In this document: piece after piece, positions 1-45,249 of the stretch
Layout: each line of letters starts with the position of its first letter
How positions within the stretch are numbered: position 1 is the stretch's first letter
DNA from: Holosporaceae bacterium
GTDB taxonomy: Bacteria; Pseudomonadota; Alphaproteobacteria; UBA3830
Assembly (NCBI GenBank): GCA_031282425.1
Contig: JAITDT010000063.1
Location: forward strand, 1 to 45,249
Length of the DNA stretch: 45,249 bases
Reading direction: 5' to 3'
Notes under the pieces: model-generated
Told to the model about the DNA's origin: nothing
Databases searched by the model: none
The model's input: the letters and a program-made list of their open reading frames with translations, nothing else
Translations under genes and position numbers: made by a program

Positions 1-119
1 AGTGATTACTATCGTGATAAATACAATATCTTTACTTATTTAGAACTGGATTTACTGAAAAACATAGAGGTTAAAATAAAAGTTTTACAGGTGCTGCTTC
101 CTAAAATGGAGGATAAATG

Positions 120-257
120 TATAAAAAGCGAAATGTTGTGGAGAGACTTTTTAGGAGATTGAAGGAATTTCGACGAATATTTACTCGATACGACAAGCTC
201 AATGTCGTCTTTGCGGGATTCGTTTATCTCACTTTAGATATCATCATGATAAAATAG
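120..257 (+). pseudogene. IS5-family transposase C-terminal fragment (decayed)
   Basis: Frame at 120 reads YKKRNVVERLFRRLKEFRRIFTRYDKLNVVFAGFVYLTLDIIMIK*, matching the C-terminal pattern of IS5/IS427-type transposases (YKxRNxVERxFxxLKxFRRIxTRYDKL). No intact upstream frame. Confidence 0.75.
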
Positions 258-317
258 CGTCAATACAACCTAGGAGTTACTTCGAGACATAAAAATTCCG
301 GAACATCAGTTCATTCC

Positions 318-525
318 AAGCCTTCCCCAAAATCGGAAATGCAATTATGAGAAAAGTCCTTTACCGGCTGCACTGAAGGCTTTGCAAGATTTACTTCTTG
401 AAAGCAAGAAAAAAGTCGCCAAACAAATCCTCGTGGCAATTATAAGAAAAATAATCCACGCAATATTCAGAGTACTAAAAAATAACTTAAAATTCAATGA
501 AAAATTACCATTCAAATATACTTGA
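318..525 (+). pseudogene. IS110-family transposase C-terminal remnant (frameshifted)
   Basis: Two frames together read FPKIGNAIMRKVLY / PAALKALQDLLLESKKKVAKQILVAIIRKIIHAIFRVLKNNLKFNEKLPFKYT*, resembling the transposase_20 C-terminus (GNxxxRKxLYxxA...GKxKKVAxxAxxRKLLxxxxxxLK). Confidence 0.5.
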
Positions 526-826
526 ATTCCTTAAAAATATACCGCACCTGCGGGAAATCTATTCTAAAAAAGATTGAAAAAAAACAAACAGATTTTGTGT
601 ATTGCTATGCTTACTTAAACAATCCTTGGATAGAAACCATAAAAATACACTCTACTGCACAGCTTTGGCGGAATTTTCAAAGTAAATAATTACAAAATAT
701 CTCCCGCTCAACCGGCATCTTCTTGAACAAATGAACAGATCGAGAGGTAAAATCATCAAAGATCAACTGCCCAGACGACCAGTCTGAGCGGCTGCAAAAG
801 CACCTTCAGGCCTTTATCAACGCTTA

Positions 827-1003
827 TCATGGTGTGCTCAACGTATTATGAATCTGAGTAAACTTATTATTGAGCGAACCACCTAATTCCTTCATAACAG
901 CAATGGCGGCGATAGCTATCAGGCTAGCGATGAGGGCGTACTCCACAAGCGCCGCACCATCGGATTCTTTTAAAAATTTAGATACTTTTCTTAGCATTCT
1001 CAT
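827..1003 (-). CDS. Flp/Fap-type pilin
   Basis: MRMLRKVSKFLKESDGAALVEYALIASLIAIAAIAVMKELGGSLNNKFTQIHNTLSTP has the typical Flp pilin motif (G-A-x-x-VEYALIxxLIAI). Start chosen at the internal Met rather than the ORF-track start. Confidence 0.8.
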   Translation of the reverse strand: MRMLRKVSKFLKESDGAALVEYALIASLIAIAAIAVMKELGGSLNNKFTQIHNTLSTP

Positions 1004-1164
1004 AACTCCTCTTGAAAAAACCAACTCTCTATATTTTATAGTAAACGCCACAAAGCTTACTAAAACTTTAATAAAAAAGAATTTATTTTCTCTCAGCTTT
1101 TGAGTGAGAAAGAAGTACCAAAATTTGTGAAATGTAGTATCATTGTATTGATAGTGGAGTAAAA

Positions 1165-1995
1165 ATGATCAAAGATACTGAGATATTGGCTACAAACGAT
1201 GTGATGTTCAAGATTATTCTGGGAGATCCCAGGCACTCTCGGCTATTGATTCATTTTCTGAACGCCGCCATAAAATCTGAAACTCCAATAACCAGCGTTG
1301 AAATAACAAATACTGAATTAACTCCAGAATATGTGTGGCAAAAGGGCTCGCGTCTCGACGTCAGAGCAAAAACTCAGAATGGTGAATTAATAAATGTAGA
1401 GATGCAATGTGGCGCCGATAGACATATGGCTGCGCGGGCGCTTTTCTATTGGTCGAGAATGTTTGCAGGACAGATCGAAGTTAGCGATCAATATTACAAG
1501 CTGAAGCGAACGATTTCCATTAATATCTTGGATTTCAGGCTTTTCGACGATGAAAGATACTGGCGCAAAGGTCATATAACCGACGACGAAACGAAGAGAA
1601 ATATTACAGAATTGCTGGAAATGCAGTTTATAGAGCTGAACAAATTACGTCAGGTGGAAAAAGAAAGTCCGATAACTTTTTGGGTTGAGTTTTTTAGAGA
1701 TCCATATTCCAAGAGCGTTAAAGCTCTGTGCGATTACGTGCCAGAGATTAAAGAAGCAAAGCAAATATATGAAAAGGCGAAATCTGATCCAAAGGCTCGC
1801 GCGCTAATTGAGACCAGAGAAAAAGCATTGCGTGACTACACCAACGATATCGCATGCGCTAAAGACGAAGGAAAAGCGGAAGGAAAAATTGAGATGGTTC
1901 TTGAATTGTTGCGGGCTGGCGTAGATGTAGATATTATAGCGCAAACTTCCGGCCTTTCGATTGAAGAGATAGAATCATTAAGAAATAAGCAGTAG
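1165..1995 (+). CDS. Rpn-family recombination-promoting nuclease / PD-(D/E)XK nuclease-family transposase
   Basis: N-terminal NDVMFKIILGD, nuclease-like LDVRAKTQNGELINVEMQ, and a C-terminal Glu/Lys helical tail (EGKAEGKIEMVLELLRAGVDVDIIAQTSGLSIEEI) typical of this family. Confidence 0.85.
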   Translation: MIKDTEILATNDVMFKIILGDPRHSRLLIHFLNAAIKSETPITSVEITNTELTPEYVWQKGSRLDVRAKTQNGELINVEMQCGADRHMAARALFYWSRMFAGQIEVSDQYYKLKRTISINILDFRLFDDERYWRKGHITDDETKRNITELLEMQFIELNKLRQVEKESPITFWVEFFRDPYSKSVKALCDYVPEIKEAKQIYEKAKSDPKARALIETREKALRDYTNDIACAKDEGKAEGKIEMVLELLRAGVDVDIIAQTSGLSIEEIESLRNKQ

Positions 1996-2011
1996 TGGCA
2001 AAGTATTGACT

Positions 2012-2638
2012 TTAGATATCCAGGCAAGAACGCTTGAGGGAAAAAGTCTGACGATGATGGGGAGTTACACCATATTTAAAAATAGCCTTCAGATGTTCTT
2101 TTGTTCCGTATCCGACATTTGTTTCCCAACCGTAGCATGGATATTTCAACGCTAATTTTCGCATAAGATCGTCTCGGTACTCTTTGGCTATAATGGAAGC
2201 TAGCGATATGGATGGAACTTTATTATCGCCCTTTATAATTGTGTGAACATGGACGATGTTCGGAGCCTTATCGCCGTCTACTAGCACGTGACCAACGGAA
2301 ATTCCTAATAATTTATGGGATTTTTCCATTGCCAGCAACGTTGCTCTTAATATATTGATTTTATCAATTTCCGCCGCTGTTACGGTAGCTATGGAATAGT
2401 GAAACTCTCCCGGACATTGCAATTTTATCCAATTTACAACTTTTTTTCGCTGATTTGCCGTCATTTTTTTAGAATCTCGCACCGTCAGATTACTGTGCGC
2501 TAGCTCAATGACCAACGATCGCCGAATCCAAACGGCTGCCGCCACCACCGGCCCAGCTAGAGGACCGCGTCCTACTTCATCGATGCCAATGCTGTCATCC
2601 GGAGATATCTCGTTCTCATCATACCAGGTTAAGTTCAT
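2012..2638 (-). CDS. rnhB: ribonuclease HII
   Basis: GIDEVGRGPLAGPVVAAAV and ISLASIIAKEYRDDLM motifs. Start at MNLTWYDEN gives an ATGA overlap with the upstream antiporter gene. Confidence 0.93.
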   Translation of the reverse strand: MNLTWYDENEISPDDSIGIDEVGRGPLAGPVVAAAVWIRRSLVIELAHSNLTVRDSKKMTANQRKKVVNWIKLQCPGEFHYSIATVTAAEIDKINILRATLLAMEKSHKLLGISVGHVLVDGDKAPNIVHVHTIIKGDNKVPSISLASIIAKEYRDDLMRKLALKYPCYGWETNVGYGTKEHLKAIFKYGVTPHHRQTFSLKRSCLDI

Positions 2639-3948
2639 TTTTTCCGACGACACCAAAGTAATAATTCTTTCAATCTGAAAAATACAGACAAAAGATATCT
2701 GCAGAATATACCGACGCACAACTTAACGCGCCGTAACTTAATTGCTCCACCACTGCTGGCAAGTTTGAAAAATTCCCAGGAAGAAGCGACGTTAACGGTT
2801 TTAGCTATCACTCGGCATCGTTCCGCAAAAATCAACCAGAATGGACTTAAAAATAGGCTCAAAGCCGTCAAACTAAGTAGAAATTTGACCCCATACACAT
2901 CAATAAGGCCAACTTTTTGGGCCGCATACGAAAGCATAAACGAAAACTCTCCGATGTGCCCCAACAATACGCCAATAACAAACGATTCCTTCAGCGGGAA
3001 TCTATAAAGTCTCAAGATAAAGATGTTTATAATAGTTTTGCCGAACGTCACAAAAATTAATGACGAAAGAATAATCCACAAATTGTGCGTAATAAACTTC
3101 AAATCCACCAGCAACCCGACGCTGAGGAAAAATGTCATTAGAAGAATTTCTTCAATGGGAGCCGCGATATTTTTCACCTGCTCCCGCATATTAGAATTGC
3201 CCAGAATCAATCCCACGATAAAAGCTCCAAACGGCGCGGATAATCCTGCGATTTCCGCCATAACCGCTCCACCCAGACACATGCCAAATATGGTCAACGT
3301 CAACATATCTTCATGTTTTTTTATGAAACTTGTTAATTTATGTATATGTCGATGATACCAAGAAAAATAAAACACAAGCCCGGACACAAACAACAATACT
3401 GCCACTATTCGGTGCAGATGGTGATCAGTTCCCTGTCGAAAGCCCAAAAAATTTATGACAAGCGCCATAACCAAAGCGATTAAATCTTGCGCGATCAAAA
3501 TACCGAAGGTATTTTCTTCCACGTTATCATCGCGATCCTTTAACCTATCTAACGATTTCACCGTAACGGCAGTTGACGACAGAGTCACACAAAAAGTAAT
3601 AAGGACCACCTGATTATGGGTCAAGTTCAGAAAATACCCGGCTCCGAGCACAATTATGTATATAAATATCGCCGAAATCAGCGTAGTCGCAATCGCGGTT
3701 TTCCATATGTTGCGAATTTTTTCAAACGACAAATTTAAACCGATGACAAAAAGCAAGAAGAGTATCCCCATCTCGGAAAATAACTCCACCGCTTCGCGAT
3801 CTACGATGAATTGAAACCCAGATGGTCCAAGAATTATTCCGGCAATGATGTAGCCCAAAACCGGCGAATGACCAAACGAGGAGAGCGTCAATCCCGTTCC
3901 CATTGCGCACAACACAACAGATGCAATTTTCGTTATCGTCCAATTCAT
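2635..3948 (-). CDS. Kef-type (CPA2) cation:proton antiporter
   Basis: Polytopic protein with SPVLGYIIAGIILGPSG, LFLLFVIGLNLSFEKI, LSSTAVTVKSL and GAFIVGLILGNS, as in the Na+/H+ exchanger CPA2 family. Confidence 0.88.
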   Translation of the reverse strand: MNWTITKIASVVLCAMGTGLTLSSFGHSPVLGYIIAGIILGPSGFQFIVDREAVELFSEMGILFLLFVIGLNLSFEKIRNIWKTAIATTLISAIFIYIIVLGAGYFLNLTHNQVVLITFCVTLSSTAVTVKSLDRLKDRDDNVEENTFGILIAQDLIALVMALVINFLGFRQGTDHHLHRIVAVLLFVSGLVFYFSWYHRHIHKLTSFIKKHEDMLTLTIFGMCLGGAVMAEIAGLSAPFGAFIVGLILGNSNMREQVKNIAAPIEEILLMTFFLSVGLLVDLKFITHNLWIILSSLIFVTFGKTIINIFILRLYRFPLKESFVIGVLLGHIGEFSFMLSYAAQKVGLIDVYGVKFLLSLTALSLFLSPFWLIFAERCRVIAKTVNVASSWEFFKLASSGGAIKLRRVKLCVGIFCRYLLSVFFRLKELLLWCRRKK

Positions 3949-4107
3949 GCTCAAATGCCCAAAAACAAACCTCTATCAGCGAATCTAGATATCTAAAACT
4001 GAGTCCGATATCGCACTAATCATAGTGTATATATCTTAACGAATTTCTGAAATTGCCAGCACAGAATAATTATCTGTTAGAGTTGCACAAAAACGACACT
4101 TTTGCTG

Positions 4108-5430
4108 TTACTGAAACCTACTTTTGGCGGACCATTCCGGATCTATGGCATTATGCGGCGTAGCTATTTCATGTTTATTATATCCGGTAACGTCTACACT
4201 GAAAATTTTTTCACGACGGGCAAAATCCTGATGTGAAAACATAATGACGCGACCATTAGGGGACCATGTCGGCCCTTCCACCAGATATCCAGAAGCGAGC
4301 ATACGCTCATCTGTTCCATCTGGGTGAATTATACCGATATAAAATCCGCTACGACCAAATTTTGTGAAAGCGATCCAATCGCCGCGGGGAGACCATACCG
4401 GAGTAGCATATCTGCCGGCAGAGAAAGATAATCTTCTAACGTTGGAGCCATCGGCATCCATTATGTACAGCTGCTGCGTTCCCCCTCTATCCGAGTTAAA
4501 GACGATGTGTTTGCCATCCGGAGAATAACATGGAGACGTATCGATGCACCGACCTTTGGTGAGGCGGGTCAATCGCTTGGTAACAAGATCAAAAGTATAG
4601 ATGGAAGACGACCCGCGATTAGAAAGGCTGAAAATAAGAAAATTACCATCAGGAGAATATCTTGGCGCATAAGTCATTCCTTTAAAATTAGCAATAAGCT
4701 TTGTCGTCTTAGTACTGAAATCATACCGATAGACACTGGCAGAAAGAGGTATCCTGCGACCGTTTAAGATCTTTTCCCGATACGCAAAGTAAGAAAACTC
4801 CTTTCCGGTGGGAGAAAAACGCGGAGTTAAAACAGTCGTGCTTCCATTGGTCAGGTATTTATGATCATAGCCATCCTGATCCATTATCGCTAAACGATAG
4901 ATTTTTCCGCCGCGTGGCTGTTTTTGGAGCGCAACGTATAATATTTTCGTATCAAAATAGCCGACTTCTCCGGTAATCCTTTCGTAAATATTATTAGCCA
5001 TTATGTGAGCAAGCTTCCGCCATTCTTTAATACTTCCCGAAGCGGATAAAGTTCCAACTGGCGCTTCCGATAGAACGTCGTAAAGGACCAACGATACGCT
5101 CAAACTATCGCCGTTTATTTTCAACTCGGCATTCATCAGGTATTGGGCGTTTATAAGTTTCCAGAGGGAATATGTAGGTTTTTTGTTAATCCCACGCAAT
5201 TGCTGCATAGCGGCGCCCTGGGGAATGACTCTAAACAGGAAAGTTCCCTGTAAATCATTACTGATAACAGCCAGGAAATTAGCCTCCAGAGTATTAGCCG
5301 CATCATATAGATTTAACGCTATATTTACTGGCTTCATAACGCCCTTAGTAATATCCACAACGACGGTTTCGCCACGAAATTCAAATAGGGCGCATAAAAC
5401 AAAAACGATCGTTTTGATATACTTTATCAT
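4108..5430 (-). CDS. tolB: Tol-Pal system beta-propeller protein TolB
   Basis: Signal peptide plus repeated TolB propeller motifs (YSPDGKHIVFNSDRGGTQQLYIMDADGSNVRRLSF, WSPRGDWIAFTKF). Located after tolQRA. Confidence 0.93.
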   Translation of the reverse strand: MIKYIKTIVFVLCALFEFRGETVVVDITKGVMKPVNIALNLYDAANTLEANFLAVISNDLQGTFLFRVIPQGAAMQQLRGINKKPTYSLWKLINAQYLMNAELKINGDSLSVSLVLYDVLSEAPVGTLSASGSIKEWRKLAHIMANNIYERITGEVGYFDTKILYVALQKQPRGGKIYRLAIMDQDGYDHKYLTNGSTTVLTPRFSPTGKEFSYFAYREKILNGRRIPLSASVYRYDFSTKTTKLIANFKGMTYAPRYSPDGNFLIFSLSNRGSSSIYTFDLVTKRLTRLTKGRCIDTSPCYSPDGKHIVFNSDRGGTQQLYIMDADGSNVRRLSFSAGRYATPVWSPRGDWIAFTKFGRSGFYIGIIHPDGTDERMLASGYLVEGPTWSPNGRVIMFSHQDFARREKIFSVDVTGYNKHEIATPHNAIDPEWSAKSRFQ

Positions 5431-5431
5431 T

Positions 5432-6508
5432 CTATCCTCCGGTTCCTCGAAGCGCATCCGCCACATTAAATCTAAAGCGATACCTTTTTTCCAACTCTAA
5501 TTTTTGGCGAGGAATTCTAAAACGCCCTACTCCCAAGATCGCTCTACGGGCGCTATCAGCCGCTGCTTTAAAAATATAATCCATAGCGTACCGCTTTTCA
5601 TCAACAATCTTTATACTGGATGGAATTACTTCTCCAACATCGTCGAATACCAACTCCACCTCTATTATTAGTTTTTCTGCGTCCTTTATGCCTGATGGTA
5701 CGTTCCAATACGGCCTAATTTGTTCATTTATTATATGGGCGATGGATTCATTGTCGCCCAAGCCTATTCCTAACCCTGAACCACCATTATTTCCGTAGGC
5801 TTTGCTTTCTCCGGAAGTTTTCTTAAAGCTGCTCATGCTTTTGTTTAGCATCTTATCAAAAGTATCGTCTCTTTTTCTTTTTGCGAAATCTTTTTCTGCC
5901 ATCTCCAGTAACTTTTTGCGATTGTTTTCTTTTGCTTTCTTTTTTTCGGCATTTTTTATAGCGTCCATTAGCGCTTTTCGATCGCGTTTTTTGAGTTTAG
6001 GAGGCTCTGCCTTAACCTGTTTCTTCGGCTCTTGCTCCGCTGCAGGGACTGGTTCAATATCAGTTTTGGAAGGTTCTTCTTTCGTTTCATTTTTTGGTTC
6101 AGGAATGTCTGCCGGAGGTTCAGGAGGCGGAGAATCATCTGCGATTGGCGCAGTAGTGGTTTCTTCCACTGAAGGGTCATTTTGTACTTTCTCCGGCGAA
6201 GGAGTCTTTTCCTCCTTGAGAAGATCTTCTTTTACAAATTCTTCTTTTGAGGGCTCTTGAGGTATTTCTATCTTTTTTTCCTCCTCTGGAATTAGTGGAT
6301 TCTCCGGAATAGAATTCGACGATATCTCTTGCTCAACCGCTGCCTGCGGCAACTCTTCTATTCCGGCAATTTGAACGTCCATCTGGAGCAGATTACTTTC
6401 TTTTGGTACAAAAATAGACGTCAAACTCAATGCTATTAACGCCAGATGCACCAGTATCGAATATATGATGGCTCGTATTATTTGAAAATTACCTTTTTTT
6501 CGCCGCAT
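5432..6508 (-). CDS. tolA: TolA-like energy-transducing protein
   Basis: Single N-terminal TM, long Pro/Glu/Lys-rich linker, TonB/TolA-like C-terminal domain (IRPYWNVPSGIKDAEKLIIEVELVFDDVGEV). Lies between tolR and tolB. Confidence 0.85.
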   Translation of the reverse strand: MRRKKGNFQIIRAIIYSILVHLALIALSLTSIFVPKESNLLQMDVQIAGIEELPQAAVEQEISSNSIPENPLIPEEEKKIEIPQEPSKEEFVKEDLLKEEKTPSPEKVQNDPSVEETTTAPIADDSPPPEPPADIPEPKNETKEEPSKTDIEPVPAAEQEPKKQVKAEPPKLKKRDRKALMDAIKNAEKKKAKENNRKKLLEMAEKDFAKRKRDDTFDKMLNKSMSSFKKTSGESKAYGNNGGSGLGIGLGDNESIAHIINEQIRPYWNVPSGIKDAEKLIIEVELVFDDVGEVIPSSIKIVDEKRYAMDYIFKAAADSARRAILGVGRFRIPRQKLELEKRYRFRFNVADALRGTGG

Positions 6509-6944
6509 TTGATCCCTGCTTCTGAGGTAATTCCGTTACAAGAACGACTTTTTTGAACCCAGAACTGCTAATGCGCCCCATAATTTCCATAATCGTGCCA
6601 TAAGGAATCGTTTTATCTCCCTTTACGAAGATTTTTGTATTCTCCACGCTTTCGTGCGTAATGGCTCGAAGTTTGTCTGGCAGAGTCTCAGCGTCTACCT
6701 CCACTTCTCCGATAAAAACTATGCCGCCTTTGTTAATGTGCACAATTATCGGAATTTCATTGCCACTGATGTTCGGAGCATTGACGCTGGGTAAATCTAC
6801 CTTTACACCAACCGTCAAAAGTGGAGCGGTAATCATGAATATCACCAATAACACCAACATAACGTCGACCATCGGAGTAACATTCATATCGCTCATTAGA
6901 GTTCGTCGACGTGAATTGTTTCTTTTATCAGGAATAAAGGCCAC
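6489..6944 (-). CDS. tolR: ExbD/TolR family protein
   Basis: MSDMNVTPMVDVMLVLLVIFMITAPLLTVGVKVDLP signature. Located after tolQ. Confidence 0.93.
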   Translation of the reverse strand: MAFIPDKRNNSRRRTLMSDMNVTPMVDVMLVLLVIFMITAPLLTVGVKVDLPSVNAPNISGNEIPIIVHINKGGIVFIGEVEVDAETLPDKLRAITHESVENTKIFVKGDKTIPYGTIMEIMGRISSSGFKKVVLVTELPQKQGSNAAKKR

Positions 6945-7664
6945 TTACACCTCGGTATCTTCAATTTGACGGGAAATAATCGAAGAAAATTCATCAATAA
7001 AAGCTTCTAGTCTATTTTGATATCTGTTGATTTCAGAAGAGATTTTATTGTAGGCAACAACCGCTGGAATTGTCACGCCCAAACCAAGAGCCGTGACAAA
7101 CAGTGCTTCCGCTATGCTTGGAGCAATGGAAGCTAGATTCGTGCTTTTATCTAATCCAATGGATTTGAAGGTATCCATAATTCCTAAAATCATCCCTAGT
7201 AATCCGATGAAAGGAGCCGTCGATCCAACGGTAGCCAAGAATCCCAGGTACCGCTCCAAATATTCGACCTCCCGCCCTATGGTAACGCGCATCATTCTCG
7301 TAACGCGTTCATTTAGCGAGATACATCCAAGAGTACTTTTAACTTTCGCCTTCGCTCTGCGCCATTCCTTCATACCGGCTACAAAAACCGATATAAAAGG
7401 GTCCTCTCCCTTATTACTAACACTATCAAAAAAGCTTTCAATGGATCCGCAATTCCAAAACATTTCTTCAAATTTATCGGCTCGCACCTTTATTTTTCTT
7501 AAAAAAGAGAACTTTGCAAAAATAATTGTCCAACTCCAGAATGAACACCCCATCAATAAAATAACGATAATTTTAACCGTAAATGAGGCCTGTGTAAAAA
7601 GTCCCATCAGCGACATATCATGACCATTGCCAACTACGGTCGCTACTTCTTCTATGCCGCTCAT
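6945..7664 (-). CDS. tolQ: MotA/TolQ/ExbB proton channel family protein
   Basis: [27 protein letters not shown] ... [25 protein letters not shown] overlap with ruvB. Confidence 0.93.
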
Positions 7665-8689
7665 AGTAAATCTCCCTCGTATAACAAATCTTGTTTGGCT
7701 TTTTGGGACGCCCCCAAGTAGCGATACCCTTCCATCGTAAGGACCCGCCCTCTGGCAGTCCTTTGCACCAACCCATTTTGTAAAATATATGGTTCTATAA
7801 CTTCCTCTATGGTATCTCTCTTCTCAGATAATACAGCGGCTAGAGTCTCAACGCCAACGGGACCGCCATCATAAAAATCTAGAATGCATCTTAAGTATTT
7901 TCTATCCATTAAGTCAAGGCCATTTTCATCTACTTCCAATCTTTTCAAGGCAAGATCGGCAATTTTTTTATCGATAACAACGGCGTTGGCAACTATAGCA
8001 AAATCCCTAACTCGCTTCAAAAGACGTCCGGCAATTCGCGGAGTGCCGCGAGATCTTTTCGCTATCTCTTCGGAACCGTCGCTGGAGATGGAAACGCCCA
8101 GTAATTCAGAATTTTTTGTAATAATTATCTGCAACTCAGTCGGCGTGTAGAACTCCAGGCGCAGTGGAATACCAAACCTATCGCGCAAAGGAGATGACAG
8201 CATACCGGATCGCGTTGTAGCTCCAATTAAAGTAAAGTGCGGCAAATCAATTCTTATGGAGCGAGCAGCAGGTCCCTCTCCTATCATTAAATCCAACTGA
8301 AAATCCTCCATCGCCGGATATAAGATTTCCTCAACCAAATGATTCATTCGGTGAATTTCATCAATAAAAAGCACGTCCTTCTCATGCAAATTCGTAAGAA
8401 TAGCCGCAAGATCTCCAGCTCTCGCCAGAATAGGACCGGAAGTTGCCTTAAATCCAACGCCAAGCTCTTTGGAAATAATCTGAGCCAACGTGGTCTTCCC
8501 CAACCCCGGAGGGCCAAAAAATAGCGTATGATCCATTGAAATATTACGCTTTTTGGCTGACTGAATAAATATGCGAAGATTATCTTTAACGCTTTCCTGT
8601 CCGATAAAATCATTTAGATTGGTGGGACGAAGAGAATATTCGCCGGTTTCCAACTCCAGCAGCTCCGGATTCAATTCATTTTTTTTCAT
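7661..8689 (-). CDS. ruvB: Holliday junction branch migration DNA helicase RuvB
   Basis: [19 protein letters not shown], Walker [15 protein letters not shown], Walker [11 protein letters not shown]. Confidence 0.97.
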
Positions 8690-8690
8690 A

Positions 8691-9293
8691 TCACACTCCG
8701 GATGATAACTTACCCAGAATCCGCTTTAGCAAAACGTCAAAAGTAACCTCGGAGTCAATTTGCATAGCTGAGATCACTCGTAAAACGTCCGCTCTTTGGT
8801 ATCCAAGATTCAAAAGAGCTGAAATGATGTCATTTACTACGCCGGATTCTCCAGCAACTGGAATTCCGATTGCAGCGTTAAAGTCTATTTTGCCGACAAC
8901 CTTCTCCTTCAGCTCGGTAATTATGCGAGTTGCAAGTTTTGCTCCGACGCCGTCGGCTTTTGTAAACGCATCTTTATTGCTGGTAAAAAACGCATTGAAT
9001 ATATCGTCGTCTGAGAGGACAGATAAGATCGCGATCGCCACTTTCCCACCTACACCCTGCACTGAGGTCAGCATGTTAAACCAAAATCTTTCGCGTTCGG
9101 AAATAAAACCATACAGCGTCCAGGAATCCTCCCGAATATTAAGTGCTGTAAAAATGTGAACTATTCCAGAATAACTACGAACTTCATTTATTGTTCTGGA
9201 AGAGCACAGTATGCAATAGCCAACGCCATTAACATCAACAATTATGGAGTTCTCCATAATTCTTTCCACAGTTCCTTTGATATGGGATATCAT
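8691..9293 (-). CDS. ruvA: Holliday junction branch migration protein RuvA
   Basis: [28 protein letters not shown], HhH motifs [14 protein letters not shown] and [15 protein letters not shown]. Adjacent to ruvB. Confidence 0.95.
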
Positions 9294-9799
9294 CTTTTCT
9301 CCACGAAAAACGTTTTATGATGAGCGTGGCAGATTGCAACCGCAAGAGCGTCCGCCGCATCGAGTTTCACATTACCACAATTTAATAGCTTTTGGACCAT
9401 AATCGATATTTGCTCTTTGGTGGCGTGACCTGTGCCAACAACTGACTTCTTTATTTTATTAGGAGTATATTCACAAATACTCAATCCTAAAACGCCGGCA
9501 CAGCAAATTGCTGCGCCACGCGCCATGCCCAATTTCAGCGACGAAAATGGATTTTTATTGACAAAAACATCCTCTATACCAATTTCCGTCGGGGAGTATT
9601 CTTCGATAATATTCGACAACATTTTAAAGATATTACTAAGTCGTGAACCAATATTTTCGGAAGGTAGGGTCGTTATGGTACCGTGAGCAACATATCTCAA
9701 ATGAAATTCATCAAAGTCCACAATTCCCCAACCAGTAATATGCAACCCAGGATCAATTCCCAAAATTCTAGACAATTTTCTCTTCCTCAACGGGGGCAA
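9290..9799 (-). CDS. ruvC: crossover junction endodeoxyribonuclease RuvC
   Basis: RILGIDPGLHITGWGIVD and LDAADALAVAICHAHH. Adjacent to ruvAB. Confidence 0.95.
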   Translation of the reverse strand: MPPLRKRKLSRILGIDPGLHITGWGIVDFDEFHLRYVAHGTITTLPSENIGSRLSNIFKMLSNIIEEYSPTEIGIEDVFVNKNPFSSLKLGMARGAAICCAGVLGLSICEYTPNKIKKSVVGTGHATKEQISIMVQKLLNCGNVKLDAADALAVAICHAHHKTFFVEKR

Positions 9800-10442
9800 T
9801 GTTTATTCTTTTCTCGAATGCCTTCCAAATCCTTGAAAAAACAGCTTTTTCTGATCCTTCAGCGTTTATCAAAACTGCGCGAAATGAGAAAATATCTGCT
9901 ATTTTTTGAAAACCGTTGCGAACGATATCGTATTTTTGCCGACTCATTTGATCGTATTCGTCATTGAGCAAACGCCGCGTCTTTACTCTTTGGAGTGAAA
10001 CATTAGTATTAACATCCAAAACAAATGTAAGATCCGGTTCAAAATTTCCAATTGCCATGCGCTTTAATTCCATAATATCTCCAATGGCGACTTCCTTCAA
10101 AAGTCCTTGATAAATCAACGAAGAATCGTAGAATCTATCACAAATAACAAAATACCCTTCCTCCAACCAGGGAGATATTAAATTCACAAAATGATCGCGC
10201 CGAGCGGCAAATAGAAGAAGAATCTCGCATATGGAATCGAGTTCAGCAGAATTTTTTTTCAAAATTTCCCGAACTTGCTCTCCAATGACACCCCCTCCCG
10301 GCTCTCTTGTAATTTTAACTTTTTGTCGTAGGTTAGATAATCGCTCTGCTAAAAGCTGCGTCTGTGTCGATTTCCCAACCCCCTCCCCTCCTTCCAAAGT
10401 GATAAATTTCCCTTTAGAGCTCATACCGTCAATGTCAATCAC
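9768..10442 (-). CDS. tmk: dTMP kinase
   Basis: GKFITLEGGEGVGKSTQTQLLAERL P-loop, TREPGG, CDRFYDSSLIYQG. Confidence 0.95.
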   Translation of the reverse strand: MIDIDGMSSKGKFITLEGGEGVGKSTQTQLLAERLSNLRQKVKITREPGGGVIGEQVREILKKNSAELDSICEILLLFAARRDHFVNLISPWLEEGYFVICDRFYDSSLIYQGLLKEVAIGDIMELKRMAIGNFEPDLTFVLDVNTNVSLQRVKTRRLLNDEYDQMSRQKYDIVRNGFQKIADIFSFRAVLINAEGSEKAVFSRIWKAFEKRINIAPVEEEKIV

Positions 10443-11631
10443 GAAAAGTATCTTTACAAACGGGAGTTTTTACTACCTCTTTAACGCTTTCCTTTCCAGA
10501 AATGAGACGCCTCAACCAAACCTTTGCTCGTTGGAAGAAGTTGGCGCGCTCAATCTGTTCAACGGCAAACAAATCATACTTTTTTGACGCAACTTTCCCG
10601 TATTTGTAGATTAATTCTCCGAGCTTTGTTCCCAGCGCGATAGGAGCATCTATCGGTTCTTGCATAATTGCTTCCACCTTTAGCTGCTTTCTATACTCCT
10701 TTGGAATTGCAATAATGACATCTTCATGGGTACAAAGAGCAACGGTAGCTTTCTCGCCACACACGACGGAAACTTCCGTAATGGGTTTTCCAGCTTCTAT
10801 TATTTTAATCGGAGCGCATTTTTTAATACCGAAAGCCAGCAATCTAGTAGCTTCTCGCGCTCTCGCTTTAGCCGATTTACATCCGTTAACGACGACGATT
10901 AACCGATTGCCATTATTTTCCGCGGATATTGCCATTCCATAGCCGCCGGAATTGGTTTTACCAGTTTTTAGTCCGTCAACCTTGAGAGCATTTCCCAAAA
11001 GAGTATTGCGATTTTTCTGAGTTATGGAGTTGATCGTAAAAACTTTCTCCGAAAAATAATGATAGAATTGCGGGAAATCAGCAATAATTCTCTTGGCCAC
11101 AAGCGCTATGTCATAGACGCAGGAAAAATGCTCGTCGTTAGGCAGTCCAGACGGATTTGTAAAATTTGTGTTTTTTAGTCCAAACTTTCCTGCTTGTTCG
11201 TTCATTTTTTTTACAAAAGTCTCCACATCTCCAGATATGCCTTCCGCTATTACGATGCAGGCGTCGTTTCCAGAATGAACAACGATGCTTCGTACCAAAT
11301 CCTCTACTTTTGCTTCTGTATCAGCTTGAAAAAAGCTTCGAGATCCCCTCATTTTTTGAGCGGCTTTACTGACGGGAAATTCATCTTCTAGTTTTACGCG
11401 ACCGGAAGCAATTTCAGAAAACAACACATACAGCGTCATTAACTTAGTCATAGAAGATGGAACGCACTTCTCTTTGCTATTTTTTTCGAAAAGGCAGCAT
11501 TCGGTTTCATAATCCATAAGAATCGCTTGCTCAGTACCTATGGAATCATCAGAAGTTTTCGTACTCTCAAATTTTGTAGCTTCCGCACCAACATACAACA
11601 CGAAAGCTAAAATGGCAGCTACCTTCCGCAT
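10435..11631 (-). CDS. D-alanyl-D-alanine carboxypeptidase (penicillin-binding protein, DacA/S11 type)
   Basis: Signal peptide, SxxK in PSSMTKLMTLY, SGN in HSGNDACIVIAE, KTG in VDGLKTGKTNSGGYGM. Confidence 0.9.
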   Translation of the reverse strand: MRKVAAILAFVLYVGAEATKFESTKTSDDSIGTEQAILMDYETECCLFEKNSKEKCVPSSMTKLMTLYVLFSEIASGRVKLEDEFPVSKAAQKMRGSRSFFQADTEAKVEDLVRSIVVHSGNDACIVIAEGISGDVETFVKKMNEQAGKFGLKNTNFTNPSGLPNDEHFSCVYDIALVAKRIIADFPQFYHYFSEKVFTINSITQKNRNTLLGNALKVDGLKTGKTNSGGYGMAISAENNGNRLIVVVNGCKSAKARAREATRLLAFGIKKCAPIKIIEAGKPITEVSVVCGEKATVALCTHEDVIIAIPKEYRKQLKVEAIMQEPIDAPIALGTKLGELIYKYGKVASKKYDLFAVEQIERANFFQRAKVWLRRLISGKESVKEVVKTPVCKDTFRD

Positions 11632-11710
11632 CTACTACTCCCCGCAAACGCAGAAATAATACCAACAACACCGAATAAATAGAAGAAGTAAATTGAAAAA
11701 ATATAAAGTT

Positions 11711-12133
11711 TCAGGCCTCGGCGGTCGTAGTCTTTGGAGGCACAATCGCCTGTTCAGAACCTTTTTTAGCAGATTGATCTCGCTCTAGTAATTCTATGAC
11801 GGCGATTGGAGCCATATCTCCCTTTCTAAAACCGCACTTCACTATACGCGTATATCCGCCATTTCTATCAGAGTACCGATGAGCTAGAGGTCCAAACACT
11901 TTAGCTACCAACTCATTATCTCGCAATTTTGCAAATAGATTCCTTCTGTTAGCAATGGATGAAGTCTTTCCGAGAGTAATCATCTTTTCCACTAGCGGTC
12001 TCAAATCCTTGGCTTTTGGAAGAGTTGTAACAATCTGCTCATACCTAAGCAGAGACTTGGCAAGGCTACTAAACAACGCCAATCTTTGGGAGGTTCTTCT
12101 ATTGAATTTTCTACCGCTGATTCTATGGCGCAT
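11711..12133 (-). CDS. rplQ: 50S ribosomal protein L17
   Basis: [29 protein letters not shown]. Directly downstream of rpoA. Confidence 0.97.
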
Positions 12134-12144
12134 CGCATGTCTCC

Positions 12145-13164
12145 CTAAGGTTTATTACTATGCGGTTTTTTTACCACATCTTCAATATTTTCAAAAGACC
12201 AATCATTTATTTGCATTCCCAAATAAAGCCCCATCTGAGAAAGAACTTCTTTTATCTCATTCAAAGATTTTCTTCCAAAATTAGGAGTACGCAGCATTTC
12301 GTTCTCTGTTTTTTTTACGAGATCACCTATATAAACGATATTATCATTTTTCAAGCAATTCATCGAGCGAACCGAAAGCTCTAAATCCTCCACCTTGCGC
12401 GACAGATTGGTATTAAACGGCGTAGACTGTTCTTTCTCCTCCTCAGTTTCCATTTCATCTTCAAAATTAACGAATTTTTGGAATTGATCTTGTAAGATCC
12501 GGGCAGACATGGCAACCGCATCTTCTGGAGAAATAGAACCATTTGTTTCTACTTCCATAATCAATCTGTCATAGTCAGTAACTTGATTAACACGAGTACT
12601 TTCAACTCTATAAGAAACTTTTTTCACGGGATTGAATATAGAATCAATAAAAAGAGTTCCCACGGGAGCGCCATCCTCCCGATTTAACACGCTAGGCACG
12701 TACCCGCGACCAACTGCAACTTCCATTTCCATTGTAAAAGTAATATTCTCCTCAACCGTACAAATATAATGATCAGGATTCAAAACCTTCAGCTCAGATC
12801 CCAGCTCAAACATTCCCGCCGTAACAGCACAAGGTCCCTTAACGCTAATTCTCATTTTACGGGAACCTTCACCGTCCATTTTTAGAGACATGGATTTCAC
12901 GTTCAAGATAATATCCGTAATGTCTTCCAAAACCCCTGCAATGGTGGAGAATTCATGAACAATGCCATCTATGCGTATGGACGTGACGGCAGCTCCTTTC
13001 AAAGAAGATAGCAGAACCCTGCGCAACGCATTGCCCAGCGTTACGCCGAATCCTCGCTCCAGAGGCTCCGCCACCACTTCAGACATTCGCCCGATTGCAC
13101 AGTCAGAACCTACAACTTGAACTCTGTAGGGCTTGATTAAACCTTGCCATTGCTTTTGAATCAT
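12145..13164 (-). CDS. rpoA: RNA polymerase subunit alpha
   Basis: [35 protein letters not shown] and alpha-[21 protein letters not shown]...[12 protein letters not shown]. Confidence 0.98.
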
Positions 13165-13181
13165 ACTAACCTCTTTATTAT

Positions 13182-13574
13182 TTAAACCCTGCGCCGCTTA
13201 GGAGGTCTACATCCATTATGTGGAACGGTGGTTACATCTCGAATAGATCCAACAACTAGCCCGAGAGACTGAAAAGTCCGCAATGCAGACTCCCGACCTG
13301 AACCTGGCCCCAGAATTTCCACATCCACGGTTTTCATGCCATGCTCCATGGCCTTCGAAGCTGCCTTTTCTGCAGCCACTTGCGCAGCATATGGAGTAGA
13401 TTTTCGTGACCCCTTGAATCCTAGGCTCCCGGAGGAACTCCACACTATCGTATTCCCTTGCGCATCTGTAACTGTAATCATCGTATTGTTGAATGTCGCT
13501 TTTATGTGAACAATCCCGGCGGCGATATTCTTTTTGTCCTTTTTCTTCAGCTTCTGGGTCTTTTTATAGGCCAT
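13182..13574 (-). CDS. rpsK: 30S ribosomal protein S11
   Basis: [35 protein letters not shown]. Confidence 0.98.
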
Positions 13575-13585
13575 AAAATTCCTTT

Positions 13586-13966
13586 CTACTTTGTTACTTT
13601 CTTTTTACCAGGAATAGCTCTGGCTTTTCCTTTTCTGGTACGGGCATTGGTATGGGTTCTCTGACCATGTACGGGCAGTCCTTTTCTGTGACGAAGTCCC
13701 CTATAACAGCCCAGATCCATCAGTCTCTTGACGTTCATCGTCACAACCCGCCTCAAATCACCTTCTATTTGATAATTACGATCGATTACCTCTCGAATCT
13801 TTAACACCTCATCGTCGGTGAGTTCATAAACTCTTCTGGACTCCGGAATTCCCAAAGTACGACAGATATTAGAGGAGCGACTAGCTCCTATGCCATAAAT
13901 ATACCGCAGAGCAAACTCAACACGTTTTTTATCAGGTAAATTAACGCCAGCTATACGCGCCACCAT
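13586..13966 (-). CDS. rpsM: 30S ribosomal protein S13
   Basis: [27 protein letters not shown]...[24 protein letters not shown]. Confidence 0.98.
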
Positions 13967-14635
13967 CTATCTCCTTTTCTTTATTCCCATATCCTGTAGA
14001 CGTTCTTCAACAAGTCGAGCAACTTCTTCCGGCGACCTATTGCCGCAAATCTTTATTAACCGCTTGGCATAATGCTGCTGCACAGGAAGAGTTTTTTCCC
14101 TATACGCACTAAGCCTATGTCGAACGGTAGATTCTTCGTCGTCTTTTCTCCGAACCAACTTCCCACCACAAATGCAAATATCAGCTGCACCATCACGCGG
14201 GCCATATACTCTCCCGCATTGATTGCATATGCGGCGATGCGCTATCCGAGACACTATTTCGTCATCTTCAACATCCAACGCAATTACACACGTTTCACCC
14301 TTATACTTGGACGACACCTTATCCAAAAAAATCGCCTGCTCCACCGTTCTTGGAAAACCATCCAGTAGGACAACAGCACCATCACCAACAGCGACTATCT
14401 CTTTTAGATGCTGCTCGACGAGTTCATTAACTACATCATCGCCAACCAAGCTGCCAGATTCTAATATCGGCTTAATATCACGACCAATGCTAGACTCTTT
14501 TTTTATCTCATCTCTTAACAGATCTCCAGCGGAAACACAGCACATATTATACTTATCCTTTAAATGCTGTGCAACAGTCCCTTTACCGGAACCAGGCGCT
14601 CCGAGCAAGATTAATACCACTGGCCTGCTTGTCAT
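13967..14635 (-). CDS. adk: adenylate kinase (Cys-containing LID)
   Basis: LILLGAPGSGKGTVAQHL, DGFPRTVEQA, LID CNQCGRVYGPRDGAADICICGGKLVRR. Confidence 0.96.
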   Translation of the reverse strand: MTSRPVVLILLGAPGSGKGTVAQHLKDKYNMCCVSAGDLLRDEIKKESSIGRDIKPILESGSLVGDDVVNELVEQHLKEIVAVGDGAVVLLDGFPRTVEQAIFLDKVSSKYKGETCVIALDVEDDEIVSRIAHRRICNQCGRVYGPRDGAADICICGGKLVRRKDDEESTVRHRLSAYREKTLPVQQHYAKRLIKICGNRSPEEVARLVEERLQDMGIKKRR

Positions 14636-15960
14636 CGCCGCCTCTTTTCCATCTTTCTAAGAACACCTTTATACTGATGCGATAAAACATGCGTGTATAT
14701 TTGCGAAATCGTATCCATCGTAACGCCCACGATAATCAAAATACCAGTACCGCCAAATATAAAGTGTATTCCGTACTGGGCATTCATTATATCCGGCAGA
14801 ATGCACACAAATGACATGTATAATGCTCCTACTACCGTCAAACGAGTAAGAATGTAATCAAGATAATCGGCGGTAGCTTGACCGGGCCGCACCCCAGGAA
14901 TAAAGCCGCCAGCTTTTTTGAGATTATCCGCTGTCTCGGTCGGATTAAATACAATGGCCGTATAAAAAAACGAGAAAAATATTATCAACGAGATCAATAT
15001 CATCGAAAACAGTACCCCACCTCTACTAAAGAATGCAATAAAGGACTTCAACAACTCGTTATCAGTATTATTTACAAGATTTGCTAGCATCAATGGCATG
15101 GACAATAACGAATAGGCAAAGATTGGTGGAATAACGCCAGACACATTAATTTTCAATGGGATATGATTGCCATCGACGCTCCCTCCCTTTGTTATCATAG
15201 CCTGACGTTGCGGATAGCTGATAGTAACACGACGTTGTGCTCGCTCCATATAAACGACGAATACAATTACAGCAAGCGCTGTCGCAAATATGACGATCAC
15301 GGAAAAAGCTGATAGCGCGCCCGCCTTTCCCAATTCAAAAATATTAGCGATGCTGGCCGGCATATTCGCAACGATACCAGAAAAAATTAGTAACGACGAC
15401 CCGTTCCCAACGCCGCGAGACGTAATCTGCTCGCCGAGCCATACCAGAAACAATGTTCCACAAATCAGGGACGGTATCGCTATAACCGGGAAAAGACCGC
15501 CAATAACAACCGGACTACCGGGCGACGACATTAGAAAGAGACTGATACCATAGGCCTGAAATCCAGCGATAAGAATAGTTAGGTACTTCGTATATTGCGA
15601 TATTTTCTTTCTTCCGGATTCTCCTTCTTTCTTTAAAGCCTCCAGCGTCGGAGACGCCATAGTAAATAATTGAATAATTATACTAGATGATATATATGGC
15701 ATCAAATTTAAGGCAAATACAGTCATACGACTTAATGCGCCGCCCGAGAACATGTTAAACATATTCAAAAGACCGCTACCGCCCAAATGTCGATTAGCCA
15801 ACTCCGCGATTGCCACCGGATCCAATCCAGGTAGCGGAATGTAAGTGCCTATTCTGTACACGAAAAGAGCAAGAACAGCGAAAAGCAATCTCTTTTTTAA
15901 ATCAGAAGCTTTTGAAAGAGCTTCCAGACTTAGATTTTGATCGAAAACAGTACCTGCCAT
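14632..15960 (-). CDS. secY: preprotein translocase subunit SecY
   Basis: Polytopic; LRKRLLFAVLALFVYRIGTYIPLPGLD-type N-terminus, GGFIPGVRPGQATADYLDYILTRLT. In the spc cluster. Confidence 0.97.
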   Translation of the reverse strand: MAGTVFDQNLSLEALSKASDLKKRLLFAVLALFVYRIGTYIPLPGLDPVAIAELANRHLGGSGLLNMFNMFSGGALSRMTVFALNLMPYISSSIIIQLFTMASPTLEALKKEGESGRKKISQYTKYLTILIAGFQAYGISLFLMSSPGSPVVIGGLFPVIAIPSLICGTLFLVWLGEQITSRGVGNGSSLLIFSGIVANMPASIANIFELGKAGALSAFSVIVIFATALAVIVFVVYMERAQRRVTISYPQRQAMITKGGSVDGNHIPLKINVSGVIPPIFAYSLLSMPLMLANLVNNTDNELLKSFIAFFSRGGVLFSMILISLIIFFSFFYTAIVFNPTETADNLKKAGGFIPGVRPGQATADYLDYILTRLTVVGALYMSFVCILPDIMNAQYGIHFIFGGTGILIIVGVTMDTISQIYTHVLSHQYKGVLRKMEKRRR

Positions 15961-15962
15961 GG

Positions 15963-16439
15963 CTATCTAAATTCAACCTTTCCCCTAACTGCTTCTACAC
16001 CACGAATTGCAGCTGCCGAAGCATAAGCAGCAAAAATATGCAAAGATGTTTGCAATTTCCCTTTTGCCAAGATGCGTAATGTGGAAGCAGAATTCCGCGC
16101 AACACCGGCCTTTTTTAAAGTTTCGATATTCACCTCCTGCCCTGCGGAAAGGACTTGCGCTTCGCACAATCGCTGCAAAACTCCCAGATTTACGCAAGCA
16201 ACTGATGTTCTATCGCGCAGAGATATGAATCCTCTTTTGGGCAATCTTCTATAGAGCGGCATCTGTCCGCCTTCAAACCAACTGATAGCGCCTCTACCAG
16301 AGCGAGCTTTGCCGCCCTTGTGACCATATGAACATGTCTTTCCACAACCGGAGCCGATACCTCGCCCCAAAGCCTTTCTATCTATGCCATTGCGGGGTTT
16401 CAGTTTATTAAGCTTGAAACTATCCATTGGAATCCTCAA
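15963..16439 (-). CDS. rplO: 50S ribosomal protein L15
   Basis: [44 protein letters not shown]. Confidence 0.96.
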   Translation of the reverse strand: MRIPMDSFKLNKLKPRNGIDRKALGRGIGSGCGKTCSYGHKGGKARSGRGAISWFEGGQMPLYRRLPKRGFISLRDRTSVACVNLGVLQRLCEAQVLSAGQEVNIETLKKAGVARNSASTLRILAKGKLQTSLHIFAAYASAAAIRGVEAVRGKVEFR

Positions 16440-16626
16440 CTTTCACCAGATGAGAAACTTTTCTTATAAGCCCCCTTATGCAGTTGTTATCTTCTCGCAT
16501 AACCTTCTTGCCGATTTTCCCCAGACCAAGTCCCTTAAGACTAAGAACCTGCCCACGTTCACACCGCGTACTGCTGGCGATCTGGGTAACGCACAAATAT
16601 TTTTCCTTTGCCTTTAATTTTGTCAT
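16420..16626 (-). CDS. rpmD: 50S ribosomal protein L30
   Basis: Lies between rpsE and rpl[35 protein letters not shown]...[15 protein letters not shown]. Confidence 0.93.
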
Positions 16627-17141
16627 TTATCGCCCCTGGACGCTCTACGAGAAATAACGTCGGCTACGCGTTTCCCACGCTTTCCGGCGATGTATTTGGG
16701 AGACGTTATCGATAAAAGTGCATCAAAGGTAGCCCTCACCATGTTATGAGGATTTGCAGAACCAATACATTTGCTAACTACGTCTTGTATTCCCAGCGCT
16801 TCGAAAACGGAGCGCATAGCACCGCCCGCTATAATCCCAGTTCCCGACGTCGCTGAACGCAGGATAACTCTACCAGCGCCAAATCTTCCACTTGCATCGT
16901 GATGCAACGTACGTCCTTCCCGCATGGGAATTTTAATCATGAACCTCTTTGCACGTTCCGACGCTTTCTTAACAGCGTCAGACACTTCTCGAGCCTTTCC
17001 GCCGGCGTACCCTACCCTACCCTTTCCGTCTCCCACAATAACCAAGGCGGAAAAAGAGAATCTCTTTCCCCCTTTTACGACCTTAGCAACACGATTTATT
17101 GCCACTAACTTCTCTGTATAGGCTACTTCTTCACGACTCAT
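16623..17141 (-). CDS. rpsE: 30S ribosomal protein S5
   Basis: [44 protein letters not shown]. Confidence 0.97.
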
Positions 17142-17152
17142 AAAAACATTCC

Positions 17153-17512
17153 CTAAAACAATAATCCACCGCTGCGCGCACTATCGGCTAACATCTTTAC
17201 ACGACCATGATAATTGTATCCACCACGGTCAAAAACCACTTCCTTGATTCCAGCTTTCAGCGCTTTAGCGGCAATCATCTCGCCTACTTTACCGGCAACC
17301 ACGCACCCTACCGCTTTTTCAGCATCTCGGAAACTCTTATCTAGCGTTGATGCTGCACACAAAGTCCGACCGCAAGAATCATCTATAATTTGAGCATAAA
17401 TATGACGCTCAGATCGAAAAACAGTAAACCGCGGCTTACCAAAAGACTTACTACGCACTTTATGGCGAACTCGCTTCGCTCGTCGCCTGAATTTTTCATC
17501 AAATCTGGCCAT
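17153..17512 (-). CDS. rplR: 50S ribosomal protein L18
   Basis: [36 protein letters not shown]...[28 protein letters not shown]. Confidence 0.97.
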
Positions 17513-17514
17513 AG

Positions 17515-18048
17515 CTACTTCTTCTTTCCTTCTTTGCGATATACATACTGCCCCTCGGCAATAACTCCTTTCCCTTTATAGGGTTCCGGAGCTCTGAATT
17601 TTTGAAGCATCTTTGCAACTTCACCGACCTTCTGTCGATCAGCCCCAGAAATAATCACTACCGTCGGAGATTCGCAAACAATTTTTATACCGACTGGAAT
17701 CTCGAACACAATATCATGACTATACCCCAACTGCATAACCAAATTTTGTGCCTGAATGCTGGCTTTATAACCAACGCCAACCAAATTTACTTTTTTGATG
17801 AAATCCTGCGCCAATCCTCGTACTGCATTAGAAACAACAGCTCTACAGGTTCCCCACATGGACCTCGCCTCTTTGCTCTCATTCCGAGGTTTAAATGCTA
17901 TCTTTCCTTCAACGACTTCAACATTCACACTGTCGTGCACTCTAAAATCAAACTTCCCATTCTTCCCTTTGCCGGTCAAAAGCCTATCCTGCAGAATGAC
18001 CTCAACACCAACGGGTATTTCCACTGGATGTTTTCCAACTCTAGACAT
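17515..18048 (-). CDS. rplF: 50S ribosomal protein L6
   Basis: MSRVGKHPVEIPVGVEV...RAPEPYKGKGVIAEGQYVYRKEGKKK. Confidence 0.97.
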   Translation of the reverse strand: MSRVGKHPVEIPVGVEVILQDRLLTGKGKNGKFDFRVHDSVNVEVVEGKIAFKPRNESKEARSMWGTCRAVVSNAVRGLAQDFIKKVNLVGVGYKASIQAQNLVMQLGYSHDIVFEIPVGIKIVCESPTVVIISGADRQKVGEVAKMLQKFRAPEPYKGKGVIAEGQYVYRKEGKKK

Positions 18049-18050
18049 CT

Positions 18051-18443
18051 TTAAAACACCTTACACAAAATTTCGCCGCCTACATTGCTTTCTTTTGCTT
18101 CAGCATCAGATAGCACTCCCTTTGAAGTTGATAACACATAAACACCAAAACCGTTATACACAGAATCAATTTTTTTCAGCTTCGAATAAACTCTACGACT
18201 TGGTTTTGAAACTCTATCAAGCATATTTATGACAGGCTTTCCCTCATAATAGCGTAAATCTACGCGCAGAACTTTGCTGAACCCATCGCTGACCTCTTCG
18301 AAACCATTCACATAACCCTCTCTCTCTAGAGCCTGCAGAATTCCCACCTTAACCTTCGACGAGGGTATGTCAACTGTTTTAAAACGGCGTTGACAAGCGT
18401 TTTTAATCCTCGCAAGCATATCCGAAATTGGGTCTGTCATCAT
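18051..18443 (-). CDS. rpsH: 30S ribosomal protein S8
   Basis: MTDPISDMLARIKNACQRRFKTVDIPSSKVKVGILQAL...GVLSDAEAKESNVGGEILCKVF. Confidence 0.97.
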   Translation of the reverse strand: MMTDPISDMLARIKNACQRRFKTVDIPSSKVKVGILQALEREGYVNGFEEVSDGFSKVLRVDLRYYEGKPVINMLDRVSKPSRRVYSKLKKIDSVYNGFGVYVLSTSKGVLSDAEAKESNVGGEILCKVF

Positions 18444-18458
18444 TTTGTTGCTACTCTC

Positions 18459-18764
18459 CTACCAGCTTGCCTTGCGAACGCCTGGGATCATACCTTCAGC
18501 CGCCATTTCTCTCAATACGATGCGCGAAATGTTAAATTTCCTATAAACTCCTCGTGCTCGACCCGTAACCATACAGCGATTACGTATTCTTGTGGCCGAA
18601 GATGTTCTTGGCATCTTTGCTAACTTTAGCTGCATCGCAAAGCGCTTATCGAGAAGTTGAGTCTTATCGCTAATGATGGCCTTAAGCTCAGCGCGTTTAG
18701 CTTTTTTTGCAGCAACTCTTTTGCGAATTCTTTTCATCGATTCAATACTACTTAACCGAGCCAT
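18459..18764 (-). CDS. rpsN: 30S ribosomal protein S14
   Basis: [41 protein letters not shown]. Confidence 0.97.
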
Positions 18765-18773
18765 ATTATCCCC

Positions 18774-19313
18774 TCATGAAACAAATGGAAAATTAAACGC
18801 TTTCAACAGCGCCGTCGCATAAACGTCATTATCCGTATTCGTAACAATCACAACATCCATACCATGAATATTTTCCACGCTGCTAACCGCAACTTCTGGA
18901 AAAACTATCTGCTCTTTAATTCCAAAAGAATAGTTGCCGCTACCATCAAACGACCTCTTAGATAATCCTCGAAAGTCCCGCACCCGCGGAAGAGCAATGT
19001 TAATCAAACGATCCAGAAACTCGTACATCCTGTGTCGTCGAAGCGTTACCATCGTTCCGACTTTCTGTCCCTGTCGAAGCTTAAACCCCGCAACAGATTT
19101 ACGCGCGGAAGTTACAATCGCTTTCTGGCCGGAAATCAACGTCAACTCATCAACAGCCTGTTTGATATACTTGCTATCGACAATCCCCTGCCCTACTCCC
19201 ATATTGAGAACTATCTTTTCTAAACATGGGACTTCCAAATCATTGACAAACTTCAATTCCGACTTCAATTGCGGAATTATTTTTTCGAAATAATAATCTC
19301 TCAAACGAGCCAT
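18774..19313 (-). CDS. rplE: 50S ribosomal protein L5
   Basis: MARLRDYYFEKIIPQL...KIVLNMGVGQGIVDSK...GQKAIVTSARKSVAGFKLRQG. ATG start at 19313 preferred over the GTG used in the ORF track. Confidence 0.96.
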   Translation of the reverse strand: MARLRDYYFEKIIPQLKSELKFVNDLEVPCLEKIVLNMGVGQGIVDSKYIKQAVDELTLISGQKAIVTSARKSVAGFKLRQGQKVGTMVTLRRHRMYEFLDRLINIALPRVRDFRGLSKRSFDGSGNYSFGIKEQIVFPEVAVSSVENIHGMDVVIVTNTDNDVYATALLKAFNFPFVS

Positions 19314-19324
19314 ATCTCTCACAC

Positions 19325-19639
19325 CTAGCTTATGACGGAATCGGTACGCTTCGATACGCGCACTTTTTTCCCATCAATCAATTTTATACCGACACGCGTC
19401 GGTTTACCATCCGTAGCGTCAACTAACATCACGTTGGACGCATGTATCGATTTCTCGATCTTAACAAGTCCGCCAGGGTTATTCATGGCCGGTTTCTTAT
19501 GCCGTAAACAGATGTTTACTCCCTTTACAGTAACCCTCCGCTCCTCGCGCAAAACACTGAGAACTTCTCCTTTTGCGCCTTTGTCTTTGCCGGCAATCAC
19601 TAAAACGGTATCACCTTTTTTGATACGCCACCTGTCCAT
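19325..19639 (-). CDS. rplX: 50S ribosomal protein L24
   Basis: [39 protein letters not shown]. Confidence 0.97.
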
Positions 19640-20007
19640 TATAAAACCTCCGGAGCCAAAGAAACTATTTTCATCATGTTTCTACCGCGCAATTCCCTAG
19701 TAACAGGACCAAAGACACGTGTTCCGATGGGCTCGCCTTGTTTGCTTATCAAAACAGCTGCATTTTTATCAAAACGGATTACACTACCATCCTTGCGATA
19801 AACAGCCGCGGCGGTCCTTACCACCACAGCTTGAACCACTTCTCCAGCCTTCACTTTACCGCGAGGAATTGCTTCCTTAACGGATGCTACAATAACGTCG
19901 CCGACTCCAGCGTATCGTCGGCCAGCTCCCCCCAGTACTTTGATGCACATCAATTCCTTAGCGCCAGAATTATCAGCTACAGCCAATCTGGTTTGCATCT
20001 GGATCAT
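19639..20007 (-). CDS. rplN: 50S ribosomal protein L14
   Basis: [27 protein letters not shown]...[13 protein letters not shown]. Confidence 0.98.
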
Positions 20008-20258
20008 GACTGAACACTCCCGTTAACGCCATTACCGACAACGATCCAACATTTTGTTTTGGATATAGGATTCGTCTCACGAATGATGACCCTATCGCCA
20101 ACATTACACTTATTACCTTCGTCATGGGCATGATACTTTTTGGTAATATTCACGTATTTCTTATATTTAGGATGCATTATACGTCTCGTTACCAAAACAG
20201 TGACAGTTTTAGCACATGCGTTGCTGGTAACAACTCCATCCAAAACAAACCTAGACAT
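20004..20258 (-). CDS. rpsQ: 30S ribosomal protein S17
   Basis: [49 protein letters not shown]. Confidence 0.96.
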
Positions 20259-20436
20259 GGCCCTTATTTTCTCCGTTTTGCAATCTTACACACTTCGCTA
20301 TGTTTTTGCGAGCATTTTTTATTATATGCGCCGGAACTGCTTCGCCCAAGACTCTGCGAAAACGAATTCTCATGAATTCTCGTTTTGCGGTTTCTACTTC
20401 TGAAGCTACGGATTTACTCTGCTTCTTTTTTGACAT
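20251..20436 (-). CDS. rpmC: 50S ribosomal protein L29
   Basis: Short Lys/Arg-rich protein between rplP and rpsQ; KREFMRIRFRRVLGEAVPAHIIKNARKNIAKCVR. Confidence 0.88.
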   Translation of the reverse strand: MSKKKQSKSVASEVETAKREFMRIRFRRVLGEAVPAHIIKNARKNIAKCVRLQNGENKGHV

Positions 20437-20438
20437 AG

Positions 20439-20849
20439 TTAAGCATCCCTCATGATAATTTTTGTCTGAATCGGCAACTTAGCGGCTGCCAACGATAACG
20501 CTTCCCGCGCCGTGGTTTCATCAACACCATCCATCTCGAACATTATTGTTCCTGGGTACACGCGACAAACCCAATATTCAACGCCGCCCTTTCCACTACC
20601 CATTCGCACCTCTGCCGGCTTCTGGGTAACAGGAATATCCGGATAAACTCGTATCCAAACTTTCCCAACGCGTTTCATGCAACGAGTAACGGTCCGTCGA
20701 GCCGCTTCAATTTGTGCTGCTGTAACGCGCGCTGGCTCTACAGCTTTCAAACCGTAAGAACCAAAGCTCAGACGATAGCCACTGGAAGCCATCCCATGTA
20801 TTTTTCCTTTGAAACGTTTCCTAAACTTCGTTTTAGTCGGAGATAACAT
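20439..20849 (-). CDS. rplP: 50S ribosomal protein L16
   Basis: [36 protein letters not shown]...[13 protein letters not shown]. Confidence 0.98.
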
Positions 20850-20852
20850 ACC

Positions 20853-21533
20853 CTATTCCTTTTCGCGTTTGTCGCCGCTAATGCGTCGAGGCAAAAAGAT
20901 TGGAGCTACATTGTAGGTCTCGCCTTTGTAAATCCATACCTTAATGCCAACTGAGCCATACGTGGTGTTCGCCGTGGCAACGCCATAGTCGATATCGGCC
21001 CTTAACGTGTGCAGAGGCACCTGCCCTTCCCTATACCATTCCATCCGAGCAATCTCGGCACCGCCTAGCCTACCGGAACAATTCACTCTTATGCCAAGCC
21101 CTCCGGCGCGCTGAGTTGATTGTATTGCTCTCTTAACCGCCCTTCGGAATCCAACCCTTTTTTTAATTTGATCGGCAATTGAGCTGGCGACCAATCTGGC
21201 GTCCACTTCCGGCTTTCGAATCTCAACAATATTCAATGATACATCAGATCCAACCAACGCGATCAAATCCGAACGCAATTTCTCAATTCCATTTCCCTTC
21301 TTGCCGATCACAACACCTGGTCTGGCGGTATGAATTGTGACCATGACTTTTTTAGCCAATCGTTCAAGAAAAATTCTAGAAATTCCAGCTTGCTCAAGCT
21401 TCTTATTCAAAAATTTTCTCAATTCAAGGTCTTGCTGCAATAGTGCCGCGTAACCACTCTTGGAGTACCAGCTGGAGTTCCAATTGCGAATTATACCAAG
21501 ACGTAGAGAATTTGGATTTACCTTTTGTCCCAT
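20853..21533 (-). CDS. rpsC: 30S ribosomal protein S3
   Basis: [24 protein letters not shown]...[18 protein letters not shown]. Start set at MGQKVNP. Confidence 0.97.
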
Positions 21534-21534
21534 G

Positions 21535-21906
21535 CTATTTTCCAACCTCGCCCACAACAACGGTTAAACGACTAAATTTCTTACGAATTGAAGCTCCGCT
21601 GCCCTTTGCTCGAGCCATAAATCGCCGCAGCGCAATAGACTTTCCTACATAGGCCTCTCGCACCGCTAACAAATCTATATTAAGACTATAATTCGTTTCT
21701 GCATTTGCCACGGCCGAAAGAAGAGTCTTTCTCACATCCTGCGCTACTGCTTTCTTGCAATATTTTAGAACATCAAGCGCTTTCCACACCGTCATGCCCC
21801 TAATCATCTGCGCCACTAGATTTACTTTACGTGGCGACGCTAAAACCATCCTATCTCGAGCTATGGCGCTACGCGCCGTCGAATTTGATTGGAGTCTTTG
21901 AGCCAT
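21535..21906 (-). CDS. rplV: 50S ribosomal protein L22
   Basis: [29 protein letters not shown]; lies between rpsS and rpsC. Confidence 0.96.
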
Positions 21907-21909
21907 GCG

Positions 21910-22191
21910 TTATCCCCTTTTCGTTACTTTTCTATCTCCAGAATGGCCAAGAAAGGTTCGCGTAGGCGCGAATTCGCCAAGCTTATGACCAACCATCTCC
22001 TCTGTTACCAAAACCGGAATGAACTTACGTCCATTATGAACTGAGAAAGTAACACCTACGAAATCAGGAATTATAGTTGAACGACGGGACCAAGTTTTAA
22101 TCGAATCGCGCCGCCCTGACTCCAATACAACCTTCGCTTTTTTTATCAAATACCCGTCGACAAACGGACCTTTCCATAGTGATCGAGCCAC
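21910..22191 (-). CDS. rpsS: 30S ribosomal protein S19
   Basis: [19 protein letters not shown]...[46 protein letters not shown]. Confidence 0.98.
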
Positions 22192-22199
22192 ATCTACAC

Positions 22200-23027
22200 C
22201 TATTTCTTTCTTTTTGTCAATATAAACTTATCCGATAGCTTGGCTTTCCTACGCGTTTTATACCCCTTCGTAGGTTTGCCCCACGGAGTCACCGGCTGCC
22301 TTCCACTCTTGGTCTTCCCCTCTCCGCCGCCGTGTGGATGATCCACCGGATTCATGGCAGATCCACGATTTACAGGACGACGACCCAACCAACGGCTACG
22401 CCCAGCTTTACCAAGATTCGTATTTTTTTGATCCGGATTGGATACGGAGCCAACTGTGGCACGACATTCCCCATTTATCAGTCGCACCTCTCCAGAAGAT
22501 AATTTAACGAGAACTTTTCCAGAGTCGCGACCTACCACCTGTCCATAGGCGCCAGCTGCACGAGCCAATTGAGCTCCTTTCCCTATACGCAATTCGACAT
22601 TATGAACTATCGTACCGACCGGAATGTTTATCATCTTCATACAATTGCCAACCTTTACGTCTGCTTTAGCGGAAGAAATTATTCTATCCCCTTCGGACAA
22701 TTTCTGTGGAGCAATTATGTAAGAGAGCTCGCCGTTTGAGTACTTGATCAGAGCGATAAAAGCCGTCCTGTTCGGATCATATTCTATACGCTCCACGACA
22801 GCTTCAACATCGACCTTATTTCTTCCGAAATCCACAAATCTATATAATTTTTTATGACCGCCTCCCAGATGCCACGAGGTTATATGACCATGAGCATTAC
22901 GACCACCAGTAGCCGATTTACCATAAGTCAGTCCCTTATGGGGCTTGCCTCTCCAAAGGGAAGAGCGATCTACTAATATCAATCCCCTCGTTCCAGGCGA
23001 CACTGGCTTATATGCTTTTAAAGCCAT
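22200..23027 (-). CDS. rplB: 50S ribosomal protein L2
   Basis: [22 protein letters not shown]...[35 protein letters not shown]. Confidence 0.98.
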
Positions 23028-23311
23028 CAGATACCACCCTCAAAATTAATAACACCGGCGGATAGACAAACAACCGCATGTCTCCGCGACGTTGTCTTTC
23101 CGGTTTTCCCGCGAAAAACACGCTTTTTACCCCCTCTGTTTAACACATTTACCTTAGCGACTTTAACATCGAAAACCTTTTCCACTGACTTTTTAATATC
23201 AAGCTTTGTGGCATTAACATCGACCTTAAAAACGTAAACACCACCTTTTCCGGAATTCATCGTCTTCTCGGTCATTACCGGAACAATTAAGCAATCGTAC
23301 TCCTGCGTCAT
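23027..23311 (-). CDS. rplW: 50S ribosomal protein L23
   Basis: [56 protein letters not shown]. Confidence 0.96.
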
Positions 23312-23316
23312 ACCCG

Positions 23317-23940
23317 TTATCCCAATAATCGTTCTTGAATACCAGCAACGGCACTTCTCGTAAAAACTATCTTTTCGTGCGCTAGGCCATCATAAACGTT
23401 AAAACCGGCAATCGGCAACACATCGATTTTATAAAGATTAGCGCAAGCATTTTTAAAGTTTTCATAATCTGTTACAGAATCCACAAACAAAGCAGACTTT
23501 AAATTTAATTTGCTCAGGCATTCTTTTAGATCTTTCGTTTTAGAAGTTTTAATTTTCAAATCTTCACACACAATTATATTGTCTTCTTTCATTTTGATGG
23601 AAAGCAATGATTTTATCGCCAATGCTCGCACTTTTTTGTTAATTTTAAAATCATGAGAACGCGGAGTTGGTCCAAAAACTATACCGCCACCCACGAAAAT
23701 ATTTGCTGTTCTCGCACCGTGACGAGCTCGCCCCGTTCCTTTCTGCTTAAATAGCTTTTTAGTTGTGCGATTAACATCGCTGCGTCCCTTCACCGAGTGA
23801 GTGCCAGACTGTCTCTTGGCCAACTGCCACCTAACTACGTCCGCCATGGATTCTGTCTTTGGCTCTATACCAAATATAGCGTCGTTCAACTCGATATCTC
23901 CGCCTATTGCGCCATCCAATTTCATCACCTGAAATTTCAT
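23317..23940 (-). CDS. rplD: 50S ribosomal protein L4
   Basis: SVKGRSDVNRTTKKLFKQKGTGRARHGARTANIFVGGGIVFGP. Confidence 0.97.
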   Translation of the reverse strand: MKFQVMKLDGAIGGDIELNDAIFGIEPKTESMADVVRWQLAKRQSGTHSVKGRSDVNRTTKKLFKQKGTGRARHGARTANIFVGGGIVFGPTPRSHDFKINKKVRALAIKSLLSIKMKEDNIIVCEDLKIKTSKTKDLKECLSKLNLKSALFVDSVTDYENFKNACANLYKIDVLPIAGFNVYDGLAHEKIVFTRSAVAGIQERLLG

Positions 23941-24575
23941 TATACTTGTGTCCTTTTTACAGCGTCTTGCACGACAACATAACTACCCTTCGCGCCTGGA
24001 ACTCCCCCGTGGACAAGAAGCAAATCTCCATCTACGCCATATACTTTCATGTTCTGCAAAGTAACATTCCTATTTCCCATATGACCGGCCATCTTCTTGC
24101 CCTTGAATACCTTCCCGGGATCTTCACGATTTCCAGTGGAACCATGACTCCTGTGAGACACAGAAACACCATGCGATGCTCGCAGACCTCCAAAATTGTG
24201 TCGCTTCATCCCACCGGCAAAACCTTTGCCAATGGAAACGCCAGAAACGTCAATTAATTGCCCACTTTCAAAAAGCTCTGCGCTATACTCTGTACCAATA
24301 GTCGGAGCAACACTAGCCGGCACGCGAAACTCTTTAAGAATCTTAAAAAACTTTTCACCATGCGCCTTAAAATAACCACGCATGGGTTTAGTTAATTTCT
24401 TCTCTACTGTTTCTACAGTTCCCACGACAATAGCTTCGTAACCATGTTTTCCAATAGTTTTATGGGATAATACTTGATGCGGTTCAATCTTTAAGACCGT
24501 TATAGCATACTGTCGACCATCATCAGCAAGAATACGTGTCATCCCAAGCTTTTTCCCTAATAATCCTGAACGCAT
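23940..24575 (-). CDS. rplC: 50S ribosomal protein L3
   Basis: MRSGLLGKKLGMTRILADDGRQYAITVLKIEPHQV...GVSVSHRSHGSTGNREDPGKVFKGKKMAGHMG. Confidence 0.97.
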   Translation of the reverse strand: MRSGLLGKKLGMTRILADDGRQYAITVLKIEPHQVLSHKTIGKHGYEAIVVGTVETVEKKLTKPMRGYFKAHGEKFFKILKEFRVPASVAPTIGTEYSAELFESGQLIDVSGVSIGKGFAGGMKRHNFGGLRASHGVSVSHRSHGSTGNREDPGKVFKGKKMAGHMGNRNVTLQNMKVYGVDGDLLLVHGGVPGAKGSYVVVQDAVKRTQV

Positions 24576-24579
24576 ATCC

Positions 24580-24894
24580 CTAATCCATAAGCTTTATTTC
24601 TACATCCACGCCGGCAGCAAGCTCCAACTTCATGAGCGCATCAACCGTTTGTGGCTGGCAATCTAAAATATCAATCAATCTCTTATGCGTCTGCAACTCA
24701 AACTGCTCTCGCGATTTCTTATCGATGTGAGGCGAGCGCAAAACCGTGAAACGCTCAATCCTAGTAGGCAAAGGCACCGGCCCATGCACGCGTGCTCCGG
24801 TTCTTTTTGCCGTAACAACAATCTCGCTGGTCGAATAATCCAGAATCCTGTGGTCATAGGCTCTAAGACATATGCGAATGCACTGCGTGCTCAT
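24580..24894 (-). CDS. rpsJ: 30S ribosomal protein S10
   Basis: [63 protein letters not shown]. Confidence 0.98.
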
Positions 24895-24904
24895 GATCTA
24901 CCCC

Positions 24905-26095
24905 TCAGGCAATTATTTTAGTTACGACGCCGGCTCCAACCGTATGACCACCCTCACGAATGGCAAACCGAAGCCCCTCGTCCATGGCTATTGGAACGAT
25001 CAATTCAACGCTCAGTCGTACGTTATCCCCCGGCATAACCATCTCCACACCTTCTTGCAAAGTGACATTACCGGTTACATCCGTTGTTCTAAAATAGAAT
25101 TGCGGACGATACCCATTGAAGAACGGCGTATGCCGACCTCCTTCGTCTTTGTTTAAAATATACGCTTCGCACTCGAATTTCGTATGCGGCGTGATGGAAC
25201 CGACAGCTGCCAGCACCTGCCCTCGCTCGACATCTTCCCGCTTAGTGCCACGCAGCAGACACCCAAGATTATCTCCAGCTTCTCCTTGATCCAGAAGCTT
25301 ACGAAACATCTCAACACCGGTAACAACAGTTTTTTGAGTAGCCCTAATACCAACAATCTCTACCTCTTCGCCGGTTTTCACAATACCGCGTTCCACACGA
25401 CCTGTTACCACAGTACCACGGCCGGAAATGGAGAATACGTCTTCAATTGGCATTAGAAACGGCCTATCCTTAGGACGATCCGGCTGTGGAATATATCTAT
25501 CGATGGCATCCATCAATTCCAAAACCTTTAACTTCCCGAGCTCATCATTTTTCCCATCCAATGCGCACAGCGCACTTCCTTTAATAATTGGAATCTCATT
25601 TGCTGGAAAATCATATTTAGTTAGAGTGTCTTTAATTTCCATCTCAACTAGTTCCAGCATGTCCAGATCATCCACCATATCAACTTTATTAATAAAAACG
25701 ACCAACGCTGGAACTCCAACCTGACGCGCCAATAGAATATGCTCCTTTGTTTGCGGCATAACGCTATCCGTTCCGGAAACCACAAGAATAGCGCCATCCA
25801 TTTGGGCAGCGCCCGTGATCATATTCTTGACATAATCAGCGTGACCCGGACAATCGACGTGAGCATAGTGCCGCGCCTCCGTCTGATACTCAACATGAGT
25901 GGTAGATATTGTAATACCGCGAGCCTTTTCCTCCGGTGCATTATCAATCTGATCGTATGCGGTAAAATTTGCGCCTCCGCGCTCCGCTAATACCTTCGTG
26001 ATAGCCGCCGTTAATGTCGTCTTACCATGATCAACATGACCAATGGTACCAATATTGCAATGAGGCTTCGACCTCTCAAATTTTACCTTACTCAT
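24905..26095 (-). CDS. tuf: elongation factor Tu
   Basis: [34 protein letters not shown]; full length, 396 aa. Confidence 0.98.
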
Positions 26096-26109
26096 TCGCT
26101 TCCCTCCAA

Positions 26110-28203
26110 CTAACTCTCTTTTACCAACCCCTTATGTTCGGCTATAACTTTATCCGCCACATGCGACGAGACCGAGTCGTAACGCGCAAACTGCATCGAG
26201 TACTGGGCTCTCCCCTGACTCATGGATCGCAGCGTATTAACATAACCAAACATCTCCGCCAGCGGTGCTTCAGCTGAAATAACGCGCGCATTTGCTCGCT
26301 GATCCATACCAATCACCTGCCCACGACGACTATTGAGATCCCCAATGATATCTCCCATATAATCTTCCGGAGTAACAACCTCTACCAACATTATTGGCTC
26401 GAGTATCCTAGGGCTACACTTCGTCATAGCCTCCCGGAAGGCGCCGCGTGCAGCTATTTCAAACGCCAACACGCTGGAATCCACATCATGATACGCTCCA
26501 TCCAGGAGCGTACACTTCACGCCCACAATCGGAAATCCGATGATACAACCAGATTCCGCAATATTTTTCAACCCCTTTTCAACACCCGGAACATATTCCT
26601 TTGGAATTGCACCACCAAAAATCTTACTTTCGAATGTCAATCCGTTTGAAAAGTCATCTGGTTCGAATTTTATTACAACTTTAGCGAATTGACCAGCCCC
26701 CCCGGACTGTTTTTTATGAACATAATCTATTTCTGCCATTTTAGATATGGTTTCCCGATAAGCCACCTGCGGAGCGCCAACATTGGCGTCGACTTTAAAC
26801 TCCCGCTTCATGCGATCGACTATAATCTCTAAATGCAATTCCCCCATGCCCTTAATGATTGTTTGGCCGGTCTCTTTATTGGAACTTACCCTGAAAGATG
26901 GATCCTCAGCTGCAAGACGGGACAGCGCCACACCCATTCTCTCCTGATCAGCCTTTGATTTTGGCTCTACCGCCACTTCGATTACCGGATCCGGAAACTC
27001 CATTTTCTCCAATAAGATCGGACTGCCAGGCGCACATAGAGTATCTCCGGTGGTTGTTGCTTTTAAGCCACAGATCGCCACAATATCTCCGGCGTATGCT
27101 TCTTTTATATCCTCCCTGTTGTTTGCATGCATCAGTAATAGTCTACCGATTCTCTCGCGATCATCCTTGGTAGAGTTAGCCACATAGCTACCGGATTCCA
27201 AACGTCCCGAATAAATACGAGCAAAAGTCAGAGTACCAACAAAGGGATCTGTCATAACCTTAAACGCCAATGCCGACAATGGCTCGTCGTCTCGAGGCTC
27301 TCTCACCGTTTCTTTTCCATCATCCACGGCAACGCCATTTGTAGCGCCGATATCTAACGGCGACGGCAGAAAATCTACCACTCCATCTAGTAAAGTCTGA
27401 ACTCCCTTATTTTTGAATGCACTGCCGCAAAGCACCGGCACAAACGAGCCTTCAATTACCCCCCTCCGAATGCACGACTTTAGCTCAGCCACAGATGGTT
27501 CTTTGCCTTCCAGATATGCCTCCATGACTGCGTCGTCTTGCTCCACCACCATTTCAACAAGTTTATGATGGTACTCCTCCGCCTTTTCTTTCAGATTTGC
27601 TGGAATGTCAGTCACCATATACTCCGCGCCCATGGTCTCATCTTTCCAGTGAAGCGCTTTCATTTCCAAAAGATCTATTATTCCGATAAAATCGTTCTCC
27701 GCGCCATCCGGAAGTTGCAGGACTAGCGGACGAGCCCCCAGACGATCCGCTATCATATCTACGCAACGATAAAAACTCGCGCCAATTCTATCCATCTTAT
27801 TAACGAAGCAAATCCGCGGCACATGATATTTATCCGCCTGGCGCCATACTGTCTCAGATTGAGGCTCTACGCCGGCCACGCCGTCGAATACAGCGACCGC
27901 GCCGTCTAGAACTCGCAGAGAGCGCTCCACCTCAATGGTGAAATCGACATGCCCCGGCGTGTCAATAATATTTATGCGATGATCTTTCCAATAGCAGGTA
28001 GTAGCGGCCGATGTAATGGTAATTCCACGCTCCTGCTCCTGTGCCATCCAATCCATTGTGGCAGCGCCATCGTGAACCTCTCCGATTTTATGGGAACGCC
28101 CCGTATAGAACAACACCCTTTCGGTAGTAGTGGTCTTGCCAGCGTCGATATGAGCCATAATGCCTATATTTCTATAACGCTCTATCGGAGTTTTTCGCGA
28201 CAT
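26110..28203 (-). CDS. fusA: elongation factor G
   Basis: [35 protein letters not shown]; about 697 aa; between rpsG and tuf. Confidence 0.98.
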
Positions 28204-28205
28204 TG

Positions 28206-29056
<851 letters not shown>

Positions 29057-29091
29057 AACGCCCCTTTCCTTCTAGAAGATACAAGAGCAGT

Positions 29092-29120
29092 ATATTATCG
29101 ATTATCGCTGAAACAGTCAA
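29092..29120 (-). promoter_or_regulatory. sigma70-like promoter of the str/ribosomal run
   Basis: Minus strand: TTGACT (29120-29115), 17-nt spacer, TAATAT (29097-29092), upstream of the rpsL start at 29056. Confidence 0.7.
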
Positions 29121-29460
29121 TCCCCTCCGACTCCATCATCATTTGAAAAATTATGGACACTGCGTCCGCATCGCACTATTCCTCATTTTCTCTTCTAACT
29201 AATCCATATTAAGCGCCGTATTAAGTACCCTTAACAAATCTCTGGAAAAGAAGAAATTTTACCGTTAATTTTAGCGAAGACAACCACTGCTTGGACGTCG
29301 TCTGCCGAAAATAATCTCTTAATTTAGGTTCAAGTCGCAGATTAGGTTAATTTTCTGGCTGGATAAGCTAGTATAGATACCATCTTCTTCAGACGACCCT
29401 TGATCTTTCACTAAACTTCCACTTGCCTTTTAAGAAAAAGCAAAAAAAAGTTTTTTCCTC

Positions 29461-29489
29461 TTGACTTTTGTGTCAAAGTCATATATACT
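29461..29489 (+). promoter_or_regulatory. sigma70-like promoter upstream of small ORFs and phaZ, with overlapping dyad
   Basis: TTGACT (29461-29466), 17-nt spacer, TATACT (29484-29489). Perfect 7-bp inverted repeat TGACTTT-tgtgtc-AAAGTCA at 29462-29481. Confidence 0.65.
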
Positions 29490-29569
29490 TGTACTATGGT
29501 TTTTGTTTTACGAATAATTTTAGTTGTTTTCGTGGGGAGTTTTTTTAACAAGGGGGAAGGAGATTGATC

Positions 29570-29635
29570 ATGGGACCACAGACTATTTACCAGATATCCA
29601 GATTGGGTATTGCCATCTATAGAAACGACTGTTAG
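29570..29635 (+). CDS. 21-aa small ORF (possible leader/small peptide)
   Basis: ATG preceded by AAGGAGATTGATC (strong RBS); MGPQTIYQISRLGIAIYRNDC*. Confidence 0.3.
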   Translation: MGPQTIYQISRLGIAIYRNDC

Positions 29636-29645
29636 GAGAAAGTAA

Positions 29646-29767
29646 ATGAAAAAACTTTTAAAAACTGGAATTATCGCGTTTGGTGTGCTTATTCAGGTAG
29701 CGGGGGAATGCAGACTCTTCCTGGTGGTATGATATGAGACTGTATTGGCAATCTGTCCTGTTCGCCC
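29646..29767 (+). pseudogene. small signal-peptide ORF interrupted at a G run (possible frameshift)
   Basis: RBS TTAGGAGAAAGTAA. As given it reads MKKLLKTGIIAFGVLIQVAGECRLFLVV* (29646-29732). Removing one G from GGGGG at 29702-29706 gives MKKLLKTGIIAFGVLIQVAGNADSSWWYDMRLYWQSVLFAH*, with an A-x-A-like signal peptidase site. Confidence 0.4.
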
Positions 29768-29801
29768 ATTAGTTGCAAGTATATTTTTTAGGAAATTTCA
29801 A

Positions 29802-31034
29802 ATGTATGCACTTCACGATTCCGCTTCCTATTTGATGGAACCCATAAGAAAATTCGCTCAACTTTTGAGGTTGCATTTGGGGTCAAACATGAAAATTATG
29901 GATGTGGGCATTGGACGCTTTACAGAAGGGTTGGCCGACATGTATGAACGATCTACAAGGCGTGTTCAAAAGCCCGAATTTAACATAGATCAAGTAACAG
30001 TCGACGGAGAGAATATTATCGTATATCAAACTACCATACTAAAAAAACCGTTTTGTCACCTTGTTCGTTTTACGAAAGAAGGCCAACGATCAGAACCGAA
30101 AGTTCTAATAATCGCTCCGGTTTCTGGGCATTTTGCAACATTGCTACGGGACACTGTCAAAAGAATGGTTTTGCGCCATGATGTATATATTACCGACTGG
30201 ATCAGCGTGCGGGATGTTCCGGCAGCAGCGGGAAATTTTTCATTGGACGAATATCTTTCGTATTTGATCGATTTCATGCACAAAATAGGTCCCAATACCC
30301 ATGTGATGGCTGTATGTCAACCGGCCGTGCAGGTCATGGCGCTTGCGGCTCTGATGGATGAGGCTGACGATCCATGTATGCCGGCAACTATTATCCCCAT
30401 GGGCGGTCCTATTGATCCGCGTGTAAAAAAAACACAAGTTAACGAGCTTGCAGAGAAACATTCTTTATCGTGGTTTGAAAAAAAATTTTTAACACGCGTG
30501 CCCGCCGGATATGACGGAGAAGGCCGGCGCGTATATCCGGGATTTGTGCAGTTAACGGCATTCATAAGCATGAATCCAGACGCTCATTATAAAGCTCATA
30601 TTCAATATCTGGAGGATAAGATATTCAATAACGAAGCCGGTATTGAAAAGCACAAGATCTTCTATGATGAATATCTATCCGTTCTCGATATGGATGATAT
30701 TTATTATTTAGAAACCATAGAGAAGATATTCCAAACTTATGAATTGCCGCGCAATGTTATGAAGTATAAGGGGCAATCCGTTGATTTAAGAAACATTAGG
30801 CGTTGCGCCCTATTAACTCTGGAGGGAGAAAAAGACGACATTTCTGCTCCTGGCCAAACTTTTGCAGCTCACGCTCTCTGCAAAAATCTACCTGCGGATA
30901 TGCACGCTCATTATCTGCAGCCCGGCGTCGGCCATTATGGCGTTTTCTCCGGCAGTAAGTGGCGATCACAGGTAGCTCCGCAGGTGGAGAATTTCATTAG
31001 AAAATTCGACCGAGAGAGAGGTTCCTATTTTTGA
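29802..31034 (+). CDS. phaZ: intracellular polyhydroxyalkanoate (PHB) depolymerase, PhaZ type
   Basis: MYALHDSASYLMEPIRKFAQLLRL...VLIIAPVSGHFATLLRDTVKRMVLRHDVYITDWISVRDVPAAAGNFSLDEYLSYLIDFMHKIGPNTHVMAVCQPAVQVMALAALM...GGPIDPR...GVGHYGVFSGSKWR. Start moved to the ATG at 29802. Confidence 0.92.
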   Translation: MYALHDSASYLMEPIRKFAQLLRLHLGSNMKIMDVGIGRFTEGLADMYERSTRRVQKPEFNIDQVTVDGENIIVYQTTILKKPFCHLVRFTKEGQRSEPKVLIIAPVSGHFATLLRDTVKRMVLRHDVYITDWISVRDVPAAAGNFSLDEYLSYLIDFMHKIGPNTHVMAVCQPAVQVMALAALMDEADDPCMPATIIPMGGPIDPRVKKTQVNELAEKHSLSWFEKKFLTRVPAGYDGEGRRVYPGFVQLTAFISMNPDAHYKAHIQYLEDKIFNNEAGIEKHKIFYDEYLSVLDMDDIYYLETIEKIFQTYELPRNVMKYKGQSVDLRNIRRCALLTLEGEKDDISAPGQTFAAHALCKNLPADMHAHYLQPGVGHYGVFSGSKWRSQVAPQVENFIRKFDRERGSYF

Positions 31035-31039
31035 GGATA

Positions 31040-31500
31040 ACTATGGTTGTGACTTATACACAATTCGTTATGATAATGCGTACTAGCATTGAGCAAAGAA
31101 TCGTATTTTAGTTTTAATGACCTAATTTTTATTTTCAAACAACCCAATAAATATTCGATTGGATTTAAATCCGGCGAATAGGGAGGCTGACCGGATGACA
31201 CCCGGCTTTTTTAGCTTCCCGGAGTTCTTTTCTTTTGTGAAGCGAAGCCATTGTCCATGATTTCCAGCGCCAATGGATGCTCCGTTGTCACAAATTCAAC
31301 TGTAGGACTAGAAGAAAAGGAAGCGGGCCGAATATTACACAGTTGCGTCACAACGACAGAGGCAATGCGTCGGGCAATACAAAAGAGATCTTAGCCACCC
31401 TATCGAAGAAGTGTTCTGTCAACACTGCCTCACAAGATCCCCTTTGCAACAGAATCAGTCGCTTGACTTCGCTAAAATGAAGCCATAATTCTTCCAATAA
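31040..31500 (-). pseudogene. decayed IS630-family transposase
   Basis: Minus strand reads PPYSPDLNPIEYLLGCLKIKIRSLK at about 31110-31186, the DDE_3/IS630 C-terminal signature. Preceding sequence carries frameshifts and stops, with fragments such as ALEIMDNG and VAKISFVLPDALPLSL. Confidence 0.75.
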
Positions 31501-31614
31501 TTTATCAAAACTTTTTTCTTAATTTATAAGGAAATTTTTGCAACTTCTCGCCTATGGAATACATGATTTAGGCCGAAAGCACAACACTTTTAAAAACCAT
31601 TGTTTTTTTTAGCT

Positions 31615-33036
31615 TTAATGAGCAAAGACGATTACTCCGGCGGCGGAGCCGTTGAACTCTTTAACTTTTTTGAAGCCTAATTTCGTCAATTTATCGCAAA
31701 TCATCTGGAATTGATCGCTTTGAACTGTTCTGGTCCAACATAGAATTAGTGAATTTCTATTAAATTTATCAAAATCTAACACTCTTTTTAATTCGCAGGC
31801 AAATCTACTATAATAATTAATGAAAAGTTGGTATCTACCACAATAAACTTCATCCCAAAATTTATACCACGGATCACTTGTTTCCAAACGATGGTCGCCC
31901 AGCCAAAAGAGCGTTTTGCCGGATTTGTGTTCCTTTACCAGATATTCAAAAAACAAATAATCGCTTTTGCGGTGTTCCCATACGTCCAACACCAAATTTT
32001 TAGAGTAATTTAAGGAGCTCCAGACGCTTATGGTCACCGCTACTATACTGATGTAGCGTATTAGTCTTTTGCCATTGGATAAAAATACGGCAAACGCCGG
32101 AACAAATAGCACGACAGTCGGAATAAAATAGTAATTGGACGTTAAATTCAGGAGTGCGTAGGCAAAGGCGTACCCTTCGCCAGCAAATAGCAAAGAATCC
32201 GTTTCCGTTACGCAGTCTTTCTTTATAAGTATCTTGCAGACTCTTATTAATATAAGCAGTAGAGTCAAATACAATAACGGCTCAGAATTGAATTGACGAA
32301 GAGGAAGGTCCAAAATACTCGTAACCACCGTCGCATACACTTTTTCATGTTTTTTGAAGAATAACCGGTAGATGTAAATGGCAATAAAAATTACGGAATT
32401 TAGAAGCAATGCATAATTAAATATTTTTTCCTCGTGAGATAATTTATCCAATAGCAAGCTTGTGATCGCAATAATCGCTATCGCCCCAAAAACTGGCTCT
32501 TTCAGATAAGTTGCATAGACGGCGGACAAGAAAGCTAATATATAACACGCCGTAGATTGCTCTACTTGAGCCTTGTGCCGACATAGCATAAAGGCGCTCA
32601 GCATGAAAAAAAGCATTCGCTCGCTGTAAAAACAATTCATATGTATCTGCATGAAACCTGAAGCTAAAAATAATGTCAGCAGAGAGAATAAGGAAATCAG
32701 GTAGTTATTGGTAATTTTATGAAGAAAAGTAAACAGCATTAGGCTGGCCAATATCATAATAATACAAGTGTAAATATAATGCCCAAGAGCCGTTGTGCCA
32801 TATGGAAACAATAATAAAAGCGAATAATCACCAAATCCTAACGGCCAAAATCTAGCGTCCCAAGTGCCGGCATGGGATGGCTTCCCAATGGCGGTGGTCA
32901 TCAAAAACTGATAATCATCACCGGGAATGGCATTATGGAAAACCCAGTTGGATTCCCATAAAATGCAGACGCATATTAATAAAAGCACTAAAAATAGAAC
33001 GATATAACTAATTATTTTTGGATAAACGTTTTTCAT
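31615..33036 (-). CDS. polytopic membrane protein, GT-C-like glycosyltransferase candidate
   Basis: About 10 hydrophobic segments, early luminal-loop acidic pair (AIPGDDYQF), soluble C-terminal part. Next to a GT2 gene. Confidence 0.5.
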   Translation of the reverse strand: MKNVYPKIISYIVLFLVLLLICVCILWESNWVFHNAIPGDDYQFLMTTAIGKPSHAGTWDARFWPLGFGDYSLLLLFPYGTTALGHYIYTCIIMILASLMLFTFLHKITNNYLISLFSLLTLFLASGFMQIHMNCFYSERMLFFMLSAFMLCRHKAQVEQSTACYILAFLSAVYATYLKEPVFGAIAIIAITSLLLDKLSHEEKIFNYALLLNSVIFIAIYIYRLFFKKHEKVYATVVTSILDLPLRQFNSEPLLYLTLLLILIRVCKILIKKDCVTETDSLLFAGEGYAFAYALLNLTSNYYFIPTVVLFVPAFAVFLSNGKRLIRYISIVAVTISVWSSLNYSKNLVLDVWEHRKSDYLFFEYLVKEHKSGKTLFWLGDHRLETSDPWYKFWDEVYCGRYQLFINYYSRFACELKRVLDFDKFNRNSLILCWTRTVQSDQFQMICDKLTKLGFKKVKEFNGSAAGVIVFAH

Positions 33037-33150
33037 GACTTCAATGCATAGAAAACCGTATTTAACCTCAATTTCTATTTTTTTTCAAAGTAAAATTAAG
33101 TGCTTTTTAAAAACGATCCTCGTACACTAGCAAGATATATTAAAATTATC

Positions 33151-34062
33151 CTAAATGGCAAACTCCAAATAATGTAGTTTCTTTATCTCCCGGCGCGTAT
33201 TGCTGATGCTATCCATTATAATGCCGCAAGTTAAGCTTAAAAACGAAAGCAATGTCAGACCTGTAGCTAGAACGGCGGTAGGCAACCGAGGCACTAATCC
33301 CGTTTCAATGAACGTAGCTATTATTGGGCATGATATTACCACCGAAATTACAAGTAATAACAGAGCAATCAGGCCGAAAAAAAATAGCGGTCTCGTTTCC
33401 TCCAAGAGTTTTATAACGCTGAAGAGAATCTGAAATCCATCCTTAAACGCGCTAAGTTTACTGTGGGAGTTTAGCGGTCTTTCCAAGTATTGCGAATCGA
33501 TCTCGGCGCATGGGATAGCAAGCGTTAGCGCATGAATCGATAACTCTACTTCTATATCAAATCCGTTGCTCATTATCGGAAATGTTTTTATAAATCTCTT
33601 GGAGAATGCCCGATAGCCAGAAAAAATATCTCGAAATGTGCTATGAAATAACAGCTCCAAAATAAAAGTAAATATACGATTGCCGAATTTGTGTCCCATC
33701 GGATAAGCTGCCTCTGATTTTTCTCGACGAACGGCCACGACCATATCTGCTTGTTCGGTCAACATAGTCTCGATCATGCGGATCGCATCTGCGGCGTCGT
33801 ATGTTAAATCGCCGTCTGCCATTATGTATATATCGGCATTAATATCGGCGAACATTTTGCGTACGACATTTCCTTTTCCCCTAATCTTTGCAGTTACAAC
33901 TGTAGCCCCTGCGCTTCTGGCAAGTTCGACAGTATTATCTTCGGAACAATTGTCATATACATAAATATCCGCGAGAGGCAACGACTTTCTAAATGATTTT
34001 ACAACCTCGGCAACGGTAGCCGCTTCGTTGTAGCAAGGTATCAGTACTGCTATGTTCTTCAT
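33151..34062 (-). CDS. family 2 glycosyltransferase with C-terminal TM helices (DPM1/GtrB-like)
   Basis: MKNIAVLIPCYNEAATVAEVVKSF...DIYVYDNCSEDNTVELARSAGATVV...MADGDLTYDA...DIFSGYRAFSKRF; two C-terminal hydrophobic segments. Confidence 0.88.
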   Translation of the reverse strand: MKNIAVLIPCYNEAATVAEVVKSFRKSLPLADIYVYDNCSEDNTVELARSAGATVVTAKIRGKGNVVRKMFADINADIYIMADGDLTYDAADAIRMIETMLTEQADMVVAVRREKSEAAYPMGHKFGNRIFTFILELLFHSTFRDIFSGYRAFSKRFIKTFPIMSNGFDIEVELSIHALTLAIPCAEIDSQYLERPLNSHSKLSAFKDGFQILFSVIKLLEETRPLFFFGLIALLLLVISVVISCPIIATFIETGLVPRLPTAVLATGLTLLSFLSLTCGIIMDSISNTRREIKKLHYLEFAI

Positions 34063-34086
34063 GGGAACATAAAAACATAGCAACGA

Positions 34087-35010
34087 TTAATAATTTGCAA
34101 ATTTCTCCAGCGATTCTAGAGAATTTACTGAAATTAATGTCATGTTTGGAGCGGTGCGTTTTACCAATCCCAGAAGAACTTTTCCAGATCCAATTTCAAC
34201 ACATTGGGAGGCCGAATTGGACTCCGCCCACAGAATGCTTTCTCTCCATCTAATGCGACCTGTGAGCTGTCTAATCAACAATTCTTTAAAATTATCGACC
34301 TCAGCCTGAGCGGTAATATTGGAGATTATCGGCTTTGCAGGATTATAAAAGTTTGTTTTTTCCAAAACTTCCGAAAGCGCGGCAACGGCGTTCGCCATCA
34401 GTTCGCTGTGGAAGGGACCGCTAACTTCCAGAAATACGGTCTTGGCATTGGTTTTAGCTGCCATTTCCACTACTTTATTTACCGCGTTCTTATAGCCGCT
34501 AATTACCGTTTGCGCCGCTGAGTTATCATTGCCGATTTGAACTACTTCTTCTTTCGAATAACATTCCTCTATCATCTGCTGAACAGTTTCCAGATTCAAC
34601 CCAATAATCGCAGCCATTGCGCCATTCTGTGGGAATGCACAGGACATGGCGATTCCCCGCGTTCTTAAAATTCTAGCGGCGTCAGCAATGGAAATTACAC
34701 CAGCAGCGCAGAGAGCCGTGTACTCTCCCAGAGAATGTCCGGCAAAGAATTTAGCTTTTTCTACAATATTGACGTTAAATTCTTTTTCAAGAACTTTTAC
34801 CATCGCCATACTAACAGCCATTAGCGCCGGTTGAGTATTTTCCGTTTTTTTTAGATCGTCTTCCGTTCCAAAAAAGATCAAATCGGATAATTTAAGGGAT
34901 ATAGCGTCGTCTACTTCATGAAAAACATCCCTCGCCGATGAAAAATTATCATATATGTCTTTTCCCATTCCAATTTTTTGAGACCCTTGACCTGGAAACA
35001 CAAAAAACAT
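34087..35010 (-). CDS. fabD: malonyl-CoA:ACP transacylase
   Basis: FVFPGQGSQKIGMGKDIYDNF, FAGHSLGEYTALCAAG, VSGPFHSELM. Confidence 0.96.
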   Translation of the reverse strand: MFFVFPGQGSQKIGMGKDIYDNFSSARDVFHEVDDAISLKLSDLIFFGTEDDLKKTENTQPALMAVSMAMVKVLEKEFNVNIVEKAKFFAGHSLGEYTALCAAGVISIADAARILRTRGIAMSCAFPQNGAMAAIIGLNLETVQQMIEECYSKEEVVQIGNDNSAAQTVISGYKNAVNKVVEMAAKTNAKTVFLEVSGPFHSELMANAVAALSEVLEKTNFYNPAKPIISNITAQAEVDNFKELLIRQLTGRIRWRESILWAESNSASQCVEIGSGKVLLGLVKRTAPNMTLISVNSLESLEKFANY

Positions 35011-35026
35011 GTCTTTCTCCCTATTC

Positions 35027-36358
35027 TTACTGATTTTTTTCGTTCATTTTTATCATTCGGTGTAAAATTAAGAGACTTGGACAAAACACAAGAGGAATGA
35101 ACAGGAAAAAATTAGTCCATCCCAGCGCGTCGGCCATCGCTCCGGATATGGTTCGAAATATTATTCCTCCCAACTCGAAAAATGCCCATAACAACGCATA
35201 TTGCGTAGTTGCGTAATTTTTGTTACACAGGCTGTAGAGAAAAGCAATAAACGCAGTAGCTATGACACCGCAGGTGATGTTTTCAATAAATACCGTTAAA
35301 TATAACATTCTTATGTTATGACCAACACAGGAAAGGATCATGTAGGACAGACAACCGACGGCATGAGTTATACCGGCCCAAAACATCGCTTTTTTAATGC
35401 CATACAATTTTACGATGTATCCGCCGATGATTCCCCCAACAAGAGCGGCGATTGTTCCAAATACCTGCACCACATTGGCTATTTCTAGCTTGGAAAATCC
35501 CATATCCACATAAAAAGGCTTGGCCATTTTTTGAGCCATTCTATCTCCTGCACGGTACAGCATGATTATGGCAATAGTTTCTCGCCAATCGCGCCGTCCC
35601 ATGAATATCTTAAACGGACATACGAGGCACTCAAAAATCGTTGCTTTCATTATGCGAATAAACTCGAATCGAGATTTTTCTCTTTTCCCATAAGATTCCA
35701 CCATTTTTTCTATGCGTTTAATCTCACTGGTTTTGGAAATTTGTGGCTCGTTGACGCAAAAAATAAAAATCGTGCATAGAAAAATCGAAAAAGCCATAGC
35801 GGCATATGCAAGATTCCATCCGTAATAGTGCGCCAAGTAGAGAGTGATGCTTTTGGAAAAGAACATACCGGCTTTATATCCAAAAACAAAAACTCCTGCT
35901 AAGGGACCGAACATTTCCACGCGCGCCTTATCCAGCTGATAAGGGTACAAAGACATATCTTGGCACCCATCTGCAAACGCCACAAGCGAAACACAGCTCA
36001 TCAAACCCACGATGCTCGTTTGAGGTGTTGCCATAGCCATTCCCATCAATCCGACAAATAGTAATAATTGACTAGCGATAGCCCAGCCGCGACGTCTGCC
36101 AAATATCCTGGATAAAACTGGAAAGTCCGTTTTTTCCATGAATGGAGCCCAGAGAAATTTTAACGTAAACGGCCATTGCAGAAGAGTAAATAACCCTATG
36201 ATTGTGTTGGATACTCCGCATTCCTTCAGCCAAAGATCCAAAACTGTCAACCGAAGAAGAAACGGAACGCCGCAGGTAAATCCCACAAAAAGTCTAGCGC
36301 TAATTCTTAAACGAAGACAGGCTTTTATAAAACTGTCGCCGGTAGACGCCAATTTCAT
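35027..36358 (-). CDS. AmpG-like MFS transporter (muropeptide permease family)
   Basis: MFS with GFTCGVPFLLRLTVLDLWLKECGVSNTIIGLFTLLQWPFTLKFLWAPFMEK and a DGCQDMSLYPYQLD motif (AmpG type). TAATG overlap with typA. Confidence 0.83.
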   Translation of the reverse strand: MKLASTGDSFIKACLRLRISARLFVGFTCGVPFLLRLTVLDLWLKECGVSNTIIGLFTLLQWPFTLKFLWAPFMEKTDFPVLSRIFGRRRGWAIASQLLLFVGLMGMAMATPQTSIVGLMSCVSLVAFADGCQDMSLYPYQLDKARVEMFGPLAGVFVFGYKAGMFFSKSITLYLAHYYGWNLAYAAMAFSIFLCTIFIFCVNEPQISKTSEIKRIEKMVESYGKREKSRFEFIRIMKATIFECLVCPFKIFMGRRDWRETIAIIMLYRAGDRMAQKMAKPFYVDMGFSKLEIANVVQVFGTIAALVGGIIGGYIVKLYGIKKAMFWAGITHAVGCLSYMILSCVGHNIRMLYLTVFIENITCGVIATAFIAFLYSLCNKNYATTQYALLWAFFELGGIIFRTISGAMADALGWTNFFLFIPLVFCPSLLILHRMIKMNEKNQ

Positions 36359-38178
36359 TATTTCAATCTACTCATCTTTTTTCGAGCGTTTTGATCCAGA
36401 TACTTTTTCCGAAGTCTTACGGCTTTCGGCGTTACCTCAACCAATTCATCATCTTGAATATAGGACAATGCTTGCTCCAATGAAACAGTACGAGGTGGAG
36501 ATAGTTTAATATTATCGTCTTTTCCAGAAGCCCTCATATTTGTCAATTGCTTTGTTTTTGTGGGATTAACATCCAACTCATTGCTTTTATTATGTTCTCC
36601 TATAATAAGACCTTCGTAAACCGGCGCTCCTGGATTTATGAATAAAGTTCCTCTTTCTTCGAGAAAGAACAACGCGTAGGGAACTGCGTTTCCCGCGGCA
36701 TTGGAAACTAGAACGCCTCTGCCTCTGCCTTCGATGGATCCTTTATAGGGCTCATATCCGCTGAAAGATCTATTAATGATTCCCGAGCCTCGAGTATCCG
36801 TCAAAAACTCACTGTGATACCCGATTAATCCTCTAGTTGGAACGGAAAATTTCAGCCTCGTTTTTCCCACGCCCGATGGACGCATATCCAACAACGCTCC
36901 TTTCCGAAGAGTAATCTTTTCCACAATAATTCCCGTAAACTCATCGTCCAGGTCTACACAGAGCTCTTCCATCGGTTCCAGTTTTTGGCCGGTGGTTTCG
37001 TCGATTTTATATAGAACGTTGGGACGACTGATTGAAAGCTCAAATCCTTCTCTTCTCATAGTTTCTATGAGAATTCCCAGTTGCAACTCTCCCCGCCCTG
37101 CAACCTCGAAAGAATCCTGATCGCTTAACCTTTTCACAGAAACAGAAATATTTCCCTCGGCTTCCTTCTGCAGTCGATCCCAAATCATACGAGAAGTGAG
37201 CTTTTTCCCATCTTGTCCTGCCAACGGCGAGTCGTTTATGGAGAACACCATGGATAGCGTAGGCGGATCAATGGGCAGGGATTTTATGGGCGTAGAGACG
37301 TCTGTTGATGCAATGGTGTCCGCTACCGTCGCTATCTGGAGCCCAGCTATGGCCACTATATCTCCACATTCGACACGATCCACCGAAATGCGTTTTAATC
37401 CTTCAAAAGACAATAGTTTCGTTAATCTAGATCTCTCCACAACGCCGACAGTTTCGCGAATCGCGTGTACAGAATTGTTAATGGCGGCTGATCCTTTAAG
37501 AATCTTTCCCGTTAAAACTCTACCGAGGTATTGATCATAATCCAGCATGGTAACCAGCATCTGAAACGGCGCTTCTATGTCGACATTCGGAGGACTAATA
37601 TGCATCATTATTGTTTCAAAAAGGGGATTTAGACCGTTGCGTTCGTCATTTAGATTTTTCACTGCCCATCCATTCCTACCAGAAGCAAAGACAATTGGAA
37701 AGTCCAGTTGCTCTTCATAAGCTTCCAGAGCTACGAACAGATCAAACACCTCGTCAATGACTTCTGTAACGCGAGCGTCTTGTTTATCAACCTTATTTAT
37801 TACGACAATGGGCTTTAGCCCCAAAGCCAAGGCTTTTGTTAATACGAATTTTGTTTGTGGCATTGGTCCCTCGGAAGCGTCCACCAGTAAAAGCGCTCCC
37901 TCCACCATGCTCAAAATTCGTTCAACTTCTCCACCAAAATCGGCGTGACCTGGCGTATCAACTATATTAAACTTAGCGTCATTCCAAATGAAACTGGTGC
38001 ATTTTGCTAAAATCGTGATGCCGCGCTCTCGTTCCAGATCGTTATAGTCCATGGCGCAGGTTTCTATTTGTTGATTGTCTCTGAATATTCCGCTTTGTTT
38101 AAACATCGCATCCACCAGCGTAGTTTTACCGTGATCCACGTGGGCTATGATAGCCAGATTCCTAAGTTCTTTAGACAA
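36358..38178 (-). CDS. typA: translational GTPase TypA/BipA
   Basis: [32 protein letters not shown]...MDYNDLERERGITILAKCTS...GRGELQLGILIETMRREGFELSISRP. Confidence 0.96.
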   Translation of the reverse strand: MSKELRNLAIIAHVDHGKTTLVDAMFKQSGIFRDNQQIETCAMDYNDLERERGITILAKCTSFIWNDAKFNIVDTPGHADFGGEVERILSMVEGALLLVDASEGPMPQTKFVLTKALALGLKPIVVINKVDKQDARVTEVIDEVFDLFVALEAYEEQLDFPIVFASGRNGWAVKNLNDERNGLNPLFETIMMHISPPNVDIEAPFQMLVTMLDYDQYLGRVLTGKILKGSAAINNSVHAIRETVGVVERSRLTKLLSFEGLKRISVDRVECGDIVAIAGLQIATVADTIASTDVSTPIKSLPIDPPTLSMVFSINDSPLAGQDGKKLTSRMIWDRLQKEAEGNISVSVKRLSDQDSFEVAGRGELQLGILIETMRREGFELSISRPNVLYKIDETTGQKLEPMEELCVDLDDEFTGIIVEKITLRKGALLDMRPSGVGKTRLKFSVPTRGLIGYHSEFLTDTRGSGIINRSFSGYEPYKGSIEGRGRGVLVSNAAGNAVPYALFFLEERGTLFINPGAPVYEGLIIGEHNKSNELDVNPTKTKQLTNMRASGKDDNIKLSPPRTVSLEQALSYIQDDELVEVTPKAVRLRKKYLDQNARKKMSRLK

Positions 38179-38209
38179 TTGCTTACTCCGAAATTAAAGG
38201 AAACGAATT

Positions 38210-38249
38210 ACGCTATATAATATACTAATATTCCAGTATATTCTAGCGT
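38210..38249. repeat. 40-bp imperfect dyad symmetry in the typA / propeller-gene intergenic region
   Basis: ACGCTA-tat-AATATACT-aatattcc-AGTATATT-c-TAGCGT; inner 8-bp and outer 6-bp arms are perfect complements. Confidence 0.75.
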
Positions 38250-38416
38250 GATTTTGGGGAGAGTTCTATTAAAAGTATTGAATGCTTTGTATCCACGTCA
38301 TAAATGACGGGAATATAAGGCACGTTTGGCAAATTCTTTACGCTTGCGATATTATAACTGCTTAATTGTTTGTTAACCTTTATATGCCATAATGATTCCG
38401 ATTGCAGGAGTTAACT

Positions 38417-39442
38417 ATGCGTATATTTTATATTCTATTATGCTTTTTGACAATTTTTGATTCCATAACATCGATGGATAATGTTATGGAAGAGGCTTTA
38501 CGACGTATTCTGGACAAGTCGAACCCCAAAAGTCGCGCCATAACGGCAAGCCGCGAGCAATTTAGAAATGTTCCCAGGGCAGGGTGGGCACAAACTCAAA
38601 CTGCTATGCGCCCTCGTTGTCTAAGTTCCAATGGGGAGCAGGTAGCCGGTATCAAAGATAACCGCATCTGTGTACATAACCGCAATACCGGAAATAATAG
38701 TGCTATAACCCCCATGAATGGGGAAATTATTGATATATGTTTCTATGGCAATACCCATATTGTCTATACTATTCGCGGCACCGATGGACGCATCAGATTA
38801 ATAGTGATTAATCTGCGTACTAGAGAGCAAAATGATCTGACTCCGGCACAAAATGCAAAATCTATTCACGTAACAATGGCGAATGGTGCGATTATCGCCA
38901 TTTCCCATATTGGTTCTTCGTATTCCGCTTGCAAAATTAATCCAAATAACTTAACTACGCAGATTGTGGGAACTGGCTCGGCGGATCGAGTCAATGAAAA
39001 AATTGTTTTTTTAGATGAGGCTCACAGTTGGAAAATTATAGTCCATGAAAATAAAGTAGCGTTAGTGCATACAATTTTGAGAACAGGAGAACAACAAAGT
39101 ACGTTTATACAGGGGCAATTCAGATTGTCGGATGTTAAAGCTCTCTTTGGTAAGAATGGAAATCCATTAATTATCAGTCTTCATCAAGGGAAAAAAATAA
39201 ACCACGCTCCATTTGAACCATCGAAGGAGCCACACATCCGCTACCTTAACCAAACTTTCAGTAATTGGGATGTAATCAGTAGTACGGCGGACGGCAACAT
39301 TTGGCTTTTGCGCATTTATAATATTCAAAGCGCCGATGAATACGTTCTCTATAACGTCAGAAATAGATGTATAGAGCGCAATATAACAAACTCTAGTGTT
39401 AGTACCTTCAGTACCTCCGCCCGCAAACTCAGCGTCATGTGA
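38417..39442 (+). CDS. secreted beta-propeller-like protein, resembling the propeller part of S9 prolyl oligopeptidases
   Basis: RBS GCAGGAG before ATG 38417; signal peptide MRIFYILLCFLTIFDSITS; blade-like stretch HIVYTIRGTDGRIRLIVINLRTREQNDLTPAQNAKSIHV. No alpha/beta-hydrolase domain follows. Confidence 0.5.
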   Translation: MRIFYILLCFLTIFDSITSMDNVMEEALRRILDKSNPKSRAITASREQFRNVPRAGWAQTQTAMRPRCLSSNGEQVAGIKDNRICVHNRNTGNNSAITPMNGEIIDICFYGNTHIVYTIRGTDGRIRLIVINLRTREQNDLTPAQNAKSIHVTMANGAIIAISHIGSSYSACKINPNNLTTQIVGTGSADRVNEKIVFLDEAHSWKIIVHENKVALVHTILRTGEQQSTFIQGQFRLSDVKALFGKNGNPLIISLHQGKKINHAPFEPSKEPHIRYLNQTFSNWDVISSTADGNIWLLRIYNIQSADEYVLYNVRNRCIERNITNSSVSTFSTSARKLSVM

Positions 39443-39536
39443 CGAGTTCAGATCTGATATTAGCGTTTGAAGAGTCTTCTTTACGCAAATTATGAGTTAA
39501 AGTGCATATACCATAGGATAGAAAAAGCAGATTTAA

Positions 39537-39548
39537 GGGGGGGGGGGG
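39537..39548 (+). repeat. poly-G tract (12 G), intergenic
   Basis: AGATTTAA-G12-ATTGCCC, between the propeller gene and tRNA-Glu. Confidence 0.95.
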
Positions 39549-39619
39549 ATTGCCCAATAAAGACAGACGGATCATATTGACTTACACAGATGACTTATAT
39601 TACAAGAAATGAGCTTTTA

Positions 39620-39695
39620 GTCCCCATCGTCTAGAGGCCTAGGACATCGCCCTTTCACGGCGACAACACGAGTTCGAATCTCGTTGGGGATACCA
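39620..39695 (+). tRNA. tRNA-Glu (anticodon TTC), CCA encoded
   Basis: Cloverleaf: acceptor GTCCCCA/TGGGGAT, anticodon arm TCGCC-CTTTCAC-GGCGA, T-arm ACGAG-TTCGAAT-CTCGT, 3' ACCA. Confidence 0.95.
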
Positions 39696-39736
39696 TTTCC
39701 GACGTTTTGCGCCAAATCGGGCTTTAGCTATACGCG

Positions 39737-40696
39737 TCAAGTAATTTGGGAAATCACTTCGCATAGATTTTTACTTTCATGGATAGCTTTATAGATTTCT
39801 GAAAATATCTTCATGGAGATATTATAGTTTCGCTCAAATATAGGAATTGCTTTGGCGGATGATATGCCTTCCGCTAGAGCTCCCGTCCAATTCTTCAGAT
39901 GACCGCCCGTTGCCAGATGCTCCCCAAATAAGACGTTGCGCGATTGCTGGCTGGTGCAGGTCAGGATTACATCTCCAATGCCGCCTAGCTCGAAAACTGT
40001 CTCCTTTTTTCCGCCGAGAACGTTGGATAGTTCAGCCATTTCACGCAATCCGTCCACAATTAATTTTGAGATAGCGCTATTGCCGAATTTCAATCCAGAT
40101 AAAACTCCGCAGCCGATGGCTAAAACGTTTTTTAGCGCGCCAGCTACTTGTAATCCTATGTAATCATCTATCGCTTCGATCTTGAACGTAGGGATCGATA
40201 AGCATTCGGCAATGTGTCGAGATAATTTCATGTTTTTACCTGCGATATTCACGCCAGCCGGAAGTCCTCGAGCAATTTCATGTGCAAAAGAAGGACCGGA
40301 AAGAACGGCGTAACTATTGCCCAAAATTTCTTCCACTGTATCGCTTTGTAATCGACCATTTTCAACGTCAAATCCCTTGGAACATAGTACTAGCGGCGCT
40401 TTGATCTCATATTCTCTTATTTGTTTGCAAACTAGTAAAACACTAGATACGGGCAGAGCGAAAAAAACGATGCTACAACTTTGAATTTCAGAAAAAATAT
40501 CCGTACATGAGATGTTGGAGTTCAACGGTATTCCCGGAAGAGCGCTTAAATTCATATGTAATTTGTTAATGGATGATGCTGTCGTTTTCGAATCACTGAC
40601 CAATAGAATTTCTTTCGCTTTTCGACTAAAGCATTGGGCAATGGCAGTTCCGTAACAGCCAGCCCCCACAATTCCAATTTTTTCTAGTGAAATCAT
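39737..40696 (-). CDS. gpsA: NAD(P)-dependent glycerol-3-phosphate dehydrogenase
   Basis: KIGIVGAGCYGTAIAQCFSRKAKEILLVSD...VLSGPSFAHEIARGLPAGVNIA...GLQVAGALKNVLAIGCGVLSGLKFGNSAISKLIVDGLREM...GGIGDVILTCTSQQSRN. Confidence 0.95.
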   Translation of the reverse strand: MISLEKIGIVGAGCYGTAIAQCFSRKAKEILLVSDSKTTASSINKLHMNLSALPGIPLNSNISCTDIFSEIQSCSIVFFALPVSSVLLVCKQIREYEIKAPLVLCSKGFDVENGRLQSDTVEEILGNSYAVLSGPSFAHEIARGLPAGVNIAGKNMKLSRHIAECLSIPTFKIEAIDDYIGLQVAGALKNVLAIGCGVLSGLKFGNSAISKLIVDGLREMAELSNVLGGKKETVFELGGIGDVILTCTSQQSRNVLFGEHLATGGHLKNWTGALAEGISSAKAIPIFERNYNISMKIFSEIYKAIHESKNLCEVISQIT

Positions 40697-40777
40697 TCCG
40701 TGTGCTCCTCAGATAAAAGTGGGCATTCTATAAAATTTAATTTATACTTCTTATTCGTATTTACAAATAGCAGGAAA

Positions 40778-42511
40778 ATGTTGAATTTTTTGTTAAAAAA
40801 GGTAGCGAAGACCACAAAAGAAATCAATGAACTCTCTGCTGAACCGATTAGAAAATTAATGGAAAAAATTGACTCTATTCCCGAAAACTACGTTTCTCAT
40901 ATTAAAAATATCGTTATTTTGATTTTATCATATGGGATAACGTCGCTTTTCACCTATCCGGAATTCAAATTTTATGTTTTTTTGAAGGAAATTTTCTCCT
41001 TACTATGCGCCTACGGCGCAATTTTCTTTTGGTTCATGGATAGAATAGAGGGCGAAACGCCGTTCCGGGTAGCTGTCGGAACAACCGCCTGCGTCGCGCC
41101 GGTTTTGTTTATAAACAATCCACCGATGGTGGCGTTAGTGAGTTTATTGTTGGTAATTCTTCTGGAATTTATTATTTTTGAGTATATTCGCGGATGTAAT
41201 TTGTTTTCTCCATTAATTCCAGTTTATGCAATTTGTGAGAGTGTCCAAGATGCAGAAAAAATAGAGAAACTTTCCAGCAAATACAAGATATTAGAACTAA
41301 TAGTTTTGTCAGAGCAACGAGATTGCAGATATAGTTCGTTGCGCGCTCTAGAAGATTTAAGAAACTGGCTACGAAAGATTAATTATTTACCATTTTATCC
41401 AACGCCTCGAAGACTTTTGTATCTTGGAGAAAAAGCAAACCATGATAATTTGATAAAATTACTGGCATTGGCGGAAGATTATGCCATACCGCTATTTCTG
41501 ATAAAAAATACGTTTGATAATTCGTTAGCCGTCTCTCCGATTTCTTTCGGCGACGTCGAAGACGTTATGGCTGCACCGGAGGATAGCGCGCCATTGGCTG
41601 CCGCCCTTAAGAATAAACGTGTGTGGATCTGCTACGACGGCAGGGGCTGCGTCCTGGACCTGATTCGAGAAATGTCTCTTGCGGATTCCATAAGTCTGAC
41701 AATTTTTTGCGAAACAGAAAGACTAATGATGGAAGCTGAGCAGGAATTGACGCGCCAATGTCCAAACAAAAATTACAAGATAAAAATTGCCGACATAAAT
41801 TTGTTGCCTATACAGGGAACGAAGCCGGATGTGTTTTTCTATTGCGCGCCGATAAAATCTTTCCGTTCCGGAGAAGATAATCTAAAGGAAGCCGTCGTGA
41901 AAAATGTGCTGGATACGCGACGTTTGATAAGCTTCGCTCAATCCAGCAAAATCCCCGTAGTTTTTGTTTTGTCGAGTTCAAGAGCTCTTCGCATCAATAA
42001 TTCGATTGGAGCAACTCTGCGTTTGGGCGAGCTTAACGTCCAGTTTGCAGACTCCCAAAGTAAAAAGATGCATACAAAATTTAAAATTATCCGCATACCG
42101 GAGGAAAAAGCGTGCGGCATGAGAGAAGCGGCGCTACCGTACACGCTTTGCAACAGCGTAAATCTAGACATACCGGAAGAAGAAGCAGCCGACGTCTGTT
42201 CCAGAAAAGAAATAATAACTCCGCTGATAAAAGCAACAGCGGCGCTGCTGAAGAGTAACGATACAACCTCCAGCGTCTATACTGTTACTCCGCAAAATAT
42301 AGCGAACTTTGAGGAATACGCAAAAAATATGCATGGTATGGCAGAACCGCTGGAAAAAACTGCCATCGCTCATGTTATGCGAACGAAATTTTCATCTGCG
42401 AAATCCGCGCTATACGAGCAAACATGGACGATGAAAGAACTAAACGAAATGGGTTCTCGAGAGTTAATAGCTGCGGTGTTCCAGGAACTTAATGAGAAAA
42501 TAAACGCCTAA
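40778..42511 (+). CDS. CapD/FlaA1-like nucleotide-sugar dehydratase family membrane protein, apparently catalytically degenerate
   Basis: N-terminal TM block, then ISFGDVEDVMAAPEDSAPLAAALKNKRVWICYDGRGCVLDLIREM...KPDVFFYCAPIKSFRSGEDNLKEAVVKNVLDTRRLISFAQSSKIPVVFVLSSSRALRINNSIGATLRLGELNVQFA, colinear with the CapD consensus. Start set at MLNFLLKKV. Confidence 0.6.
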   Translation: MLNFLLKKVAKTTKEINELSAEPIRKLMEKIDSIPENYVSHIKNIVILILSYGITSLFTYPEFKFYVFLKEIFSLLCAYGAIFFWFMDRIEGETPFRVAVGTTACVAPVLFINNPPMVALVSLLLVILLEFIIFEYIRGCNLFSPLIPVYAICESVQDAEKIEKLSSKYKILELIVLSEQRDCRYSSLRALEDLRNWLRKINYLPFYPTPRRLLYLGEKANHDNLIKLLALAEDYAIPLFLIKNTFDNSLAVSPISFGDVEDVMAAPEDSAPLAAALKNKRVWICYDGRGCVLDLIREMSLADSISLTIFCETERLMMEAEQELTRQCPNKNYKIKIADINLLPIQGTKPDVFFYCAPIKSFRSGEDNLKEAVVKNVLDTRRLISFAQSSKIPVVFVLSSSRALRINNSIGATLRLGELNVQFADSQSKKMHTKFKIIRIPEEKACGMREAALPYTLCNSVNLDIPEEEAADVCSRKEIITPLIKATAALLKSNDTTSSVYTVTPQNIANFEEYAKNMHGMAEPLEKTAIAHVMRTKFSSAKSALYEQTWTMKELNEMGSRELIAAVFQELNEKINA

Positions 42512-42581
42512 TCTAAGTTCAGAAAATTGATATTTAGCGTAAATCATTAAAAAATTAGTTAATAATTACTTTGAAAATTTA

Positions 42582-42610
42582 TTGACATTGGGAAGTGGCA
42601 TCAGTAGCAT
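42582..42610 (+). promoter_or_regulatory. sigma70-like promoter of the poly-G gene
   Basis: TTGACA (42582-42587), 17-nt spacer, TAGCAT (42605-42610), 31 nt upstream of ATG 42641; RBS-like AAAGGA. Confidence 0.65.
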
Positions 42611-42640
42611 TCGTCGGTGTTTTGATGAAAGGAAAATGAA

Positions 42641-43022
42641 ATGATGAATTCAAGAATTATAGCTTTAGCAGTAGCCGCTGTTGTGATGACACCACTGGCA
42701 GATGGGATGAAAGGGGGGGGGGGGGGTACCACTGTCTCTCTCTGAACAGGTAGGGAAAGATTGCCTAGTAAACGTATTACGTAGAGATGGAATGAATTGT
42801 GAGATGCTCAATTTATCACGAGGCGGAGTATCCTTCCTAAAAGTGTCGTTTACGGAAAGTCAGTGGGATTTTATCGTACAAAGTGGCACCTACGTGGATG
42901 TGTTCGGAGGAACCGGTACTGGTTTAACATATTTCGCTAAGGATACTGATGGCAATGTGGCTATACATTGTAGTCAGGCTCAGGCATTAAGGCTGGACTA
43001 TGCATTAGGACACCTCTTATAA
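42641..43022 (+). CDS. putative phase-variable small secreted protein, frame-interrupted by G14 (OFF as sequenced)
   Basis: Upstream frame MMNSRIIALAVAAVVMTPLADGMKGGGGG... hits TGA soon after the tract. Deleting one G fuses it to ...VPLSLSEQVGKDCLVNVLRRDGMNCEMLNLSRGGVSFLKVSFTESQWDFIVQSGTYVDVFGGTGTGLTYFAKDTDGNVAIHCSQAQALRLDYALGHLL*. Downstream frame is ORF 42792-43022 of the track. Confidence 0.65.
42713..42726 (+). repeat. poly-G tract (14 G) inside the secreted-protein ORF
   Basis: GGGATGAAA-G14-TACCACTG, counted directly. Confidence 0.97.
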
Positions 43023-43141
43023 GAACACAGAATGGAATTGCCTAATCACATGCGAAATTACGCCATTGCAAGAATGCTTCGTCTTCTATATATTATCCAT
43101 CGTTGACAGTCATCGACTAGAGAATTTGTTTGGAGCATGAG

Positions 43142-43630
43142 ATGGAACGCATAAATGTAATCTTGCTGCGGCGGGTGGCCAAATTGGGACAGATCGGTGA
43201 CGTCATTCCCGTTCGGCCGGGTTTCGCGCGGAATTATTTGCTGCCGCAAAAAATTGCGCTGAGAGCTACGAAGGAAAATATAAAGTACTTCGAAGATAGA
43301 AAAGCGCAAATAGAGGCGACAAACGCCGAAACGCGAGCGGAAGCTCAGAAGGTTGCGGAAGAAATGAAGGAGTGCGCAATAGCAATCATTCGCCAAGCCA
43401 GCGAGCACGGAATCCTTTACGGATCCGTTAGCGGTCGAGACATAGCGGCGGCTATTAAAGCCAAAGGATTTGTTGTCGCTGCAAATCAAATCAACCTAAA
43501 CATCCCCATTAAGACATTGGGAGTGCATGATATTCCCATAGATTTACATCCGGAGGTATCCATTATGATAAAGCTGAGTGTGGCAAAATCCGAAGAAGAA
43601 GCGCAGCAGCAAATCTCCGAGATTATATAA
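43142..43630 (+). CDS. rplI: 50S ribosomal protein L9
   Basis: MERINVILLRRVAKLGQIGDVIPVRPGFARNYLLPQKIALRATKENIKYFE. Start set at ATG 43142. Confidence 0.95.
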   Translation: MERINVILLRRVAKLGQIGDVIPVRPGFARNYLLPQKIALRATKENIKYFEDRKAQIEATNAETRAEAQKVAEEMKECAIAIIRQASEHGILYGSVSGRDIAAAIKAKGFVVAANQINLNIPIKTLGVHDIPIDLHPEVSIMIKLSVAKSEEEAQQQISEII

Positions 43631-43786
43631 CTTAAATTTGTTCGTACATTCATCCAATATACATAGTTGGCGAACTCTTTTTAAAAAATATTGTTGAATC
43701 TCAATTCATCCTTGGGTATAAAGAACTGGGATAAGGAATCTGTAGCCTTCGGTCGTCAATCTGTTTTTTTGTGAGGAATTGATTTC

Positions 43787-44800
43787 ATGGATAAGGAAAA
43801 AGCTCTCGATGCAGCATTATCGCAGATAGAAAAAGCTTTTGGAAAGGGTTCCGTAATGAAACTGGGGCAGCGGAGCCAAATGGAAGGTATCGAGACGATT
43901 TCCAGCGGATCCATTGGATTAGATATGGCGCTAGGCGTTGGCGGGTATCCCAGAGGTCGTATCATTGAGATTTTCGGCCCCGAAAGTTCTGGAAAGACTA
44001 CATTGGCGCTGCATGTTGTCGCCGAATCTCAGAAAAATGGCGGAACGTGTGCCTATATTGACGCGGAGCATGCTTTGGATCCGATCTACGCGAAAAATTT
44101 AGGCGTTAATGTGGATTCGCTGATACTATCTCAGCCAGATACCGGCGAACAGGGATTGGAAATTGCGGATACTTTAGTTCGCTCCGGCGCCGTGGATGTG
44201 TTGGTGGTGGACAGCGTTGCAGCATTGGTGCCAAAAGCTGAAATTGAAGGCGAAATGGGCGATCCGCACATGGGTTTGCAAGCTCGCTTAATGAGTCAGG
44301 CTTTACGTAAGTTAACTTCCACCGTTTCCAAGTCCAACTGCATTATGGTTTTCATTAACCAAATAAGAATGAAAATCGGTGTCTTTTTTGGTAATCCAGA
44401 AACCACTACCGGTGGAAATGCACTCAAGTTCTATGCCTCTGTGCGATTGGATATTCGCAGAACAGGGACGCTGAAAGAAAAGGAGCAGGCCGTAGGTAAT
44501 CAGGTTCGCGTTAAGGTTGTAAAAAACAAAGTGGCTCCTCCGTTCAAAGTTGTGGATTTTGATATTATATACGGAGAAGGAATATCGAAAACTGGTGAAT
44601 TACTGGATATTGGCGTGAAAATAGGCGTCGTGGAAAAATCTGGAGCGTGGTATGCCTTTGAAGGTCAAAAATTAGGTCAAGGAAAAGAGGCGGCTCGCCA
44701 ATATCTGCGGGAAAATCCGATCATAGCTGACAAGATTGATAGACTGATCCGGAATAACGGGGAGCTAGTCTCGGAAGTTACGGAAATGGCCATCGAATGA
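43787..44800 (+). CDS. recA: recombinase RecA
   Basis: [93 protein letters not shown]. Confidence 0.98.
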
Positions 44801-44803
44801 TGG

Positions 44804-45070
44804 CTATGCCGTATCTGTAGGGTTAGAAGAGTCTTGTAGCGGCGTTGCCGCGTAATCGTGATCATCTTTTCCATCGTTGGAGGCGAAAGCATACCCGACG
44901 AATCTCGTATGGTGGATTTCTTTTTCGTCATTTCGATATGAAAAATCCCTTCTGGTAGTACTATGATCATTTCTAGATTTCAGAATTTTTATAAGGCATG
45001 ACAGCAGATCTCTCAAAAACAATCCCATCAGGAAAACCGCAGCTAACTCTGCATACTCCAAACCGCTCAT
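44804..45070 (-). CDS. small single-TM hypothetical protein
   Basis: MSGLEYAELAAVFLMGLFLRDLLSCLIKILKSRNDH...; hydrophobic N-terminus, charged tail; ends 3 nt from the recA stop. No recognised family. Confidence 0.35.
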   Translation of the reverse strand: MSGLEYAELAAVFLMGLFLRDLLSCLIKILKSRNDHSTTRRDFSYRNDEKEIHHTRFVGYAFASNDGKDDHDYAATPLQDSSNPTDTA

Positions 45071-45183
45071 CCATCTTACCCGTACAGACCGTACCACAAT
45101 TGAAATTTTCAGTCTACATACGATGGTAAAAAAGGGATTGCGCCCCATAGATAGGATAATGCTATTATTAAGGAGATTTTAGG

Positions 45184-45249
45184 ATGGCATGTAAGTTTTG
45201 TGGTATCGAAGCGCTGAGGAAGGATGGTTTTACGAGAAGGAAGCGACGA
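45184..45249 (+). mobile_element. N-terminus of IS1-like (InsA-type zinc-ribbon) transposase, truncated by window end
   Basis: ATG preceded by AAGGAGATTTTAGG; MACKFCGIEALRKDGFTRRKRR resembles the IS1/IS1595 N-terminal CxxC...KxGxxRxxxRY pattern. Confidence 0.6.

Follow-up and report, generated by a model that had tools for sequence, protein, structure and literature searches.

A candidate poly-G switch in an orphan gene of an uncultured gut alphaproteobacterium

A run of fourteen guanines, close to the start codon of a short gene, raises a question: is it a switch that turns the gene on and off, or the by-product of a genome in which such runs expand? The gene lies near the end of the window, by which we mean the whole stretch of 45,249 nucleotides that was analysed. 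A sequence-only reading had proposed it as a candidate phase-variable exported factor, OFF in this copy. The host genome, G000, is a MAG of about 1 Mb (968,650 bases in 67 contigs). Its RecA is nearest to those of MAGs labelled Holosporaceae or Alphaproteobacteria, at 82-91% identity; the isolate names of some of them point to ruminant guts, and those of others belong to what we take to be a termite-gut sample series.

Anatomy and reading frames of the locus

The promoter-like pair TTGACA-N17-TAGCAT, the motif AAAGGA, the ATG, the signal-peptide-like leader and the G14 tract are all present, as in the sequence-only reading (Table 1). The tract begins after codon 24. The leader combines a basic residue with a hydrophobic core, its Kyte-Doolittle mean reaching 3.1 over an 11-residue window, and a cleavage motif is not obvious on reading. 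The promoter match is weaker evidence than the other elements of the locus: there are four promoter-like sites in 800 bp, where 1.7 are expected, and the one in Table 1 is the best of them. The gene upstream, whose product has 603 amino acids, would provide a surface-glycan context by its Pfam match, consistent with a putative surface role for the window gene.

Table 1. Features of the candidate switch gene (window coordinates) and poly-G tracts in surface-glycan-type and pilin-like genes of G000 (contig handle and position)
Feature	Position	Strand	Remarks
Sigma-70-like promoter TTGACA-N17-TAGCAT	42582..42610	+	TTGACA 42582-42587, TAGCAT 42605-42610, spacer 17 nt; 10/12 consensus positions; consensus match only
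Shine-Dalgarno-like AAAGGA	42628..42633	+	7 nt 5' of ATG 42641
Leader MMNSRIIALAVAAVVMTPLADGMK	42641..42712	+	signal-peptide-like hydrophobic stretch; cleavage site not clear; putative export
G14 tract	42713..42726	+	candidate slipped-strand switch; ON if n = 1 mod 3; this copy OFF
Downstream open frame	42729..43022	+	97 codons + stop; PLSLSEQVGKDCL...DYALGHLL; orphan
Upstream neighbour gene	40700..42511	+	nucleotide-sugar dehydratase/epimerase-like; Polysacc_synt_2, PF02719 E=3.7e-13
Methyltransferase	C14:33866		in frame; 106 aa before, 221 aa after tract
FkbM methyltransferase	C17:6757		in frame
Methyltransferase-like	C59:7769		in frame, open through tract
Methyltransferase	C40:8105		out of frame
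Formyltransferase	C41:16849		out of frame
Radical SAM	C56:3218		in frame
PIG-L deacetylase	C48:1064		in frame
PIG-L deacetylase, end of gene	C56:10483		tract before nucleotidyltransferase
Pilin-like leader	C4:7437		in frame
Pilin-like leader	C46:21081		in frame
Pilin-like leader	C14:38594		out of frame
Pilin-like leader	C14:41493		out of frame
Pilin-like leader	C60:6592		out of frame
Pilin-like leader	C12:529		in frame, into shortened protein
Pilin-like leader	C9:940		stop directly after tract
Pilin-like leader	C45:52		cut by contig end
Pilin-like leader	C45:27457		cut by contig end

With 14 G, translation from the ATG yields the 34-aa product MMNSRIIALAVAAVVMTPLADGMKGGGGGTTVSL. When the tract is set in silico to 10, 13 or 16 G, the products have 125, 126 and 127 aa and end in ...LDYALGHLL, and every other length from 9 to 18 G yields 33-38 aa: over this range, a change in the number of guanines flips the product between full-length and truncated. 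The rule that n = 1 mod 3 is ON, with a fused product of about 126 aa, is thus correct; a peptide of that predicted product is DGMNCEMLNLSR. One detail needs amending, since the TGA that closes the short frame had been placed ten codons past the last glycine block, and the actual distance is six codons. At 14 G, the downstream frame reads TGA AAG GGG... directly 5' of the tract, and consequently has no upstream start; its next start, the ATG at 42792 (76 aa), has no obvious ribosome-binding site.

Fourteen guanines exceed the threshold of 7-8 at which such tracts become unstable (PMC6321876). This count comes from a single MAG assembly and may be imprecise. Runs of 14 identical bases are difficult for both short and long reads, and an assembly error could hide a real tract of 13 or 16 G, which would make the gene constitutively ON. 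We consider such an error very improbable: 13 or 16 G would still lie within the length range known as unstable, and other tracts of the same assembly occur in either frame state.

An orphan downstream frame

Is the sequence beyond the tract a gene at all? An open frame of 97-98 codons has a chance of about 0.0017 per frame, and a hydrophobic leader with a basic start, open for at least 20 codons, follows only 0.12% of the ATGs in shuffled sequence. The codon score of the downstream frame, 0.004, is the best of the six frames. It falls inside the distribution of wrong frames (-0.04 +/- 0.09, 95th percentile 0.10), true gene chunks scoring 0.20 +/- 0.09 with a 1st percentile of 0.009. The training set is weighted to ribosomal and housekeeping genes, so that an acquired orphan is expected to score low anyway.

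The database search of the fused protein that the sequence-only reading had proposed yields no family or homologue: Pfam, NCBIfam, PHROGs and PDB return only noise (PHROG 21978 at E=0.013; PDB at E>=0.46). The fused or downstream protein has no relative in 12 genomes of the genus, nor does the window gene have one in 40 relatives, nor a match in phage and plasmid sets, nor in GTDB genomes and viral contigs by a short-pattern search, which detects close relatives only. The AlphaFold single-sequence model of the body has a pLDDT of 47 and is not usable. Synteny offers no orthologous tract for comparison, since rplI is found in 11 of the 12 genus genomes and neither the 603-aa gene nor the orphan adjoins it in the other genomes.

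The absence of detected relatives, together with a codon score near the 1st percentile of real gene chunks, would suit a neutral account, according to which poly-G expanded in a prone genome, here within a decaying or non-coding stretch, and the 97-codon frame is a chance opening or the remnant of a pseudogene. The small probabilities of the open frame and of the leader argue against it, as do a ribosome-binding site and a promoter at proper spacing. Taken alone, the window gene amounts to a modest orphan; what is seen across the genome and the genus is the more interesting result.

Poly-G tracts across the genome and the genus

In its 969 kb the genome holds 51 G tracts of length 9 or more, against about 3 expected, and about 32 of them reach at least 12 G. 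The expectation is derived from the dinucleotide-shuffled window, which gives 0.14 nine-G matches per 45 kb, scaled up to the genome; the window itself has two tracts of at least 9 G. Outside the 220 kb described next, tracts were counted by pattern searches. In 220 kb of the same genome, the lengths of G/C runs are bimodal, with two runs of length 8, none of 9 and a peak at 12, and those of A and T runs decay smoothly. With the caveat that these 220 kb consist of loci picked for their tracts (12 or more), which biases the run-length spectrum, the G/C pattern is that of maintained, expanded repeats. Loss of MutS does not explain the expansion: each of the 12 genomes of the genus has MutS, and it is present in the host.

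Many of these tracts lie between genes and are flanked by no long frame, and some poly-G expansion may therefore be neutral. A second tract of the window, G12 at 39537-39548 (+), has a 346-aa ORF (38402-39442) on one side and a tRNA at 39620 on the other. Its flank AAAAAGCAGAYTTAA-G recurs beside an intergenic G14 at L017:938-951, and the two sites share 27 bases including the tract. Intergenic tracts, this G12 among them, speak for the neutral account of the switch locus as well. We nevertheless hold that account to be unlikely, since tracts recur within recognisable surface-type genes and in common leaders.

Tracts of G10-G15 lie inside or abut glycan-type enzymes (L020, L024, L025, L029, L032, L033, L034 and L018:3204-4196). 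The families are methyltransferases, FkbM, formyltransferase, radical SAM, PIG-L and GNAT, in both frame states, and such enzymes may, judging from their families, act on surface glycans. Two related poly-G genes on different contigs, at L023:3992-4291 (-) and L031:2846-3237 (-), contain EDLLSYSEDKVAWNWFSEKQRMDIVKARTRVPECVFRYL and EELLSYSDMDLAWLVCSPEQQIKLVKARTPVPAKAFQYL respectively; this paralogous family has no Pfam match.

A further group of tracts, at least seven, occupies the leaders of Flp-pilin-like genes, a family of about 9-10 members in this genome. The tract stands 12-31 codons past the ATG, and is followed by the segment KKSSGATLVESALxxALVVIAAIGGLGYLG, whose best match to Flp/Fap (PF04964), at E=3.4e-4, is under the curated cut-off. 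A prepilin-like GAxxxE motif is present in the sibling poly-G genes of this genome and of its congeners, whose weak matches to PF04964 or PF07811 are all under the Pfam cut-off. Frame states are mixed among the members with a poly-G leader (L011, L014, L015, L018, L026, L027, L028, L035), of which MRLFAKISDFLTRGGGG...KKSSGATLVESALIITLVVVAAIGGLGYLG is an example. These genes are longer than a tract-free, textbook-looking Flp-type pilin in the window, MLRKVSKFLKESDGAALVEYALIASLIAIAAIAVMKELGGSLNNKFTQIHNTLSTP, at 830-1168 (-).

A search of the genome with the pilin segment returns 15 matches up to E=1, with 11 at E<=1e-3; one is within the tract-free pilin, at 866-994 (-), and none is at 42641-43022. 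The switch gene also lacks the GAxxxE motif of the pilin-like siblings, and we reject its assignment to Flp/TadE-like pilins on these two grounds. Kinship of its leader with the pilin leaders is not supported: the letters are alike near the tract (CTCTCTGGCAGAGG), yet the protein is different.

We now turn to two congeners, G008 and G010, which contain at least 29 uninterrupted tracts in one common context, CAAC-Gn-CAGGCTCT; two further copies, on C118 and C130 of G008, carry an interrupted tract. The shared leader is MLSKIMTVMQ-R-Gn-QALRRARIGAIFIEF, and the TadE-like genes are often in tandem (L116-L131, L133-L135). Those that were read mostly lead into TadE-like proteins of 175-341 aa, which match PF07811 only at E=0.04. 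The tract has 12 G in 22 of the 29 cases, 13 G in five and 11 G in two; these lengths, at otherwise near-identical sites, indicate that tract length varies among paralogues. Of the lengths present, only 11 G (n = 2 mod 3) connects the leader ATG with the body, which leaves just two of the 29 genes in frame. Exact G12 tracts are few or absent in most other members of the genus, a rough comparison since the pattern misses other lengths.

The excess of out-of-frame 12 G over in-frame 11 G leaves fewer than one third of the congener copies ON, as might be expected if transcriptional or ribosomal slippage gave a fixed, low frameshifted output at any tract length, with no switching at the level of DNA. 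This alternative seems quite improbable for the window locus, given that the present tract length puts several genes of G000 in frame, and that an excess of one length may equally reflect mutational equilibrium or selection for a mostly OFF state.

A probable contingency locus of a familiar type

In a genome this rich in poly-G inside surface-related genes, with both frame states represented, a contingency locus is the best explanation of the switch gene. We give a probability of about 0.7 to the reading that it is a simple-sequence-repeat contingency gene, one among many poly-G switches spread over the genome. This reading rests on genome context more than on the gene alone. It agrees with the earlier proposal of phase variation and an OFF copy, which gains from the frame logic and from the poly-G-rich surface-related genes; the exported nature of the product is suggested by the leader.

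The mechanism would be as follows. The promoter and ribosome-binding site would drive a short protein of about 126 aa, exported or membrane-anchored, in which the tract would encode a poly-glycine linker joining the N-terminal leader to the body. Slipped-strand mispairing in replication would lengthen or shorten the tract by a G. Of every three tract lengths, one would then place the body in frame, the ON state, and the other two would end translation no more than about 12 codons from the tract, the OFF state of this copy. The genome-wide set would act chiefly on surface glycans and pilin-like proteins.

The closest comparison is Campylobacter jejuni, in which poly-G tracts of at least 7 are reported to be highly mutable and a main source of variation, and those of at least 8 have been shown to switch expression (PMC6321876). 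In Campylobacter, 77% of poly-G/C tracts are within ORFs and lengths 9-10 dominate (PMC6321876); strain NCTC 11168 has 29 loci of 7 or more (PMC4965091). By analogy, the tract set of the host resembles a phasome of this kind: a small genome rich in poly-G, with the tracts chiefly on the coding strand and often in genes for surface structures, where frame would set translation ON or OFF. Unlike Campylobacter, the host is an alphaproteobacterium from an uncultured gut lineage, its tract mode is 12 rather than 9-10, many of its tracts are in pilin-like leaders, and the window gene has no homologue. The host also has MutS, which Campylobacter is not known to have.

Phase-variable surface or exported genes of Neisseria have 5' homopolymers near the signal-peptide region, where the frame sets full-length or truncated product. 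The window tract is likewise near a signal-peptide-like leader, and frame decides the product; unlike those loci, its product has only about 126 aa, and no sequence relation to them was found.

The window locus is probably a new contingency locus of an already known type. Contingency loci have been studied mainly in a few cultured pathogens. Our literature searches, which were incomplete and are no proof of novelty, yielded no paper on phase variation in Holosporales, none joining Flp pilins with homopolymeric tracts or phase variation, and none on phase-variable poly-G tracts in Alphaproteobacteria; they turned up no earlier report of the device in this little-studied gut group.

A broader proposal stands, in our judgement, at even odds: that an uncultured genus of animal-gut Alphaproteobacteria has a poly-G phasome of Campylobacter scale, in which pilin-like families (about 9-10 genes here, at least 29 in two congeners) are switched through a shared leader, with the congener copies mostly OFF, and in which control of this type extends to a new exported factor, the product of the window gene. 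If this is true, contingency switching would gain a new setting in multi-copy pilin-like families that have one poly-G leader in common, and these uncultured gut Alphaproteobacteria would rely on the known device to vary their surface, perhaps in response to phages, to protists or to the defences of a host.
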